Assembly (NCBI GenBank): GCA_012719495.1
Contig: JAAYAG010000113.1
Coordinates: 1 to 64,000, forward strand
From: Bacteroidales bacterium
GTDB taxonomy: Bacteria > Bacteroidota > Bacteroidia > Bacteroidales > Prolixibacteraceae
Direction of reading: 5' to 3'
DNA length: 64,000 nt
A program made the translations under genes and the position numbers. The notes under the pieces were generated by a model that worked only from the letters and a program-made list of their open reading frames with translations, was not told where the DNA came from and made no database searches. Positions 1 to 64,000 of this stretch are shown here, piece by piece (the stretch's first letter is position 1; each line of letters opens with the position of its first letter).

Positions 1-864
1 AGTAGAATCAGAGTTAGGTACTACCCCTCAGGGGCAGTGCTGGTTTTCTCTTGCTCTCCACGGGCTAACGCCCGCGGTTATTGAGATATAACCGCTTCGC
101 GGTAGGTTCATTGTGCTTAATATACTGTTTGAATTCAGTTCTATATTTTTTACTCAAAAGCAAAGATAACATGGTTTTAACAATTCATCTGATCACTAAT
201 GCAAGCCTAATTACATCTTGTTTAGAAAAATTTTCTTGAGAAAGTTATTTGCCAGACGCATAGTCGAAGTCATGAAAAATCAGCAAAAAATAAAAAAAAT
301 GACAATTGCCTCTTTTTTATTAACTGATAATCATTATTTTTGAACCATCTGAAGTATTGAGTGTTTATATTCAGTAATCAGAATTAAGAGAGGAAAACAA
401 TTTTATGGGGAAAACAACTACACATGGGCATTGGGCCGGCTACCGGTGTGCTAATGTTTTTGCTATTTATTTTTCATCCATACAATTGTAAATTAATGAA
501 TTAATTTAGGTGAAAGCTTTTGCTTTTGCCTGATGTTGTGTATACGAGTGAGGGAAAAAGAGGAAAATACAAGGGGAGTTATGCGGGTGAGCTATAATGC
601 CAGAATAAATAGTAATTTAGGGTGCATGCAAAACAAGTTTGCTGTGGCTAATTACATACCCGAAAATTTTAATATAATCCCATCGTTTTTCACAAAATAT
701 TTTTTAAATTGTATACATGTAGCTAGGGTAGGGGTGCCAGTTTTGGTGTATTACCGGGCGATAAATAAACGAAAACAATAAGCAGGGCGGGGGCAACCCC
801 GGCTCAGCGCATTGATAATAAGAGAACAAAAAAATAAATAGTGTTAAACCAAAATTTTAAAGTT
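1..864. other. Gene-free left end of the window
   Basis: I see no convincing gene here. The longest open frame (533-781) has no signal peptide or recognisable motif, and its composition looks like random intergenic sequence. The first 100 bases hold overlapping GC-rich inverted repeats, described separately. One sequence, TATTTTTG at 335-342, matches the Bacteroidota -7 promoter element, but no TTTG lies at the right distance and the next gene starts more than 500 bases away, so I do not call a promoter. The rest is AT-rich with no clear structure. Confidence 0.6.
61..102. repeat. Overlapping short inverted repeats
   Basis: Three inverted repeats follow one another and share bases: CGGGC/GCCCG (61-65 with 70-74), GCGGTTA/TAACCGC (74-80 with 89-95) and CCGC/GCGG (92-95 with 99-102). 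The packing of GC-rich stems in otherwise AT-rich sequence resembles repetitive extragenic elements. A similar style of hairpins occurs at 2615-2798, with different sequence. Function is unknown; it could be a degenerate mobile repeat or an RNA-level structure. Confidence 0.55.
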
Positions 865-1752
865 ATGAAACAAAAAATTTTTACACTCGTATTAATGCTT
901 GCCATGGTATTTGTTGCAAGCAGTGCTTGGGCACAAGGAAATGCACAAAACCCATATCCTGGTGGTACATATTCTTATAATTTAAACGGGATTTATACTT
1001 CAGTTACTAATGCTACCGCTACGTTGGCATGGACTGGGATGACTCAAACTGCTACTGTAACTACAACTCATGATGTGGTTACTGCAAATGAGGTTTATGA
1101 AATTGATGGGATGAATGATCACATTTTTGATTTTAGTATCACATATAATATGAATGAAACTTCTGGCCCCAAAACTCTTAGGGTTACAATAAAAGATGGT
1201 GCTACTGGTTGCGAAAACTATATTACCCTTTCAATTAATGTGCAAACTCCTCCAACTATTGCTTTGCAAATTACAAGTGCAACTGACATTGTTTGTCAAA
1301 ATTTAGGAACACCTGCTAATAATGAGAATGCTGCAACACCAATTATTGGAACACAACCATCACCTAATCAACTAACTTTTGTAATAACTCCAACACCTTC
1401 CACCGGTGTAACAACTTATACTTATGATTTTCATATTGAGTTAGGTGATTGGGCTTTTGGTGCAACTCCTTTAACAGTTTATTCTGTTGCATCTGCCATC
1501 GGAACCCCAACTTTTGCTGCTGGTACAACTGGATATGACATATCAGGAGCAAGTGGAGCAACAACAGTTGTAGTTCGTTTTACAACTACTCCAAATCAAG
1601 CTCAAGAAGATTTTGCCGCAGTAATTTCAAATCCAGTTTTAACAGTTTCAAGTGTAGATTATACAACAGGCAATACAATTACTGATCCGGTAGCTGGTAC
1701 AAATGTGTCTACAATTACATTCATGCCAGCAATTGGTACGTTCTCTTTTTAA
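865..1752 (+). CDS. Secreted Thr-rich protein with Ig-like N-terminal module
   Basis: The start at 865 is preferred to the in-frame GTG at 841, because it puts a standard signal peptide (about 24 residues, ending SSAWAQ) at the N terminus. The mature protein is about 270 residues, very rich in Thr, Ser and Ala, with no catalytic motif seen. After the signal comes NPYPGGTYSYNLNG, and about 100 residues later GCENYITLS; the next three genes show the same pair of landmarks. There is no sorting domain of the type IX kind at the C terminus. It is the first of five co-directional genes ending with a PorP/SprF protein, so a role at the cell surface is inferred. The DNA is visibly more AT-rich and codon-repetitive than the next gene. 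The function is not known. Confidence 0.8.
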   Translation: MKQKIFTLVLMLAMVFVASSAWAQGNAQNPYPGGTYSYNLNGIYTSVTNATATLAWTGMTQTATVTTTHDVVTANEVYEIDGMNDHIFDFSITYNMNETSGPKTLRVTIKDGATGCENYITLSINVQTPPTIALQITSATDIVCQNLGTPANNENAATPIIGTQPSPNQLTFVITPTPSTGVTTYTYDFHIELGDWAFGATPLTVYSVASAIGTPTFAAGTTGYDISGASGATTVVVRFTTTPNQAQEDFAAVISNPVLTVSSVDYTTGNTITDPVAGTNVSTITFMPAIGTFSF

Positions 1753-1762
1753 TTGATAATAC

Positions 1763-2614
1763 ATGACCCATCCAAGACATATCATCGTGAGTGTGCTGGC
1801 ATTTCTGGCTTTTGGGCTGGCAGGCATGGCACAAAGTACTTCAACAAGGCCGTACGAGGGGGCTATGCATACCTACTCGTGTAACGGCATCAGCAGCGGA
1901 GTAGATTATGAATTCTTTATCGCCTCCGATGTTGAAGGGTATTTTATTTACGATGATGCGACTACGGCTGAGTTTGACTTTTTAACTTCTCCAACCGGGT
2001 CGCTGGCCGCAGGGCAAAGCGTTGCCTCGGTTGACATACGCTGGAACAATGGCGCTTCGTTGCACATTTACCAGTTATACCTCGAAGTTACCATTCCCGG
2101 CGGGTGCTCTAACCGTATCAGGTTAGAGATTACCCCGCAGGTGAACGGTTTCGACCTGCTTTCGGAGAACGTGCCGGTTACCAATACCCGCAGTTGTCCG
2201 TCGACAAGCGATACCGACGGGTTCAATGCCCTGGCCTCGGAATACGATGCCGGATTTACCACGCTCCAGTTTCTGGTGCGCCGCGAAAACGGTTCACGCG
2301 ATTGGTCTTTTGTGCCTTCGCTAACGGTAAACCCCGATTTGAGCCTTGGAAAATTCATTATCTCTGTAACGGGAAACAACACCGGGGTTATTACCCCCGA
2401 TTTCGACAACCGGTACATGGTGTACGGTTCGGATAACGAAGTGCTTGTTACGGTTACCATCGAAAACGCACCCGGTTATACCCGCGACGTGATGTTGCAG
2501 CTTACCGGGCAGCGTGAAGAGCAGACCAACTTGCCTGACGGCAACCCTGCCAACGATAAGGTAACCCACACCATAGAGGTAATCCCGTTAATTGGAGGTA
2601 TGGGGGGCGTATAA
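1763..2614 (+). CDS. Secreted protein, Ig-like module, type IX secretion cluster
   Basis: A 283-residue protein with a clear signal peptide (hydrophobic core LAFLAFGLAG, cleavage near GMAQ). The mature N terminus, TRPYEGAMHTYSCN, parallels the start of the neighbouring proteins, and GGCSNRIRLE closes the same roughly 100-residue module. The second half is a beta-type region without recognised catalytic residues. The start lies 10 bases after the previous stop, which suggests one operon. The base composition is richer in G and C than the gene before it. I infer an exported or surface protein that works with the large repeat protein downstream. No specific function can be given. Confidence 0.8.
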   Translation: MTHPRHIIVSVLAFLAFGLAGMAQSTSTRPYEGAMHTYSCNGISSGVDYEFFIASDVEGYFIYDDATTAEFDFLTSPTGSLAAGQSVASVDIRWNNGASLHIYQLYLEVTIPGGCSNRIRLEITPQVNGFDLLSENVPVTNTRSCPSTSDTDGFNALASEYDAGFTTLQFLVRRENGSRDWSFVPSLTVNPDLSLGKFIISVTGNNTGVITPDFDNRYMVYGSDNEVLVTVTIENAPGYTRDVMLQLTGQREEQTNLPDGNPANDKVTHTIEVIPLIGGMGGV

Positions 2615-2798
2615 TCCCGACAGGGATCCTGCTCACGTAACGTGGGTTCTGCGCCCTTAATTTATATTATTGAAGATAAAGTACATACTTTAAAAATTTG
2701 GTAATCTATCAGCCCCGTCGCATTTGCGGCGGGGACTGTTAGAGCCAACCAAAAGCCACCTTGCAACGGCAAGGAATACTTATCTCCCGAATAGGGAG
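2615..2798. repeat. Spacer with five short hairpins
   Basis: The 241-base gap between two secreted-protein genes holds a row of short inverted repeats: TCCC/GGGA (2615-2618, 2623-2626), CACGT/ACGTG (2634-2638, 2640-2644), CCCCGTCGC/GCGGCGGGG (2713-2721, 2726-2734, nine pairs with one G-T wobble), CTTGC/GCAAG (2760-2764, 2769-2773) and CTCCC/GGGAG (2784-2788, 2794-2798). None is followed by a T run, so these do not look like simple terminators. They may be a repeat element or RNA structures that tune expression within the operon. Confidence 0.55.
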
Positions 2799-2855
2799 TT
2801 TGTTTTAAATAATGCATTATTAATTCTCTGCATTTCAGAAGGTTGAGGGGATTTC

Positions 2856-3776
2856 ATGAGGAAGCTGCTATTCTTTTTACTGGTTGCAGCATTTGCTACA
2901 GGAGTGAATGCCCAGTCGAGCTACGATCGACCGTGGCCCGGGGCTTTGCACTTCTATACTGCCAATGTTTCCGACAGTGAAAACGATAACCCCGTGCGCT
3001 GGTGGGTATCCATCGAGGCATCGGGAAACAACAAAGCGGCTCACGGAACCGACTATACCTTCATCAGTCCAGGGTATAATCCTGCTAATGACCGGCTCGA
3101 GGCTGTTGCCTTATATGCTGTGCAAATTAGTTGGGGCGCAAACCTTACCGACGGTCAGCAATTCTACATCGTTCTCGAAGTCGACGACAAAGCTTCGGGT
3201 TGTACCAACCGCATGGCACTTCCCGTGGTGATCGATGCGGCATTCAATGCCCGTGTGTGGAATGTTACCGGCTCGGCATCACCTGGAACTGTGATTATTG
3301 GCTCTCCTTCCGACGATGTAACCAACCCTACTTGTCCCGAACCTGTAGTAAACCCGCTGTGGAATGGCTCAGGCCATACCGATATCGGGAGCAGCATGGT
3401 GGTTTTCAGGATCGAACGGCAGTATTCGCTGTTTGGCTGGCAATTTGAGTTTGCGGTTTCAGAAGGGACATCGAAACCCATGCAGATTGAAGAGATCCGT
3501 TTTACCGATCAAGGGGGAAATACCCTTGCCGTGGCTTCACAGCCTGCCGATCTGAGCGGGGGTGTTGTACAGATGGATAGCGCTTTGGATTACGCGCTGG
3601 TTTATGTGCGTATTCGTAATCAGCAGGGTGTTACCTTGTTGGTGAATTTCGATCTGGTAATCATTAACGGTCAAACCCGCGACGCAGCCAACAATCCCGA
3701 CGAACTTTCGGTCGATAACGATGCCGAACATACCATCAGGCCAATGCCTGTTATAGCCAATTTTGGAGGAAACTAA
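2856..3776 (+). CDS. Secreted protein, Ig-like module, type IX secretion cluster
   Basis: A 306-residue protein with a clean signal peptide (MRKLLFFLLVAAFATGVNAQ). The mature start, DRPWPGALHFYTAN, and the later SGCTNRMALPV match landmarks in the two preceding proteins and in the large protein that follows, so these four genes share an N-terminal beta-sandwich-like module of about 100 residues. The remaining 170 residues have no recognised motif. The gene ends 11 bases before the next start. Shared architecture and gene order suggest repeated duplication of one module in a surface-protein operon; the role of this protein is not known. Confidence 0.8.
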   Translation: MRKLLFFLLVAAFATGVNAQSSYDRPWPGALHFYTANVSDSENDNPVRWWVSIEASGNNKAAHGTDYTFISPGYNPANDRLEAVALYAVQISWGANLTDGQQFYIVLEVDDKASGCTNRMALPVVIDAAFNARVWNVTGSASPGTVIIGSPSDDVTNPTCPEPVVNPLWNGSGHTDIGSSMVVFRIERQYSLFGWQFEFAVSEGTSKPMQIEEIRFTDQGGNTLAVASQPADLSGGVVQMDSALDYALVYVRIRNQQGVTLLVNFDLVIINGQTRDAANNPDELSVDNDAEHTIRPMPVIANFGGN

Positions 3777-3787
3777 TTGAAAACGAA

Positions 3788-6700
3788 TTGAAAAGAGCAA
3801 GCACATATCTACTTCATAGTTATACTGCCACCTGTTTGGGGCGGCGGGTATCTGTGTGGCGTGCCGTTTTGGCAAGTCTTGTGTTTGTATTGTTATTGCT
3901 TACCGGTGGAAGCGCCATGGCTCAATCTACGTTTTCGGCGTTAGTTGCTACCACTAATGAGTACCATATTGAACGACAGCCCGATATTGTTAGTTATCAG
4001 TGGGAAGTGTTTACCGATGCAGGTCTTGTAAATCCCGCCTTGCCCGAACAGGTTACTTTGACATTGGTTGGGCCCGGGCGCGATAATGAGATTTCGGTTA
4101 CATGGAAAATGCAAGGCATTTATTATCTTGCTGTAAATGTAGTTGATACCGCAGGTTGTACCAATCGCATGGCATTTGAATTTGAGATATCGGGTAACCA
4201 GGCCCCGATTGCCGTGACCGATTATATTACCGTGCCGGAAGATGCAGTTAATTTTTTGGTCAATGTACTGGCCAATGACTCCGATCCTGATGGACACACA
4301 TTATCAATAGGCTCGGCATCTGTTCCGGTTTCGGGAGGCCAAACATCAGTTCTTGGCACCAGAGTAGCATATTCACCACCAGCCAATTTCAATGGGAACG
4401 ATTATTTTCTATACGAAGTATGCGACAATGGCGTGCCGTCGCTTTGCTCCACCGATACCGTTTTTGTGGTGGTTACCCCGGTGAACGATGCCCCGGTAGC
4501 TGTAGACGACGAGTTGGCCATGGTAATGAACCCCGACCAGCCCAGAATAATATATCCGCTTGAGAATGATGTGGATGTAGATGGCGATCCGCTAACCCTT
4601 TCCATAATAACAGGTTCAGTAGTAGGTGGCGTTTCCTCAACCAGTGATGGAAAAACCGTAAGCTACATGCCTCCTGTAGGTTTTGTAGGTGTCGATAGCA
4701 TTGTATACCGGGTATGCGACAATGCCACTCCGTCGTTGTGCGACATTGGGGTTATCCGTATCAATGTAATGGACGAGTTGATTGCTGTTCATGACGATTA
4801 TACGGTAGCAATTAATGGTACGTATACTCTTGATATTTTAGACAACGACTCGTACAACGGAACCATACAGGCAATTAATGCATTACCGGCTTTAGGTGCT
4901 ACATCGGCCGCTATTACTGTCGAAATAATTGATAACCCTACCCGGGGAACGGCTCAGTTGCTTAGCGATGGATCCCTGCAATATACCACTGGAGCAAGCT
5001 ATACCGGGTATGACAGTTTGATATACCGCCTCTCCGATGGTTATTTTAGTGATACTGCGCTGGTGGTAATCCTTATCAATCCACGCATTGAATTTGAAGT
5101 TATTGCCGGTTGTAACGGAGAAATGGCCCGGTTACAATGGAATGCCCAGTACACAGGCGTAAACGAAACTCGGATTGATTTGCGAATTTATGACGCAGAA
5201 AATCAGGTTGTACAGATTTTGTCATCGGTGGCTCTTTCCGGTTCTATCGATTGGCCGGGTGCTACGCTCGATGAGTATGGAATGGCAGTTCCACCTGAAG
5301 AAAAGCTTCAAACATTAATCCTTACTGCACGGTATGAAAACACCCCGCTTTGGGCTTTGTCCACCGATACCGTAGTATTCCCTTATTGCCACAACAATGT
5401 GGTATTTGCCATTCACGACACCGCCACCATAATCGAGCCCGTTCAGACGATACGGGTACTCGACAACGACTTTGACCCCGATGACGGCGAAATTGACCCG
5501 AAATCGCTGGCTCTGTTCACCCAAGGCAGCATGCAGGGGCCTTATCATGGAAAAGTAACCGTTAAGAACGGAACATTGGTTTATCAGCCTAACATTAAAT
5601 ACTCGGGTAATGATCAATTTGCCTATACCATTTGCGACGATGTAAAATCACCGTATACTGCATGCGATACCGCTATTGTTCGGGTTAAGGTAATCTGGAC
5701 CGACAAGGTTATTGCTTACGACGATTATTACCGCATGTATTCCAATGCCGACAAAATACTTGATATTGTTGAAAACGATTATGAGCCAAATGGAACGTTC
5801 GACCTGAATTCATTGCGCGTATTGTCAGGTCCCGACAATGGTACGGCAACCGTTCATGCCGACGGAACCATTACCTATTTACCCACAACCGATTTTGTTG
5901 GACTCGATTCGTTCAGCTACGAAATTTGCAATAGCAAAGCCGAGCCGGAATGCGATCAGGCCTGGGTTTATATAGAAGTTGTTGAAAACTTCCCGATCGT
6001 TGCTAATCACGATTATGCTTCAACTACTGCTGAAAAGCCTGTGAATATTCCTATTTGGAACAATGATTATGATCCGGAAGGGGCTATAGATATCCTTTCA
6101 GTAGTCATTCACACCCTGCCTCAAAATGGCACACTCGATGTTGAGGCTGACGGGACAATTACCTATCGTCCAAAAGATGATTTTGCCGGGGCCGATTCGT
6201 TTATCTACCGTATTTGCGACCAAGCTATACCCCGAACTTGCGATACAGCAATTGTGCGCATTGATGTGATTGATAGTAATATGCCAATTGTGGCAACAAG
6301 AGATCAAGTCATTACTGCACAAAATATTCCGGTTGATATCTCGTTATTCGACAACGATTTCGACCCTGATGGTCAAATCGTTGTTGAACGTTTTGCAATT
6401 ACTGTTCAGCCCAAAAACGGGACGCTGGTTGTTGGCCAACAAGGCGTGGTGACTTATCGACCGACAAATGGGTTCAACGGAAGCGATTCGTTTATATACC
6501 GTATTTGCGATAATGGGCCTATTGAATCGTGCGATACTGCGTTGGTGACCATCAATGTATATGAAAACTTCCCGCCTGAAGTCCACGACGATTATGCGGT
6601 GGTATATGGCGAAATGGATAATATGATCGACATTCTTTTAAATGATGGGGATGTAGAAGGACGGCTTGATAAAACTTCGGTGGAAATTGTGAGTGGGCCA

Positions 6701-7819
6701 AATCATGGAACAGTAACCGTTAATGAGGTCACTGGCTCTATTGTATACACTCCCGATTCTTGTTACTTCTCCCGCGATACACTCAGATATCGGGTTTATG
6801 ATGAAATACTCAACACTGGCGAGGGTTCCGTATTTATTGATGTTCGCATCAATCCTTATTTTGATACAGATAATGATGGACTTGCCGATGAAGCTGAAGA
6901 CCTGAATAGTAATGGTAATCCTTGCGACGACGATAGCGACGACGATGGTATTCCAAATTATCGCGACGACGATGATGACAACGATAATGTACTGACAAAA
7001 CTTGAAGATTGGAACGATAACGGAGATCCATCCGACGACGATACCGATGGGGATGGAACACCTAATTATCTCGACACTGACGATGATGACGACACCATTC
7101 TCACCATGTACGAAGACCCTGATAACGATGGCGATTATTTGAACGATGATACCGATTTTGATACCATCGTTAATCATATTGATGACGATGATGACGGAGA
7201 TGAAGTCCTTACGCGCGACGAACCGGGCGATTTGGATGACAATGGTGTTCCCGATTACCTCGAAATATGGAATTCGAGAGCTATTGCTGATTTTGTACCC
7301 GTTGGAATAGAGGAAGTTGCTACAATTGATGTGTTGGCTAACGACTCTTCTCAAATGGCACCAAGTACGTTATTTATTGTGACGTATCCGACGCACGGAA
7401 ACCTCACCATCGATCAAAGTCAGGGAGTAGTAATTTATACCCCTGGTGATGAATATATTGGTCCCGATCAGTTTGTGTACGAAGTTTGTGATTATTATGC
7501 AAATTGCGATACCGCTGTTGTTAATATCGATGTCGACGACCGGTTAGTTTTTCCAGAACTATTCACGCCAAACAACGATGGCGACAACGATACCTATACC
7601 ATTGTTGGAGTTGAGAAATATCCTGAAAACAAATTCGAGGTATTCAACCGTTGGGGGAATAAAGTATATGAAAAGAAAGGCTATACCAGCGATTGGAACG
7701 GGGTGGCCAATGTGAAATTTGTACTTGGTAACAAAGAACTCCCGGCAGGGGTGTATTATTTTATATTTAGATTTAGTGATGATCAGGAACGCTCAGGGGC
7801 ATTTTTCCTGATGCGATAA
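3788..7819 (+). CDS. Giant secreted repeat protein with type IX sorting domain
   Basis: The 1343-residue product starts at a TTG; no in-frame ATG precedes the hydrophobic signal segment, which ends near residue 46 (SAMAQ). Residues 47-137 repeat the module of the preceding genes, ending AGCTNRMAFEFE. About nine cadherin- or VCBS-like tandem repeats of 95-100 residues follow (residues 138-433, 538-1023 and 1163-1251), each with D-x-D/NDxDP turns, a TYxPxxxFxGxDSFxYxxCD block and a closing beta strand; residues 434-537 are a different insert. Residues 1026-1160 are an Asp-rich, thrombospondin type-3-like calcium-binding stretch. The last 91 residues are the gliding-type C-terminal sorting domain (FTPNNDGDND, FNRWGNKVYE, LPAGVYYF), which directs export through the type IX system. 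It is followed at once by a PorP/SprF gene, the usual partner. It is probably a surface adhesin or a gliding-type filament protein. Confidence 0.9.
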   Translation: MKRASTYLLHSYTATCLGRRVSVWRAVLASLVFVLLLLTGGSAMAQSTFSALVATTNEYHIERQPDIVSYQWEVFTDAGLVNPALPEQVTLTLVGPGRDNEISVTWKMQGIYYLAVNVVDTAGCTNRMAFEFEISGNQAPIAVTDYITVPEDAVNFLVNVLANDSDPDGHTLSIGSASVPVSGGQTSVLGTRVAYSPPANFNGNDYFLYEVCDNGVPSLCSTDTVFVVVTPVNDAPVAVDDELAMVMNPDQPRIIYPLENDVDVDGDPLTLSIITGSVVGGVSSTSDGKTVSYMPPVGFVGVDSIVYRVCDNATPSLCDIGVIRINVMDELIAVHDDYTVAINGTYTLDILDNDSYNGTIQAINALPALGATSAAITVEIIDNPTRGTAQLLSDGSLQYTTGASYTGYDSLIYRLSDGYFSDTALVVILINPRIEFEVIAGCNGEMARLQWNAQYTGVNETRIDLRIYDAENQVVQILSSVALSGSIDWPGATLDEYGMAVPPEEKLQTLILTARYENTPLWALSTDTVVFPYCHNNVVFAIHDTATIIEPVQTIRVLDNDFDPDDGEIDPKSLALFTQGSMQGPYHGKVTVKNGTLVYQPNIKYSGNDQFAYTICDDVKSPYTACDTAIVRVKVIWTDKVIAYDDYYRMYSNADKILDIVENDYEPNGTFDLNSLRVLSGPDNGTATVHADGTITYLPTTDFVGLDSFSYEICNSKAEPECDQAWVYIEVVENFPIVANHDYASTTAEKPVNIPIWNNDYDPEGAIDILSVVIHTLPQNGTLDVEADGTITYRPKDDFAGADSFIYRICDQAIPRTCDTAIVRIDVIDSNMPIVATRDQVITAQNIPVDISLFDNDFDPDGQIVVERFAITVQPKNGTLVVGQQGVVTYRPTNGFNGSDSFIYRICDNGPIESCDTALVTINVYENFPPEVHDDYAVVYGEMDNMIDILLNDGDVEGRLDKTSVEIVSGPNHGTVTVNEVTGSIVYTPDSCYFSRDTLRYRVYDEILNTGEGSVFIDVRINPYFDTDNDGLADEAEDLNSNGNPCDDDSDDDGIPNYRDDDDDNDNVLTKLEDWNDNGDPSDDDTDGDGTPNYLDTDDDDDTILTMYEDPDNDGDYLNDDTDFDTIVNHIDDDDDGDEVLTRDEPGDLDDNGVPDYLEIWNSRAIADFVPVGIEEVATIDVLANDSSQMAPSTLFIVTYPTHGNLTIDQSQGVVIYTPGDEYIGPDQFVYEVCDYYANCDTAVVNIDVDDRLVFPELFTPNNDGDNDTYTIVGVEKYPENKFEVFNRWGNKVYEKKGYTSDWNGVANVKFVLGNKELPAGVYYFIFRFSDDQERSGAFFLMR

Positions 7820-7828
7820 AAAATAACG

Positions 7829-8761
7829 ATGCGTAAACGGATTAAAATAGTATTGTTTTGTTTGTTTGCCGTGCTTTCGGTAAGCAGTTTCGGTCAGCAG
7901 GATCCCATGTTCACCTTATACATGAACGACCCTACGCTGATTAACCCTGCCTATGCCGGTACTCGGGGGAATATGAGCCTTAATGGGGTGTTCAGGAAGC
8001 AATGGGTCGGAATGCAATGGCAGCCTACCACTACTTCTATCTCTGCTAATTCGCCCTTTTTAAACAATACAATTGGGGTGGGCTTTTCATTCATGAACGA
8101 CCAGATTGGCCCTATGCAGCAAAATGGGTTTTATGTCGATTATGCTTATCATTTGTTACTTCCCAATAAACAGAACCTTTCGTTAGGGTTGAAAGCGGGT
8201 TTTACAAGTTTGAACCTTAATTTGTTAGATCTTACCGTAATTGATTGGGACGATGTGGTTTTAATGAATGATTATTCAAATGCTTTTATGCCCAACTTTG
8301 GCGTGGGTGCTTATTATTATACCGACAAGTTTTATGCTGGTTTTTCGGTGCCATTGCTCTTTAAGAATGGGCTGTATAAAGATAAGAACCGTTACGAGAT
8401 TGTGAGTCGGGAAGACCGCGTGTACATTCTCACCGCCGGCGGAATTTTTACATTGATTGAACCAATTTTGAAGCTAAAACCAACTGTGTTATTCAGGGCT
8501 GTTTCAGGGTCGGTGCCTTCGACCGAATTGTCAGCTACATTGATCGCATATGACCGTGTTTGGCTTGGAGCGCTTTACCGTATTGGTGATGCTGTGGCTT
8601 TGCATGGCCGCTTTCAGGTGACAAATCAATTGCAGATAGGTTACTCGTATGATTTAACCAATTCAGATTTGCGCCCGCTTAACCGGGGCACACACGAAGT
8701 GTTGATAAATTACGTTTTCACAAGACGTGGAGAGCGTATCTTATCGCCACGTTATTTTTAG
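7829..8761 (+). CDS. PorP/SprF family type IX secretion outer-membrane protein
   Basis: A 310-residue protein with a signal peptide ending SSFGQ. The next residues, QDPMFTLYMNDPTLINPAYAG, carry the family hallmark (Q-x-P-x-(Y/F)-x-x-Y-x-x-x-x-x-x-NPAYAG), followed by the RKQWVGM and SFMNDQIGP blocks typical of PorP/SprF. The rest alternates polar and hydrophobic residues as in an outer-membrane beta barrel and ends in Phe. Members sit next to genes for proteins with gliding-type sorting domains and are needed to export or attach them (SprF for SprB in Flavobacterium). The gene begins 9 bases after the giant repeat protein, so it is almost certainly the dedicated partner. It is the last gene of the cluster; a strong terminator follows. 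Confidence 0.93.
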   Translation: MRKRIKIVLFCLFAVLSVSSFGQQDPMFTLYMNDPTLINPAYAGTRGNMSLNGVFRKQWVGMQWQPTTTSISANSPFLNNTIGVGFSFMNDQIGPMQQNGFYVDYAYHLLLPNKQNLSLGLKAGFTSLNLNLLDLTVIDWDDVVLMNDYSNAFMPNFGVGAYYYTDKFYAGFSVPLLFKNGLYKDKNRYEIVSREDRVYILTAGGIFTLIEPILKLKPTVLFRAVSGSVPSTELSATLIAYDRVWLGALYRIGDAVALHGRFQVTNQLQIGYSYDLTNSDLRPLNRGTHEVLINYVFTRRGERILSPRYF

Positions 8762-8870
8762 GAACGTTAATGCAGTGTTTTTGCCTTTGCTTGGCGGGAC
8801 TTTTAATTTGTTTTTTGTTTTCCTCTATATTTTTTTGTTTTCCTCTATTTTAAAATTGGAAACAATTTTC

Positions 8871-8900
8871 TCTCCTCCGCTCTCCGCGGAGGAGATTTTT
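8871..8900 (+). terminator. Rho-independent terminator of the surface-protein cluster
   Basis: TCTCCTCCGC and GCGGAGGAGA form a perfect 10-pair stem with a five-base loop, followed by TTTTT. It lies 110 bases after the PorP/SprF stop. The next gene is on the other strand. Confidence 0.85.
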
Positions 8901-8992
8901 GTTTTATTGAAAAGTCAACTTAAAAACATGTTGATCTGTACGCTTTAAGATCAAAACAGTACTTTCCGGCAAAAGAATAGAAACTGTGAACG

Positions 8993-9862
8993 TTAGGCAC
9001 TTATTCTGTTTAGTACCAATTTTATAAGCACTTCCATGGCATCTTTATAGGTTTCGTTTGCTTTAAGGTTTACCCGGTTGGCAATAATGGTACAAATGGT
9101 AAGTGCCTTGTGTCCAAGAAGTCGCGATAGGCCATAAATAGCAGAACTTTCCATTTCATAATTGGTAATTCGCTGTCCGTTGTATGAAAATTTTTCAATT
9201 TTTTCGTTCAACATTGGGTCGGCGAGTGGTAAGCGCACCACACGGCCTTGTGGACCATAGAACCCCGGGGCTGAAATATTAATACCATCAACAGTGTCGT
9301 TGCCGGCAATCAATTGGTGTAATTCTTCAGAACAATCGACTACATATGGGCTAGCAAGCGATTGGTTCCAATGGGTTGCATTCATGAAGTACGTTTCAAA
9401 ATCCAAGTCGGAAACATTGTCGCGGTGGGCATAAAAATTTAACAAGCCGTCGAAACCTATTGATTTTTTTGAGATGACAAAAGTACCAATCGGAATATCG
9501 GGTTGCAGGCTACCCGACGTGCCAATGCGTATCAGGTTTAACGATTTTTTCTCGGGCTTAATTTCACGGGTTGTAAAATCGACATTCACCAAAGCATCCA
9601 ATTCGGTTACCACAATGTCGATATTGTCGGTGCCAATGCCCGTAGCCAAAACAGTGATTCTTTTTCCGTGGTAAGTGCCTGTACGGCTTACGAATTCACG
9701 GTTTTCTTTTTTTACTTCGATGGAGTCGAAAAAGCGGGCAATCATATCAGCTCGTCCTGGGTCACCTACCAAAAGAATGGTGTCGGCAATTTCACCTGGT
9801 TTTAGGTGCAAGTGAAAAATCGATCCGTCGGGGTTTATTATTAATTCAGATGATGCAATCAT
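8993..9862 (-). CDS. Nucleoside phosphorylase, uridine phosphorylase-like
   Basis: A 289-residue protein of the PNP/UDP phosphorylase family. The phosphate-binding motif VGDPGR is at residues 32-37. RIGTSGSLQPDIPIGTFV and the later YEMESSAIYGL (the Glu-Met-Glu that holds the ribose) are typical. Such enzymes split uridine or related nucleosides with phosphate to give the free base and ribose-1-phosphate in the cytoplasm. The length is longer than E. coli Udp (253), as usual for Bacteroidota members. It is monocistronic, behind a -7 box at 9886-9893. The family assignment is firm. Specificity for uridine rather than purine nucleosides is inferred. Confidence 0.88.
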   Translation of the reverse strand: MIASSELIINPDGSIFHLHLKPGEIADTILLVGDPGRADMIARFFDSIEVKKENREFVSRTGTYHGKRITVLATGIGTDNIDIVVTELDALVNVDFTTREIKPEKKSLNLIRIGTSGSLQPDIPIGTFVISKKSIGFDGLLNFYAHRDNVSDLDFETYFMNATHWNQSLASPYVVDCSEELHQLIAGNDTVDGINISAPGFYGPQGRVVRLPLADPMLNEKIEKFSYNGQRITNYEMESSAIYGLSRLLGHKALTICTIIANRVNLKANETYKDAMEVLIKLVLNRISA

Positions 9863-9885
9863 GTCATTTTTGTATTGGTTAGTAC

Positions 9886-9918
9886 CAAATCTAAGAAAAA
9901 AACCAATTATATTACAGA
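9886..9918 (-). promoter_or_regulatory. Promoter of the nucleoside phosphorylase gene
   Basis: On the minus strand TAGATTTG (9886-9893) fits the Bacteroidota -7 box TAnnTTTG exactly, and TCTG (9915-9918) lies 21 bases upstream as a weak -33 box. Transcription would start about 17 bases before the ATG at 9862. Confidence 0.55.
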
Positions 9919-10318
9919 AAACAGGAGTTAATTCATTGGGTTATATTTTGTTTTAATGATTTTCATTGCATCTATAATACTGTAATCCAGTGTTGTATGT
10001 TGCTGGTTTGTCGGTTGTTCTCAACTTGGATATTAATAGTGTTCTGATTAAATTTTTCATGATGTAGTTGATAACACCTCATTGTTCAACAAAATACGAG
10101 GGAATAGTGTTTCTATTGAAATTATTACATAAGTGATGATTCATCAAGGATTTTCATATCGGAATTTTTCTTAAATTTGGATTATTGGCCGTTGAGTTTG
10201 TGTTGTAGATTGCTATCGATGGTCAATTAATACATGTTTGAAATTTGCAAAACTGGTTTGTATTCGAATTATAGATTATTTAAATGACTACGGTTGACGT
10301 AAGAGTTGTCTTTATAAA
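9919..10318. other. Intergenic region with no gene
   Basis: About 400 bases between divergent genes. A plus-strand TAAATTTG at 10172-10179 matches the -7 promoter consensus, but it has no proper -33 partner and lies 140 bases before the next start, so it is only a weak candidate for the deformylase-like gene. I see no repeat, RNA gene or small coding frame with support. Confidence 0.5.
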
Positions 10319-10963
10319 TTGAAACTTGTGAAAAGAGGAAAAAGGATAAAAGTTTGGCTGTTTTTGTATACGGTGCTTTTCGTTTTCGGTTGCTCCGAAG
10401 ATGGCTTGAAACGTGATGAAGCCCGATTGGTAAAAAGCGGTAAAGCTACTGAGAAGATGCGTCTTTTTACTATTGATGATTCTTCTGATTCGCTTTTTTT
10501 GCGGCAACCTACACGCAAAATTGAAAAAGAAAGCATCAATTCGAAATTGATTACCTTATTACGAAAACGGATGTTGGCAACGGTGACCGATGTTGATAAC
10601 GAGGGGGTTGGTATTGCTGCTCCTCAAGTTGGAGTTGGTGTTAAACTTATCCTTGTTCAGCGTTTTGATAAAGAAGGAGAGCCAATAGAGCCCTATTTCA
10701 ACCCTGAGATTAAAATGTATGGAGATAGTGTAAATGCTGGTTTCGAAGGTTGTCTTAGTGTTCCCCGATATAGAGGAAGTGTAAGCCGGTCTCAAAATAT
10801 TGAGGTGTCTTATCTCGACTCAATGGGAAAAAAGCAACGCGAAGAAATAAATGGTTTTGTTGCGGTAATCTTCCAACACGAAATCGATCATTTGAGCGGG
10901 GTTATGTATTTTGATCATGTATTCGGGGGCTACGATGCCCTGCTGCCATATAATGAAGAATAA
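10319..10963 (+). CDS. Peptide deformylase-like lipoprotein
   Basis: A protein of up to 214 residues; the start is TTG at 10319 or GTG at 10328. The C-terminal 145 residues are a peptide deformylase domain with all three motifs intact: GVGIAAPQ (residues 96-103), EGCLS (143-147) and HEIDH (187-191). The metal ligands Cys145, His187 and His191 and the catalytic Glu188 are therefore present. The N terminus is unusual: a basic start, a short hydrophobic stretch and a lipobox-like VFGC with Cys25, followed by SED. That reads as a lipoprotein signal. Normal deformylases are cytoplasmic and have no such leader. It may act on formylated or other peptides outside the inner membrane, or have a changed substrate. 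The deformylase fold is certain, the lipoprotein reading likely. Confidence 0.85.
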   Translation: MKLVKRGKRIKVWLFLYTVLFVFGCSEDGLKRDEARLVKSGKATEKMRLFTIDDSSDSLFLRQPTRKIEKESINSKLITLLRKRMLATVTDVDNEGVGIAAPQVGVGVKLILVQRFDKEGEPIEPYFNPEIKMYGDSVNAGFEGCLSVPRYRGSVSRSQNIEVSYLDSMGKKQREEINGFVAVIFQHEIDHLSGVMYFDHVFGGYDALLPYNEE

Positions 10964-11039
10964 GCAAATCTTTTCTTTTGTAAATAATCTTCTAACCTAA
11001 TTTCATAATCGCAATTCTTGTAACGAAGAGTAAAAACTG

Positions 11040-11070
11040 CTTGAAGACTCGGCAGAATCTATTATTTTTG
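11040..11070 (+). promoter_or_regulatory. Promoter of the DUF4293 gene
   Basis: CTTG at 11040-11043 and TATTTTTG at 11063-11070 are 19 bases apart. The -7 box matches TAnnTTTG exactly. Transcription would begin about 10 bases before the ATG at 11087. Confidence 0.6.
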
Positions 11071-11086
11071 TCCGAAAAAATTAATC

Positions 11087-11545
11087 ATGATACAACGTAT
11101 TCAAACCATATTCTTGTCGATTGCCCTACTGCTTATGGGTATCTTATTTTTTATCCCTCTAGCCGAAGTTGCTGTTGGTGAAAAATTGTATGCTTTTGGC
11201 ATCAAGGGACTTGTTGATTCTCTGACTGGCAACACGACTTACTCTGCATGGGCTTTGTTTGCTTATTTGTTGTTTGTAGTATTTCTTCAGGTATTTATTA
11301 TTTTCAGCTTTAAAAAGCGTGTGTTGCAAATGAGATTAGCCACATTTAACCTGATCCTTATGTTAGGCTTTGTGTTGTTAGGCTGGTTGTTTGTAAAATT
11401 CTCACTTTCGGCGTTGGGCGAAGGAGTTTATTCACTGAAGCTTCCGTTGGTTTTTCCTTTTGCAGCTGCTGTGTTGAATTATTTGGCGATTCGGGCAATC
11501 CTAAAAGACGAATTGTTGATCCGTTCGATCGACAGGATACGATAA
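11087..11545 (+). CDS. DUF4293 four-helix membrane protein
   Basis: A 152-residue protein starting MIQRIQTIFL, the typical opening of the DUF4293 family found across Bacteroidota. Four hydrophobic segments can be seen, at about residues 7-27, 50-74, 82-105 and 118-136, with short loops and a basic tail. No catalytic residues are apparent and no function is known for the family. It has its own promoter. The next gene lies convergently, 26 bases from its stop, and codes for another small membrane-anchored protein. Confidence 0.85.
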   Translation: MIQRIQTIFLSIALLLMGILFFIPLAEVAVGEKLYAFGIKGLVDSLTGNTTYSAWALFAYLLFVVFLQVFIIFSFKKRVLQMRLATFNLILMLGFVLLGWLFVKFSLSALGEGVYSLKLPLVFPFAAAVLNYLAIRAILKDELLIRSIDRIR

Positions 11546-11571
11546 ACTATACTGGGTTTCTCAACCTTTAC

Positions 11572-11964
11572 TTATTCAAGAATCAGCATTCGGGCTTCGT
11601 CGTGCAAGATGGTGGGGAGGGCGATATTGCGCCGCGACAAGCTGAGTATCCAATTTTGTATTTCACTCTTTTTTAAGGTGTAAAGGATTTCGCGAAATTC
11701 GTCGATTTGCTCGTCTGAATATTCATTTTCGTTAATGTTACTGAACTTATCGAGATCTTCATCGTCAAAGTACTCGATGATGTCGGGATTAACTTTGACC
11801 AAATCGCGCTCGCACACTTCATGCGCACCACAACAGTCGGCTTCGGGCATGGTTCCGGGTGTAATGTCTGGTTCTTCAATCTCTTTCTTTTTTTTATGAA
11901 GAATAATAAAGACAACTCCGGCGGTGAGGATTAGTATCAGTATAATAACAAATAGTATTTCCAT
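11572..11964 (-). CDS. Small membrane-anchored acidic protein, conserved type
   Basis: A 130-residue protein. Residues 3-22 form one transmembrane segment followed by a Lys-rich stop-transfer (HKKKKE), so the bulk should lie in the cytoplasm. Then comes a Cys-containing motif, DCCGAHEVCERD, which could bind metal, and an acidic helical region (FDDEDLDKF, SDEQIDEFREIL) ending with LHDEARMLILE. I recognise this layout from small Bacteroidales proteins of unknown function. It lies between DUF4293 (convergent) and a histidine kinase gene (divergent). No enzyme function should be inferred from sequence alone. Confidence 0.75.
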   Translation of the reverse strand: MEILFVIILILILTAGVVFIILHKKKKEIEEPDITPGTMPEADCCGAHEVCERDLVKVNPDIIEYFDDEDLDKFSNINENEYSDEQIDEFREILYTLKKSEIQNWILSLSRRNIALPTILHDEARMLILE

Positions 11965-12041
11965 GGTTCAAAATTAGGATTATTCGATTGATTTTTTTGA
12001 AAAATGCCATACCTTTCTGGGAAATAAAAACAATCGGTAAC

Positions 12042-13343
12042 ATGGAACCTAATTCACTAAAATCAAAACTCAATGAAATAAAAGACTCTGTTCTTAACCG
12101 GGTACTCATTGTTATTATGTTTGTAATGGTATTGGGCATTACCTTTTCGTTGTTGCGAATTCCCCAAACTGGTTTTTTGTTTACCTATGGTGTTCAACTA
12201 TTTCTGGCGTTGGTTATTGCTTCGCTCTATATTTTCCGAAATAAGCTTTCGTCGAACCTAAAAGGAGCTATTTTCTTGTCGGTTATGCTGATACTTGCCC
12301 TTAGCGGCTTGTTGTCGTTTGGCTTGTATGGTTTCGGGTACACGTATTTTATTCCGGCATCGGCAGTAGCTTTTATCTATTTTAAACGGCGTACAGGGTG
12401 GGCTGTCACCTTGTCCTCTTTATTTGTTTTGGTTGTAATTGCGGTGTTTTTCAACAGGGGTATCCTTTACTTTTCGCCGCAAAAACCCGATTACATGGAA
12501 TCTGTTTCTATGTGGCTGAACATGATAATTACGGTTACCCTTATTGCCTCAGTGATTACCATGTTTTGGAGTAATCTGTTTAGTTTATTGTCGAACACGC
12601 TCACTCATATTAACCATCAGCAGGAGGACATGATGCGCATGAATGAACAACTCACCCTTGCCCGCGATAAAGCTCTCGAATCGGATCGCTTGAAATCAGC
12701 TTTTCTAGCCAATATCAGCCACGAAATACGTACCCCGTTAAATATAATTATCGGTTTTTCTGATATGCTTTCTCAGGCTGAAACTCAGGTGGAAAAAGAG
12801 GAGTACACTCAGGTTATAAAAAACAACAGCGCGATGATGTTGAAGATGGTGAATGATATTGTAGATTTTTCAAAGATTGAGACAAATTCATTGGCGTTAA
12901 ACCAAACAAAATTCAAGGTAGCCGATGTCATTCGCGAAGTGGAAAAGAAGGTCCTTTGGAAAAAACCAGAGTCGGTTGAGTGGACTTGTAAAGCAGAAAA
13001 CCGTGAATTGGTTACCGATAAAGACCGTTTTGGCCAAGTTGTGCTTAACTTGGCTGATAATGCACTAAAATTTACATCGGAAGGTCGTGTTGAACTAAGT
13101 TGTTTGGCTGAAGGAGGAAAAATTGTTTGCAAGGTTGCCGACACAGGTATTGGTATTTCTGGCGATGACGAATCGAGGATTTTTGAACGGTTTTACAAAG
13201 TGGATACTTTTGTTCCGGGAGCAGGGTTGGGGCTCAGTATCAGTAAGTCGATTGCCAACATGATGGGCGGCGATATTCATGTTTATTCTGAGCAAGGGAA
13301 AGGCTCTGTGTTTGAGTTCTGGATTCCCTGCAATTCAAATTGA
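12042..13343 (+). CDS. Membrane sensor histidine kinase
   Basis: A 433-residue product from the ATG at 12042. An upstream in-frame TTG at 11988 would add 18 residues of unlikely sequence. The N-terminal half has about six hydrophobic segments (residues 25-175) with no large extracellular domain, so the signal is probably sensed within the membrane. A short coiled linker follows, then a HisKA dimerisation domain with His227 in NISHEIRTPLN. The C-terminal HATPase domain shows the N box (NLADNALKF), G1 (DTGIGI) and G2 (GAGLGLSIS). No receiver domain is fused and no response regulator gene lies next to it, so the partner is unknown. Confidence 0.9.
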   Translation: MEPNSLKSKLNEIKDSVLNRVLIVIMFVMVLGITFSLLRIPQTGFLFTYGVQLFLALVIASLYIFRNKLSSNLKGAIFLSVMLILALSGLLSFGLYGFGYTYFIPASAVAFIYFKRRTGWAVTLSSLFVLVVIAVFFNRGILYFSPQKPDYMESVSMWLNMIITVTLIASVITMFWSNLFSLLSNTLTHINHQQEDMMRMNEQLTLARDKALESDRLKSAFLANISHEIRTPLNIIIGFSDMLSQAETQVEKEEYTQVIKNNSAMMLKMVNDIVDFSKIETNSLALNQTKFKVADVIREVEKKVLWKKPESVEWTCKAENRELVTDKDRFGQVVLNLADNALKFTSEGRVELSCLAEGGKIVCKVADTGIGISGDDESRIFERFYKVDTFVPGAGLGLSISKSIANMMGGDIHVYSEQGKGSVFEFWIPCNSN

Positions 13344-13407
13344 TCCACCTTGTAATATCCCAAAATCAAGTAAAGTACTAGGCGTTGCGAAAATCGGGTT
13401 CTGAATA

Positions 13408-14160
13408 TTAGAAATTTAGTGCTTCTTTTATGTTTTTGTACCCTGTTTTGCTTACTTTCAATTTCGTATGGTCGTTTTTCAAGATCACGATGTGAGATTC
13501 TTTTTCATATTGCTGAATCTCGGCGATCTCTTCAACTTTAACAATATATGAGCGATGGATGCGGATGAATTCTTTCGGATTCAGGTGATCCTCGAAAAAT
13601 TTCATGGTTTTTTGTTTTACAAAACGCTTGTCGCGCGTGTAAATCATCACATAATCGTCGAGTGACTCGATGTATCTTATTTGTTCTGTAGGGATGATAT
13701 GAATTTTATTTTTGTCTTTCACCACAACGCGCTCAATAGTATCGCTTTCGGGTATCTCGGTCAGCTTGTCAATGGGTATCTCACCAGTTCTGTTACCTTT
13801 AATTTTTTCCATGGCTCTTTCTACCGCAACCATTAACCTGTCTTTCGAAAAAGGTTTTAGAAGATAATCTACAGCATGTTGTTCAAATGCTTTGATAGCA
13901 AATTGGTTGTAAGCAGTGGTGAAGATGATTTCAGGTCTGTATTCGAGCAGTTCCAGCATTTCAAAACCAGTAAGTTTTGGCATTTGAACATCGAGGAACA
14001 CAAGGTCGGGTTTTAGCTCGTTAATTGCTTTTAGCCCGTCGAAACCATTTTCGCATTCGGCAATGATTTCGATTTTTGGGTAATCTTTCAGGTAATTTTT
14101 TAGCAGGTTACGGGCCAGTAATTCATCTTCGATTATGACCGCTTTTGTTACTTCACTCAT
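13408..14160 (-). CDS. LytTR-family response regulator
   Basis: A 250-residue protein with two domains. Residues 1-120 are a receiver domain with acidic Glu11/Asp12, the phosphoacceptor Asp57 in FLDVQMPK, and the conserved Lys in YLLKPF. After a linker, residues 145-250 form a LytTR DNA-binding domain (YIESLDDYVMIYT, FIRIHRSYIV). These regulators bind direct repeats upstream of target genes when phosphorylated. The start overlaps the stop of the kinase gene by four bases (ATGA), so the two are translationally coupled. It is the last gene of a three-gene unit with a LiaF-like protein. Confidence 0.93.
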   Translation of the reverse strand: MSEVTKAVIIEDELLARNLLKNYLKDYPKIEIIAECENGFDGLKAINELKPDLVFLDVQMPKLTGFEMLELLEYRPEIIFTTAYNQFAIKAFEQHAVDYLLKPFSKDRLMVAVERAMEKIKGNRTGEIPIDKLTEIPESDTIERVVVKDKNKIHIIPTEQIRYIESLDDYVMIYTRDKRFVKQKTMKFFEDHLNPKEFIRIHRSYIVKVEEIAEIQQYEKESHIVILKNDHTKLKVSKTGYKNIKEALNF

Positions 14161-15212
14161 GACAATTTACTATTTTGTGGTATTGTTAAGGTAACTGTAA
14201 ATATGTGATTTTCATTTGATATTTGCAATAAGGTTGTGTCTCCGTAAACAAGCCCAAGCCGTTTTCTGATGTTGAGCAGACCAATTCCTTCGCCTTTTTT
14301 CGCTACGGAGTCCTGATCGTAATTATTCGCAATCGTAAAAATCAATTTATTGTCGGCTTTTTTTGCTTTAGTATGGATTACCACTTGGTGGGTGGTTTCG
14401 TAAACCCCGTATTTTATAGCGTTTTCGTAAAGTGGCTGCAATATCATATTCGGAATTTGACACCCCTGGCAATCAGTAATGTCGAAAACGGCCTCCAATT
14501 TGTCGCCAAAACGAACCTTTTCTATTTCGAGATATAATTTTATGTGTTCCATCTCCTGTGAAAGCGAAACCAGTTGATTCTCTTTGTGTTTTAATGAATA
14601 GCGGAGAAAGGTTGAGAGTTTAATCACCATGTCTTGCGCCTTTTCTGGTTCCGAAATTGTTAGGTACGAAACAGAGTTTAGACTGTTGAAAAGAAAATGC
14701 GGGTTAATTTGTGATTTTAGTTCGCTTAGCTGGGTTTGAGTAATCAGCTCTTTCAGTCGTGTTTCTTCCTGCGATTTCTCTTTGAGCCTTTCGTAATAGT
14801 AAAACGAATAATAGAATACCGAAATGAGAATATAAATCAGGGCACCAACTCCGGCTTTTCCTGGCAACACCTTGTGCATGTGTGCTTTTATCGATTCGCG
14901 ATTAAAAAGTGCAACGTCGATTTGGTTGGTAAGCCAAAGCCAGAACGATACAATGATCAGCATCGCAATAAGGTGATAAGTAACTAAATAAATCTGAGAG
15001 CGTTTTTCGTTAGTTCCACCCACAACCACATACCAAATTCCTAAACCAAGCATTCCAAAAATAGTGTTAGAGACCAAAACATCGACCAACGCGATGGATA
15101 GATTTGCTTCGAAAACCCGTAGGTCGAGAAAAAACTGGATGGCCGAAAGGATCATCCAGAAAGCTCCGTACCAAATTAGGAATGCTGGTTTCTTGAAAAG
15201 TGGATGGTTCAT
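14157..15212 (-). CDS. LytS-type histidine kinase
   Basis: A 351-residue inner-membrane kinase of the His_kinase (PF06580) class. Four hydrophobic segments (about residues 12-30, 38-64, 75-96 and 121-140) lead to a coiled coil and the phosphoacceptor region SQINPHFLFNSLNS with His172. The ATP-binding part has QPLYENAIKYGV as N box and GEGIGLLNIRKRL as G box. It pairs with the overlapping LytTR regulator downstream. The upstream neighbour, 11 bases away, is a LiaF-like membrane protein, which suggests a cell-envelope stress circuit. Confidence 0.93.
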   Translation of the reverse strand: MNHPLFKKPAFLIWYGAFWMILSAIQFFLDLRVFEANLSIALVDVLVSNTIFGMLGLGIWYVVVGGTNEKRSQIYLVTYHLIAMLIIVSFWLWLTNQIDVALFNRESIKAHMHKVLPGKAGVGALIYILISVFYYSFYYYERLKEKSQEETRLKELITQTQLSELKSQINPHFLFNSLNSVSYLTISEPEKAQDMVIKLSTFLRYSLKHKENQLVSLSQEMEHIKLYLEIEKVRFGDKLEAVFDITDCQGCQIPNMILQPLYENAIKYGVYETTHQVVIHTKAKKADNKLIFTIANNYDQDSVAKKGEGIGLLNIRKRLGLVYGDTTLLQISNENHIFTVTLTIPQNSKLS

Positions 15213-15223
15213 TTGTTTGATTA

Positions 15224-15979
15224 TTAGTGGATTTTATTGAAGCTACGGACTTCAATTCCGCCAAAAATACAAACACCTGTAAGCACTATGGTTTTAGCCG
15301 GGTTGGGCTGAAACGAAGGATCTTTGATACGTAAATCATTGTAACCACCAAAGAGTACCACAACTTTATTCAGTATAGTCCAGTCGTTGGGTACTTTTAG
15401 TGTGTTTCCGCCAAAGAGTGTTGTTGCGTCAATGGTGCATCCTTCGGGCGAAATCTGGCATTTGCGCAAATCAATTTCGATGCCGCCAAAAATGGCTGTT
15501 GAACGGCCGCCCAGCAAGTTTGATGTTAGCATGCTGATTTCTTTTCCGCCGAAAATGATCATATCGTCGAAGTAGTCGTTGCTAACTTCATTGATTTCCG
15601 GGTTTTGTGCCATGTTCTGAGCATGTGGGTTAAACGGGGGTCTATGCAATTTTTTACTTCGATTACCGAACATAAATGTAAGTCCCGCTAGCAACAAAAG
15701 CACAGGCCAAAACAGGCGCCTGATGGTTTCGTAGTCTTCAAAAATATCGGGGAGCATGGCAAAAGCACCGATTCCCATTACTATGATACCGGCACCTCTG
15801 TTTCCGTTAACAAAGACAAACGCGCCAATGGCAACCAAAAACATTTTCCATGAAATGAGAAAATCATACAACTCGTATGAAATAATTCCCGAACGCTCAA
15901 GAATCATCAACAACCCAATCAACAACAAAATAAACCCAAAATAAAATCTGCGTCCGAAGTGGAATTGACTTTTATTCAT
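15224..15979 (-). CDS. LiaF-like membrane protein
   Basis: A 251-residue protein. The first 105 residues hold four transmembrane segments of the LiaI/LiaF type (GFILLLIGLLMILERSG opens the first). Residues 140-251 form the soluble beta-helical LiaF C-terminal domain, marked by repeated FGG turns (IFGGKEI, IFGGIEIDLR, LFGGNTL, LFGGYND, IFGGIEV). In Firmicutes LiaF inhibits the LiaSR system that responds to cell-wall damage. Here it lies upstream of and co-transcribed with a LytS/LytTR pair, so a modulating role is inferred. A perfect -7 box lies just upstream. Confidence 0.88.
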   Translation of the reverse strand: MNKSQFHFGRRFYFGFILLLIGLLMILERSGIISYELYDFLISWKMFLVAIGAFVFVNGNRGAGIIVMGIGAFAMLPDIFEDYETIRRLFWPVLLLLAGLTFMFGNRSKKLHRPPFNPHAQNMAQNPEINEVSNDYFDDMIIFGGKEISMLTSNLLGGRSTAIFGGIEIDLRKCQISPEGCTIDATTLFGGNTLKVPNDWTILNKVVVLFGGYNDLRIKDPSFQPNPAKTIVLTGVCIFGGIEVRSFNKIH

Positions 15980-16001
15980 AACTGCGTGTTTTAATTTGTG
16001 T

Positions 16002-16009
16002 CAAAAATA
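16002..16009 (-). promoter_or_regulatory. -7 box upstream of the LiaF-LytS-LytTR operon
   Basis: The minus-strand TATTTTTG matches TAnnTTTG exactly, 22 bases before the ATG of the LiaF-like gene. No TTTG is seen at the -33 position, so activation by a regulator is possible. Confidence 0.45.
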
Positions 16010-16123
16010 GAAGGTTATTTTTAGTGACCGATGCTAAGTTCGATAAAGAAGTGAATTTTATCGGTGAAATGAGAAGTTTGGCACATCGGTAGAATTATTG
16101 GAAAATTCTTTTACAGATATTGT

Positions 16124-16167
16124 AAAAAAAGAACGATGAAACAGTTTAATTACTTCATCGTTCTTTT
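16124..16167 (-). terminator. Terminator downstream of glnS
   Basis: AAAAGAACGATGAA (16127-16140) pairs with TTCATCGTTCTTTT (16154-16167) in a perfect 14-pair stem with a 13-base loop. On the minus strand the stem runs into a T tract, ending the glnS transcript 10 bases after its stop. Confidence 0.8.
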
Positions 16168-16176
16168 AGGTTGTTT

Positions 16177-17880
16177 TTATTGGTTTTGTTGTTTTGCCCA
16201 AGTGTCTTTTAATGATACTGTTCTGTTAAAAACCATTTTTTCGGTCGTAGAACTGGTGTCGACACAAAAATATCCCATTCGTTCAAATTGGAAGTGACTA
16301 AGTGGTTTAGCATTATATACAAATGGTTCTATATAGCATTTTTTCAATACTTTAAGGGATTCTGGATTTAACATATCTCGGAAATCCACGTCTTTATATT
16401 CCGATGGATCCTGCACCATAAGCAAGCGATCGTATAGCCTAATTTCGGCTTCAACGTTTTCGGTAGCCGAGACCCAATGAAGCGTAGCTTTTACTTTGCG
16501 TCCGTCGGGTGAATTTCCGCCATACGATGCAGGATCATATGTACATCGCAATTCGGTGATATTACCTTGTTCGTCTTTTATAACTTCGTTACAAGTAATG
16601 AAATATGCATAGCGTAAGCGTACTTCAGCTCCGGGTGAAAGCCTGAAAAATTTCTTTGGAGGTTCTTCCATAAAGTCTTCCCTTTCAATGTATAACTCAC
16701 GGGTGAACGGGACTTGGCGAGTCCCCATGCTTTCGTCTTCAGGGTTGTTGATGGCTTCCATCATTTCAACCTTGCCTTCGGGGTAGTTGGTAATCACCAC
16801 TTTAATTGGGTTGAGAACGCCCATGACCCGCTGGGCTGTTTTGTTCAAATCTTCGCGCACCGAATGTTCGAGGAGGGCGACATCGATAATCCCTTCTGTT
16901 TTGGTTATGCCCACTTTTTCGACAAAATTACGGATTGATTCCGGCGTGTAACCTCGGCGGCGCAACCCGCAAATAGTTGGCATCCGAGGATCGTCCCACC
17001 CGGAAACTAATTTTTCTTCTACCAGTTGAAGCAATTTCCGTTTGCTCATCATGGTATAGGTGAGGTTTAGTCTTGAAAACTCAATTTGGCGCGGGCGATA
17101 TTCGCTTGTGGCCAATTCGTTTACAAACCAGTCATAAAGAGGCCTGTGTATTTCGAATTCGAGTGTACACAACGAGTGGGTTATGCCTTCGAAATAATCG
17201 CATTCCCCGTGAGCAAAATCGTACATCGGGTAAATGCTCCATTTGTTCCCAGTTCGGTGGTGCTCCGCGTGTATTATTCGGTACATCAATGGGTCGCGCA
17301 TGTGCATGTTGGGCGAAGCCATATCAATCTTAGCTCGAAGAACGCAGTGCCCGTTTGGAAATTCACCGGCTTTCATTTTTTCGAAAAGCATCAGGTTTTC
17401 TTCAACGGACCGGTTGCGATATGGGCTTTCAATGCCTGGGCGAGTTGGAGTCCCGCGCTGTTCGCTGATTACATCGGCAGGTTGGTCGTCAATGTAGGCT
17501 TTTCCCCGTTTAATGAGTTCTACTGCAAATTCGTATAGTTTATCAAAATTGTCGGAAGCATAATACAACCGGTCTTCCCAATCGAAGCCAAGCCAACGTA
17601 CATCTTCCTGAATCGAATCGACATATTCTTGGTCTTCTTTCGAAGGGTTGGTGTCGTCGAAACGAAGGTTACATTTCCCCCCGTATTTTTCGGCAGTACC
17701 GAAATCGAGACATATTGCTTTGGCGTGCCCAATATGCAAATAGCCGTTTGGCTCGGGCGGGAAACGGGTGTGGATTCGTTTGTTGTTGCGCCCTTCCATC
17801 AGATCATTTTCTACAATCTGGTGGATGAAATTTGTGGTTTTTGCTCCGCTTTCGGGAGCATTGTTCATATTTTCCGACAT
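16177..17880 (-). CDS. glnS: Glutaminyl-tRNA synthetase
   Basis: A 567-residue class I synthetase that charges tRNA-Gln with glutamine using ATP. The HIGH signature appears in [18 protein letters not shown] (about residues 39-56) and the KMSKS loop as [10 protein letters not shown]. Between them lies [19 protein letters not shown], typical of GlnRS/GluRS; the C-terminal anticodon-binding beta barrels have the GlnRS form, and the length fits bacterial GlnRS (about 555). Having GlnRS means that Gln-tRNA does not depend on the amidotransferase route. It is a single gene with a terminator right after it. Confidence 0.97.
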
Positions 17881-17937
17881 ATCTTTTTATTCGTATAATC
17901 GCATTAAACTTATAGTTGTTTCATTGACATTTAACTG

Positions 17938-17960
17938 CATGAAAATCAATTGTTTTCATG
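17938..17960. promoter_or_regulatory. Perfect inverted repeat upstream of glnS
   Basis: CATGAAAA and TTTTCATG are perfect 8-base arms separated by TCAATTG, centred about 70 bases before the glnS start in a 307-base gene-free gap between glnS and folB. It may be an operator for glnS or just an incidental palindrome; nothing else stands out in this gap except the folB promoter. Confidence 0.35.
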
Positions 17961-18132
17961 TGGTGCCAACGAAATTCTTCTCCTGAAAAACAACTTGCTT
18001 TTTCCTGAACGGATGCTTGTTGTTGCAATAGGGTTGAAGATGAGCAAAGTTAAACGATTTGATGAACTCACCTACACGAAAAATAAAAATGAATTAGAGG
18101 TGTGGAATAATTTTACATTTTCATCAGATTGT

Positions 18133-18163
18133 TTTGCCTTGGCCGTTGAAACCTGTAATTTCG
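18133..18163 (+). promoter_or_regulatory. Promoter of folB
   Basis: TTTG at 18133-18136 is a perfect -33 box, and 19 bases later TAATTTCG (18156-18163) matches the -7 box in all but one position. The folB ATG follows at 18188. Confidence 0.6.
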
Positions 18164-18187
18164 CACGCAATATATAGGATAATTGCT

Positions 18188-18547
18188 ATGGGTAATATTG
18201 AAATCGAAGGGATGGAGTTTTATGCTTATCATGGGCATTTTGCTCAGGAACAGGTTGTTGGAAATAAATTTCTTGTTAATATTTCGCTTGAAACAGACTG
18301 TTCCCGTGCCGCAATAAGCGATGATCTCAGCGATGCGCTTGATTATCAAAAGGTATATCTGTTAATTAAAGATGAGATGGAAACTAAATCATTTCTGCTT
18401 GAGCACATTTGTAACCGAATTCTCGATCGCTTGTTTCTCGAATTTTCTACCATCGAAAAGGCAACCATTAAAGTTTCGAAGATTAACCCACCCATGGGGG
18501 GACAAATTAAGAAGGTAAGTGTCAGTATGACTCGCTGTGCTAAGTGA
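18188..18547 (+). CDS. folB: Dihydroneopterin aldolase
   Basis: A 119-residue protein from the ATG at 18188; an in-frame start further upstream adds sequence foreign to the family. It opens MGNIEIEGMEFYAYHGHFAQE, with the Tyr-His of the active site and the following Glu. DALDYQKVY and the Glu of LLEHICNRI bind the pterin, and the C-terminal Lys of VSKINPPMGG is the catalytic lysine. The enzyme turns dihydroneopterin into hydroxymethyl-dihydropterin plus glycolaldehyde in folate synthesis. The usual length is 115-125. It has its own promoter; no other folate gene lies nearby. Confidence 0.95.
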   Translation: MGNIEIEGMEFYAYHGHFAQEQVVGNKFLVNISLETDCSRAAISDDLSDALDYQKVYLLIKDEMETKSFLLEHICNRILDRLFLEFSTIEKATIKVSKINPPMGGQIKKVSVSMTRCAK

Positions 18548-18576
18548 TTCAGTTTCTTATAACGCTAATTTATTGT

Positions 18577-18602
18577 AAATAAAAAGGCCCGGTTAAGGGC
18601 CT
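18577..18602 (-). terminator. Terminator of the YceI gene
   Basis: AGGCCC and GGGCCT (18585-18590, 18597-18602) form a six-pair stem. On the minus strand the hairpin is followed by TTTTTATTT, so it should stop transcription of the YceI gene that ends at 18657. Confidence 0.7.
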
Positions 18603-18656
18603 CAAGTGCTTATATATCAAAAATATTGAATAAGTGCTATGAGCTTTCTCAATCTT

Positions 18657-19223
18657 TTACTTCATTACAAGTTTAACGTCTAGCGTAAATTCGTCGTTGA
18701 TCGTTTTATCGCCAAGGTTTGCAAAAAATTTGCCTGATCCATAGCGAACATTGTACAAACTTCGGTCGACTGTAACCAAGGTCGAGAAAAAGTAGCCCTC
18801 ACGGGTTACATCAAAAACCACTTTGTTTGTTATGCCTTTTATGGTAAGGTTACCAGTAACAGTAGCTTTCCCGTTGACAAATGTTGTGCTGTTTAAGATT
18901 TCCAATGTAGCTTCAGGGTGTTTTTCCACTCCGAAGAAATCGTCCGATTTTAGGTGTCCAACTAAGCTGGCATTCAAATCGCCTGCCGGCAAGTCGTCGC
19001 TAGTTATGGTGTTCATGTCAATCACAAAAACGCCATTTTCAATTTTATCGTTATTCACCTTAAGGCTTCCTTCTTTTAAGGTTATTTTACCATAGTGTTC
19101 GCCACCAACTTTTTTCCCGTTCCATTTTAATACCGATTTTGGGGCATCAACTTTCAATTCCTGTGCACTTGCTGATACTGTCAAAAGTGCTGCAAATACT
19201 AATACTAAAAGATTTGTTTTCAT
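18657..19223 (-). CDS. YceI-family periplasmic lipid-binding protein
   Basis: A 188-residue protein with a signal peptide (cleavage near VSASAQ) and a YceI lipocalin-like domain. The beta-strand pattern and motifs fit: WNGKKVGGEHYGKI, FVIDMNTITSDDL, LVGHLKSDDFFGVEKHPEA, TGNLTIKGITNKVVFDV. YceI proteins bind isoprenoid or other lipid ligands in the periplasm. The length matches the family (about 190). It is downstream of, and on the same strand as, a pirin gene, which is a frequent association in Bacteroidota; co-transcription is possible, since no promoter is seen in the 44-base gap. Confidence 0.92.
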   Translation of the reverse strand: MKTNLLVLVFAALLTVSASAQELKVDAPKSVLKWNGKKVGGEHYGKITLKEGSLKVNNDKIENGVFVIDMNTITSDDLPAGDLNASLVGHLKSDDFFGVEKHPEATLEILNSTTFVNGKATVTGNLTIKGITNKVVFDVTREGYFFSTLVTVDRSLYNVRYGSGKFFANLGDKTINDEFTLDVKLVMK

Positions 19224-19267
19224 ATTGTTATTATTTTTATTGTTTGCAATTATTTGTTTTAACTCTC

Positions 19268-19960
19268 TTATAATTCTATATTTAGTAAATAGGTTTTTTC
19301 TTTTGCTGTAACGCTGAATTTTTCGGTTTGTGTTATTTCAATCGCGTCGCGTTTGTTTGCTGTAGTGTTTTCAACCTCAATGGCTCCATCTATAACAAAC
19401 AGGAAGTTGCCATAAGCTCCGGGCATAAGTGAATACTCAATTTTCTCGTCTTTTTCGATAAATACCCTGCTTATTCTTGCTTGCTGGTTGATCGTTAGCG
19501 GAGATTTTTCACCATTGACAAGGAATTGCCATTTCCCTTGCGCTTCTTCGCGGTTAAAAACAGCTTGATCGTATGTTGGTTTGGTATTTTTAGTTTTAGG
19601 AAAAATCCATAATTGAAGAATATTTACATCTTCGTTGGAATTGTTGTATTCAGAATGGAAAATTCCTGTGCCGGCACTCATAACCTGCACTTCATCAGGG
19701 CCAATAGTTTGTTCGTGTCCCATCGAATCTTTATGGCTAAGCTTTCCATAAATCGGAACTGTAACAATTTCCATATTATCGTGCGGATGTTTTCCGAAAC
19801 CGGAACCTGCCTGTACGATATCGTCATTTAACACCCTGAGGTTGCCAAAATGAATTCGGTCGGGGTTGTAGTAGTCGGCAAAACTGAAACTATAGTGTGT
19901 GTCGAGCCACCCGTAATTTGCATAACCTCTCGAGCTTGCTTCGTATAATTTTGTTTTCAT
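19268..19960 (-). CDS. Pirin-family protein (cupin)
   Basis: A 230-residue product from the ATG at 19960. An ATG five codons earlier is possible, but it would leave only about eight bases of leader after the predicted promoter. The bicupin N-terminal domain shows HPHDNMEIVT and HEQTIGPDEV with STGTGIFHSEYN-like ligand spacing: His59-type, His61-type and a later His-x-Glu that bind iron. RVLNDDIVQAGSGFGKHPH is classic for pirins, some of which act as quercetin dioxygenases or redox-linked co-regulators. Its substrate is unknown. It lies between an AraC regulator and YceI on one strand. Confidence 0.92.
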   Translation of the reverse strand: MKTKLYEASSRGYANYGWLDTHYSFSFADYYNPDRIHFGNLRVLNDDIVQAGSGFGKHPHDNMEIVTVPIYGKLSHKDSMGHEQTIGPDEVQVMSAGTGIFHSEYNNSNEDVNILQLWIFPKTKNTKPTYDQAVFNREEAQGKWQFLVNGEKSPLTINQQARISRVFIEKDEKIEYSLMPGAYGNFLFVIDGAIEVENTTANKRDAIEITQTEKFSVTAKEKTYLLNIEL

Positions 19961-19988
19961 TGTAAATCCTTTCATTTAAATTACAAAA

Positions 19989-20020
19989 CAAAATTACTGT
20001 GAGTTAGCTATGCTATCAAT
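19989..20020 (-). promoter_or_regulatory. Promoter of the pirin gene
   Basis: On the minus strand TAATTTTG (19989-19996) is a perfect -7 box and ATTG (20017-20020) lies 20 bases upstream. The same pair of boxes and spacing occurs before mraZ. This promoter separates the pirin gene from the AraC-type gene upstream. Confidence 0.6.
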
Positions 20021-20065
20021 GGATAAATCAGGGAAGAAAATGTAAAAATCAGATATAAATGTCTT

Positions 20066-20983
20066 TTATTTATTGAGAAGGCTTTTTTCGAGAATATTTT
20101 TGAATTCGGTAAACGATTGGCCGGTTTCATTTTTAAATAGCTTGCTAAAATGGGAGGGGTCATCGAATCCAAGACTAAAAGCAATTTCTTTTGACGAGAG
20201 GTCAGAGTGAAGCCCAAGGCGTTTTGCTTCGAGAACAATTCGCTGGGTAATAAGTTCTTTTGCACTTTTCCCGATGCTCGATTTAATGACGTTGTTCAGG
20301 TAATCGGGTGTAATATTTAGCTGCCGGGCATAGGTGTTAACGCGATGCCATTGGGCAAAATTTTGTTCAAGAAGTTCCTTAAATACTTTTACTATAGCTC
20401 GTCCCGATTCTATTGCCTGAGGGTTTTCTTCTTTTGAGTGCACAGCAAATTGGCTGCATTCTATAAGAAATAATTTCAGGTACGACGAAATGATGTCGAA
20501 GCGGTATGGGTTGCTACCAGTGAAAGCTGTTTTAATCTCGTTTGAGTAATTCATAATTTTTTCCATGGCTTCAGCCTCAATCTGCAATGGAGGAACAGTG
20601 GTGCCAAGGGAAAAAAGCCCAAGATTTGAAATGAATTCGGCACGGATAAAATTGAAATGAAGAAATTCATCGTTGAACATGATTATATCGCCCGATGGTT
20701 CTGACTCGATGATGATCTGGTGAATTTGTCCGGGGTTTAAAAGGAAGACAGTCCCGGGGGTTATTGGATATTCAACATAGTCGATAATGTGTCGTCCTTG
20801 GGCATTTTTTACGAGAAGAATGGTGTAGAAATCGTGCCGGTGCGGAATGTCAGGTTTTCCACCTGTGCGTGTATGGTTTTCTTCCATGGTGCGAAAGGCA
20901 AAAAATACTTTTTCGTTATTGTGCATCAGCTCTTGACTGGGAATTGGGCTTTCCATGGTTGTAGTAATTAGATTTCTCATCAA
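20066..20983 (-). CDS. AraC-family transcriptional regulator
   Basis: A 305-residue protein; starts at 20983, 20980 and 20956 are all possible. The N-terminal part is a cupin-like sensing domain (PHRHDFYTILLV, TPGTVFLLNPGQIHQI). The C-terminal 100 residues form the two helix-turn-helix motifs of AraC, ending with the signature FSLGFDDPSHFSKLFKNETG. The ligand is unknown. It lies 105 bases upstream of the pirin start in the same direction, and the intervening promoter could be its target. Confidence 0.93.
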   Translation of the reverse strand: MMRNLITTTMESPIPSQELMHNNEKVFFAFRTMEENHTRTGGKPDIPHRHDFYTILLVKNAQGRHIIDYVEYPITPGTVFLLNPGQIHQIIIESEPSGDIIMFNDEFLHFNFIRAEFISNLGLFSLGTTVPPLQIEAEAMEKIMNYSNEIKTAFTGSNPYRFDIISSYLKLFLIECSQFAVHSKEENPQAIESGRAIVKVFKELLEQNFAQWHRVNTYARQLNITPDYLNNVIKSSIGKSAKELITQRIVLEAKRLGLHSDLSSKEIAFSLGFDDPSHFSKLFKNETGQSFTEFKNILEKSLLNK

Positions 20984-21128
20984 TTTATTTTCTAACTAAA
21001 GGTAACAAAATAATGACGAAGTTGTTGCTTTCAGTTAATCGAGGAAATACCTGTTGCCATGCGTTTTAAAATTTAGGAAACTGGTTCTACCTTAGTTTAG
21101 AGTAGAGATATTTCTCAGAAGTTATTTT

Positions 21129-21176
21129 CGAATTGCAAATTCGTAGCTAGAGAGGCCGGTATTGCAAATACCGACC
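21129..21176. repeat. REP-like double palindrome
   Basis: Two palindromes with the same loop lie 14 bases apart: CGAAT-TGCAA-ATTCG (21129-21143) and CGGTAT-TGCAA-ATACCG (21157-21173). The second extends to GG/CC at 21154-21176 with one mismatch. Sharing a TGCAA core while differing in the stems is the pattern of repetitive extragenic palindromes mobilised by RAYT transposases. It sits in a 329-base gap (20984-21312) with no gene, at the left edge of the accessory region. Confidence 0.55.
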
Positions 21177-21312
21177 AGCATGGGGTGTGTGGGGTTGCAG
21201 CGGCTATTTTGCATAATGCCCTTATGAGACAAAAGAATAGACGTTAGATTTTGAGTATTAAGTATTAAGATGGATAAAGTAAAACTGTTAGCGGGATCCA
21301 GTGGCTTTTGTT

Positions 21313-22200
21313 TTATAAGATGGTGTTATGTAAATATAGCTTTGGGCCAACTGACTCTTTGAATTTGCAATCTGGAAAGTGTGTTTGCAATATGTTTTCT
21401 ATTACCCGGGACTGGGTATAAATTTGATCCCAATTGATTTTTTTGAAAAAATGGAATTCTGAAAAACACTCCTCAGTAAATTCTATTCCATTGAATAGAT
21501 TATTGAAATAATGCCAACTCCGGGGATAAAATAGTGCCCTAAACTTTATTCTTGTTTTTATTACTGCGTTCACTCTACGGGCGGTATTCTTTTTAAATCC
21601 CAGGTAATAGCGGGCAAAATCAATTGGCAAACCAATTGCATGTCCATCGTAGGAGGCATGAAACTGCAATTTGAATAATGGAGTGTCAAGAATCAGCCAA
21701 TTGTTCTTTCTGAAAAAGCGGCTTCTTTTTGGAAGATTTATGCGAAATTCCTCAAAAAAGGCAAAATCTTCATTTGGTTCATGACTTGAAAATTGGGTGC
21801 TCAACTCTTTACTAATTTCAACATTGGAAAACATTGCTCTTTCTTCCCTTGGTCGGGAAAAGAGTTCCAGAAACCGGTTGGTCTTAAGTATTTCCGGGAT
21901 ATCGTCACGCTGTAACGTTGTTGCATGAATCTTTTCAAAAATGATGCTATTAAAATGCATCAATAAAATGGTTATAAAATAGTATTCTGTGGCTTCAGAA
22001 ACCAATTGGTCTTTTTCTGTTTGTGGCACCAATGGATCTTTCCAAATGCGGGATAATTCAGCCGATTCTGCCAATGCTGCTTGAAAGTATATGTTCAGCC
22101 ATTCGGAATAAGGATATCCCTCACAACGAACAGGAAAAGAATACTTTTCATTTTGAATAAAAAAACCAATTAATGATTGAAAAGATCGTATTCGTTTCAT
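21313..22200 (-). CDS. Unknown protein in WYL operon
   Basis: I do not recognise this 295-residue protein. It has no signal peptide or transmembrane segment, so it is likely cytoplasmic. It is rich in aromatic residues and basic clusters (LPKRSRFFRKNNW, KKNTARRVNAVIKTRIKFRALFY), which could contact nucleic acid, and ends PKLYLHNTIL. No nuclease or ATPase motif can be seen. Its ATG follows the stop of the WYL regulator with no base between (TAA then ATG), so the two are tightly coupled in translation. Position at the end of a WYL-headed operon in an accessory island suggests a defence or stress effector, but this is inference from context only. Confidence 0.75.
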   Translation of the reverse strand: MKRIRSFQSLIGFFIQNEKYSFPVRCEGYPYSEWLNIYFQAALAESAELSRIWKDPLVPQTEKDQLVSEATEYYFITILLMHFNSIIFEKIHATTLQRDDIPEILKTNRFLELFSRPREERAMFSNVEISKELSTQFSSHEPNEDFAFFEEFRINLPKRSRFFRKNNWLILDTPLFKLQFHASYDGHAIGLPIDFARYYLGFKKNTARRVNAVIKTRIKFRALFYPRSWHYFNNLFNGIEFTEECFSEFHFFKKINWDQIYTQSRVIENILQTHFPDCKFKESVGPKLYLHNTIL

Positions 22201-23109
22201 TTAATCTTTTTTCGAATATTGGGTTAAACAACTGCTGTAAGCACTTTTCATCTCTTCAATCAAACTATCCGGGCTAATCACTTTAAGATTTGACCCAAGT
22301 GAAAGCAACTCTTGTACGAAATCGAAAGTGACATACAATTTTAGTTTTACCAACAACTCCTGCTCATTGTCTTTCAGAATTTCCTGCGATTCGTGCAGAG
22401 GTAATGATTTGATATATTTTCCTTGAAACGGTGTAAACGACAATAGTACGTCCTGAACTGACTGGCCTTCTTCTGGACCGATGATCCCAAAACAATTCTT
22501 ATACAGTTCATTCACATCAAAATCAGTGGGTTTTGTAAATTTCTTTTTGCTAATTTCCAGGTTGTTGAGCCTATCTAGGGCAAAACTTTTTACCTTGCTA
22601 TCTTTCAAGTCTTTTGCCAGCAGATACCAACGGTTCCTAAATTCCTTTAAGGCCAGTGGTTCTGTGTGGCGAATGGCAATCTCTTCTTCCCAGTATTTCA
22701 GATAGCTAAAGGTGATTTGAAGTTTGTTTTTTATGGCATGGAGCAACCCATAAAGATTCTCTGTACCCTGTGGTTTTCGTTTTTCAAAGTGAATGAAACC
22801 GGCCAGGCTTTCACCAATATTCAGTGTATTGAAAATATCAAAGGCTTCGAGTATCCTATCTTTTACCTCAGATTGTTCGGAATCAATTTCATATGCCCGT
22901 TTTGAAAAATTGTACTGAATATCGATGTTATACAATGAGCGAATTTCTTCAAGGTCGCGTATAAACGTACGTTTCGAAATGGTAAAATTATACCCTTCTT
23001 TGTCAGACTCATAAGCCAGCAGGTCTGCAATTTCTTTAAACGTTGACGGGCTCTTTCTAACTTTGGCAATAATCAGGTTAAATCGCTGTAAGAATTCTCG
23101 TTTCGACAT
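22201..23109 (-). CDS. WYL-domain transcriptional regulator
   Basis: A 302-residue protein. Residues 1-75 form a winged helix-turn-helix (ISKRTFIRDLEEIRSLYNID is the recognition region). Residues 125-195 are a WYL domain, with RNRWYLLAKD carrying the Trp-Tyr-Leu and the flanking Arg/Phe of the ligand pocket (FALDRLNNLEI). A C-terminal WCX-like region follows. WYL regulators often control phage-defence operons and sense nucleic acids or nucleotides. It is the middle gene of three. A perfect 8-base inverted repeat in the operon promoter is a likely binding site, and part of it recurs before the nuclease operon downstream. Confidence 0.93.
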   Translation of the reverse strand: MSKREFLQRFNLIIAKVRKSPSTFKEIADLLAYESDKEGYNFTISKRTFIRDLEEIRSLYNIDIQYNFSKRAYEIDSEQSEVKDRILEAFDIFNTLNIGESLAGFIHFEKRKPQGTENLYGLLHAIKNKLQITFSYLKYWEEEIAIRHTEPLALKEFRNRWYLLAKDLKDSKVKSFALDRLNNLEISKKKFTKPTDFDVNELYKNCFGIIGPEEGQSVQDVLLSFTPFQGKYIKSLPLHESQEILKDNEQELLVKLKLYVTFDFVQELLSLGSNLKVISPDSLIEEMKSAYSSCLTQYSKKD

Positions 23110-23120
23110 ATTATTTTAAA

Positions 23121-23504
23121 TTACAGGTTTTTATATTTTTCTATATTGCATTCAATTCTCTCAATCTTTTTATGAAGGGCTATCTTTTGATCATGTAATA
23201 AATTCACCATAATGCAATTCAATTTCTTTGCATAATAGATTTCCTGTTTTTTATTTTCTTTAAGATTGCGTAATAGTTTTTCCCTTTGAATTTTAAGTTT
23301 GAGTGTTTCAACCCACCTTTTAATAATACCCAGTTGATGACTATTCTTTTTGTTTTGTTCTGTGCTTATTCCCATCTTTTTCAATAGCCTCTTTTCGTCA
23401 TCACGAAGGAGTGCAGCCGTTTCAAATTGGTTGTTTTCAATAGCTGTTTTTTTTGCCTTAACAATCCTGTTCAATTGAATTCTTTTGGTAATTTTCTCAA
23501 ACAT
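23121..23504 (-). CDS. Small basic coiled-coil protein with UVR-like motif
   Basis: A 127-residue, strongly basic and helical protein. Residues 19-43 (KTAIENNQFETAALLRDDEK) fit the UVR motif found in UvrB, UvrC and some Clp ATPases, a helical hairpin for protein contact. The rest is predicted coiled coil with many Lys and Glu. No catalytic residues are seen. It is the first gene of the WYL operon, 11 bases before the regulator, directly after the promoter with the inverted repeat. It may be an adaptor for a repair or protease complex, or a regulator of the WYL protein. The UVR assignment is by pattern only. Confidence 0.7.
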   Translation of the reverse strand: MFEKITKRIQLNRIVKAKKTAIENNQFETAALLRDDEKRLLKKMGISTEQNKKNSHQLGIIKRWVETLKLKIQREKLLRNLKENKKQEIYYAKKLNCIMVNLLHDQKIALHKKIERIECNIEKYKNL

Positions 23505-23523
23505 ACTTTCTTGATTTTTTATT

Positions 23524-23561
23524 CAAAGGTAAAGTTTCACTGCGCCATTTTACGGCGCAGT
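23524..23561 (-). promoter_or_regulatory. Promoter and operator of the WYL operon
   Basis: On the minus strand TACCTTTG (23524-23531) is a perfect -7 box, 20 bases before the first ATG. No -33 TTTG is present. Instead a perfect inverted repeat, ACTGCGCC and GGCGCAGT (23554-23561 and 23539-23546), occupies that region. ACTGCGCC begins exactly 28 bases before TTTACC. The same spacing, with ACTGTGCC, occurs before the zinc-finger/exonuclease/nuclease operon. It is likely the site of the WYL regulator or of another activator. Confidence 0.65.
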
Positions 23562-23717
23562 ATAAAATTCTTTTTATAAAAATTATTGAATTTCAGCGTA
23601 AAATAGAAATCAGTTTTTTAAAAGGTTCAAAACCTAAACAGATTTATTAATTGATTTTTTTTCAACCTCTGCGACGTTGTATGGCATATCGATTTTTTTA
23701 ATTTGAAAAAATTGACT

Positions 23718-24374
23718 ATGCCATTAATTACTCAAGAATTTTTAAAAATGAAATTTAAAATATTAAGGAATAAATATTTTGAGTTTAACAAGCAGATATC
23801 TGTAAGTGAGAATGTTGAACTATTCCTTAGAAAGGTACTTCTCATTCAACGATCACAAATGTGCAGAAGGGAAACCGATTTGATTATTTGGTATAATTTT
23901 GAGAATAAAGAAATTCTTGCAGGAATTATTGCTTTGTTTTGGGAAAAGGGATACACCACTTATGTTTTATGGTTGGAAAATCTGAATGATGAAGAAATAC
24001 CCTTCTCCTATGAAGTAAAAGAAAAAATTAAAAGGTATATAGACTCTTGTAGTGGTTTTATATATGCATTTAGTGAAAATTCACCCGTGCCATTAAGCGG
24101 AAAGTGGTTGTTGGCTTATGCTGAAGGAAAGTTGAAAGAAAGATCTGCAATAATGCCTATTACAAATAATGAAACAGATTATTATGAAGTCCCCGAAAAC
24201 CTTTGGTATTCATTACATGTTCAAGTAAAATATTTTGAACATACCGGCGAAGAATTATGTGTTGTAGCTACTCCTGAAACATGGGGCAGTTTTGCATTCT
24301 GGGTTAAACGCTGGGGGCTTTTTGAGAACCCATTAAATGACTATATGAGTAAGAAAAATAAAAAAAGCTTATAA
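23718..24374 (+). CDS. Possible divergent TIR-like domain protein
   Basis: A 218-residue protein from the ATG at 23718; an in-frame TTG at 23703 is less likely. There is no signal peptide. Residues 54-148 resemble a TIR fold in order and spacing: a first strand and helix (DLIIWYNFENKEILAG), a second helix and strand (LFWEKGYTTYVLWLE), a helix leading to a strand with Ser (SGFIYAFSENS), then SGKW, and finally ERSAIMPI. Bacterial TIR proteins often show SxW followed by a Glu four residues later and a VAIVPI-like strand. Here that position is Tyr134, and the nearest Glu is 136, so NADase activity is doubtful. It is divergent from the WYL operon and may belong to it. Another Rossmann-like fold is possible. 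Confidence 0.4.
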   Translation: MPLITQEFLKMKFKILRNKYFEFNKQISVSENVELFLRKVLLIQRSQMCRRETDLIIWYNFENKEILAGIIALFWEKGYTTYVLWLENLNDEEIPFSYEVKEKIKRYIDSCSGFIYAFSENSPVPLSGKWLLAYAEGKLKERSAIMPITNNETDYYEVPENLWYSLHVQVKYFEHTGEELCVVATPETWGSFAFWVKRWGLFENPLNDYMSKKNKKSL

Positions 24375-24434
24375 CATGTGAAAATCAAATTTCATTTCGG
24401 TAATCGACAGTTCTGACCAAACTATCTTGACCAT
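24369..24434 (-). pseudogene. Remnant of a ParE/RelE-type toxin gene
   Basis: The 21-codon frame begins MVKIVWSELSITEM, the typical opening of ParE/RelE-family toxins, and then stops. It follows the antitoxin-like frame by three bases on the same strand, as in a normal antitoxin-toxin pair. The rest of the toxin is missing: the frame runs into the 3' end of the convergent TIR-like gene. I read it as a decayed toxin. Confidence 0.5.
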
Positions 24435-24437
24435 TTG

Positions 24438-24629
24438 TTAAACATCTTCATTAGAAACAATCCTTCCCTCTTCCGATTGCTGTAAACCATCCTCAACTTT
24501 TTCAATGAAAAAAAGTTGATCTATCAATTCATCAATTGAGAATGAATCGGCAAGGCGTTTAAGTGGAATATGTAAGCGATCCTTCGTATGCACAAAACAA
24601 CAATTTGTCCTTTTCCCAAAAGGAAACAT
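24438..24629 (-). pseudogene. Antitoxin-like gene, probably damaged
   Basis: A 63-residue frame. Residues 22-63 (IPLKRLADSFSIDELIDQL then FIEKVEDGLQQSEEGRIVSN) match the C-terminal region of small antitoxins common in Bacteroidota, where a VEEGLxQSEEG-x-(V/I)SxEEV end precedes a ParE/RelE toxin. Here the protein stops right after NEDV, without the usual basic tail, and the first 20 residues (MFPFGKRTNCCFVHT) do not fit the family. The toxin that follows is only a fragment. The pair is therefore probably not functional. It could still produce a small protein. Confidence 0.5.
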
Positions 24630-24661
24630 TTTGAGTTAATAAATGGGTATGTTATATATCT

Positions 24662-25978
24662 TTAATTTTCAATATCAGATGCGATATATCTCTTTAAGTT
24701 TTCTTCAAAGAATTGAATATCCTTTTTTGCTTTTTCAGCAATTTTCTGTACAGTTTGTTTTAATTTATCTTTATCAGCCAAGTTAAAAATAGCTTCGGAA
24801 TTAAACTCATCAAAATTTAGTTGGGGTTCAGTATATTGAATGCCAAGAAAATGTTTATGTGATTTGTACTTTCCGTCACAATCATAAATCAATTTTGTGA
24901 TTTGAGTAGATTTAGTAAAATTGGAATTTACTGCAATTCCTTTTTTGCCTTTTTCCCAAATAATAAATCCAACATTAATATTTAGTCCTAATTCACAACC
25001 CCAACGAATTACTATATCACCTTCTCGATAAACTTCTTTAGAATATAATCCAAAAAAAATTGACCTTTCATTAAAATTACTTTTGAAACAATTTAGTGTC
25101 TTCTCTTCATTTACTGTCTCAGTTATTTTTTCTAGCTCAATCTGGCATTCTATTAGTGCCTTTTCTAATTCATTCCAAAAATTCCAAAGTATTTTTGCTT
25201 TTGCGTAATCAAAATTATTTGCCACTTCTTTAGCATTCTGTAAATTACCAGAATTTTTGGTGATAAGGGTTACTATGTCTTCCTTCATGGTTTGATAGGT
25301 TGATTGATTGGTTAATTTTTTTATAAGATTTATATATTGGTGGATGGTCTCCCTTATTGATGGAAGAGAAGTTGCTTCTTTAAGGCAATTACTCAACCAG
25401 GGTAATATATGTTCTTTATATGAAATAATATGAAAATCTTTATTTATTTCTAAATCAATATAACTATCTTTTTGAGGTTTGTCCCCAATTAAATTGAGAT
25501 AAAGTAAAATGGCATTTTTATCAAAATTTTTATATCTCTTTAATTGACTTGGTTGATCAAGAGCATAGATTTTATTCTCAATTATAATATGTTTCTTTTT
25601 TGAATCTTCAACCAATATATCAATTCGACCTCCATTCTCTCCATTTTCAGAAATTTTTGATGTAAAATATTCGACATGAGATCGTGACGATGAATAATCA
25701 AATTCAGTAATAATTATTTGATTCTTTTCTGACTCATCACTATTTTGATTTGGGTTTTTTAATTGTTCGATAAAAAGTAAAAGAAATTTATCGCCTTGCC
25801 CATGAGAGCCTTTGGTATCTAAAAGTTCTGCTATAAATGAAGAATGTAAACGAACTTCGCTTGTTTGTAATCCTAATATCTCAAATACGTTAAATTTCTC
25901 ACCGGTAATACGAATAATGTATTCATATTTTTCACGAATAGCATTTACTTCAATTAAAAGTTTTTCAATTTCCAGCAT
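24662..25978 (-). CDS. PD-(D/E)XK superfamily nuclease
   Basis: A 438-residue cytoplasmic protein with a PD-(D/E)XK nuclease core of the PDDEXK_4 type. Residues 45-63 have the family's HSSFIAELLDTKGSHGQGD, then GGRIDILVED gives the acidic Asp120, IIIENKI gives Glu134 and Lys136, and DQPSQLKRY carries the helix Gln of this superfamily. The C-terminal 220 residues may recognise substrate or partner. The core is complete, so DNA or RNA cleavage is expected. It is the last gene of a three-gene unit and begins three bases after the exonuclease stop. Base composition looks more AT-rich than the flanking housekeeping genes. I infer a defence nuclease; the target is unknown. Confidence 0.85.
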   Translation of the reverse strand: MLEIEKLLIEVNAIREKYEYIIRITGEKFNVFEILGLQTSEVRLHSSFIAELLDTKGSHGQGDKFLLLFIEQLKNPNQNSDESEKNQIIITEFDYSSSRSHVEYFTSKISENGENGGRIDILVEDSKKKHIIIENKIYALDQPSQLKRYKNFDKNAILLYLNLIGDKPQKDSYIDLEINKDFHIISYKEHILPWLSNCLKEATSLPSIRETIHQYINLIKKLTNQSTYQTMKEDIVTLITKNSGNLQNAKEVANNFDYAKAKILWNFWNELEKALIECQIELEKITETVNEEKTLNCFKSNFNERSIFFGLYSKEVYREGDIVIRWGCELGLNINVGFIIWEKGKKGIAVNSNFTKSTQITKLIYDCDGKYKSHKHFLGIQYTEPQLNFDEFNSEAIFNLADKDKLKQTVQKIAEKAKKDIQFFEENLKRYIASDIEN

Positions 25979-25981
25979 CTC

Positions 25982-26467
25982 TTATTTTTTAATTGTCATT
26001 AAATATGATAGATACAACTCCGCACAAGCCCTCGCATCGCTTAGTGCATCGTGATGGTTTAAAGATATATCGTTCAGTTGACATAACAAAGCAAGTCCTT
26101 TGCGATAAATCTGGTAGGTGCAATGTTTTTCGAAATCAGGAACATGTATTCCAAAGTACCCAAGCGTTTGAGCCAAAACCGGAAAATCAAAGGAAAATCC
26201 ATTGTGCGCTACAACAGCCTGATCTTTAATAAATGGTTCAATAACAGGCCAAACCTGATCAAACGTTGGGGCATTTGCGGTTAACTGTGGGGTTATTCCA
26301 TGGATATCGATAAAATTGTTCCAGAAATAGTTTTTGGGAGGTTGCACTAAAATATTTAGCTCATTGGTGATTATTCCGTGTTCTACCCTTACCAGTCCAA
26401 CCTGGCAAATGCTCCAACGTTTGCCATGCGCCGTTTCAAAATCGATCGCAGTAAATGTTCTTTCCAT
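25982..26467 (-). CDS. DnaQ-like 3'-5' exonuclease (DEDDh)
   Basis: A 161-residue product from the ATG at 26467; an earlier in-frame start would overlap the zinc-finger gene. The exonuclease motifs are all present: TAIDFETA (Asp9, Glu11), AHNGFSFDFPVL (the motif II Asp) and HHDALSDARACAEL (motif III His and Asp). Such stand-alone enzymes trim single-stranded DNA or RNA from the 3' end with two metal ions. The size fits a bare DEDDh domain without a BRCT or polymerase part. It lies between a zinc-finger gene (7-base gap) and a PD-(D/E)XK nuclease gene (3-base gap), so the three are probably co-translated and may act as one complex. Confidence 0.9.
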   Translation of the reverse strand: MERTFTAIDFETAHGKRWSICQVGLVRVEHGIITNELNILVQPPKNYFWNNFIDIHGITPQLTANAPTFDQVWPVIEPFIKDQAVVAHNGFSFDFPVLAQTLGYFGIHVPDFEKHCTYQIYRKGLALLCQLNDISLNHHDALSDARACAELYLSYLMTIKK

Positions 26468-26474
26468 CTTTGTT

Positions 26475-26726
26475 TTATAATGCCGGTGCATGTCGTCCTT
26501 TGCCTGAACCATTGGGGTGGCGCTGACAAGTTGAGGATGTCATTGAGGTAATTGAATTAAACGATTGACCACAATACTTACAGGTGTATTTCGACTTTTC
26601 ACTTCCCTCGTACAACTTGTGTCGCCCTTTTCCTGAACCTAACGGATGCCGCTGACAACTTGATGAACTCAAACTTGAAACGCTTGAGAATTTTTGGCCG
26701 CAATACTCACAATAAAAATTTGCCAT
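26475..26726 (-). CDS. Small protein with two tandem zinc-finger repeats
   Basis: An 83-residue protein made of two near-copies of one unit. Unit 1 has Cys6, Cys9, Cys24, His27 and His36; unit 2 has Cys49, Cys52, Cys67, His70 and His79, a constant offset of 43. Each reads C-x2-C-G-Q, a Ser/Thr-rich stretch, then C-Q-R-H-P and G-S-G-K-G-R-H. It would bind two zinc ions and probably DNA or RNA. The repeat type is known from small uncharacterised proteins of Bacteroidota and Firmicutes. It leads the operon with the exonuclease and the nuclease, and may target them or sense nucleic acid. Confidence 0.8.
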   Translation of the reverse strand: MANFYCEYCGQKFSSVSSLSSSSCQRHPLGSGKGRHKLYEGSEKSKYTCKYCGQSFNSITSMTSSTCQRHPNGSGKGRHAPAL

Positions 26727-26786
26727 GATAATTTGAATTTACTTGTTTGCCTACTCTGTGAAGTTTTCGGCTTCCCTTATTTTGAG

Positions 26787-26824
26787 TAAAGGTAAATGGC
26801 GAGTGAGACAATGGATGGCACAGT
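26787..26824 (-). promoter_or_regulatory. Promoter with motif shared with the WYL operon
   Basis: The minus-strand TACCTTTA (26787-26794) is a one-mismatch -7 box, 60 bases before the zinc-finger ATG. ACTGTGCC (26817-26824) begins exactly 28 bases before TTTACC, as does ACTGCGCC before the WYL operon. Between them the two promoters differ, so the shared parts stand out. No -33 TTTG exists, which fits control by an activator. Confidence 0.55.
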
Positions 26825-26939
26825 AAATTTGCCAATGGTTTTTTCAATAAAATATACTTTAGCCATCGTCGTTTAGTTCAGATGGTTTGTTTTATAAATG
26901 TAATCTTCGAAAAAGAAAGATTGAAATGAGATTACTGAA

Positions 26940-27213
26940 ATGGTTATGGAAAAATTAAATGATTATACACTAATTGATGTCCTCCATGATTTATTAGTTG
27001 AAATAAGAAGCTTGAATTCGAGGTTAGATGAAATAGAGCGAAAGTTGGATTTTCCATCCTCAAAGCTTAAACTTAATGAAACAAAAAGAGTGCTAAATTT
27101 CAGTGAGGCTGCTGAATATATTTCTACATCAAAAAGCAATTTGTATAAAATGACTTCTCTTATGCGAATTCCTTATTCAAAACCATCGGGCAAATGCTTT
27201 AAGAGTATTACCT
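26940..27213 (+). pseudogene. Truncated excisionase-like HTH gene
   Basis: The N-terminal 90 residues form a coiled helix (LVEIRSLNSRLDEIERKL) followed by an HTH_17/excisionase-type domain (LNFSEAAEYISTSKSNLYKM, then IPYSKPSGK). The normal continuation, RIYF with an acidic helix, is missing: after GK the frame reads unrelated sequence and runs antisense through the tRNA-Cys terminator and gene. Such proteins are encoded by mobile elements and islands. The break, about 65 bases from the tRNA 3' end, marks the edge of an old insertion. It is probably non-functional. The end coordinate is where the family match stops, not a stop codon; the open frame itself continues to 27404. Confidence 0.6.
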
Positions 27214-27223
27214 TTATTTTTTA

Positions 27224-27251
27224 TAAAAAAACCCCTTCTTTCGAAGAGGTT
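27224..27251 (-). terminator. Terminator of tRNA-Cys
   Basis: On the minus strand AACCTCTTC-GAAA-GAAGGGGTT makes a nine-pair stem (one G-U) with a GAAA tetraloop, followed by a run of T. It starts seven bases after the tRNA 3' end. Confidence 0.85.
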
Positions 27252-27257
27252 ATTTTG

Positions 27258-27328
27258 AGGTACCTGGCGGAATCGAACCGCCGTAATCGGTTTTGCAGAC
27301 CGGTGCCTAGCCGCTCGGCCAAGGTACC
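27258..27328 (-). tRNA. tRNA-Cys (anticodon GCA)
   Basis: The 71-base cloverleaf reads GGTACCT at the 5' end and AGGTACC at the 3' end (a perfect 7-pair acceptor stem), with discriminator T at 27258, as expected for tRNA-Cys. The anticodon arm is CGGT-CTGCAAA-ACCG, giving anticodon GCA. The T arm is GGCGG-TTCGATT-CCGCC. The 3' CCA is not encoded. The gene has a promoter and a terminator of its own. Its 3' end faces the accessory island, the usual orientation at integrase attachment sites. Confidence 0.95.
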
Positions 27329-27344
27329 CTTGTGTTTGCGGCTG

Positions 27345-27352
27345 CAAATATA
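27345..27352 (-). promoter_or_regulatory. -7 box of tRNA-Cys
   Basis: The minus-strand TATATTTG matches TAnnTTTG exactly, 17 bases before the tRNA 5' end. The upstream -33 position has only TTTA-like sequence. Confidence 0.5.
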
Positions 27353-27503
27353 TCAAAAAAAACTTTCGCTAAAAACTTTTACCGAAAAACAGTGCATTTC
27401 CTGATTGCTTTTATTGGTAAGATATTGTTTGTTAGTGTTTTGTGGAATTGTTGAGCCTGAATTAAAAAATTAGACAGTGTTTTCAAGAGCTCTACTAAAA
27501 ATA

Positions 27504-27531
27504 AAAAAGGCAGCCATTAGGTTGCCTTTTT
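27504..27531 (-). terminator. Terminator of glsA-glsB, possibly bidirectional
   Basis: AAAAAGGCAGCC and GGTTGCCTTTTT (27504-27515, 27520-27531) form a 12-pair stem with one wobble pair and an ATTA loop. A/T runs on both sides allow it to work on either strand; on the minus strand it ends the acyltransferase operon 28 bases after the stop. Confidence 0.8.
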
Positions 27532-27558
27532 ATGATGATTGAATTGATTGATAATGTA

Positions 27559-28518
27559 TTAGTCGATAGATACCATCGAGTTGGATTCTTTTGACATAAC
27601 GTAGGTTTCAATATGACGGTCGCGTTTCGCATCATAAATATCACTGATGGTAACAATAATGCCGGTCTCTTCTACATCGCCAAATTCGTCGTTAAGTGTT
27701 GTCCCAAAGGAGCGCATAGTAGGCGATAAGTTGATATAAGCATTTACCAAAGGAGGAATGTTTTCTCCCAATTCGCGTACTTTTTTCGAAAGGATTTTAT
27801 AATCTTCTTTCAGGTCGTTTTCAGTAAATATTGGGTTGTATAGTGAGTCGTCGATTGTGATGAGATATTTTTCTTTGGGCACAACCAAATTGTCATCGTC
27901 GTTGAAGTATTTCTTAAGATAAGATAAGATGTAATTTCTTGCTTCAATGTTGAAATGAGTGTACATGGTAAATTTTCCGAAAAAATATTTCATTTCGGGG
28001 TGATCGACAATTAAAGCGCCCAATCCATCCCAAAGATTATCGAGGGCATAAAGAGCCTTGGCTCCTGCTTTACTCGACTGGTAATCGGGCTGAACAAATG
28101 ATCGGCCTAATTCGATGGTATAAGGGAAAAATTTGGTTTTGAACTCTTCTGAGAAATGATACAAGTGAGCAGTAGCTAAGTTGGGGTCGCCATTGCTGTT
28201 GTAAATCAATTTATCGCATAATATGTAGCGGTATCCACCTAAAATTTCCTTTGCATCGGGGTCCCACACAATGAGCTGTTTGTATGGCATTTCGCCGGTG
28301 TCGTAAATGTCTATGTCGGTTTCGAGGCCTGTACCGCCACCCGCAGCACGAAAGGTTATTTCGCGTAAGCGCCCAATTTCCTGCATGATATTTGGCGAAT
28401 CGCTTGCCGTTAACACATAGATTTTGTTTCCTCCTTTATTAGTATCTCTGAGAAATTTATCGTTTGTAAGTTCCGCTTCGATTAAATCTGACGGAATTTT
28501 TGGAATTATATCCTTCAT
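27559..28518 (-). CDS. glsB: N-acyltransferase (GNAT, glycine lipid synthesis)
   Basis: A 319-residue protein of the Acetyltransf_5 (PF13444, OlsB/hemolysin-like) family. REITFRAAGGGTGLETDID, KQLIVWDPDAKEILGGYRY and the later ELGRSFVQPDYQSS are characteristic of the Bacteroidota members. In Bacteroides thetaiotaomicron the homologue GlsB attaches a 3-hydroxy fatty acid to the amino group of glycine, the first step of glycine lipid (and flavolipin) synthesis. The O-acyltransferase partner gene lies 25 bases upstream on the same strand. The family is firm; glycine as the acceptor is inferred from the pairing. Confidence 0.85.
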   Translation of the reverse strand: MKDIIPKIPSDLIEAELTNDKFLRDTNKGGNKIYVLTASDSPNIMQEIGRLREITFRAAGGGTGLETDIDIYDTGEMPYKQLIVWDPDAKEILGGYRYILCDKLIYNSNGDPNLATAHLYHFSEEFKTKFFPYTIELGRSFVQPDYQSSKAGAKALYALDNLWDGLGALIVDHPEMKYFFGKFTMYTHFNIEARNYILSYLKKYFNDDDNLVVPKEKYLITIDDSLYNPIFTENDLKEDYKILSKKVRELGENIPPLVNAYINLSPTMRSFGTTLNDEFGDVEETGIIVTISDIYDAKRDRHIETYVMSKESNSMVSID

Positions 28519-28543
28519 AATGTAAAAGTTTCAACTTCAATGA

Positions 28544-29407
28544 TTAAATAAACTGATTATTGCCCATTGCTTTTTGTTTGGGCAATTGATAGGTTATTTT
28601 CTTAACCTCTTCGGCCCATTCGATAGGCCTTTTTGTTTGGTTGAATGTTGAGTATGGGATAGGCTTTCCAAAATAAATCCTGAATGTTTTATTTTTATGT
28701 TTGAACATCTCGTCTGCTAAATACATCATTTCGATGTTCACTTTAATCCTGAAGAATTTGCGGATTTTGGCAAGATTGTAGAAAAAGTTGGAATTTCTGC
28801 CGTCGAAGAAGAAAGGAATAATGTCAATTTTGTGTTCGACAGCTTTCTGTATGAAATGCTTTTGCCAGGTGAGGTCTACAATTTTTCCGTTAATTTTGCG
28901 CGAACATAGCCCGGCCGGAAAAATCAATATCTGATCATCGGATTTATAAAGATCTTCAACTAAATTGGCGTAATTGCGTGATTGTGAGCCTACTTTATTG
29001 ATAGGGACAAACCACTCTTTTAACGGGGTAATTTCGAGAAGGAAATCGTTAGAGATAGAACGGGTTTTTCCCAATGCTTCGGTAACATACTTCAGCACAA
29101 TCATTCCGTCGAGACCGCCAAGCGGGTGGTTTCCAACGAAAATAAATTTTCCCTCTTTGGGGATATTCTCGGTGCCGATCAATTCATAATTGATGTTCAG
29201 AAACTTTATTCCTTCATTGACAAATTCAACACCTTTAAGATGTCCATATTGCAACATGAATGCATTCAGCTCTTTTAGATGCAATATTCTTGTAAGCCAA
29301 TTATAGATAAAACCAGGAACTTTCCCCGCTAGCTTAGGATTTTTCCCTTGCACTACTTTCCTGATGTCGATTGGTTGGAAACTATTAGATTCAACTTCCA
29401 CTGCCAT
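28544..29407 (-). CDS. glsA: O-acyltransferase (PlsC-like, glycine lipid synthesis)
   Basis: A 287-residue lysophospholipid acyltransferase-type protein. FVGNHPLGGLDGM is the catalytic H-x4-D motif, and ILIFPAGLCSR holds the second acyltransferase block (F-P-x-G). RNSNFFYNLAKIRKFF and RIYFGKPIPYS follow, as in the Bacteroidota group. GlsA in Bacteroides adds a second fatty acid to the hydroxyl of the N-acyl glycine made by GlsB. Gene order (O-acyltransferase first, N-acyltransferase second) and tight spacing support this role. It could alternatively act on lysophosphatidate. Confidence 0.82.
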   Translation of the reverse strand: MAVEVESNSFQPIDIRKVVQGKNPKLAGKVPGFIYNWLTRILHLKELNAFMLQYGHLKGVEFVNEGIKFLNINYELIGTENIPKEGKFIFVGNHPLGGLDGMIVLKYVTEALGKTRSISNDFLLEITPLKEWFVPINKVGSQSRNYANLVEDLYKSDDQILIFPAGLCSRKINGKIVDLTWQKHFIQKAVEHKIDIIPFFFDGRNSNFFYNLAKIRKFFRIKVNIEMMYLADEMFKHKNKTFRIYFGKPIPYSTFNQTKRPIEWAEEVKKITYQLPKQKAMGNNQFI

Positions 29408-29579
29408 TCCTTTTTTTTAAGCGCCGAAAAATACAAATTTTTTTAATAGCAAAACGGTATCGTAAAAAAATGAAACAATCTCTTAACCATTGCGATTCTT
29501 TTTTTCGAAGTCAAATTCAGAGTTCCCTTTCTTATCACGTCTCATATCTTGCTTTTTTTTATCGACTTGCGGGGTCTTA

Positions 29580-29594
29580 TCAACAATTTGTTGA
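29580..29594. promoter_or_regulatory. 15-base dyad upstream of mraZ
   Basis: TCAACAA and TTGTTGA are perfect seven-base arms around a single T. It lies about 75 bases before the mraZ promoter and 170 bases before the glsA start on the other strand. It may be an operator of either gene; no more can be said. Confidence 0.35.
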
Positions 29595-29621
29595 AAAGTT
29601 TATCGTTTGGTGAATTGGAAT

Positions 29622-29676
29622 GGGGTGGAATAAAGTGGATAAATATTGTAATAAAGTGGAATAAATTTTAATTTTG
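29622..29676 (+). promoter_or_regulatory. mraZ promoter with MraZ-type repeats
   Basis: ATTG (29645-29648) and a perfect -7 box TAATTTTG (29669-29676) are 20 bases apart. GTGG-containing repeats cover the same stretch: GGGGTGGAAT (29622-29631), AAAGTGGATA (29632-29641) and AAAGTGGAAT (29653-29662). MraZ proteins are known to bind short direct repeats with GTGG or AAAGTG cores before their own gene and repress it. One repeat here lies between -33 and -7, as expected for autorepression. Confidence 0.7.
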
Positions 29677-29698
29677 GGTTTTATTTTAACAAAAGTGT

Positions 29699-30148
29699 AT
29701 GCTCGAGTTTTCCAATCAATATAATGCTACGATTGATGATAAGGGGAGGGTAGTTTTGCCTTCCGCTTACAAAAGGGAACTGGGTGAGTCATTCAACTGG
29801 ACGATGATCGTTGAACTCGATCCGTACGAAATGTGTCTCAACCTGTATCCGTCGTCGTCGTGGGATAAACGAATGGAATTCATTAAGTCGAGGCTCAATC
29901 CAAATGATCCACGGCAGAGCAGGCTACTCGATAAGTTCTATCAGAATTTTGTGAAAATTGCTGTTGCCGAAAACGGGCGCATTAATATTCCTAATGCATT
30001 CTTTCAGAAAAAAAGCATAATAAAAGATGTTGTTTTTACCGGGCAAGGTGACAGGATACGATTGTGGGATGTTGGAGAATTCCAGAAAGCAATGATTCCT
30101 GATGACGAGTTCAAGGGATTGTTTGAAGAATTTCTTGGAGGAAATTAA
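29699..30148 (+). CDS. mraZ: Transcriptional regulator MraZ
   Basis: A 149-residue protein with two AbrB-like SpoVT domains, each with a D-x-K-G-R or similar turn: NATIDDKGRVVLPSAYKREL at residues 9-28 and VAENGRINIPNAF around 90-102. MraZ forms a ring that binds repeats in its own promoter and controls the division and cell wall operon; E. coli overexpression data show it also affects RsmH. It is the first gene of the cluster, 15 bases before rsmH. Confidence 0.95.
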   Translation: MLEFSNQYNATIDDKGRVVLPSAYKRELGESFNWTMIVELDPYEMCLNLYPSSSWDKRMEFIKSRLNPNDPRQSRLLDKFYQNFVKIAVAENGRINIPNAFFQKKSIIKDVVFTGQGDRIRLWDVGEFQKAMIPDDEFKGLFEEFLGGN

Positions 30149-30163
30149 ACGCAGGACGCCCCA

Positions 30164-31066
30164 ATGGAAAAAAATTATCACATACCGGTATTATTAAACC
30201 AATCGATAGACGGACTGGATATTAAGCCCGATGGTATCTATGTTGATGTAACATACGGCGGAGGCGGTCATTCTGCAAAAATCATTGAGTCGCTTGGCGC
30301 TGGAAAACTGATCGGTTTCGATCAGGATGTAGATGCTTCATACAATATTATTAATAGTGACAAATTAATCTTTGTACAGCATAACTTCAGTTTTTTGAAA
30401 AACTTTCTGAAATATTATGGCTACGAGAAGGTTGATGGCGTGCTTGCCGATTTGGGCGTTTCGTCGCACCATTTCGACGTTGCTGAAAGGGGCTTTTCCT
30501 TTCGTTTCGATGGAATGTTGGACATGCGGATGAACCAAACGGCAACCCTTAGTGCCCGAAATGTGGTGAATGAATATGACGAAGCCCGGTTAGTCGAGAT
30601 ATTCAGCCGGTATGGCGAAATATCAAATTCGCGTAGAACAGCTGCGGTAATCGTTGAGGCACGGCAAAAAGAAAAAATCAACACCACAAGCCAATTATGC
30701 AAGGTTCTTGAACCTCTGGTACCTCAGAAAGCTGCAAGCAAATACCTGGCGAAAGTATTTCAGGCGTTACGTATCGAAGTAAATCAGGAACTTGAAGTGC
30801 TGAAGACCTTCCTGACCGATGTGGCCGACGTGTTAAAACCCGGTGGGCGCCTGGTGGTCATCAGCTATCACTCGCTCGAAGACCGGTTGGTGAAAAATTT
30901 TATGGCTAAAGGCGATTTCTCGGGCGATGTTGAAAAAGACTTTTATGGAAATGTTCAGTCGGAATTCAGACTTATAAACAGAAAGGCAATTATACCTTCT
31001 GATGAAGAAATTGCGATAAACCCACGCGCCCGTAGCGCAAAACTAAGAATTGCGGAGAAAGTGTAG
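30164..31066 (+). CDS. rsmH: 16S rRNA m4C1402 methyltransferase
   Basis: A 300-residue SAM-dependent enzyme that methylates N4 of C1402 in 16S rRNA. HIPVLLNQSIDGL opens as usual; the SAM site is DVTYGGGGHSAKI, then GFDQD, and the family motif DGVLADLGVSSHHFD; VISYHSLEDRLVKNF is close to the C terminus. The length (300) is usual. Its stop is directly followed by the ftsL ATG, so the genes are coupled. Confidence 0.97.
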   Translation: MEKNYHIPVLLNQSIDGLDIKPDGIYVDVTYGGGGHSAKIIESLGAGKLIGFDQDVDASYNIINSDKLIFVQHNFSFLKNFLKYYGYEKVDGVLADLGVSSHHFDVAERGFSFRFDGMLDMRMNQTATLSARNVVNEYDEARLVEIFSRYGEISNSRRTAAVIVEARQKEKINTTSQLCKVLEPLVPQKAASKYLAKVFQALRIEVNQELEVLKTFLTDVADVLKPGGRLVVISYHSLEDRLVKNFMAKGDFSGDVEKDFYGNVQSEFRLINRKAIIPSDEEIAINPRARSAKLRIAEKV

Positions 31067-31405
31067 ATGGAAAAAAAGACAAAGAAAGATACGATCAGTT
31101 TCAAACAAATCCTTATGGGAAATGTGTTACTAAACGCTCAGGTTATCAAATGGATGCCTGTAGCCATCTTTCTGGCTTTTATGGGGATACTTATGATTTC
31201 TTCCCGTTTCAGGGGGGAAAAAGTAATCAGGAAAATGGCTGAAATGCAAGACAGCGTGCGCGAATTACGCTCAGAGTCTTCCATGATTGAATCGGAACTA
31301 ATGATGCTGACCAAATATTCAACCATTCAGCGGCAAGTAGAAAAAAGAGGGTTGGGCCTTAAAATTTCAGGTCAACCTCCTGTGAAAATTGAAGTGAGCG
31401 ACTAG
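31067..31405 (+). CDS. ftsL: Cell division protein FtsL-like
   Basis: A 112-residue protein: a basic cytoplasmic N terminus, one transmembrane segment (about residues 30-47), and a coiled coil (MAEMQDSVRELRSESSMIES) that ends in VEKRGLGLK. This is the shape of FtsL, which joins FtsQ and FtsB in the periplasm and activates FtsI and FtsW. The sequence is poorly conserved, so position between rsmH and ftsI is a main support. Its ATG follows the rsmH stop with no gap. Confidence 0.85.
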   Translation: MEKKTKKDTISFKQILMGNVLLNAQVIKWMPVAIFLAFMGILMISSRFRGEKVIRKMAEMQDSVRELRSESSMIESELMMLTKYSTIQRQVEKRGLGLKISGQPPVKIEVSD

Positions 31406-31410
31406 TATAT

Positions 31411-33522
31411 ATGAACCTGAGGAAAACCATATTGACCCACTACGGGATAATTCTTTCCCTATTGCTGCTTTTTTCATTAGGCATTGTTGCTAAAATTATC
31501 ATCATTCAGGTGACTGGAAGCGAAAAATGGGGAAAGAAATTGAACTATGTGAAAGAGCGGACGGCTGCTATATACGGAACCCGGGGAAACATTTGTTCGC
31601 ACGACGGAAAAATTCTGGCCACTTCAATGCCTCATTATCAATTGCGTTTCGACTTGGGTGCGCCTGCTGTTCGTAAAACATTTGCAAGTGAGGTTGGCGA
31701 GTTAAGTATTAAATTGGCTCATCTGTATGGTGACCGCTCAGCCAACCAATTTCGTCGCGAGCTTGAAGCTGCCTATAAGAAAAAAGCACGGTATTATCTA
31801 GTTCATCCCCGTCGTATAAGCTACGAAGAATTAAAGCGGGCCCGTAAATTTCCAATTTTTGAACGTGGACGGAATAAAGGAGGTTTTATGCCTGTTCCTG
31901 AATATGTTCGCGTGATGCCTTATGGGCGTATGGCACTTCGTACAGTTGGGCTTATGAGTAAAGAATCATCGGGTTCACAGGGGAATGTTGGAATCTCGGG
32001 AATCGAGAAACAATATGAAGACTATTTGCGCGGTGAGGAAGGGCTTGCTCTTCAACAAAACCTTTCAGGCCGTTGGGTTAATATCGTTACTGAAGAACCC
32101 GACAACGGGAAAGATGTTATTTCAACCATTGACCTTTATCTGCAGGATGTTGTAGAAAGTAGTCTTCGGAAACAGCTTACCACCAGTCAGGCTGAGTATG
32201 GTACGGCCGTGCTTATGGAAGTGGAAACCGGAAAAATACGGGCAATATCCAACCTTGGAAAAACCCAGAATGGGTATCAGGAAATATATAATTATGCCAT
32301 TGGCCATGAAGGCTGTACTGAACCTGGATCGACATTTAAGCTCGTTTCCCTTCTGGTAGCCATGGAAGATGGCCTGGTTGATACTTCCGATGTATTCGAT
32401 GTTGGAGATGGAAAATGGCGCTTCTTCGATCAAACAATTTACGATAGTGACTATGGTGAAGGAACTTTTGGGAAAATGACTGTGAAACAAATCTTCGAAC
32501 GGTCATCGAATGTGGGGGTGGCAAAGATTATTTACCAAGGCTATAAAGGAAAAGAAAAAGAATTCATTGAGAATATCTATAGTTTAGGGTTAAACGAAAA
32601 AATGGATATCGGGTTTGCCGGTGAAGCAACACCTTATATAAAGCATCCACGCGATAAAAACTGGTGGGGTAATTCTCTTGTGTGGATTTCATATGGGTAC
32701 GAGATTCAATTGTCACCACTCCAGATTTTAACCTTTTACAATGCGGTGGCGAACGGAGGGAAAATGATGAAGCCTATGTTCGTTGAGGCAATCTCAAGTA
32801 ATGGCGAGGTAGAAAAACATTATAGCCCCCAAGTAATGAAATATTCCATTTGTTCGAACTCTACTTTGCGGAAATTGCAATCGATGCTCGAAGGGGTTGT
32901 TGAACGTGGAACCGCAAAATCTATTTCTACGCCTAGGTATAAAATTGCCGGTAAAACCGGAACTGCAAAAATTGCCGATCGGAATAAGGGATATGCCGAA
33001 GGTAAGTATAGGGCATCATTTGCCGGGTATTTTCCTGCCGACAATCCAAGGTATTCATGTGTCGTAGTTATATCTGAGCCCAAAGGGGCATTTTATGGCT
33101 CTTCCGTTGCTGCCCCTGTTTTTAAAAATATTGCTGATTGTGTTTACGGAGCTGATTTATCGGTACGCACGCCAGCCCTTTGTAATGCTGATGATACTCG
33201 TCTGCCTCAGGTAATGAACGGATTGGTTAAAGAGACACGTACTGTTTGTCGTGAACTCGATATTCGGTATAAATCTCCTGAGCGTGGTTCTGATTATGCA
33301 AGAACCATCGAAGGCGAAAAGTCGATGGAAATGAAAGGCCGCACTATTGTCGAAGGTCAGATGCCAAATGTTCTTGGCATGGGGGCTGTCGATGCAATCT
33401 ATTTGATAGAAAAGGCAGGAATGACACCTAAAATGTCAGGAGTAGGAAAGGTCCTCAGGCAATCGCCTCAGCCTGGAGCACAGTGCAAAAGGGGCCAGCG
33501 GGTGTTAATTGAACTAAGTTAA
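31411..33522 (+). CDS. ftsI: Septal transpeptidase (PBP3) with PASTA domain
   Basis: A 703-residue class B penicillin-binding protein. One transmembrane helix (residues 14-34) anchors it; the dimerisation domain follows, with RGNICSHDGKILATS. The transpeptidase has the serine motif STFK (Ser307, Lys310), RSSNVG, and KTGTAK. The last 55 residues are one PASTA domain (MPNVLGMGAVDAIYLIEKAG), which E. coli FtsI lacks but many Bacteroidota and Gram-positive enzymes have. It cross-links septal peptidoglycan together with FtsW. It sits in the usual position between ftsL and murE. Confidence 0.96.
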   Translation: MNLRKTILTHYGIILSLLLLFSLGIVAKIIIIQVTGSEKWGKKLNYVKERTAAIYGTRGNICSHDGKILATSMPHYQLRFDLGAPAVRKTFASEVGELSIKLAHLYGDRSANQFRRELEAAYKKKARYYLVHPRRISYEELKRARKFPIFERGRNKGGFMPVPEYVRVMPYGRMALRTVGLMSKESSGSQGNVGISGIEKQYEDYLRGEEGLALQQNLSGRWVNIVTEEPDNGKDVISTIDLYLQDVVESSLRKQLTTSQAEYGTAVLMEVETGKIRAISNLGKTQNGYQEIYNYAIGHEGCTEPGSTFKLVSLLVAMEDGLVDTSDVFDVGDGKWRFFDQTIYDSDYGEGTFGKMTVKQIFERSSNVGVAKIIYQGYKGKEKEFIENIYSLGLNEKMDIGFAGEATPYIKHPRDKNWWGNSLVWISYGYEIQLSPLQILTFYNAVANGGKMMKPMFVEAISSNGEVEKHYSPQVMKYSICSNSTLRKLQSMLEGVVERGTAKSISTPRYKIAGKTGTAKIADRNKGYAEGKYRASFAGYFPADNPRYSCVVVISEPKGAFYGSSVAAPVFKNIADCVYGADLSVRTPALCNADDTRLPQVMNGLVKETRTVCRELDIRYKSPERGSDYARTIEGEKSMEMKGRTIVEGQMPNVLGMGAVDAIYLIEKAGMTPKMSGVGKVLRQSPQPGAQCKRGQRVLIELS

Positions 33523-33533
33523 AAGTAGCAACA

Positions 33534-34997
33534 GTGAATATGAAGAGAGTAAAAGATATTATAGAAGGAATAAACGTCCTGCAAGTAGAAGGCAGCTTGG
33601 AAGCCAAAGTACAAGGTCTGGCTTTCGATTCGCGGAAAGTTGGCGAAGGCTTTCTCTTCTTTGCCATAAAGGGCACTCACAGCGACGGACATCTTTTTAT
33701 TTCAGATGTGATTGAAAAAGGCGCAACGGTTGTTGTTTGTGAAGAACTCCCTTCAACGCTTGTTGGTTCAGTGACCTATATTTTGGTCGACGATTCGGCG
33801 CAAGCTCTTGGGCTTATCGCTTCGGCTTTCTACGATTATCCTTCGTCAAAAATGAAATTGGTTGGGGTTACCGGTACAAATGGTAAAACAACTACAGCTA
33901 CTCTTTTATATAATATGGTGAGAAACATGGGCTTCAAGGCAGGATTGATCTCAACCATTGTTTATAAAGTTGACGACCGCACGTTGCCAGCAAGCCATAC
34001 CACTCCCGACCAGCTCCAATTGAACTCGATGATGAACGAGATGGTCGAAGCCGGGTGTACTTATTGTTTCATGGAAGTTAGTTCGCATGCCATTGATCAA
34101 AAACGAATTGCTGGCTTGGATTTCGATGGGGCTATATTCTCGAATATCACTCATGATCACCTCGATTATCATAAGACTTTTGATGCCTATATCAGGGCAA
34201 AAAAGCAATTTTTCGATGGCTTGAAACCCGATGCCTTTGCCATAACCAACATCGACGATAAAAATGGGAACGTGATGCTTCAAAATACAAAAGCGTCAAA
34301 AATAAGCTATTCACTTCGTTCGATGGCTGACCATCATTGCAAAATTGTTGAAAGCCATTTCGATGGCACCTTGCTCGTCATCGATGGGGTTGAGGTTTGG
34401 ACTCATTTTGTGGGCAAATTCAATGCTTACAACCTCATGGCGGTTTACGCTGCTGCTTTGGCCCTTCATTTTGAGCGCGAAGAGGTACTCAACCAATTGA
34501 GCCTACTCTTTCCTGTTGATGGTCGATTTGAAGTGATCCGCTCACAAAATGGCACCTATGCTATTGTTGATTACGCCCATACGCCCGATGCATTGAAAAA
34601 TGTCCTTAGCACAATTGACGAGATCCGCACTCAAAAGCAATCGTTGATTTGTGTCGTTGGGGCAGGTGGCGACCGCGATAAAACGAAACGACCCGAGATG
34701 GCTGCTATTGCCTGTAACATCAGCGATAAAGTAATACTTACGTCCGATAATCCCCGAACTGAAGATCCCTTGATGATACTGAAAGATATGGAGGCTGGCG
34801 TAAATGAGTCCAGCAAAAAGAAAGTACTCACAATTGCCGACAGGCGAGAAGCTATAAAAACGGCAATTATGCTGGCACTTCCTGGTGATATTATTCTTAT
34901 TGCAGGGAAAGGCCATGAACCTTATCAGGAAATAATGGGAGTAAAACACCATTTCGACGACAGGGAAGAAGTGAAAAGAATATTTGAAATCGAATAA
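33534..34997 (+). CDS. murE: UDP-MurNAc-tripeptide synthetase, meso-DAP type
   Basis: A 487-residue Mur ligase. The ATP loop is VGVTGTNGKTTTATLL; SHAIDQKRIAGLDFD and TNITHDHLDYHKT-type motifs follow. TSDNPRTEDP carries the DNPR signature of enzymes that add meso-diaminopimelate rather than lysine, so the cell wall is expected to be of the DAP type. It adds the third residue to UDP-MurNAc-Ala-Glu in the cytoplasm. It is 11 bases from ftsI and from mraY. Confidence 0.96.
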   Translation: MNMKRVKDIIEGINVLQVEGSLEAKVQGLAFDSRKVGEGFLFFAIKGTHSDGHLFISDVIEKGATVVVCEELPSTLVGSVTYILVDDSAQALGLIASAFYDYPSSKMKLVGVTGTNGKTTTATLLYNMVRNMGFKAGLISTIVYKVDDRTLPASHTTPDQLQLNSMMNEMVEAGCTYCFMEVSSHAIDQKRIAGLDFDGAIFSNITHDHLDYHKTFDAYIRAKKQFFDGLKPDAFAITNIDDKNGNVMLQNTKASKISYSLRSMADHHCKIVESHFDGTLLVIDGVEVWTHFVGKFNAYNLMAVYAAALALHFEREEVLNQLSLLFPVDGRFEVIRSQNGTYAIVDYAHTPDALKNVLSTIDEIRTQKQSLICVVGAGGDRDKTKRPEMAAIACNISDKVILTSDNPRTEDPLMILKDMEAGVNESSKKKVLTIADRREAIKTAIMLALPGDIILIAGKGHEPYQEIMGVKHHFDDREEVKRIFEIE

Positions 34998-35007
34998 ATG
35001 AATTGCG

Positions 35008-36261
35008 ATGCTGTATCACTTGTATAAGCTAATAGAACATTGGGACATACCCGGCCTTGGAGTTATGCAATACATTTCTTTCAGGGCTTCGGCCTCTGTT
35101 ATTCTTTCGTTGATAATCACCATGGTGTTTGGTAAGAAAATTATTCGCTTGCTCCAGAAAAAGCAAATTGGTGAAGAAATCAGGAACCTTGGGCTCGAAG
35201 GGCAAATGCAAAAAAAAGGAACGCCAACGATGGGGGGAGTTATCATAATTGCTTCAATCCTTGTGCCAACCCTTCTCTTTGCCAGGCTCGATAACATATA
35301 TACATGGTTGATGATTATTACTACTGTTTGGCTCGGCTTCATTGGCTTTGTTGATGATTATATTAAAGTATTCAGAAAAGATAAAAAAGGGCTTGCAGGT
35401 AAATTTAAAGTGCTCGGACAAGTTTCGTTAGGTATTCTTGTGGCAAGTACCCTTTATTTCAACGACGATGTGGTTGTGCGCGAAAAAGTAAAAGATACCA
35501 ATGGAAATTTCATTTCAGAAATAAAAGTCGACGCTGAGACTGGAGCTCAAGAAGTAGTATATAAATCGCAGCATGTAAAATCAACAGTTACTACGCTTCC
35601 ATTTATTAAAAATCAGGAACTTGATTATAGGTGGCTGGTGAAATTCCTTCCCGACGAATGGGAAGAAGTTGGCTCTTGGTTACTCTATGCCTTAATTATT
35701 ATTTTCATAATTACCTTGGTGTCAAACGGGACAAACCTTACCGACGGGCTTGATGGCTTGGCAACAGGAACGACTGCAATTAGCGGGCTTACTCTGGGAA
35801 TTCTGGCCTACATAAGCGGTCACGTTATGCTGGCCGAGTACTTAAATATTATGTATATACCCAATATTGGTGAGTTGGCTGTTTTTGTTGCTGCTTTCAT
35901 TGGGGCAACGGTTGGTTTTCTTTGGTATAATGCTTTCCCGGCACAAGTATTTATGGGCGATACAGGGAGTCTTGCCTTGGGTGGAATCCTTGCCGTATTC
36001 TCTGTAATTATCCGAAAGGAAATCATGATTCCTCTTATCTGCGGAATTTTTATCATCGAAAGTCTTTCGGTGGTAATGCAGGTCTCTTGGTTTAAATATA
36101 CGAAACGAAAATATGGCGAAGGTCGAAGGATTTTCCTTATGTCGCCTTTGCATCATCATTATCAGAAAAAGGGAATTCCCGAAGCGAAAATTGTCGCAAG
36201 ATTTTGGATCGTAGCCATAATGTTGGCTGTGATTAGTATTGTAACACTGAAAGTTAGATAA
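35008..36261 (+). CDS. mraY: Phospho-MurNAc-pentapeptide transferase
   Basis: A 417-residue integral membrane enzyme that moves phospho-MurNAc-pentapeptide to undecaprenyl phosphate, making lipid I. Signature motifs: [20 protein letters not shown] (catalytic Asp pair), [15 protein letters not shown] and [12 protein letters not shown], then [10 protein letters not shown]. It is about 55 residues longer than E. coli MraY because of a periplasmic insert (about residues 155-205, with [15 protein letters not shown]); this insert is common in Bacteroidota. Confidence 0.96.
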
Positions 36262-36334
36262 ACAGAAGAAGGACGGTTCTGTATGCATTTTACTAAACCT
36301 GAAATTCTGTCTGAAATATATAAAAGATAAAGAA

Positions 36335-37675
36335 GTGAACGAACGATTGGTCATATTGGGGGCAGGCGAAAGCGGAGTCGGATCGGCTATTCTGGGAATA
36401 GCAAAAGGATTCGACGTGTTTGTCTCCGATTTGGGAATGCTTAAAGATGAATATCGGCAGGAAATGATTTCCAGATCAATTTCATTTGAGGAAGGGCAAC
36501 ATACCGAAGCGCTTATTCTTAACGCCGACCTGGTTATTAAAAGTCCGGGAATACCGGAAAAAGCCCCTATAATCAAAAAATTACATGAAAAGGCCATTCC
36601 AGTGATTTCTGAAATTGAATTTGCCGGGAGATATACTTCCGCTAAAACAGTTTGTATTACGGGAAGCAATGGCAAGACAACCACAACTATGCTCATTTAT
36701 GAGTTGCTAAAACATGCTGGTTTTAAGGTTGGTATGGCAGGTAACGTAGGCGCTAGTTTTGCGCGCATGGTTGCTGAATCTGATTTTGAGTACTATGTGC
36801 TCGAACTCAGCAGCTTTCAACTCGATGGTATGTTTGATTTTAAAGCTGATGTGGCTGTTCTAATGAATATTACGCCCGATCATCTCGATCGTTACAATTA
36901 CGAGTTGCAAAACTATGTCGACTCAAAGTTCAGGATTATACAAAATCAGGGAGCTAACGATGTGTTCATCTATTTTGGCGATGACCCGATTATTTCCGCT
37001 GAATTACAGAAAAGAAATATTCAATCAATTCAATTACCATTTACCCTCGGGGACCCAGGGCCCGGAAACGGAGCCCGGGTCTCAGATGGTAAAATTTACG
37101 TGCAGTTTAACGAAAAAAACTTCGAAATGTCAATTCACGATTTAGCCTTGCAAGGCAAGCATAATACCTGTAATTCGATGGCCGCAGCTATTGTTGGAAA
37201 GGTTTCTGATATCAGGAGCGAGTACATTCGCGAGTGTCTTTCCGACTTTAAGGGGGTTGAGCATCGGCTCGAACGTTTCCTTACCGTTCATGGGATCGAA
37301 TTCATTAACGATTCGAAAGCTACCAACATTAATTCTGTTTGGTATGCACTTGAATCGATGACTCGCCCTGTGGTTTGGATTGTAGGTGGAGTTGATAAAG
37401 GAAATGATTACAGTGAGCTTTTCGATGTTGTCAAACAGAAAGTGAAGGCCATTGTTTGTCTGGGAAAAAGCAACGAAAAAATAGTTGAGGCATTTAGCAA
37501 CATAGTTCCACAGATTGTAGAAACCCAGAGCATGGAACATGCCGTTAAATCGGCGTATTTTCTTGCCGAATCGGGCGATGTGGTTTTATTGTCGCCAGCC
37601 TGTGCCAGTTTCGATTTATTCAACAATTACGAAGATCGGGGGCGGCAATTTAAAGATGTAGTCAGAAACTTATAA
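36335..37675 (+). CDS. murD: UDP-MurNAc-L-alanine:D-glutamate ligase
   Basis: A 446-residue ligase that adds D-Glu to UDP-MurNAc-Ala. The start is GTG at 36335. VILGAGESGVGSA is the N-terminal Rossmann motif for the UDP substrate, ITGSNGKTTTTMLI the ATP loop, NITPDHLDRY the Mg/carbamate region, and GVEHRLE with NDSKATN the C-terminal family motif. It lies between mraY (73-base gap) and ftsW (1-base gap). Confidence 0.95.
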   Translation: MNERLVILGAGESGVGSAILGIAKGFDVFVSDLGMLKDEYRQEMISRSISFEEGQHTEALILNADLVIKSPGIPEKAPIIKKLHEKAIPVISEIEFAGRYTSAKTVCITGSNGKTTTTMLIYELLKHAGFKVGMAGNVGASFARMVAESDFEYYVLELSSFQLDGMFDFKADVAVLMNITPDHLDRYNYELQNYVDSKFRIIQNQGANDVFIYFGDDPIISAELQKRNIQSIQLPFTLGDPGPGNGARVSDGKIYVQFNEKNFEMSIHDLALQGKHNTCNSMAAAIVGKVSDIRSEYIRECLSDFKGVEHRLERFLTVHGIEFINDSKATNINSVWYALESMTRPVVWIVGGVDKGNDYSELFDVVKQKVKAIVCLGKSNEKIVEAFSNIVPQIVETQSMEHAVKSAYFLAESGDVVLLSPACASFDLFNNYEDRGRQFKDVVRNL

Positions 37676-37676
37676 T

Positions 37677-38882
37677 ATGGAAAGACTTCTCAGAAGATTA
37701 AAAGGCGACAAGGTAATATGGATTGTTTTACTCATATTATCTCTTTTCTCGCTGCTTGTGGTTTATAGTTCCACAGGTTCGCTTGCCTATCGGAAAGCCG
37801 GGGGAAATACATTCTACTTTTTTGCCCGTCATTTTGGAATGCTTCTGGGAGGGTTTTTTGTCATATTGTTGGTTATTAAGAAAGTAAAAATAAAGTACCT
37901 CTCAATATTTTCGTCACTAAGCCTGCTTTTCTCTTTCGGATTGTTGCTTTTAGCCCTTGTTTTACGGGTTGGGGAAGGAACCGGCCGAACCCTGGGGATT
38001 GGTTTTATCTCGTTTCAGCCGGCCGAATTGGTGAAAATATCGCTTGTATTGTTTGTTTCACGCCTGCTGGCCAATAATCAGGATGCAGAAAATCCTCCGT
38101 CGGCTAAAACATTCATATCAATTCTTGCTGTAAGTGGGGTTGTTTGCCTTGGTATTTCCTTGTCAAATTTCTCAACCGCAGCATTGTTGTTCTTGACCAT
38201 TATGTTCTTAATGTTTATAGGGCGGGTACCACTCAAGTTCCTCGGCATTACCATTGCCGGAGGTATTGCCATGGTTGTTCTGTTTTACGTGTTGGCCTCA
38301 TCGGTGAATGTTGGTCGAATCAATACGGTTAAAGGCCGTATCGATCGGTTTATCAAAGGTGATCCCGAATCCGAAGTGGGTATAACCCAGGCCGATTATG
38401 CAAAGATGGCAATTTATAACGGAGGGCAGGCTGGAAAAGGTCCTGGTGGAAGCCAAATCAGAAATCACATGGCAGCTGCTTACAACGACTTCATATTTGC
38501 CATTCTTGTTGAAGAGTATGGTTGGATGAGCTTTATTGTGGTCTTTGCCTATTTTGTTTTTGCAGTTAGGGCAGGTGTTATTATACAGCAATGCCGACGA
38601 ACTTTTTCCGGCTTTATTGTAGCCGGATTGAGCCTTATGTTTGTGCTTCAGGCATTAATAAACATGGGCGTATCGACAGGTTTGGTGCCGGTAACCGGGC
38701 AAACCCTTCCTTGGATCAGTATGGGGGGGACATCAACCTTGTTTACTGCTTTTTCACTCGGGGTTATTCTTAGTGTAAGCTACCAGAATACTCTGGATGA
38801 AAAAGAAGAAGAAAGTGCGTTTGTTGATCAGGAAGACGAAGTCCCCGATGAGGATTTAGCCTTTGTTGATTCAGATGTTTAG
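37677..38882 (+). CDS. ftsW: Septal peptidoglycan polymerase FtsW
   Basis: A 401-residue SEDS-family membrane protein with about ten transmembrane helices. It polymerises lipid II at the septum together with FtsI. The family motifs are clear: GIGFISFQPAELVKISLVLF, the loop with the catalytic Asp in HMAAAYNDFIFAILVEE, and NMGVSTGLVPVTGQTLPWIS. An acidic cytoplasmic tail ends it. It starts one base after murD. Confidence 0.95.
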   Translation: MERLLRRLKGDKVIWIVLLILSLFSLLVVYSSTGSLAYRKAGGNTFYFFARHFGMLLGGFFVILLVIKKVKIKYLSIFSSLSLLFSFGLLLLALVLRVGEGTGRTLGIGFISFQPAELVKISLVLFVSRLLANNQDAENPPSAKTFISILAVSGVVCLGISLSNFSTAALLFLTIMFLMFIGRVPLKFLGITIAGGIAMVVLFYVLASSVNVGRINTVKGRIDRFIKGDPESEVGITQADYAKMAIYNGGQAGKGPGGSQIRNHMAAAYNDFIFAILVEEYGWMSFIVVFAYFVFAVRAGVIIQQCRRTFSGFIVAGLSLMFVLQALINMGVSTGLVPVTGQTLPWISMGGTSTLFTAFSLGVILSVSYQNTLDEKEEESAFVDQEDEVPDEDLAFVDSDV

Positions 38883-38903
38883 CAGTTTTTAAAATCAGGC
38901 TAA

Positions 38904-40013
38904 ATGGGAAAAAGATTAAAGATAATAGTCAGTGGCGGCGGCACCGGGGGACATATATTCCCTGCAATCTCTATAGCCAACGCGATAAAAGAACAACGGC
39001 CCGATGCTGAGATTCTTTTCGTGGGTGCGAATGGCCGAATGGAGATGGAACGTGTTCCGGCTGCCGGATACAATATTGTTGGTTTACCTGTAATGGGGTT
39101 TCCCCGCAGGCTGGGGATCAGTATGATAACTTTTTTTATCAGCCTGGCTCGAAGTATGCGTGATGCGCGTCGGGTGATTAAGCAATTCAATCCCGATGTT
39201 GTGGTGGGTGTGGGCGGTTATGCCAGCGGACCGATTTTGCGTGTAGCTACACAGTTAAAGCTCCCTGCTGTTATTCAAGAGCAAAACTCTTTTGCAGGGG
39301 TCACTAATCGTTTGGTGGCCAAGAGGGTAAGCAAGATTTGTGTGGCTTACGAAAAAATGGAAAACTATTTCCCCGCAGCTAAAATCGTCCACACCGGAAA
39401 CCCCGTTAGGAAAAACCTAATCAAGATCTCATCGCTCCGTGATGAAGCGTTGAAGTTCTTTGGGATTGATGGATCAAAAAAAGTAATCCTTTTGGTTGGC
39501 GGAAGCCTTGGTGCTCGTACTCTCAACGAGAGCGTAATGAATTCCCTGGGTGAAATTGACGGGAATAATGTCGATGTTATTTGGCAGACTGGGAAATATT
39601 ATTATCCCGAGATGTTGAAACGTCTTGAAGGAAAAGCTCATGGCAATTTGCATGTGTTCGAGTTTTTGTCGCGCATGGATTATGCCTATGCCGTTGCCGA
39701 TTTGGTTATTTCGAGGGCCGGGGCGGGAACAATTTCAGAGTTATGTCTTGTCGAAAAACCAGTTGTGCTGGTACCTTCGCCCAATGTTGCCGAAGACCAT
39801 CAGACAAAAAATGCCATGGCACTTGTAGAGAAGAGTGCTGCGGTTATGGTTACCGATGCTGAAGCTCGCGAAAAGTTGTTTAGTGTTTCGTTCGGTTTAT
39901 TGAATGATAGTGATAACCTAAAAAGCATGTCGCAAAACATTGCATTATTGGCAAAACCCAATGCTGCTGACGACATTGCTTCAATTGTAATAAAATTGGC
40001 TGAAGGAAAATGA
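38904..40013 (+). CDS. murG: Lipid II synthase MurG
   Basis: A 369-residue glycosyltransferase adding GlcNAc from UDP-GlcNAc to lipid I on the inner face of the membrane. IIVSGGGTGGHIFPAISIA is the N-terminal G loop. VGGYASGPI, QEQNSFAGVTNRL and LVGGSLGARTLNE are family blocks, and VISRAGAGTISEL the UDP-GlcNAc site. Its stop overlaps the murC start by four bases (ATGA). Confidence 0.96.
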   Translation: MGKRLKIIVSGGGTGGHIFPAISIANAIKEQRPDAEILFVGANGRMEMERVPAAGYNIVGLPVMGFPRRLGISMITFFISLARSMRDARRVIKQFNPDVVVGVGGYASGPILRVATQLKLPAVIQEQNSFAGVTNRLVAKRVSKICVAYEKMENYFPAAKIVHTGNPVRKNLIKISSLRDEALKFFGIDGSKKVILLVGGSLGARTLNESVMNSLGEIDGNNVDVIWQTGKYYYPEMLKRLEGKAHGNLHVFEFLSRMDYAYAVADLVISRAGAGTISELCLVEKPVVLVPSPNVAEDHQTKNAMALVEKSAAVMVTDAEAREKLFSVSFGLLNDSDNLKSMSQNIALLAKPNAADDIASIVIKLAEGK

Positions 40014-41395
40014 TAGATTTTCAACATATAAAAAACGTATATTTTCTTGGGATCGGGGGAATAGGCATGAGTGCTTTGGCTCGGTTTGCCAACCATGCAG
40101 GAAAGTGTGTGGCTGGTTACGACTTAACACAAACCCCGTTGACCGATCAGCTTACAAACGAGGGTGTTGCAATAAGTTATACCGAAGACATTAATCATAT
40201 CCCATCTCATTTTACAGCCAGCAATACTCTGGTTGTCAGAACACCTGCTGTGCCGCTTACCCATGCCGCATACCGGTATTTTACCGAAATGGGATATCAC
40301 ATTGTCAAACGCAGCGAATTGCTAGGTTTTCTTACTACTGATAGAAAGTGCATTGCAGTGTCGGGAACTCACGGTAAAACTTCGGTCTCTACCATGACGA
40401 CTTTATTGTTGAAAGAAGCGGGTGTTGATGTTGCTGCTTTTCTTGGAGGTATTTCACGTAATTTTAATTCAAATTTACTTCTTTCAAAAAGTTCTGAGAG
40501 TTTGGTCGTTACAGAGGCTGATGAATACGATCGCTCATTCCTAACTTTACACCCTTGGTTAGCTGTTGTTACGGCTGTAGATGCCGACCATCTCGATATT
40601 TACGGGACTCACGAATCGGTGATTGAGGCGTTTGAAGCTTTTGCTTCAAATATAACCGACGGTGGGGTATTGCTGCGAAAAAAAGGAATAACGGCAGGCG
40701 ACAAACAAGCTGGTCGTATTCGGATTTATTCGTATTCAGCGAATGAAAAAGCTGATTTTTGTGCATGCAACATACGGATCATTGATGGAACATATCTTTT
40801 CGATTTGCATACTCCGGGTTTGGTGATCAACGAAATACAAATGTCCTACCCGGGTAGGGTGAATGTTGAAAATATGGTAGCCGCGGCCTCATTGGCCCTG
40901 CTTGCAGGAGCCGATCCGCTTGAAGTGAAAAGAGCTGTTTCTACCTATCGCGGTGTTCAGCGGCGTTTCGATATCAGGTTCAAAAATAGTAAGTTCACTT
41001 ATATCGATGATTATGCCCACCATCCGGCCGAGATTGAAGCTACCCTTCACTCGGTAAAAGAACTTTATGCCGGGAAAAAAGTTTTAGGTGTTTTTCAACC
41101 TCACTTATTCACACGTACCCGCGATTTTGCTGATGGTTTTGCCAAAAGCCTTGACCTGCTTGATGAGGTGATCCTTCTCGATATTTATCCGGCGAGAGAG
41201 CTCCCTATTGAAGGAGTAACATCGGAGATTATCATTCAAAAAATGAGAAACACAAACGTGAAAGTTTGCAGCAAGTCAGAGCTATTGTCTTCTATCTCGG
41301 GTCGGGAATTTGATGTGCTAGTGACCATGGGGGCAGGAAATATCGATGCTATGGCGGAACCAATTGTTGGTTTGTTAACACAAATGTCGAGATAA
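40010..41395 (+). CDS. murC: UDP-MurNAc:L-alanine ligase
   Basis: A 461-residue Mur ligase adding L-Ala to UDP-MurNAc. FLGIGGIGMSALARF is the UDP-binding Rossmann motif, SGTHGKTSVSTM the ATP loop, TEADEYDRSFL the Mg site, and DDYAHHPAEIEATL the C-terminal motif. Overlap with murG and the immediate start of ftsQ after its stop support tight coupling. Confidence 0.96.
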   Translation: MIDFQHIKNVYFLGIGGIGMSALARFANHAGKCVAGYDLTQTPLTDQLTNEGVAISYTEDINHIPSHFTASNTLVVRTPAVPLTHAAYRYFTEMGYHIVKRSELLGFLTTDRKCIAVSGTHGKTSVSTMTTLLLKEAGVDVAAFLGGISRNFNSNLLLSKSSESLVVTEADEYDRSFLTLHPWLAVVTAVDADHLDIYGTHESVIEAFEAFASNITDGGVLLRKKGITAGDKQAGRIRIYSYSANEKADFCACNIRIIDGTYLFDLHTPGLVINEIQMSYPGRVNVENMVAAASLALLAGADPLEVKRAVSTYRGVQRRFDIRFKNSKFTYIDDYAHHPAEIEATLHSVKELYAGKKVLGVFQPHLFTRTRDFADGFAKSLDLLDEVILLDIYPARELPIEGVTSEIIIQKMRNTNVKVCSKSELLSSISGREFDVLVTMGAGNIDAMAEPIVGLLTQMSR

Positions 41396-42154
41396 ATGAA
41401 GAGGAAACGAAGGATAATACTATTGTTAACCAGCATGATAATCATTGTGGTATTCATGGTGCTGATTTTGTCCTTTGCTTCAGAAAAAAGGAAAAATGCC
41501 CTATGCTCTGGGGTCGATGTTATTTTTGAAGAAAAAGAGCAGTTTATTCCACGAAAGCAAATTGAAAATATAGTATATAATAGTGTTAGTAGTCTGAAAT
41601 CAAAAAAGTTAACCTCGTTGAATACCGAGGCAATCGAACGGAAGATTGAAAAGCACCCATGGGTGAAAAATGCCGAAGTTTTTATCGGTTATCAGCGCAT
41701 GGATGATCAATTTTTTGCCGGACGCCTTAAAGTTTTCATCGATCAGCGGGAACCTTTTTTCCGGGTAATGACTTCCGATGGCGGGTATTATGTTGACACA
41801 GAGGGGAAGAAAGTACCATTCTCTTATATTAACACCGCAAAAGTGATGGTTTGTACCGGAAGTGTTTCTCGCGAGATGATTGATGGCCCGTTAACAGAGT
41901 TTATCAAATACGTCTATGATGACAAGTTTTGGAAAGCACAGATTGAACAGATTCATGTAAAAGGAAACGGTGAATTGGTGCTTGTTCCAAGGGTTGGAGG
42001 ACATTTAATAGAGTTAGGGAAAGTTGAAAACCTCGACATAAAGTTTAGGAATCTCAGGGCTCTCTACGAAGAAGTGTTCAGTAATGGAGGGTGGAATAAG
42101 TATAAGCGAGTTTCGCTTCGGTATGATAATCAGATAGTTTGTACGAGAAAGTAA
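41396..42154 (+). CDS. ftsQ: Cell division protein FtsQ
   Basis: A 252-residue bitopic protein: a short basic N terminus, one transmembrane segment (residues 6-26) and a periplasmic POTRA-like and beta region. IEKHPWVKNAEVFI fits the FtsQ/DivIB pattern (P-W-V-x-x-A-x-V), and GGYYVDTEGKKVP is a conserved block. It recruits FtsL/FtsB. Sequence is weakly conserved in the family; location between murC and ftsA gives strong support. The ATG directly follows the murC stop. Confidence 0.92.
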   Translation: MKRKRRIILLLTSMIIIVVFMVLILSFASEKRKNALCSGVDVIFEEKEQFIPRKQIENIVYNSVSSLKSKKLTSLNTEAIERKIEKHPWVKNAEVFIGYQRMDDQFFAGRLKVFIDQREPFFRVMTSDGGYYVDTEGKKVPFSYINTAKVMVCTGSVSREMIDGPLTEFIKYVYDDKFWKAQIEQIHVKGNGELVLVPRVGGHLIELGKVENLDIKFRNLRALYEEVFSNGGWNKYKRVSLRYDNQIVCTRK

Positions 42155-42183
42155 CAGTAACAGATAATAAATTTTTAACCCCT

Positions 42184-43467
42184 ATGAGTGAACGGAATAA
42201 AATTGTAGCGGTTGTCGATATTGGATCAAACACCGTGATTTGCCTTGTCGGGAGCGAAAGCCCCGAAAAAAAACTCGAAGTATTGGGCCATGCCATGGTC
42301 GCTTCGGCAGGGGTAAGGCGCGGAACAATTTTTAATATCGATGAAACTGTCGATGCGGTAAAGAAAGCAGTTGCCAAGGCATCGGCGAATCTCGAGATTG
42401 AAGTACAAAAGTTGTATGTAAATCTTTCTGGGCCAAAATTGCGTACCGAAAGGCGGGTGTTGCGTAAAGTAATCGATCAGGGAAAGATCATTACCAAGCT
42501 TGACATGAAGATGCTTTTCGAAGAGGCAAAGTCTACGCCTCAACAACCCGGCGAGAAGGTGTATCACGTTGTAAACCAATCGTACTCTGTAGATGGTGAA
42601 ACCGGGATATTTAATCCGGTGGGAACCAGCGGGTCGGAACTTCTGGCTGAATACAAGTTGGTTGTTGGCCCCGAGATGTACGAGGAAAAACTTCGGACAA
42701 GTTTGAATAAAGCTGGTTTCGAAATGGTTCGTACTATAGCTTCGCCAGTTGTTGCTGCAGAATCGGTTATAGCCGACGAAGAAAAGGAAGCTGGTGTTGC
42801 CGTTGTCGATCTCGGTGGAGGGACTACATCAATCGCTGTTTATTACGAAAATGTGCTTCGCTTTGTATCCGTTATTCCATTTGGTGGCAATGTGGTAACT
42901 CTCGATATTAAAGAAGGATGCAGCATTTTGCTCCGTCAGGCCGAATCGCTCAAAGTTCAGTATGGCGCCGCTCTTGGCGATTTTGTGCCATCGAACAACG
43001 TGGTGACCATTCCCGGAATTAACGGGTGGGAGCCGAAAGAAATTTCGTTTAAAACCTTGGCTTATATCATTCAGGCCCGTATGGAAGAAATTGTCGAAAG
43101 TGCATTCTACCAGATTCAGCGGAGTGGTTTTGCCGATAAACTTGGAGCCGGTATTGTATTGACCGGAGGAGGTGCAAAGCTCGAAGGCTTGAGACAGCTG
43201 GTGCGTTTCAAAACAGGAATGGACGTACGGGTTGGTTTCCCCATTGTGAGTTTGACTCCTGCTCAGGAGAAAGTACTCGAAAGCCCACAGTTTGCTACTG
43301 CATTTGGCCTGCTGAAAAAAGCAGTAAAAGAAGAATGCTTGCAAAACGATGATATGATCGTGAAAAAGAAGAAAGAAGCCCCGGCTCAGCCTCGTCGAAG
43401 CTTTGGCGAAACAATGGTTAAAAAGCTTTCATTGTTTTTCAACGAGGAACAAGATTCAGAATTCTAA
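42184..43467 (+). CDS. ftsA: Cell division protein FtsA
   Basis: A 427-residue actin-like ATPase from the ATG at 42184; an earlier in-frame start at 42139 would overlap ftsQ. Motifs: AVVDIGSNTVICLVG (phosphate 1), VAVVDLGGGTTSIAVY (phosphate 2) and GIVLTGGGAKLEGL (adenosine). The 1C domain is present (residues 80-165). The last residues, MVKKLSLFFNEEQDSEF, form the amphipathic membrane anchor after a short linker. FtsA ties FtsZ filaments to the membrane. The same kind of end occurs in the next gene, the first ftsZ. Confidence 0.96.
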   Translation: MSERNKIVAVVDIGSNTVICLVGSESPEKKLEVLGHAMVASAGVRRGTIFNIDETVDAVKKAVAKASANLEIEVQKLYVNLSGPKLRTERRVLRKVIDQGKIITKLDMKMLFEEAKSTPQQPGEKVYHVVNQSYSVDGETGIFNPVGTSGSELLAEYKLVVGPEMYEEKLRTSLNKAGFEMVRTIASPVVAAESVIADEEKEAGVAVVDLGGGTTSIAVYYENVLRFVSVIPFGGNVVTLDIKEGCSILLRQAESLKVQYGAALGDFVPSNNVVTIPGINGWEPKEISFKTLAYIIQARMEEIVESAFYQIQRSGFADKLGAGIVLTGGGAKLEGLRQLVRFKTGMDVRVGFPIVSLTPAQEKVLESPQFATAFGLLKKAVKEECLQNDDMIVKKKKEAPAQPRRSFGETMVKKLSLFFNEEQDSEF

Positions 43468-43478
43468 AAACTAAGGAT

Positions 43479-44759
43479 ATGTCTGCTGATTTATTGAATT
43501 TCAATTGTGAACCCAACCTAACCTCTAATATTAAAGTAATTGGAGTAGGAGGGGGCGGTGGTAATGCAGTAAACTACATGTACCGCAAAGGAATTACCGA
43601 TGTAGGCTTTATTGTCTGCAACACCGATGCACAGGCATTGGCAAACAGTCCTGTTCCCATAGCGATTCAGCTTGGCGAATCACTTACTCAGGGGCGTGGG
43701 GCCGGAAATATGCCCGAATTGGGCGAACAGGCTGCTATCGAAAATATCGATGCAGTTGTTGATGTGCTTAAAGATCATACGAATATGGTTTTTATAACCG
43801 CCGGAATGGGTGGTGGAACGGGTACGGGAGCTGCTCCGGTTATTGCCGAAGCTTGCCGTAAACTTAATATCCTTACCATAGCCGTGGTTACTGTTCCGTC
43901 ACGTTCCGAAGGACGCAAACGCTTCGATCAGGCTATTCGCGGGGTTGAAAGAATCCGTGAACATGTGGATAGTTTGCTGGTAATCAACAATGAAAAAATA
44001 CGCGAAATATATGGGAATCTTCCTGCTTCGCAAGCTTTTGCAAAGGCCGACGAAATTTTGGCCACCGCGGTTAAAGGAGTTGCCGAAATCATTACCCTTC
44101 ACGGGAATATCAATATCGACTTTGCCGATGTACATACCGTGATGTCGGGAAGCAAAGTTTTCATTATGGGTACTGGTTACGCCGAAGGCGAAGATCGCGC
44201 CTTAGCTGCAACACGGGCTGCTCTCGAGTCGCCGTTGCTCGATAGTAACAACATAAATGGAACCCACGACATCTTACTTAATATTACCTCGGGGAAAGAT
44301 GAGGTAACTATTGGTGAAATTGGTGAAATAATTGAATACCTTCAAATTGAAGCTGGTTCTGAGGCAAATATCATTTGGGGTAACGGGTACGATTCTGCAC
44401 TCGATAATCAAATTTGTGTCACACTTATTGCTACCGGTTTCAATGTTAATCCATCAGCAATTCTTCAAGAATTCGACCGCCAACAAGCTCCCGTCGAGAA
44501 GTTTGAACTGAAAACTGAAATGGAGCCTGAAGAACTACAACCTTCTTTCATTGAAGAGGAAGAACCTGAACCGCAGATGGTAGAAATCGATCTTACTACC
44601 GAAACGATCCATCGCACTTCGGCTCAGTTGACAGAGCCTGTGAAAAACACTGATAAGCATCATATAAAAAGTAAACCAAAAGAAAAAGAGAAAATTGACA
44701 ACTGGTTTGTACGTCAGTTCAATAGTTTCTTTGAAGAAGATAGTAGTGAACTCGAATAA
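43479..44759 (+). CDS. ftsZ: Divergent FtsZ paralogue with FtsA-like tail
   Basis: A 426-residue tubulin-like GTPase. The GTP-binding loop GVGGGGGNAVNYM, the tubulin signature GMGGGTGTGAAP and the T7 synergy loop NIDFADVHTVM (with catalytic Asp residues) are intact, so polymerisation and GTP hydrolysis are possible. It differs from typical FtsZ in VPSRSEGRKR (usually IPFRFEGKRR, as in the next gene) and at the end. There is no C-terminal PAYxRR peptide for FtsA binding. Instead, after an acidic and then basic linker, it ends IDNWFVRQFNSFFEEDSSEL, an amphipathic stretch that aligns with the FtsA membrane anchor. It may attach to the membrane directly. It lies 11 bases after ftsA and 23 before the second ftsZ. 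Confidence 0.9.
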   Translation: MSADLLNFNCEPNLTSNIKVIGVGGGGGNAVNYMYRKGITDVGFIVCNTDAQALANSPVPIAIQLGESLTQGRGAGNMPELGEQAAIENIDAVVDVLKDHTNMVFITAGMGGGTGTGAAPVIAEACRKLNILTIAVVTVPSRSEGRKRFDQAIRGVERIREHVDSLLVINNEKIREIYGNLPASQAFAKADEILATAVKGVAEIITLHGNINIDFADVHTVMSGSKVFIMGTGYAEGEDRALAATRAALESPLLDSNNINGTHDILLNITSGKDEVTIGEIGEIIEYLQIEAGSEANIIWGNGYDSALDNQICVTLIATGFNVNPSAILQEFDRQQAPVEKFELKTEMEPEELQPSFIEEEEPEPQMVEIDLTTETIHRTSAQLTEPVKNTDKHHIKSKPKEKEKIDNWFVRQFNSFFEEDSSELE

Positions 44760-44782
44760 ATCAACATCTAAATAACCAAATT

Positions 44783-46249
44783 ATGGCAAATGATATTTTA
44801 ACAAACTTCGAGATGCCTCTCAATGAAGGAGCAATGATTAAAGTGATCGGAGTAGGGGGTGGCGGCAGCAATGCAGTAAATCACATGTGCCGCAAAGGCA
44901 TAAAAGATGTTGATTTTGTTGTATGTAATACCGATTCTCAAGCACTCGCCGATAGTCCGGTGAAAGTTAAAGTTAAACTTGGGGCATCGCTCACCGAAGG
45001 ACGTGGGGCGGGCAATAAACCCGAAATTGGCCGTCAGGCAGCAATTGAAAACATTGAAGATGTAAAAAAGGCCATAGGCAATAAAACAAAAATGGTATTC
45101 ATTACCGCAGGGATGGGCGGAGGAACTGGCACTGGTGCTGGCCCTGAAATTGCCAAAGCCTGTCGTGAAATGGATCTGCTTACAGTTGCTATTGTTACCA
45201 TTCCGTTTCGTAACGAAGGCAAACGACGGGTTGAACAAGCCATTGAAGGAATCCAGGAAATGGAAGGCCATGTCGACTCTTTATTGGTTATCAATAACGA
45301 GAAAATCAGGGAGATGTATGGCGACTTTAAGATTTCTGAAGCATTCTCTAAAGCTGATGATGTGCTGGCTACTGCTGCTAAAGGTATTGCCGAAATAATT
45401 ACTGTTCATGGATATATTAATGTTGACTTTGCTGATGTGGAAACTGTTATGCGGCAGAGTGGGGTGGCTCTTATGGGTTCTGCACGTTCGAAGGGCGAAG
45501 ACAGAGCAATAAAGGCTGTTGAAGAAGCGCTCAATTCGCCTTTGCTCAACAATAACAATATCAAAGGGGCACGCAATATTTTGCTCAATGTTACTTCAGG
45601 CGAAGAAGAAATTACCATGGACGAAATTGGTCAAATTACCGACTATGTTCAGTCCCGTGCTGGTTACGATGCCGATCTGATCTGGGGTAACGGACGCGAC
45701 GAATCGCTTGGCGACGAAATTTGTGTTACCCTTATTGCCACTGGATTTAGCAGTAGTTCTATTCCTGAAGTGTTGGCTACCAAGAAAGTGGAAAAATCGT
45801 ACCATACCTTGGTTGAAAGTCAGGCTCCAACGGTTACGGCTCAACCACGTCAGGTACGCCCCGGAAGCCCTGCTCAGCCTTCGAGGCCAACTGCACATAC
45901 GCAACAGCCAGTTCAACAACAGCCAAAACCAAAACAGGAGACCTTTAGGTTTGGTGCCGACCGTCCTTCCGACGGATTCGACAGCCTTTATCCTTCGGCA
46001 AAGCCTAGCCCGGTAAATCAGCAACCCCGCGAAGAGGAAAAGTTTGATTTTAACCGCGATTTTTATGGCGCAGGCGACGATGATATCGACAGGCTCGAAA
46101 ACATGCCTGCATACAAGCGCAGACTTGTCAGCACTAAAGGGCGCGAAGCCGGCGACGATAAAAAGGTTTCACGCTACTCTCTCTCGGCCGACAACAATGA
46201 GATATTCCTGAGTGAAAACAATGGATATCTTCACGATAATGTCGATTAA
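44783..46249 (+). CDS. ftsZ: Main cell division GTPase FtsZ
   Basis: A 488-residue FtsZ with GVGGGGSNAVNHM, the tubulin signature GMGGGTGTGAGP (Gly for the common second Ala) and the T7 loop NVDFADVETVM. VTIPFRNEGKRR is the form normal for Bacteroidota. After a long Gln/Pro-rich linker (about residues 335-425) comes ENMPAYKRR, the conserved C-terminal peptide that binds FtsA, followed by about 45 further residues. These features make it the main Z-ring protein, the preceding copy being the specialised one. It is the last fts gene of the operon. Confidence 0.95.
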   Translation: MANDILTNFEMPLNEGAMIKVIGVGGGGSNAVNHMCRKGIKDVDFVVCNTDSQALADSPVKVKVKLGASLTEGRGAGNKPEIGRQAAIENIEDVKKAIGNKTKMVFITAGMGGGTGTGAGPEIAKACREMDLLTVAIVTIPFRNEGKRRVEQAIEGIQEMEGHVDSLLVINNEKIREMYGDFKISEAFSKADDVLATAAKGIAEIITVHGYINVDFADVETVMRQSGVALMGSARSKGEDRAIKAVEEALNSPLLNNNNIKGARNILLNVTSGEEEITMDEIGQITDYVQSRAGYDADLIWGNGRDESLGDEICVTLIATGFSSSSIPEVLATKKVEKSYHTLVESQAPTVTAQPRQVRPGSPAQPSRPTAHTQQPVQQQPKPKQETFRFGADRPSDGFDSLYPSAKPSPVNQQPREEEKFDFNRDFYGAGDDDIDRLENMPAYKRRLVSTKGREAGDDKKVSRYSLSADNNEIFLSENNGYLHDNVD

Positions 46250-46291
46250 ATGAATTAGGCGTTTTTATTAATAATTGAAATACAGATTATT

Positions 46292-46741
46292 ATGTCACTA
46301 TTTGAACAGATAAACAACGATATCAAAGAAGCCATGAAAGCCCGCGACTCTGTGAGGCTTGAGGCATTGAGAAATATTAAAAAAGTAATGATAGAGGCCA
46401 AAACGGCTGCCGGTGCAAATGTTGATCTTAGCGATGAAGAATCGATAAAAATCATAATGAAATTGGCCAAGCAAGGTTCTGATTCTGCAGCGATTTATAC
46501 TCAGCAGAACCGCACCGACCTTGCCGAGTCGGAAATGGCACAAGTGGCTGTTTTTAATAGCTATTTGCCAGCTATGATGAGTGATGAGGAATTAGAAAAA
46601 GCCTTGGTCGAGATTGTTGAAAAATCAGGTGCCGAGGGCGTTAAAGATATGGGAAAAGTGATGGGTATTGCCACAAAAGAGCTTGCAGGAAAAGCCGACG
46701 GCAAGGCCATTTCACAAAAGGTACGTTCACTGTTGCAATAA
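46292..46741 (+). CDS. GatB/YqeY domain protein
   Basis: A 149-residue YqeY-like protein. It starts SLFEQINNDIKEAMKARDSV and holds LRNIKKVMIEAK and a C-terminal VMGIATKELAGKADGKAIS, as in stand-alone YqeY proteins. This resembles the tail domain of GatB, which binds tRNA, but the free protein's role is unknown. It follows ftsZ in many Bacteroidota, as here (42-base gap), and is probably in the same transcript, which ends at a terminator just downstream. Confidence 0.9.
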   Translation: MSLFEQINNDIKEAMKARDSVRLEALRNIKKVMIEAKTAAGANVDLSDEESIKIIMKLAKQGSDSAAIYTQQNRTDLAESEMAQVAVFNSYLPAMMSDEELEKALVEIVEKSGAEGVKDMGKVMGIATKELAGKADGKAISQKVRSLLQ

Positions 46742-46768
46742 AAGTTTAAAATTTAAACTTTTGGGGTA

Positions 46769-46798
46769 AGCGTCGCGGGGAAACTTGCGGCGCTTTTC
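46769..46798 (+). terminator. Terminator at the end of the division and cell wall cluster
   Basis: AAGCGTCGC and GCGGCGCTT form a nine-pair stem (one G-U), followed by TTCTATTTCTTCTTTT. It is preceded by an AT-only palindrome (46741-46763). Confidence 0.75.
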
Positions 46799-47010
46799 TA
46801 TTTCTTCTTTTCTATTGTTTTCTTTAAAAATGAAAATAGGAAGCAGAACTGGAATACTTGTTTTTTTATTGAATCATTAATTGATACCCATTTTCTATTG
46901 CTATTTGAAACATAATTGGTAATTGTTTTGTAAGTTCAGGGGCTTTATTTTCAAGTTGCAAAAGGTTGGTAATTTGAAGGTAATTTTTTAAACGAACAAA
47001 ACCTTTAACT

Positions 47011-49701
47011 GTGTGTAAACCTTTACTTTTGCTTGTCTCTTTGTTGCTGGTTTTTTCAGTGAATGGACAAGTACCTAAATCTGTTACTGTTGACCAACGT
47101 TACGGAAATCTCACTTTTTCGCAATTTGCTAAAAATTTGTTCGAGCAGGATTCTGTTCGTATTTTTTATCAGGAAAAATGGGTCGAAAATATTACCACGC
47201 CAACTGTAACTCAAAAAGTTCTGCTTTCCGATTTTTTGCAAACCGTACTTTCAAAATCAGATTTACATTATATCGATTTTCAGGGAAATATTGTTGTTAT
47301 GCCTGGCCGACAGCAAGTTGATCAACGTGCAATAACACACAATACGGTAATTGTCGGTAATCCTCTCGATAAAGGGAAATATAGGACTGCTGTTATTTCG
47401 GGACAGGTTTTCGAAGGGAAAACAAAAAATCCTATCCCTGGTGCTCAGATTATTTGCGAAGCTCTTTCAAAGGGTACTTCAACAAATTTCGACGGAAAAT
47501 TTACGTTAGAACTCCCTACTGGTCAGCATAAAATGAAGTTTTCATTTATGGGGCTTGACGACGAGCTTCGCGACGTTTTTGTTTATAGCGACGGGAGTAT
47601 GGAGGTCGATTTATATGAAAAATCAATCTCTCTCAATCAGATAAATATTTTTGCCGATCGGCCCGAAGATAATTTCCGGTCCACATCAATGGGAATGGTG
47701 AAGCTTTCTTCAAAGTCGATAAAGAAACTTTCGGTCCTCATGGGCGAACCTGATATCATAAAGAGTATGGTTTTGCTGCCGGGTGTACAATCGGCTGGTG
47801 AAAACTCGTCGGGCTTTAATGTTCGTGGCGGAAATACCGACCAGAACCTGATCCTGATTCACGATGCCCCGGTTTACAACACGGCGCACATGTTCGGCCT
47901 TTTTTCAATGCTCGATCCGGGGGTGGTCGATAATGTAACTCTTTATAAATCGGGGATTCCCTCGAAGTTTGGTGGCCGGTTGTCGTCTGTTATGGATATT
48001 GATGTTCGCAAAGGTCAACTGGATAAATTTAAGGTGAATGGTGGAATTGGTTTGATTAATAGCCGATTGTCTGTCGAAGGACCCATCTATAAAGATAAAA
48101 TATCGTTTATGGCCGGAGGTAGGGCAACCTATTCCGATTGGATGCTGGGCTTGTTGAAAAATTACCAGTTGCAGCAAAGTTCTGTTAGCTTCTATGATTT
48201 TAATGCAAAAATCGATTATGAGATAAACTCAAATAACCGGGTTAGCTTGTTCGGATATGGTAGTCACGATTATTTTAACTATTTCGAAGAAGCAGAATAT
48301 GGTTATGGGAATGTAATTGGCTCTGCCCGTTGGAATCATATTTTTGACAAGTTTACATTGTCCACGCTCAGCATGAACTTCAGCAAGTATACAGCCGATC
48401 TGGTTGACTATACCTCAAAAAACTATGAATACAACCTTTCAACTTCGATAGAACAAGAACAGGTTTCCTACCATTTTTCAACCTCCCGGTTTGCGCGTCA
48501 CCGCATTTCGGCAGGTATGAATGTTATTCGGTACCTTATCGAGCCGGGAAATTCAGCACCACATTCCCCGCTTTCTGCGGCTGCTTTTATCAATGTTGAT
48601 GATGAAAACGGATATGAAGCTGCTCTTTACCTTGAGGATGAATTCGATCTGACCCCTGAGTTGGCTCTTATCGCTGGGCTAAGGTATTCAGGTTTTGCCA
48701 AGATTGGACAAGCGCAGGTAAAAACATATTATCCCGGTCAACCGCTCAATGAATCAACTGTTTCAGGTACGAATGAATTTGGAGCTGGTCAGGTCGTGAA
48801 GTTCCATCATGGAGCAGAACCCAGAATTGCTTTACGGTATGAATTACCAAAGTCCAGTTCTTTGAAACTCGGCTATAACCGTACTATGCAGTATATAAGG
48901 CAAATATCGAACAGCACTTCAATTACTCCTGCAGATTATTGGAAATCGAGCGACACTTATCTGAAACCGCTTGTTGCCGACCAACTGGCGTTGGGGTATT
49001 TCAAAAACTTTAAGAACAACAAATACGAAACCTCACTCGAACTCTATTATAAGAATATTGAAAATGAGGTGGATTATAAAAATGGGGGGCGTTTGGTCCT
49101 AAACCGGAATCTTGAGCAAGTGCTTATCTCCGGTATTGGTCGTGCGTATGGGCTTGAGTTGATGGTCAAGAAATCGTCGGGCGATTTAACAGGCTGGGTT
49201 GCCTATACCTATTCACGATCGTTTAAGAAAATGAACGGCACTTTCGACGAAGAAAAAGTGAACGGAGGCAAATGGTACCGTTCCAATATCGACAAACCAC
49301 ACGATTTAACAATGGTTATGAACTACAAGCTTTCGCGGAGGTTTACTTTTTCATCGAATTTTACTTACAGCACGGGTCGTCCGGTTACTTTGCCCGAGCA
49401 AAAATATAATGTAGGGTCGTATGAGATTGTATATTATTCAGAGCGAAATAAATATCGCATGCCCGATTATCATCGCCTCGATTTGGCCCTTACGTATGAA
49501 GGTAGTTTGTTGAAAAAGCAAAAATGGAGAAGCAGCTGGACAATTTCTGTCTATAATGTGTATGGGCGGAAAAACCCATTCTCGGTATATTACAGTAAAG
49601 AAAAGCCTACAAGGCAGAATAATTACAATGTTTATGCCCTTTACTCTTTTTCGGTAATAGGTGTGCCAATACCATCGTTTACGTATAATTTCTGGTTTTA
49701 A
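47011..49701 (+). CDS. TonB-dependent receptor with STN and carboxypeptidase-like domain
   Basis: An 896-residue outer-membrane protein, start GTG at 47011. The signal peptide ends SVNGQ. Residues 25-100 look like an STN (secretin/TonB N-terminal) domain, so it may signal to an anti-sigma factor, although none is adjacent. Residues 127-210 are a CarboxypepD_reg-like domain (GQVFEGKTKNPIPGAQII). Residues 225-330 are the plug (MVLLPGVQSAGENSSGFNVR, LILIHDAPVYNTAHMFGLF). The rest is a 22-strand-type barrel ending NFWF. It takes up an unknown large ligand. The DUF4249 lipoprotein gene 10 bases downstream is the usual partner. Confidence 0.92.
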   Translation: MCKPLLLLVSLLLVFSVNGQVPKSVTVDQRYGNLTFSQFAKNLFEQDSVRIFYQEKWVENITTPTVTQKVLLSDFLQTVLSKSDLHYIDFQGNIVVMPGRQQVDQRAITHNTVIVGNPLDKGKYRTAVISGQVFEGKTKNPIPGAQIICEALSKGTSTNFDGKFTLELPTGQHKMKFSFMGLDDELRDVFVYSDGSMEVDLYEKSISLNQINIFADRPEDNFRSTSMGMVKLSSKSIKKLSVLMGEPDIIKSMVLLPGVQSAGENSSGFNVRGGNTDQNLILIHDAPVYNTAHMFGLFSMLDPGVVDNVTLYKSGIPSKFGGRLSSVMDIDVRKGQLDKFKVNGGIGLINSRLSVEGPIYKDKISFMAGGRATYSDWMLGLLKNYQLQQSSVSFYDFNAKIDYEINSNNRVSLFGYGSHDYFNYFEEAEYGYGNVIGSARWNHIFDKFTLSTLSMNFSKYTADLVDYTSKNYEYNLSTSIEQEQVSYHFSTSRFARHRISAGMNVIRYLIEPGNSAPHSPLSAAAFINVDDENGYEAALYLEDEFDLTPELALIAGLRYSGFAKIGQAQVKTYYPGQPLNESTVSGTNEFGAGQVVKFHHGAEPRIALRYELPKSSSLKLGYNRTMQYIRQISNSTSITPADYWKSSDTYLKPLVADQLALGYFKNFKNNKYETSLELYYKNIENEVDYKNGGRLVLNRNLEQVLISGIGRAYGLELMVKKSSGDLTGWVAYTYSRSFKKMNGTFDEEKVNGGKWYRSNIDKPHDLTMVMNYKLSRRFTFSSNFTYSTGRPVTLPEQKYNVGSYEIVYYSERNKYRMPDYHRLDLALTYEGSLLKKQKWRSSWTISVYNVYGRKNPFSVYYSKEKPTRQNNYNVYALYSFSVIGVPIPSFTYNFWF

Positions 49702-49711
49702 TTAGTGTGAA

Positions 49712-50800
49712 ATGAGGAAATTTTATCAATATATTTTATTGTTTTTGGTTTTAACTCTTGCGTCTTGTGAAGAATTATACACGCCCGAGATAGAAGAGAG
49801 CCCAAGTGCCTTGGTCGTTGAAGGTTTTCTTACCGATAGGAACGAACATATTACTGTTCGGCTTACCCGTTCGGCTTCGTTTAACGATAACTCATTCTAT
49901 TACAATGAAAGGGGCGCAATCGTTACTATCGAATCCCTTTCCGGTCAGGTATACTCTACCTCCGAAGTTTCAAAAGGGAATTATCAAACCAACGAACCGG
50001 TGAAGACAGAAGCTGGCCAGGGTTATTACGTTCGCATCATTACCCGCGACGGAACTGAGTACCGGTCGGAGGTTGAAGAGATGCCTGTGCCGACACAGAT
50101 ACAGGATGTGTACGTGGTTGACTCAACATTTCGTGACGTGAACTATAACTATTGGGGCGAGCCTGTTGTTTCCGACTACAGAGGGATTACATTTTCTATC
50201 AGGCCTCAGCAAACGGGCGTTGAAAACACGGGATTCCTCTATCGTTGGAATGGACTAGTGAACTACCTTGTCTATTCTGAACTGCAACTTTCTGGCTTTA
50301 ATTATTATTGCTGGGATAAAATATGGTCGACAACAACGTATGTGTACGACTATTTTAAAGATGAATACATTACAGAACTTCCCGTTGGCGATTTGCATTC
50401 ACTTTCGTTCTATTATCTTGGTCCGTTACCCATCGATTCTACCCGGTTTATGGGTGAAATACAGAGAATTAATACTACGAGCCTTTATTATCAGCTTGAA
50501 CAGTATTCAATATCGAAAAAAGGGGCAAAATATTGGCGCAGTATTAAGAAACAAAGTGAATCGTCGGGAACACTTTTCGATCCGGTAGAAGAGCAAATCG
50601 TTGGTAATATCACTTGTCTTAGCGATTCGTGCAAAATTGCCTTTGGTTATTTTAGCGTTGTTTCAGCATCTGAAAAGGTTATAGCCGTCGATTTCGATGG
50701 AGAAAAATGCGAAGAGGTTCGTGTGGTAGACAGTATGCCAAACCCCGATCACGACGAAGATTGCAGTTTAAATGTAATGCCTGATTTTTGGTTTAATTAA
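49712..50800 (+). CDS. DUF4249 lipoprotein
   Basis: A 362-residue lipoprotein: the signal sequence ends LTLASC, with the lipid-bearing Cys followed by acidic residues (EELYTPE), consistent with outer-membrane or surface placement. VVEGFLTDRNEHITVRLTRS and the following extracellular-type beta fold match the DUF4249 family. These proteins accompany TonB receptors of the STN class in Bacteroidota and are thought to act as substrate-binding partners, much as SusD does for SusC. The gene begins 10 bases after the receptor. Confidence 0.9.
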   Translation: MRKFYQYILLFLVLTLASCEELYTPEIEESPSALVVEGFLTDRNEHITVRLTRSASFNDNSFYYNERGAIVTIESLSGQVYSTSEVSKGNYQTNEPVKTEAGQGYYVRIITRDGTEYRSEVEEMPVPTQIQDVYVVDSTFRDVNYNYWGEPVVSDYRGITFSIRPQQTGVENTGFLYRWNGLVNYLVYSELQLSGFNYYCWDKIWSTTTYVYDYFKDEYITELPVGDLHSLSFYYLGPLPIDSTRFMGEIQRINTTSLYYQLEQYSISKKGAKYWRSIKKQSESSGTLFDPVEEQIVGNITCLSDSCKIAFGYFSVVSASEKVIAVDFDGEKCEEVRVVDSMPNPDHDEDCSLNVMPDFWFN

Positions 50801-50810
50801 TAGATTTATA

Positions 50811-52469
50811 ATGAATTCTAAAATTGTTTGTGCGTTAGTATTATTGTTAATTTCTGGCTTCGTTAAGAATGCTAATGCCGAATTATCTCCTGAAGTAACC
50901 TTGTTTCAGTTACAGTTTAATAAAAACATTTTTGTATCGGGTGAGAAAATATGGTTCAAAAACTCAATTGTTGCAGGTCACGAAACTGAACATCAGACCA
51001 TATTGTATGCCGACTTGTGCAGTGAGGGGCAAATCATCAATTCGTGTATTGTTCAGCGCAATAACAATCATTGGCAATCTGATTTGCTGATCCCCGATTC
51101 TCTTTCGACCGGGGTATATCTATTTAGGGCATACACCGGGAATTATAACGGAAAACCCGAGATGGTTTCCAGACTGGTGACTGTAATCAATCGATTTGGA
51201 AATAACACGACTAACGAATCGAGAAAACTCGAGCCAGGCTACATGTCTTTCGATAATATCAATGTTTTACCTGCCGATCTTGGTTCCGAAATTAAGTTGA
51301 CCACCACGAAAAATCGTGTAGCTCCAAATTCTTCTGTAGTTTTTACTCTTAATGCCAATCCCGATAAATATATTTCCGGGGTTTCTCTATCGGTTTATAA
51401 AGTACCTGAAGAAAATATCTTATCCAACGCCGAAGTGCAACCTGAGAAAAAAGTAATATCCTCAGTTGCCGATCAAGTAAAAATATACAATACCCTTACA
51501 CTTAGTGGAATTGTCACTAATTCTCAAACCAATGAACCCGTGGTTGGCGAGGTTGTACTCTTTTCGGTACCCGATACTGTACCTCAAATCAATTATGCGG
51601 TCACCGACAGCAAAGGTGAGTTCATTTTTAATGTTGACGGATATTATGGACGACAAGATGTGATAATTCAAACGCTTTCGAAAGACTCAGTATATCAAAT
51701 CAAAGTCTATCCGAACCTGCTTACCCCGCCCTTGAAAATTCCGTTTTATGTTCCATCAGAGGTCGAACAGTCGGAGTTTGTGAAACTGGCTGTTAACCGC
51801 CAGTTGCTTGCTAAAGCTTATACTGCCGAAAGCAGTGAAGTAGTCATAAAACCACAATTTAAATACCCTTTCTATGGGCAAACAGATATCGTTACAATTC
51901 CATCAATGTATGTAGATTTGGTTGATTTTGAGGAGATTTCAAAAGAAATACTGCCGTTGTGCCGTATTCGTAAAGAGAAAAATTCGGCTTCGCTACGTTT
52001 ATACGATCCCGATAAATTATCATTTCTCGAGTCGCCTTGGGTTATTGTCGATGGGGTGCCAGTTTTCGATGTAAAACTTCTTTTCCCATTAAATTCTCCG
52101 GCAATAGAAAAGATTGTGACACAAAAACAGATTCGTTGCTATGGCGCGCTATATATCGAGGGTGCACTTTCTGTGTTTACAACGAAAGGAGGCTATACTG
52201 ATATGCCGTTGCCAGCCAATGCTGTACGTCTTTTTTTCGATACATTCAGGTATCCTCAGGAATTCAAAAAATATAAAGTTGAACCTAATTCTGCATTACC
52301 CGATTTTCGCGATGTATTGGTTTGGGAACCAATGCTCGATTGTCAGTCGGCGACCTGTTCGCACACCGTAAGTACCTCTTACGAAAAAGGAAACTACATT
52401 GCTGTAGCCGAAGCGATTGGTCGTGATGGGGAAGTGCAAAGAACAGTATTGAAATTCATAGTTAAATAG
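50811..52469 (+). CDS. Periplasmic protein with MG2-like and TonB plug-like regions
   Basis: A 552-residue exported protein (signal peptide ending NANAE). The N-terminal part (FVSGEKIWFKNSIV, STGVYLFRAYTGNYN) resembles the MG2 domain of macroglobulin-like proteins. Around residues 225-300 is a CarboxypepD_reg-like region (LSGIVTNSQTNEPVVGEVVL). The C-terminal part has a plug-like signature, PWVIVDGVPVFD then VFTTKGGY, but no beta barrel follows. Many Bacteroidota genomes have such plug-only proteins near TonB receptors. It likely assists the receptor encoded two genes earlier. Function unknown. Confidence 0.75.
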   Translation: MNSKIVCALVLLLISGFVKNANAELSPEVTLFQLQFNKNIFVSGEKIWFKNSIVAGHETEHQTILYADLCSEGQIINSCIVQRNNNHWQSDLLIPDSLSTGVYLFRAYTGNYNGKPEMVSRLVTVINRFGNNTTNESRKLEPGYMSFDNINVLPADLGSEIKLTTTKNRVAPNSSVVFTLNANPDKYISGVSLSVYKVPEENILSNAEVQPEKKVISSVADQVKIYNTLTLSGIVTNSQTNEPVVGEVVLFSVPDTVPQINYAVTDSKGEFIFNVDGYYGRQDVIIQTLSKDSVYQIKVYPNLLTPPLKIPFYVPSEVEQSEFVKLAVNRQLLAKAYTAESSEVVIKPQFKYPFYGQTDIVTIPSMYVDLVDFEEISKEILPLCRIRKEKNSASLRLYDPDKLSFLESPWVIVDGVPVFDVKLLFPLNSPAIEKIVTQKQIRCYGALYIEGALSVFTTKGGYTDMPLPANAVRLFFDTFRYPQEFKKYKVEPNSALPDFRDVLVWEPMLDCQSATCSHTVSTSYEKGNYIAVAEAIGRDGEVQRTVLKFIVK

Positions 52470-52564
52470 TTAGCTACTTATTGAAGGGTACTTTTTGTTA
52501 TTAAATTTATACTTCGGCCAGGTTGTTGTGGTGAGGTTTTTATTAGAAGAAAGTAAATAAAGAT

Positions 52565-53326
52565 ATGAAAACTAGAGATATAGCGATAATAAAGAAAGGA
52601 TTTTTGTTGGTCAGTTTCCGCTTAAGCAGACTTAACAATTTCATGTTGGCCATCTTTTTTATTCTCATCGTTGGGAATGCCTTTGGAGCTGGTTCAAGGC
52701 CTCAGGATAAGGTTCGCCTTACCGGCAGTGCTTATGTCTTTCCTTTAGGGTTAGAAGGAACACCTTATTTAAACCAGGATTGGTCGTTTGCCGACATTGT
52801 GCTGGAAAACGGGATGGTTGCTGTTGGCGAGAAAGTGAAATTCAATATGGTAACCAACGATTTGATTTTTTACAACGAAGACCTGAAGCGGATTTTTATT
52901 CTCGATAAAGAAACCGTAAAAGAATTCAGGATAAAAAACGGGAAAGAAACCACCAATACTTTTGAAAAATATTTAGGGAGTGCCGTTGGATTTAAGTTGA
53001 AAACCAACGATTTTGTTGAATTTCTTGCAGGAGATCAATTGCGTTTCAATGTAAGGCATTCGGCAGATATTGTTGAAGCGAACGATGTGAATTCAAAAAA
53101 TAAAGTATACCCAAAAAAATACTATTATGTAGAATTTGACGGCAAAGCAACACCGGTTAATCTTCGCCTGAGATCTATATATCGCCTTTTCCCCGGGCAG
53201 AAAAAAAACATTAAGCAGTTGGTGCACCAGAATAAGTTGAAAAGATCTGGTGAAAAAAATGTAAAAAAGCTCATCGACCTGCTCAATAATGAACCCGAAA
53301 TTTTGAAATCACTTGTGATCGATTAA
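52565..53326 (+). CDS. Conserved secreted protein of unknown function
   Basis: A 253-residue protein. A long N terminus leads to a hydrophobic signal (MLAIFFILIVGNAFG); a later ATG at 52643 would give a shorter signal peptide. The mature part is soluble and beta-rich (YLNQDWSFADIVLENGMVAV, FNMVTNDLIFYNEDLKRIFI), and a basic helical C terminus follows. I recognise the type from Bacteroidota, where it is uncharacterised. It ends a co-directional group of four outer-membrane related genes, 95 bases after the previous one. Confidence 0.7.
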   Translation: MKTRDIAIIKKGFLLVSFRLSRLNNFMLAIFFILIVGNAFGAGSRPQDKVRLTGSAYVFPLGLEGTPYLNQDWSFADIVLENGMVAVGEKVKFNMVTNDLIFYNEDLKRIFILDKETVKEFRIKNGKETTNTFEKYLGSAVGFKLKTNDFVEFLAGDQLRFNVRHSADIVEANDVNSKNKVYPKKYYYVEFDGKATPVNLRLRSIYRLFPGQKKNIKQLVHQNKLKRSGEKNVKKLIDLLNNEPEILKSLVID

Positions 53327-53564
53327 TCTTATTTAGTGCTGTTTTCCTGAAGGTTTGGGTGGTTTATTTTTATCGATCCAAACTGAAATTATCTGAATTC
53401 ATTCCAAATTTCAAAAATTTTTTCAGGCAAAGGGAAAATTTGACCCATCAGGTTTATTGTTTTGAAGCCTTTATGGGCAAAGAAAGCATGACGAAAAATA
53501 CGTTAAAATCCTTTTAAAATCTTCTAAAACCCGCTATGGGTGTGGTATAGCCGATTTTTTTATG

Positions 53565-53596
53565 TTTGTTTTCTCATCTGTTCATGTTTATATTTG
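53565..53596 (+). promoter_or_regulatory. Strong consensus promoter upstream of etfB
   Basis: TTTG (53565-53568) and TATATTTG (53589-53596) match both Bacteroidota promoter boxes exactly, 20 bases apart. Transcription would begin near 53603, leaving a leader of about 230 bases before etfB. Confidence 0.7.
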
Positions 53597-53831
53597 TTGG
53601 CCTTCATTTTTGGCAAAACCAAATCATTTCATCTGGGAACAAATTGCGCATTGTTTTTTAGCGATGAGTAAGTGTAGCGGAATAATCAAAAGCAAGACCG
53701 CAGGAAATGAATAAACTTGGTTGTAGTCAAATGAGGCGTATTATGTTGCAGGGTTCACTTGAGGGACGAAAATAAACCGACAACCTTCGAATCTAACAGC
53801 TAGTAAATAATCTAAAATGAAATGAATACGA
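53597..53831 (+). other. Long leader of etfB with two tiny reading frames
   Basis: This stretch lies between a consensus promoter and etfB. It has no gene of normal size. Two very short frames stand out: 53664-53714 (16 codons) and 53707-53775 (22 codons, beginning MNKLGCSQMRR after GGAAATG), which overlap. They may be leader peptides or chance. The sequence before the promoter (53327-53564) shows only AT-rich text and a repeated TTTTAAAATC-like motif. Confidence 0.35.
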
Positions 53832-54707
53832 ATGAAAGCATTTAAAATCATTGTTTTGGCAAAACAGGTTCCCGACACTAGAAATGTAGGGAAAGATGCG
53901 ATGAAAGCCGATGGGACCGTAAACAGGGCTGCCCTCCCGGCAATTTTTAACCCGGAAGACCTTAACGCGTTAGAACAAGCTCTTCGCATTAAAGACCAGT
54001 TCCCGGGAACAACTATTACCATTTTAACCATGGGGCCAGGCAGGGCTGCCGATATTATTCGCGAAGGTATGTTCCGTGGTGCCGACGATGGTGTGTTGCT
54101 TACCGACCGCGCTTTTGCTGGTTCCGATACCCTGGCAACTTCCTATGCCATATCGCGTGCAATTGCTAAAATTAAGGAATACGATTTGATTATTTGCGGC
54201 AGGCAAGCCATCGATGGCGATACTGCTCAAGTGGGCCCACAGGTTGCCGAAAAACTCAATATGCCGCAGGTTACTTATGTCGAAGAAATAATTCAAGCCG
54301 ATAACAAAAGCATACAAATGAAACGTCGCCTCGATAACGGGGTAGAGATTGTTAAGGCACCAATACCGGTACTGCTGACGGTTACCAGTTCGGCATCTGC
54401 TTGCCGGGCACGAAATGCTAAATTTCTCATGAAATACAAGCATGCAAAAACTATCAGCGAACGTCAGAGTGAAAACGAAGACTATATGAGCCTGTACCAC
54501 GATCGTCCTTACCTGAATATTCCAGAATGGTCAGTGAACGATGTCGAAGTTGATCCTCAGCAGTTGGGCCTTTCCGGTTCTCCTACAAAAGTTAAAAAAA
54601 TCGACAATGTGGTACTTCAGGCGAAAGAAGCTAAAAAGATCGATGCCAGCGATGCCGAAATCAATTTGTTGATGAAAGAGCTAATCGATAGTCATACAAT
54701 TGGTTAA
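53832..54707 (+). CDS. etfB: Electron transfer flavoprotein beta subunit
   Basis: A 291-residue EtfB. IIVLAKQVPDTRNVGKDAM is the usual start, NPEDLNALEQALRIKD the conserved helix, and IICGRQAIDGDTAQVGPQVAE the AMP/FAD-contact region. With EtfA it forms the soluble heterodimer that takes electrons from acyl-CoA dehydrogenase. The length exceeds the 250-260 of classical EtfB, which is usual for this group. Its genes run directly before an acyl-CoA dehydrogenase gene. Confidence 0.96.
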   Translation: MKAFKIIVLAKQVPDTRNVGKDAMKADGTVNRAALPAIFNPEDLNALEQALRIKDQFPGTTITILTMGPGRAADIIREGMFRGADDGVLLTDRAFAGSDTLATSYAISRAIAKIKEYDLIICGRQAIDGDTAQVGPQVAEKLNMPQVTYVEEIIQADNKSIQMKRRLDNGVEIVKAPIPVLLTVTSSASACRARNAKFLMKYKHAKTISERQSENEDYMSLYHDRPYLNIPEWSVNDVEVDPQQLGLSGSPTKVKKIDNVVLQAKEAKKIDASDAEINLLMKELIDSHTIG

Positions 54708-54753
54708 TACGTGTTATGTTTACGCTTGTTTAAAATCTAAAGTCTAAAATGAA

Positions 54754-55773
54754 ATGAATAACATATTTGTTTATTGCGAAATAGAGGATGGAATAATTGC
54801 CGATGTGAGCCTTGAATTGCTTACTAAAGGGCGCTCGCTTGCCGACCAGCTTGCTTGTAAGCTCGAAGCCGTTGTTATCGGGTCAAAACTCGATGAAATC
54901 GGGAAACAAGTATTCCCTTATGGTGTTGATGTATTGCATGTTGCTGATGACCCAAGACTAGCTCCGTATACAACACTCCCTCATACATCAATTATTGTAA
55001 ATCTTTTTAAAGCCGAAAAACCTCAAATCGCTTTAATGGGGGCATCTCCTGTAGGCCGCGACCTTGGTCCACGCGTTTCTTCTGCATTGTATAGCGGTTT
55101 GACAGCCGATTGTACCAGCCTCGAAATTGGTGGGCACGAAGACAAAAAGGAAAATAAAGTGTACGAAAACCTGTTGTATCAAATTCGTCCCGCTTTTGGA
55201 GGTAATATAATTGCAACCATCATTAACCCCGAATGTCGCCCGCAAATGGCAACTGTTCGCGAAGGGGTTATGAAAAAAGAAATACGCTCGGCAAATTATA
55301 AAGGCGAAATCAAAAAAATTGACGTTGCGTCAATGGTTTCTCCTGCAGATTTTGCTATTGAGATTATCGAAAGGCACATTGAAAAACGAAAAGTAAATCT
55401 TGGCGCCGCTTCTGTTATTGTTGCCGGCGGATATGGAATGGGTAGCAAAGAAAACTTTGGTTTGTTATACCAGCTGGCCGAGGTTCTTGGAGGTGAAGTT
55501 GGTGCTTCGCGTGCTGCTGTCGATGCCGGATTTACCGAACACGAACGCCAAATTGGACAAACAGGGGTAACTGTTCGCCCGAAACTTTACATTGCTTGTG
55601 GGATTTCCGGTCAAATACAGCACCGTGCAGGTATGGAAGGTTCGGCTCAAATCATCGCGATAAATAACGACCCCGGGGCACCAATCAATTCAATTGCCGA
55701 CTACGTTATCAATGGCGATGTCACCGATGTGATTCCTAAAATGATAAAATACTATAAAGCAAACAGCAAGTAG
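54754..55773 (+). CDS. etfA: Electron transfer flavoprotein alpha subunit
   Basis: A 339-residue EtfA. The C-terminal FAD domain is plain: VIVAGGYGMGSKENFGLLYQ, GASRAAVDAGF, ERQIGQTGVTVRPKLYIA, GISGQIQHRAGM and NNDPGAPI. The N-terminal domain interacts with EtfB. It carries the FAD that receives electrons from the acyl-CoA dehydrogenase encoded next. It lies 46 bases after etfB. Confidence 0.97.
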   Translation: MNNIFVYCEIEDGIIADVSLELLTKGRSLADQLACKLEAVVIGSKLDEIGKQVFPYGVDVLHVADDPRLAPYTTLPHTSIIVNLFKAEKPQIALMGASPVGRDLGPRVSSALYSGLTADCTSLEIGGHEDKKENKVYENLLYQIRPAFGGNIIATIINPECRPQMATVREGVMKKEIRSANYKGEIKKIDVASMVSPADFAIEIIERHIEKRKVNLGAASVIVAGGYGMGSKENFGLLYQLAEVLGGEVGASRAAVDAGFTEHERQIGQTGVTVRPKLYIACGISGQIQHRAGMEGSAQIIAINNDPGAPINSIADYVINGDVTDVIPKMIKYYKANSK

Positions 55774-55912
55774 GCCTAATCCGGCTTTTTACAAAGTCGA
55801 AGTCCTGAAAATGCATATAAAAATGGTTAAACCTGAGTCACACTAATCTACGTCACTTCTCTTAAGATTACCGGAGTAGGGCAGTCATGTGGGGCTTTAA
55901 TAAATAAGTTTT

Positions 55913-57625
55913 ATGGCAAATTTTTATACCGATAATAATATACTGAAATTCCATCTCGAACATCCGTTGATGGAAAAAATAGTGGCGCTGAGAGAAAAGA
56001 ATTTTTCCCACAGCAGCAAATTTGATTATGCTCCTTTCGATTATGAAGATGCAATGGACAGCTACGATAAGGTGCTCGAAGCTATTGGCGAAATTTGTGG
56101 CGATATTATTGGGCCCAATGCCGAAAGTATCGATACCGAAGGACCAAAAGTTGTTGATGGCCATGTTGTTTATGCCCGGGGAACACAAGAAAACCTCGAC
56201 GCGCTTAGCAAGGCTGGTTTGCTGGGTATTACCTTGCCTCGCGAATACGGAGGCTTGAATTTTCCGATTATTCCCTATATAATGGCTGCCGATATGGTTT
56301 CGCGTGCCGATGCGGGTTTCGTAAATATTTGGGGATTGCAAGACTGTGCCGAAACTATTCACGAGTTTGCCGACGAAGATCAGAAGAACCGTTATTTACC
56401 CCGAGTTTGCCAAGGAGAAACCATGGCGATGGATCTTACCGAACCCGATGCTGGTTCCGATTTACAGGCTGTTGAATTAAAGGCTGCTTTCGATGAAAAA
56501 AGCGGAAAATGGATACTCAACGGAGTAAAACGTTTCATTACCAATGGTGATGGCGACATCTCGTTGGTGCTTGCCCGCTCTGAAGAAGGAACTCACGATG
56601 GGCGAGGTTTGTCGATGTTTATTTACGATAAACGCGACGGGGGAGTTACCGTACGTCGTATCGAGCATAAAATGGGGATCATTGGTTCACCTACATGCGA
56701 ATTGGTATTCAAAAATGCTCCAGCCGAATTGGTTGGACAGCGCCGCATGGGTCTCATTAAATATGTAATGGCTCTTATGAATGGTGCTCGTCTGGGTATT
56801 GCTGCTCAGTCGGTTGGCGTTTCTGAAGCTGCCTATCGTGAGGCGCTGGCCTATGCCAACGAACGCGAACAGTTCGGAAAACCAATTATTCAGTTTCCTG
56901 CAATCTACGAAATGATTTCGGTGATGAAGGCAAAGCTTGATGCTTCTCGTTCATTGTTATATGAAACAGGACGTTTTGTAGACATGTATAAGTCTTATTA
57001 TCATATATCGAACGAACGTCCACTTGACAAAGACGAACGCGAAGAGATGAAGCTGTACCAGAAGTTAGCCGATATTTATACTCCGCTCGCTAAAGGAATG
57101 ACTTCCGAGTTCTGTAACCAGAATGCTTATGATGCAATACAGGTTCACGGTGGTTCAGGGTTCATGAAGGATTATCCGGTTGAAAGGATTTATCGCGATG
57201 CCCGTATTACAACAATCTACGAAGGAACCACGCAGTTACAGGTGGTTGCTGCCATAAGAGGGGTAACCACCGGAGGGTATTTAGCCCAAATCCGCGAATA
57301 CGAAAAAACCCAGCTTAAACCAGAATTGGAACAATATCGGCGCATCCTTATCGGGTTGACCGAAGAGTTTGCCGAAGCTGTTGAACGTGTTGTTGCAACT
57401 AAAGATAACGAGTACATCGATTTTCATGCCCGCCGCTTGGTCGAAATGGCCGGAACAATCATTATGAGCTATCTGCTAATTCTCGATGCAAACCGCGATA
57501 TGGAGAACCTCCGTTCGGCAAAAGTGTTCAATAAAATTGCCCGACAAGTGGTCCATGGTCATGGTGAATTCATTCGTGGAACCTCGGTTAGCGATATGGC
57601 CACGTATAAATTCGAATTGGAATAG
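55913..57625 (+). CDS. Acyl-CoA dehydrogenase
   Basis: A 570-residue flavoenzyme. TMAMDLTEPDAGSDLQAVEL and WILNGVKRFITNGDGD are the FAD/substrate motifs, RRIEHKMGIIGSPTCELVF the middle block, and YRDARITTIYEGTTQLQ the end motif with the catalytic Glu of the YEGT form. It oxidises an acyl-CoA to the enoyl form and passes electrons to EtfBA. It has an extra C-terminal helical domain (residues 450-570) compared with short-chain enzymes. Chain-length preference cannot be told. It lies 139 bases after etfA. Confidence 0.94.
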   Translation: MANFYTDNNILKFHLEHPLMEKIVALREKNFSHSSKFDYAPFDYEDAMDSYDKVLEAIGEICGDIIGPNAESIDTEGPKVVDGHVVYARGTQENLDALSKAGLLGITLPREYGGLNFPIIPYIMAADMVSRADAGFVNIWGLQDCAETIHEFADEDQKNRYLPRVCQGETMAMDLTEPDAGSDLQAVELKAAFDEKSGKWILNGVKRFITNGDGDISLVLARSEEGTHDGRGLSMFIYDKRDGGVTVRRIEHKMGIIGSPTCELVFKNAPAELVGQRRMGLIKYVMALMNGARLGIAAQSVGVSEAAYREALAYANEREQFGKPIIQFPAIYEMISVMKAKLDASRSLLYETGRFVDMYKSYYHISNERPLDKDEREEMKLYQKLADIYTPLAKGMTSEFCNQNAYDAIQVHGGSGFMKDYPVERIYRDARITTIYEGTTQLQVVAAIRGVTTGGYLAQIREYEKTQLKPELEQYRRILIGLTEEFAEAVERVVATKDNEYIDFHARRLVEMAGTIIMSYLLILDANRDMENLRSAKVFNKIARQVVHGHGEFIRGTSVSDMATYKFELE

Positions 57626-57677
57626 AAATAGAAAGAATACCCCATTTATTGGGTACTGTTCTTTCCTATAATAAGAA

Positions 57678-57715
57678 ATGCAAAACCCCGCTATTAGCGG
57701 GGTTTTGCATTTTTA
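57678..57715 (+). terminator. Terminator of the etf/acyl-CoA dehydrogenase operon
   Basis: ATGCAAAACCCCGCT and AGCGGGGTTTTGCAT form a perfect 15-pair stem with a three-base loop, followed by TTTTTATC. Confidence 0.9.
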
Positions 57716-57735
57716 TCAAGGCCGATTATTTTCAA

Positions 57736-57743
57736 TATATTTG
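57736..57743 (+). promoter_or_regulatory. -7 box of the DUF1456 gene
   Basis: TATATTTG matches TAnnTTTG exactly, 43 bases before the ATG at 57786. No good -33 box is found at 19-21 bases. Confidence 0.45.
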
Positions 57744-57785
57744 CAGAAAAACTGCTCGCAGGGAGTTTAATATTCGAAATCAATT

Positions 57786-58244
57786 ATGAACAACAACTAC
57801 ATTCTTCGTAGCCTTCGCTACACGTTTGATTATGGCGACGATAAGATGATGGATATATTTGGTATGGCTGGACTTTCAGTGAGCCGTCAAATGCTCTGCA
57901 GCTGGTTGAAGCACGACGATGATCCGGATTTTCTGCCTATTTACGATTTGCAGTTGGCTATTTTCCTCAATGGTTTCATCTTAAATAATAGGGGACGAAA
58001 AGAAGGGGCTCTCCCTGTGCCCGAGAAAAAACTGAATAATAATATAGTCCTTCGGAAATTGAAGATTGCGCTCTCGCTTCGTGACGATGACATGATTGAT
58101 ATTCTTCAACTTGCCGACTTCCGCCTGAGTAAACCCGAGTTGAGCGCTTTTTTCCGAAATCCTTCACAATCACAGTATCGTCCATGTAAAGATCAAGTTA
58201 TGAGGGTTTTTTTGCAGGGACTTCGAAAGAAATTTAGGCCATAA
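57786..58244 (+). CDS. DUF1456 (YehS-like) protein
   Basis: A 152-residue protein made of two copies of the DUF1456 repeat: NNYILRSLRYTFDYGDDKMM near the start and NNIVLRKLKIALSLRDDDMI from about residue 78. Each copy ends with an LSxxELxxxFRxP- or CSWLKHDDDP-like block. The family (E. coli YehS) has unknown function. The gene stands alone between two terminators. Confidence 0.9.
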   Translation: MNNNYILRSLRYTFDYGDDKMMDIFGMAGLSVSRQMLCSWLKHDDDPDFLPIYDLQLAIFLNGFILNNRGRKEGALPVPEKKLNNNIVLRKLKIALSLRDDDMIDILQLADFRLSKPELSAFFRNPSQSQYRPCKDQVMRVFLQGLRKKFRP

Positions 58245-58292
58245 TAGAGAAATAATAACGCTCTATTTGCCTGAGCTATATTGTAGCCGACA

Positions 58293-58324
58293 CAAAAAAA
58301 CCCGCTGACTTTGCAGGCAGCGGG
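58293..58324 (-). terminator. Terminator of the thrS-infC-rpmI-rplT operon
   Basis: CCCGCTG and CAGCGGG (58301-58307, 58318-58324) form a seven-pair stem with a ten-base loop; on the minus strand it runs into TTTTTTTGTG. It lies 33 bases after the rplT stop. Confidence 0.85.
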
Positions 58325-58357
58325 CTATATATATCACCTAAGATTATTTTTTGATTG

Positions 58358-58702
58358 TTATTTTACTTTATCAACAATCGCTTTAAAAGCTTCAGGATGA
58401 TTCATTGCTAAATCAGCTAAAACTTTACGGTTAATATCAATATTCTTAACCTTCAGCAGGTTGATGAATGTTGAGTAATTGAGCCCTTCTGGACGAACAG
58501 CAGCATTGATACGCTGAATCCATAAAGCCCTGTAAAGACCTTTCTTTCTTTTGCGGTCGCGGTAAGCATATTGCATCCCTTTTTCCCAGGTGTTTTTTGC
58601 TACCGTCCACACATTTGCTCTCGAACCAAAGTTACCACGCGTGGCTTTTAATAATTTTTTTCTTCTCGCGCGAGAGGCTACATTGTTAACACTTCTTGGC
58701 AT
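58358..58702 (-). CDS. rplT: Ribosomal protein L20
   Basis: A 114-residue protein from the ATG at 58702 ([20 protein letters not shown]); a longer frame upstream lacks family sequence. Basic residues throughout the N-terminal helix, [20 protein letters not shown] and [11 protein letters not shown] are diagnostic. L20 is a primary 23S rRNA binder needed for early assembly of the 50S subunit, and in other bacteria represses its own operon. Last gene of the thrS operon. Confidence 0.97.
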
Positions 58703-58721
58703 AATCTTACATTTTCGAGTG

Positions 58722-58757
58722 GTTAGCGTCATGCTTCAGCATGCACTTTGGGCTAAT
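58722..58757 (-). promoter_or_regulatory. Hairpin between rpmI and rplT, possible L20 site
   Basis: On the minus strand CATGC-TGAA-GCATG makes an inner stem with a four-base loop (58730-58743), and TTAGC/GCTAA (58752-58756, 58723-58727) closes an outer stem. There is no T run, so it is not a terminator. It lies 20 bases before the rplT start, in an unusually long 98-base gap. It may be an autoregulatory binding site for L20. Confidence 0.4.
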
Positions 58758-58800
58758 ACACTCCGGTTAATTACTAATTTTACTTTAAATCAAAAAAAAA

Positions 58801-58998
58801 CTATTTCATAGCGAGCATTTTCTTCACATTGGTAAGGTCGTCGGCTGACACCAAACCCACATGAGTAAGCATGCGTTTACGTTTTGTGCTTTTTTTAGTC
58901 AAAATATGACTTTTGAAAGCATGTTTTCTTTTGATTTTTCCTGTACCGGTGAGCGTAAAACGCTTCTTAGCACCGGCATTGGTTTTCATTTTCGGCAT
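58801..58998 (-). CDS. rpmI: Ribosomal protein L35
   Basis: A 65-residue, very basic protein of standard length. [28 protein letters not shown] and KSTKRKRML are the family pattern. It is part of the 50S subunit. It lies between infC and rplT as in most bacteria. Confidence 0.97.
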
Positions 58999-59029
58999 TA
59001 TCCTACTTTTTTAATTAATGTACAACCTA

Positions 59030-59566
59030 TTATTTTTTCTTCTTAGGTGAAATAAATATCGTCATTCGTTTGCCTTCTAACTTCGGCATTTGATCTAATT
59101 TTCCAACTTCTTCAAGTTCGTTGGCAAGCTTAAGCAAAAGGATTTCTCCTTGCTCTTTAAATAAAATTGAACGCCCTTTAAAGAATACGTAAGCTTTAAC
59201 TTTTGCCCCTTCTTCGAGGAATTTTTCAGCATGCCTGAGCTTGAACTGAAAATCGTGTTCGTCGGTTTGTGGGCCAAAACGGATTTCTTTTACAACAACT
59301 TTAACCGATTTTGCTTTAATTTCCTTTTGTTTCTTTTTTTGCTGATAAAGAAACTTCTGGTAATCAATAATGCGGCAAACAGGTGGTTCTGCTTTGGGTG
59401 AGATCTCAACTAAGTCGAGTTCTAATTCATCAGCCATTTTTAGTGCTTGCTGTATTGGGTATACCCCAGGCGTTTCAATGTTGTCGCCTACCAGCCTGAC
59501 CTCGCGCACTCTAATTTGATGGTTGATTCTGAAGAATAATTTATCGTCATCTTTATTATTCTCCAT
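59030..59566 (-). CDS. infC: Translation initiation factor IF-3
   Basis: A 178-residue IF-3. The N domain has [14 protein letters not shown] and [20 protein letters not shown], followed by [20 protein letters not shown] at the linker; the C domain ([31 protein letters not shown]) binds 16S rRNA. It checks the start codon and keeps subunits apart. I place the start at the ATG at 59566; IF-3 genes of other bacteria often start at AUU, but here an ATG fits well. It lies 49 bases after thrS. Confidence 0.96.
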
Positions 59567-59615
59567 TCTTTTGTTTTGTGGTACTATTGTTGTGTCCTCC
59601 TAATTAAGTTAGTAA

Positions 59616-61565
59616 TCAAATATTTATAGCATTCAATTGTTCTTTTATTTCTTCTTTTATGAAGTGGGCAAATTCTTCAATGGTCATTGTTCCTTTGTCG
59701 CCTTCTCCTTGCCGGCGAACGGCTACTGATTCAGTTTCGGCTTCTTTTTCACCAACGATAAGAAGATAAGGTGTCCGTTTAAGTTCGTTATCACGAATCT
59801 TTCTGCCTATCTTCTCGTTACGTTCGTCAACGACGGTGCGAATATCGTAATTATTTAAAATATTTGAAACATTTCGCGCATAATCGTTAAATTTTTCACT
59901 GATAGGCAGTACCACCACTTGCTCAGGGGTTAACCATAACGGGAATTTACCCATGGTGTGCTCAATCAGAACCGCTACAAACCGCTCCATTGAACCAAAA
60001 GGTGCACGGTGAATCATTACCGGGCGGTGGCGCTGGTCATCAGCTCCGATATATTCCAGTTGGAACCGTTCAGGAAGGTTATAGTCAACCTGAATTGTGC
60101 CCAACTGCCAGCTTCGGCCAACTGCATCTTTGATCATGAAGTCGAGTTTTGGGCCATAGAAAGCAGCTTCGCCGGTTTCTGTTACGGTTTTCAACCCTTT
60201 CTCGGCTGCTGCTTCGATAATGGCACGTTCGGCTTTTTCCCAGTTTTCATCCGACCCGATGTATTTTTGTTTGTTGTTAGGGTCTCGCAATGAAATCTGT
60301 GCTGTATAATCTTTGAAATCCAGTGCTTTGAATATAATGAAAATAATATCAATTACTTTTTCAAACTCTTCTTTTACCTGATCGGGTGTACAGAAAAGGT
60401 GGGCATCATCCTGAGTAAAGCCACGAACCCTGGTTAATCCGTGCAACTCACCACTCATTTCGTAACGATAAACGGTCCCGAATTCAGCAAAACGAATAGG
60501 CAGGTCTTTGTATGAACGAGGTTTCGTTTTGTAAATTTCGCAGTGGTGAGGACAGTTCATCGGTTTCAACATGTATTCTTCACCTTCCTGTGGGGTGGTG
60601 ATTACCTGGAAGGAGTCCTTCCCGTATTTTTCATAATGCCCCGAAGTTTTGTAAAGATTTACATTCCCAATATGCGGAGTGATTACCTGTTGGTACCCGA
60701 ATTTCTTCTGTACTTTGCGGAGGAATGATTCGAGATTGTCGCGGAGATTGGTTCCCTTTGGCAACCAAAGAGGCAGACCCATACCCACTTCCTGCGAGAA
60801 AGCGAAAAGTTCCATCTCTTTGCCAATTTTACGGTGGTCGCGTTTTTTGGCTTCTTCCAGCAAAATGAGGTATTCTTCAAGAAGTTTTGCTTTCGGGAAG
60901 GTAACCCCATAAATGCGGGTCAACATTTTGTTCTTTTCATTACCACGCCAGTAAGCACCAGCCACACTCAACAGCTTGATGGCTTTGATGGGCTCGGTGT
61001 TGGGAATGTGCGGACCACGACACAAGTCGGTAAAATTTCCTTGTTTGTATAAGGTGATGGTTCCGTCTTCCAAATCCGTGATCAGTTCCAGTTTGTACTG
61101 ATCGCCTTTCTCTTCGAAAAGTTTCAGCGCATCGGCCTTTGAGATTTCGGAACGGACAATATCGTTCTTCTGGCGGGCAAGTTCGAGCATTTTTTTCTCG
61201 ATTGCTTCCAGTTCTTTATCAGTAATTACCTTACCTTCAGGAAGATCAATATCGTAATAGAAACCAGTTTCGATGGTTGGCCCAATTCCGAATTTGGTTC
61301 CGGGATAAAGGGCTTCGATGGCTTCGGCCATCAAGTGAGCCGACGAATGCCAGAAAGCGTGTTTGCCTTCTTTGTCGTCCCATTTGAACAACTTAACCGA
61401 TGCATCGGATGTGATGGGACGGGTAAGGTCAATTACTTCGTCGTTTACTGAAACTGCCAGTACTTCGGCGGCCAAACGCGGACTGATTGAATTCGCAATA
61501 TCAAGACCGCTAACCTGCTGGTCATATTGTTTAATACTTCCGTCAGGAAGAGTAATATTGATCAT
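59616..61565 (-). CDS. thrS: Threonyl-tRNA synthetase
   Basis: A 649-residue class II synthetase. The TGS domain (residues 1-61) opens [13 protein letters not shown]; the editing domain has [11 protein letters not shown] and later the C-x-G-P-H of [11 protein letters not shown]; the catalytic core has motif 2 ([20 protein letters not shown]) and motif 3 ([18 protein letters not shown]); the C-terminal anticodon domain is present. It charges tRNA-Thr in the cytoplasm. First gene of the operon, with a perfect -7 box upstream. Confidence 0.97.
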
Positions 61566-61589
61566 CTTTCAAATTTTTTAACAAGGTTG

Positions 61590-61619
61590 CAAAGATAATT
61601 ATAATCTAAAAAATACAAT
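61590..61619 (-). promoter_or_regulatory. Promoter of the thrS operon
   Basis: The minus-strand TATCTTTG (61590-61597) matches the -7 consensus exactly, and ATTG (61616-61619) is the -33 box, 18 bases away. The start codon of thrS follows after 24 bases. Confidence 0.65.
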
Positions 61620-61715
61620 GAAACTTTTACAGTATCTTCTAATTTGCTGAATACGGTAATTTGTTCAGTTCCATGCACCTTGATGTAGACTTAAAGAATT
61701 GCGGTATTGCATCTC

Positions 61716-62678
61716 TTATTTGCTGTCTTTTCTTTGTTTCTTCTTAAAATATCTCCGGAGCAACGGACTGTGTTGCAGGGCTTCAAGGTCTTCATCGAGT
61801 TTTTGAGAGCTGCTTTCGAGGTTCTTGATCGTGGTTTTAAGGCTGGCTCCTGTTTCATTGTCGCTCATTAATATTCCCAATGTTGAATTGGGATTGCTGG
61901 CTTCATTCTTGACTGAACTAAGAAAAACCGACGCTGAGTCTGATATTTGTTGCAGTTGGGTAATTGTCGTTTTTAATGAATTGAAAACTACCGTGTCGGT
62001 GGTGAGATCGTTAACAAGCGTGCCTTCCTTGTTAAGGTTGCTGCTGAATTGATACAGGCTTTGTGCAAGTTGTTGTGCTTTTTCCGAAGCTTGCTGCAGC
62101 GATTTTGTTGCACTGTTGATGTTGTCGTAAACACTGTTTTCGTTTAGCAGTTTGCCCACGGTGCCTTCGGTTTTGAGCAAATTACCACTGAGGGTTTTGA
62201 AATTATCCGTGATGGCTAGTATGTTCTCGTTGTTTTTCTGCAGGGTGTTAAGCATATCTTCCGATGAAAAGGTCTTTTCAACAGCCAGAGTATCACCTTC
62301 TTCAATCATATTGGTTTCTTCGTTCCCGCCATATATCACAAGGATACGGTTGCCAATAAGCCCGTCGCTGCCCAGTTTAACCTTCGAGTTTTTGCGAATG
62401 TACGGTTTGGTTTTTTCATCGACTTGAAACTGTACTTTTACTTTCGAGCTTCCGTAAAAATTAAGTTCGCTTACGGTGCCAATTTTTACTCCCGACAGCC
62501 AAACGTTGTTGCCTTTTTGCAAGCCGGCAACGTCATCGAAATAGCAAACGATATTTATTTTCTTCTCGAAAGTTTTGTGTAAGTCGCCAATCATCAGGAT
62601 TCCTATAATGAGAAATGCCAGACCTAAAAAGACAAAAAATCCAACTAAAATATTTTTTTTTGCCGATAATTCATTCAT
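61716..62678 (-). CDS. MlaD-type MCE protein
   Basis: A 320-residue protein with one N-terminal transmembrane helix (residues 11-29) and one MCE domain (about 38-115; VAGLQKGNNVWLSGVKIGTV, KVKLGSDGLIGNRILVI). The long C-terminal part is helical and Ser/Gln-rich, likely a periplasmic coiled region. MlaD-like proteins form a hexameric ring that carries lipids between the inner membrane transporter and the outer membrane. It is in the same direction as the ATPase and permease genes upstream, 80 bases away. Confidence 0.92.
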   Translation of the reverse strand: MNELSAKKNILVGFFVFLGLAFLIIGILMIGDLHKTFEKKINIVCYFDDVAGLQKGNNVWLSGVKIGTVSELNFYGSSKVKVQFQVDEKTKPYIRKNSKVKLGSDGLIGNRILVIYGGNEETNMIEEGDTLAVEKTFSSEDMLNTLQKNNENILAITDNFKTLSGNLLKTEGTVGKLLNENSVYDNINSATKSLQQASEKAQQLAQSLYQFSSNLNKEGTLVNDLTTDTVVFNSLKTTITQLQQISDSASVFLSSVKNEASNPNSTLGILMSDNETGASLKTTIKNLESSSQKLDEDLEALQHSPLLRRYFKKKQRKDSK

Positions 62679-62758
62679 CGTTTATATTGTTTTTGATGCG
62701 TTAATTTTTTGATTTATAGCGTTTTTTGACGCACCTTTTTGTTTGTTAATAACTGCTT

Positions 62759-63535
62759 TCAGTGTATGAAATTATAATCGTAAAACTCTTTTAATGGTTC
62801 TTCATTTGTTCCGAATAACTCGTCAAATGTACCTACTTTAATAAATTTCCCATCGTGTAGCATTGCCGCACGGTCTGATGTGTTTTTGGCACAGGTCAGG
62901 TCGTGTGTAATGATAATTGAGCTGGTGTTGTACCTGCGTTGTACGCTGTTTATCAGCTCAATGATTTCAGTGCTTGTAATTGGGTCGAGGCCGGCTGTAG
63001 GCTCGTCGTAGAGCATAATTTCCGGCTTAAGTATAAGAGTGCGGGCAATTCCTATTCGTTTGCGCTGACCTCCGGAAAGGTCTGATGGCATTTGACTTAA
63101 CTTATCCTTTAACCCAACAGCTTCGGCAACTCTTTCAACGGCGATGGTTATTTCGCGGCGGGTCATGTTTTTTGAGTTCATGACAAGCGGGAAGGCAAGG
63201 TTTTGGTAAATGTTCATGCCATCGTAAAGTGCACTGTTCTGGAATGAAAAACCAATCCTCAGGCGGAGGTCACTTAGTTCTTTCCGTTTTAGTTTGTCTA
63301 CTTGTTTTCCCAACGCAAAAACTTCGCCTTTGTCGGGTTTCAAAAGCCCGGCTATTATTTTAATCAATACCGATTTCCCGGTACCTGATTTGCCAAGTAT
63401 CGCAACATTTTCACCTTTGTATAATGTAAAATCGATCCCTTGCAACACATCCAGTTGCTCAAATGATTTGTGCAGGCCCCTGATCGAAATTACAGGCTCA
63501 TCGCGGTTGATGAAGTGTTTTTGTAGTTTTTCCAT
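62759..63535 (-). CDS. MlaF-type ABC transporter ATPase
   Basis: A 258-residue ATPase from the ATG at 63535, chosen because it does not overlap the permease stop; an ATG at 63559 would overlap by 19 bases. Walker A is LGKSGTGKSVLIK, the signature LSGGQRKRIGIARTL, Walker B IMLYDEPTAGLD, and the switch His is in IIITHD. It drives lipid movement together with the MlaE permease, of which the gene lies 5 bases upstream. Close to MlaF of the phospholipid transport system. Confidence 0.94.
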   Translation of the reverse strand: MEKLQKHFINRDEPVISIRGLHKSFEQLDVLQGIDFTLYKGENVAILGKSGTGKSVLIKIIAGLLKPDKGEVFALGKQVDKLKRKELSDLRLRIGFSFQNSALYDGMNIYQNLAFPLVMNSKNMTRREITIAVERVAEAVGLKDKLSQMPSDLSGGQRKRIGIARTLILKPEIMLYDEPTAGLDPITSTEIIELINSVQRRYNTSSIIITHDLTCAKNTSDRAAMLHDGKFIKVGTFDELFGTNEEPLKEFYDYNFIH

Positions 63536-63540
63536 GGCTA

Positions 63541-64000
63541 TTAAAAGTACCTGATCCAATGTGCAACTTGCACAACAAGAACTTCTTCAATGAAAATTAA
63601 AAACATACTTGTAACAACGGCTTGGTTTGCAGCGCGTCCAACACCAACAGTTCCCTGTCTGGCATGATATCCTTTATAGCATCCCACAATACCTATTGTA
63701 AACCCGTATAATACTGATTTAAATATCAAGGCAAATATATCGAGAAATGTTATTGTGGAAAAAGCATTCTGAAAATACGTCAGCATACTGCTCGATTCTT
63801 CAGTGTGAACATTGAAATACGACCCGAGCAACATTAAAAAACTGCAATAAAAAACCAAAATAGTTATTGAAACGGTGGTCGCCCATATTCTTGTTACAAC
63901 AAGGTACTTAAACGGGTCTGTCGATGAAACTTCCATAGCTTCAATCTGTTCGGTAACTTTCATTGAACCCAGCTCAGCCCCGATTCCAGAGCCAATTTTT
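63541..64000 (-). CDS. MlaE-type permease, truncated by window edge
   Basis: The C-terminal 152 residues of an MlaE-family permease; the gene continues past the window end, where the frame is still open (GIGAELGSM leads into KVTEQIEAMEVSSTDPFKYL, the classic MlaE block). Three hydrophobic segments follow (near VTISILVFYCSFLMLL, IFALIFKSVLYGFTIGIVGC and SMFLIFIEEVLVV). GCYKGYHARQGTVGVGRAAN is another conserved family block. It forms the inner-membrane part of the lipid transporter with the ATPase and MCE protein downstream. Confidence 0.93.
   Translation of the reverse strand, partial: KIGSGIGAELGSMKVTEQIEAMEVSSTDPFKYLVVTRIWATTVSITILVFYCSFLMLLGSYFNVHTEESSSMLTYFQNAFSTITFLDIFALIFKSVLYGFTIGIVGCYKGYHARQGTVGVGRAANQAVVTSMFLIFIEEVLVVQVAHWIRYF

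Follow-up and report, generated by a model that had tools for sequence, protein, structure and literature searches.

The last genes of the division cluster in the window (the whole 64,000-nucleotide stretch of DNA that was analysed) are ftsA, ftsZ1 and ftsZ2, arranged in tandem on the + strand, and the first of the two FtsZs is likely to be self-anchored, by means of a short amphipathic, FtsA-like helix at its C-terminus. On the best reading of the sequences, FtsZ1 would be a self-anchoring fusion of old date, an FtsZ::FtsA-tail chimera, working next to an FtsA-anchored FtsZ2.

A tandem of two FtsZs, the first without CTP

The open reading frames and both tails were as the original prediction had described them. 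The features of the locus are:

42184..43467, + strand: ftsA, 427 aa; TIGR01174 291 bits versus a cut-off of 176
43414-43464, + strand: C-terminal tail of FtsA, MVKKLSLFFNEEQDSEF; best 11-residue moment 0.53
43479..44759, + strand: ftsZ1, 426 aa; FtsZ core intact, canonical CTP absent
44460..44687, + strand: linker of FtsZ1, residues 328-403; fast-evolving (dN/dS 0.197), Lys/Arg-rich near its end
44694..44756, + strand: FtsA-like amphipathic tail of FtsZ1, residues 406-426 (IDNWFVRQFNSFFEEDSSELE)
44783..46249, + strand: ftsZ2, 488 aa; canonical FtsZ with CTP (MPAYKRR) and terminal YLHDNVD; TIGR00065 358 bits

FtsA of the window ends in ...FGETMVKKLSLFFNEEQDSEF, and the conserved hydrophobic positions of the FtsZ1 tail are W409, F410, F414 and F418. 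The spacers are 11 bp (ftsA-ftsZ1) and 23 bp (ftsZ1-ftsZ2) long. A search of the 4.19-Mb, 99% complete genome with the Pfam tubulin/FtsZ model gave ftsZ1 and ftsZ2 only and no third FtsZ. The closest named relatives found were three Prolixibacteraceae MAGs, with 65-68% identity.

For comparison, we used arrays from the window's family (code f1, hereafter the family), which was taken as Prolixibacteraceae because the f1 loci L113 and L194 share FtsZ tails with the named contigs L003 and L011. Each of the 84 family rows is an array with ftsA and at least two FtsZs in the fetched stretch, so that the presence of ftsA in them is a matter of selection; arrays were merged if their first FtsZs had identical last 60 residues. 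The 78 last FtsZs are those with frames ending within the fetched DNA. Six named contigs standing in for duplicate family loci (L003, L004, L005, L008, L011 and L036) and two arrays whose stretch did not reach ftsA (L220 and L222) were counted apart. L223 (masked) and L242 (a fragment) had no usable tail. Searching the family, we found at least one FtsZ match in 96 of 100 genomes and two or more in 94 of 100.

By its core, FtsZ1 is an FtsZ. It scored 353.6 bits against the TIGR00065 equivalog model (cut-off 295.2) and contains both PF00091 and PF12327 of Pfam; the T4 sequence GGGTGTG and both catalytic Asp residues of T7 are conserved in all 84 family FtsZ1 rows. With these catalytic motifs intact, the protein would be expected to polymerise. 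AlphaFold2 modelled the core with confidence, the linker mostly at pLDDT 30-40, and residues 401-426 as a block of pLDDT 31-40 with a helix at 410-414 only, a low-confidence result that is uninformative about the tail.

Tethering of FtsZ to FtsA, ZipA or SepF is described as running via the CTP, the C-terminal peptide that binds the adaptor (PMC12583498). Employing the Bacteroidales form P-A-Y-x-R/K as the CTP pattern, we found it in 75 of 78 family last FtsZs and in 91 of 95 single FtsZs; the three last FtsZs without it were those of L143 (masked), L145 (whose frame ends early) and L196. The canonical CTP is absent from FtsZ1 of the window, and the 4 matches among 84 family first FtsZs were, by eye, chance matches in the linker. 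In none of 121 array entries, some of which are overlapping fetches of one locus and some cut at the end, does an FtsZ with the CTP precede one without it. FtsZ1 is thus an FtsZ by its core, yet not a CTP-bearing one.

Past its CTP, FtsZ2 has a conserved end (..NN.YLHDNVD up to the stop; window 46180-46246), which a loose pattern detected in 76 of 78 last and 1 of 84 first FtsZs. The canonical FtsZs of these Bacteroidales carry this same end.

Conservation and spread of the FtsZ1 tail

The tail singled out by the original prediction proved to be conserved in an alignment of orthologues. A W[FIL]xxx[FLW]-type motif, sought in the last 50 residues, was present in 83 of 84 family first FtsZs versus 0 of 78 last FtsZs, and also in 8 of the 8 arrays counted apart; it was found in none of 84 family FtsAs, 7 of which matched a looser pattern. 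These patterns were composed after the tails had been seen. At W409, F410, F414 and F418, the commonest residue accounts for 99, 89, 93 and 98% of 84 rows, and the mean share of the commonest residue is 33% in the linker, 60% at residues 406-420 and 80% in the core. In 19 within-genus pairs, dN/dS was 0.022 for the core, 0.197 for the linker and 0.028 for the tail (residues 406-422). Purifying selection acts on the tail as it does on the core. Constraint at the nucleotide level was unsupported, as synonymous pS in the tail (0.587) was not below that in the core (0.439).

The median of the best 11-residue moment was 0.63 for first FtsZs (n=84), 0.30 for last FtsZs (n=78) and 0.25 for single FtsZs (n=95); that of FtsA was 0.56 in the family (n=84) and 0.69 in single-FtsZ relatives (n=95). 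The helical-moment calculation proposed with the original prediction gave 0.73 for the window's FtsZ1 tail. Compared with shuffles of its own composition, a single first-FtsZ tail had a significantly higher moment (p < 0.05) in no more than 45% of cases (n=84). The family-mean moment profile at 100 degrees was not significant over 16 columns (p = 0.10) and gave p = 0.034 over columns +2 to +11. The terminal amphipathic helix of FtsZ1 is conserved in orthologues, with limited significance for any single tail. Ahead of the helix or tail, the mean K+R was 0.31 for FtsZ1 (94 rows) and 0.23 and 0.28 for FtsA; ahead of the CTP it was 0.08 for family FtsZ2 and 0.16 for single FtsZs. Two features count against an anchor: an acidic stretch, unfavourable for anionic lipid, follows the FtsZ1 helix, and several genera (among them those of L169, L183 and L199) have extra residues with Gly in the tail (e.g., WFYKNFGLGKLFED).

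FtsZ1 of G160 is without the W motif; it still ends in a strongly amphipathic helix, GMFDGIKKIFGKLVK, with a moment of 0.81. This locus (L196, G160:C134), from a small family genome (2.6 Mb, 84% complete), combines the unlike FtsZ1 helix with an FtsZ2 without the CTP pattern and an altered FtsA tail. Its anchoring system is possibly rewired.

Outside the family, the same arrangement was found in Marinifilaceae (Labilibaculum, Marinifilum and Ancylomarina), where all 12 last FtsZs have the CTP and none of the 12 first FtsZs does. Across the order, ten of 149 sampled genomes had at least two FtsZs per array (families f1, f16, f23, f32, f70, f85 and f106). Three arrays, L204 (G031), L205 (G145) and L206 (G069), contain three tandem FtsZs, of which the third is canonical; the first two are CTP-less, with two different kinds of amphipathic end. 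An exception was G085 (L210), in which the first FtsZ lacks the CTP and the helix is not at the very end. One genome of the window's family has, besides the tandem pair, a third, unlinked FtsZ-like gene (G164:C150:378394-379365; a frame of 374 aa, 37% identity).

Ten of 296 genomes in the class sample, the window's included, had two or more FtsZ matches. When eight of them were re-searched, a second full-length FtsZ was found in G672 only, unlinked; the others gave fragments or weak matches. In the phylum sample, also of 296, two or more matches were found in 20 genomes including the window's, and 17 of these belong to f135. Seven f135 genomes, of another class of the phylum (G290, G306, G313, G329, G340, G399 and G411), have extra FtsZ-like copies on other contigs, which upon re-searching were 31-39% identical to FtsZ2 of the window.

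In a quick tree, family FtsZ1 and family FtsZ2 each formed one supported clade, and FtsZ2 grouped with single-copy FtsZs. The AU test accepted family FtsZ1 together with Marinifilaceae FtsZ1, both alone (p 0.60) and with the middle members of three-FtsZ arrays added (p 0.62), family FtsZ1 with FtsZ2 (p 0.42), Marinifilaceae FtsZ1 with FtsZ2 (p 0.47) and all first FtsZs together (p 0.56). All constrained groupings fit the data, and the tree is compatible with one or several origins of FtsZ1.

Likeness of the tail to FtsA tails

To compare the tails, we built an HMM profile from 92 FtsA tails of single-FtsZ relatives, with zero FtsZ sequences in it, and set its threshold at the 99th percentile of 506 control C-termini. 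The tail of the window scored 5.8 bits, a value reached by 1 of the 506 controls. Among FtsZ1 tails, 94% of the 84 from the family and all 12 from Marinifilaceae passed the threshold; so did 73% of family FtsA tails (n=84) and 62% of 21 first or middle FtsZs from outside the family and Marinifilaceae sets. The corresponding figures were 5% for FtsZ2 tails (n=78), none of the 12 for FtsZ2 of Marinifilaceae, 2% for single FtsZs (n=95) and 4% for FtsZ1 tails after shuffling (n=840).

Gapless comparison with the 92 FtsA tails at 13 offsets, with controls treated likewise, gave a median best BLOSUM score of 54 for Marinifilaceae FtsZ1 (n=12), 38 for family FtsZ1 (n=83) and 16 for controls (maximum 40); the FtsZ1 tail of the window scored 42. 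Every control was outscored by 11 of 12 Marinifilaceae and 26 of 83 family FtsZ1 tails. Anchored at the right end, Labilibaculum FtsZ1 (...WFKDKFTQIFDNNDSSM up to the stop) and FtsA of the single-FtsZ loci L027 and L028 (...LFKRKFTEIFEENDSEM up to the stop) share 11 of 17 residues without gaps, which is the best identity of Marinifilaceae FtsZ1 to any FtsA tail; controls reached up to 9/17, and the window tail matched the L027/L028 FtsA tail at 8/17 with an offset of one. A terminal Met is found in 12 of 12 Marinifilaceae FtsZ1, 36 of 95 single-FtsZ FtsAs and 1 of 506 controls, and is rare in the window's family (5/84 FtsZ1, 3/84 FtsA).

Against shuffles that preserve the order of residue classes (hydrophobic, basic, acidic, other), the likeness was in excess in 11 of 12 Marinifilaceae FtsZ1 tails and in the window's (p = 0.025). 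Within the family, the same test was significant for 27 of 83 FtsZ1 and 18 of 84 FtsA tails, the latter serving as the positive control; it was also significant for 6 of 150 controls drawn from the 506 and 1 of 73 FtsZ2 tails. The Marinifilaceae rows all come from a single clade in which distinct tails are few, and they do not count as independent observations. In this protein-level comparison, common descent from the 3' end of ftsA has shuffle support in Marinifilaceae, in 27/83 family tails and, mildly, in the window.

The original prediction had started from the FtsA and FtsZ1 tails of the window itself. They do match without gaps over 11 columns, V-(K/R)-x-(L/F)-x-x-F-F-x-E-(E/D), and hydrophobic residues are spaced at i, i+4, i+7 and i+8; taken by itself, the pair (local score 26, shuffle p = 0.093) is not beyond chance. 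It is the relatives that place the feature as a whole well beyond chance, through the motif counts in first and last FtsZs, the scores under the FtsA-tail profile and the purifying selection on the tail. Compared with FtsA tails from other genera, FtsA of the same genome came only at the 53rd percentile as a match for the window's FtsZ1, although a mild excess of likeness to the own FtsA appeared at the genus level (p = 0.006). We therefore rejected recent copying from the neighbouring ftsA as unsupported for this genome, whose FtsZ1 resembles FtsAs of other genera as closely as its own; the event would be old. The suggested origin from FtsA holds up insofar as the Marinifilaceae tails match gaplessly up to the stop and beyond the hydrophobic/charge pattern; the recent copy from the adjacent gene does not.

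Proposed anchoring, alternatives and known systems

Membrane attachment by FtsZ1 itself is probable on these predictions. Since FtsZ1 has no CTP, the ordinary adaptor route should be closed to it, and the tail offers a direct one; given a conserved amphipathic C-terminus that resembles the end of FtsA and stands where the peptide for the adaptor would be, an anchor of its own, as the original prediction proposed, is the best reading, the binding being predicted. The GTPase core of FtsZ1 would polymerise like that of any FtsZ, alone or mixed with FtsZ2, and its helix, descended from an FtsA tail or remodelled to match one, would insert into the inner membrane. FtsZ2 would be tethered by FtsA through its CTP in the ordinary way. 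The division ring would then combine two sorts of subunit, FtsZ1 attached to the membrane directly and FtsZ2 through the adaptor FtsA. The statement 'would not need FtsA' is unsupported for the cell, whose genome retains FtsA as well as an FtsZ2 with the CTP alongside FtsZ1; because the CTP of FtsZ2 and the amphipathic tail of FtsA are both retained, FtsA has not been displaced, and only FtsZ1 itself would be FtsA-independent.

The tail could also be a protein-docking helix, a replacement for the CTP in which W-F-x-x-x-F-x-x-F-F binds FtsA or another division partner. Its near-invariant Trp and Phe residues look tighter than a lipid helix needs, the flank beside it is acidic, and its dN/dS is about as low as that of the core. 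We consider docking improbable, however, since FtsZ1 tails resemble FtsA tails, an unlike amphipathic helix (GMFDGIKKIFGKLVK) takes the place of the tail in G160, and other lineages have different amphipathic ends, such as GLQKMIKFFDD in L205. That FtsZ1 is a decaying or non-polymerising paralogue with a tail left over is scarcely credible. Any duplicate is a candidate for decay, and four family matches (G166, G167, G177 and G189) had a stop within the aligned stretch; but their frames are 415-441 aa long and include the tail, so the stop is the gene's own end. The low dN/dS of the core, the catalytic Asp pair and T4 loop intact in 84/84 rows, and the two or more FtsZ matches in 94/100 family genomes likewise argue against decay.

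Convergence concerns the origin of the helix: a duplicated FtsZ may have lost its CTP and evolved a helix of its own, FtsA-like since both proteins insert in the same membrane near their C-termini. It would account for the diversity of family FtsA tails (W motif in 0/84, or 7/84 by the looser pattern), for a match to the own-genome FtsA no better than to others (apart from the genus-level excess), for the unlike amphipathic ends in several FtsZ1 lineages, and for control C-termini reaching 9/17 identities. It does not readily explain why 11 of 12 Marinifilaceae FtsZ1 tails exceed pattern-preserving shuffles, why all 12 share a terminal Met that is found in 1 of 506 controls, or why 164 amphipathic control C-termini had a median score of 18 versus 54 in Marinifilaceae FtsZ1. 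We regard convergence as rather unlikely.

For an FtsA-derived tail, the simplest origin would be one tandem duplication that starts in the ftsA linker and ends in the ftsZ linker. Such an event would give ftsA - [ftsZ 5' part :: ftsA 3' tail] - ftsZ, placing the chimera between the two parent genes, as observed. The spacers, at 11 and 23 bp and with such divergence, are too short for the homology comparison expected from this model. In its full form, the scenario has one duplication with breakpoints in both disordered linkers and a chimera that has persisted in both Prolixibacteraceae and Marinifilaceae, may have formed again in other Bacteroidales (including some with three FtsZs) and co-polymerises with the FtsA-anchored FtsZ; we put it forward tentatively, at somewhat less than an even chance. 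The case also suggests that an anchoring module can pass from one division gene to its neighbour via disordered linkers.

Whether an adaptor such as FtsA is needed if FtsZ could hold the membrane itself has so far been asked with engineered FtsZ-mts. In FtsZ-YFP-mts, an amphipathic helix replaces the C-terminal hub, and dynamic rings form on bilayers in vitro with the anchors bypassed (PMC5979038). The design is like that of FtsZ1, but it is a laboratory construct, whereas FtsZ1 is natural and conserved across the family. Bacteria with a whole division cluster appear to run both anchoring solutions in one gene array; with the two side by side, and with cultured strains in Labilibaculum, Marinifilum and Ancylomarina, the question becomes testable in nature.

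A survey of the FtsZ family states that few bacteria have two ftsZ genes and that the extra copy lies outside the division cluster (PMC9871819). The tandem ftsZ1-ftsZ2 within the division cluster goes against that statement, as worded there, as a general rule. Among the matches listed, the titles and abstract openings of open-licence PMC articles (a scope outside which most subscription papers and all bioRxiv preprints fall) held no report of a self-anchored FtsZ in Bacteroidota, of tandem FtsZs with an FtsA-like tail or of an FtsA-derived FtsZ tail. The FtsZ1 tail is of the same type as the C-terminal membrane-targeting sequence of FtsA and is recognised by the FtsA-only profile; it differs in being on an FtsZ, not on the actin-like adaptor, and in its conserved Trp, absent from most FtsA tails here.

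Among wall-less bacteria, FtsZ of Mycoplasma with a terminal membrane-targeting sequence is likewise bacterial and has its own end as anchor. It is described as meeting the membrane by its N- or C-terminal end (Dutta et al. 2025, as cited in PMC12583498), and self-anchored FtsZs are reported in the same source from chloroplasts, Mycoplasma and Odinarchaeota. In chloroplasts, the C-terminus of FtsZ2 binds the adaptor ARC6 (PMC5471200), and FtsZ1 carries a membrane-binding motif at its C-terminus (Liu 2022 and An 2024, both as cited in PMC12583498); in Chlamydomonas, both FtsZ C-termini are reported to keep membrane binding (PMC12462475). The plant system thus also has two FtsZs, one adaptor-bound and one with a C-terminal membrane motif, but it belongs to an organelle and its adaptor is ARC6, not FtsA; we found no indication that the motif came from an adaptor gene. 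In Odinarchaeota, FtsZ1 is reported to be self-anchored by an amphipathic helix and FtsZ2 to be anchored by SepF (PMC12583498), which is the same split with an N-terminal helix, archaeal paralogues and SepF instead of FtsA. If our reading is true, the tandem described here would be a further independent split into a self-anchored and an adaptor-anchored FtsZ, repeating the division of labour of chloroplasts and Odinarchaeota.
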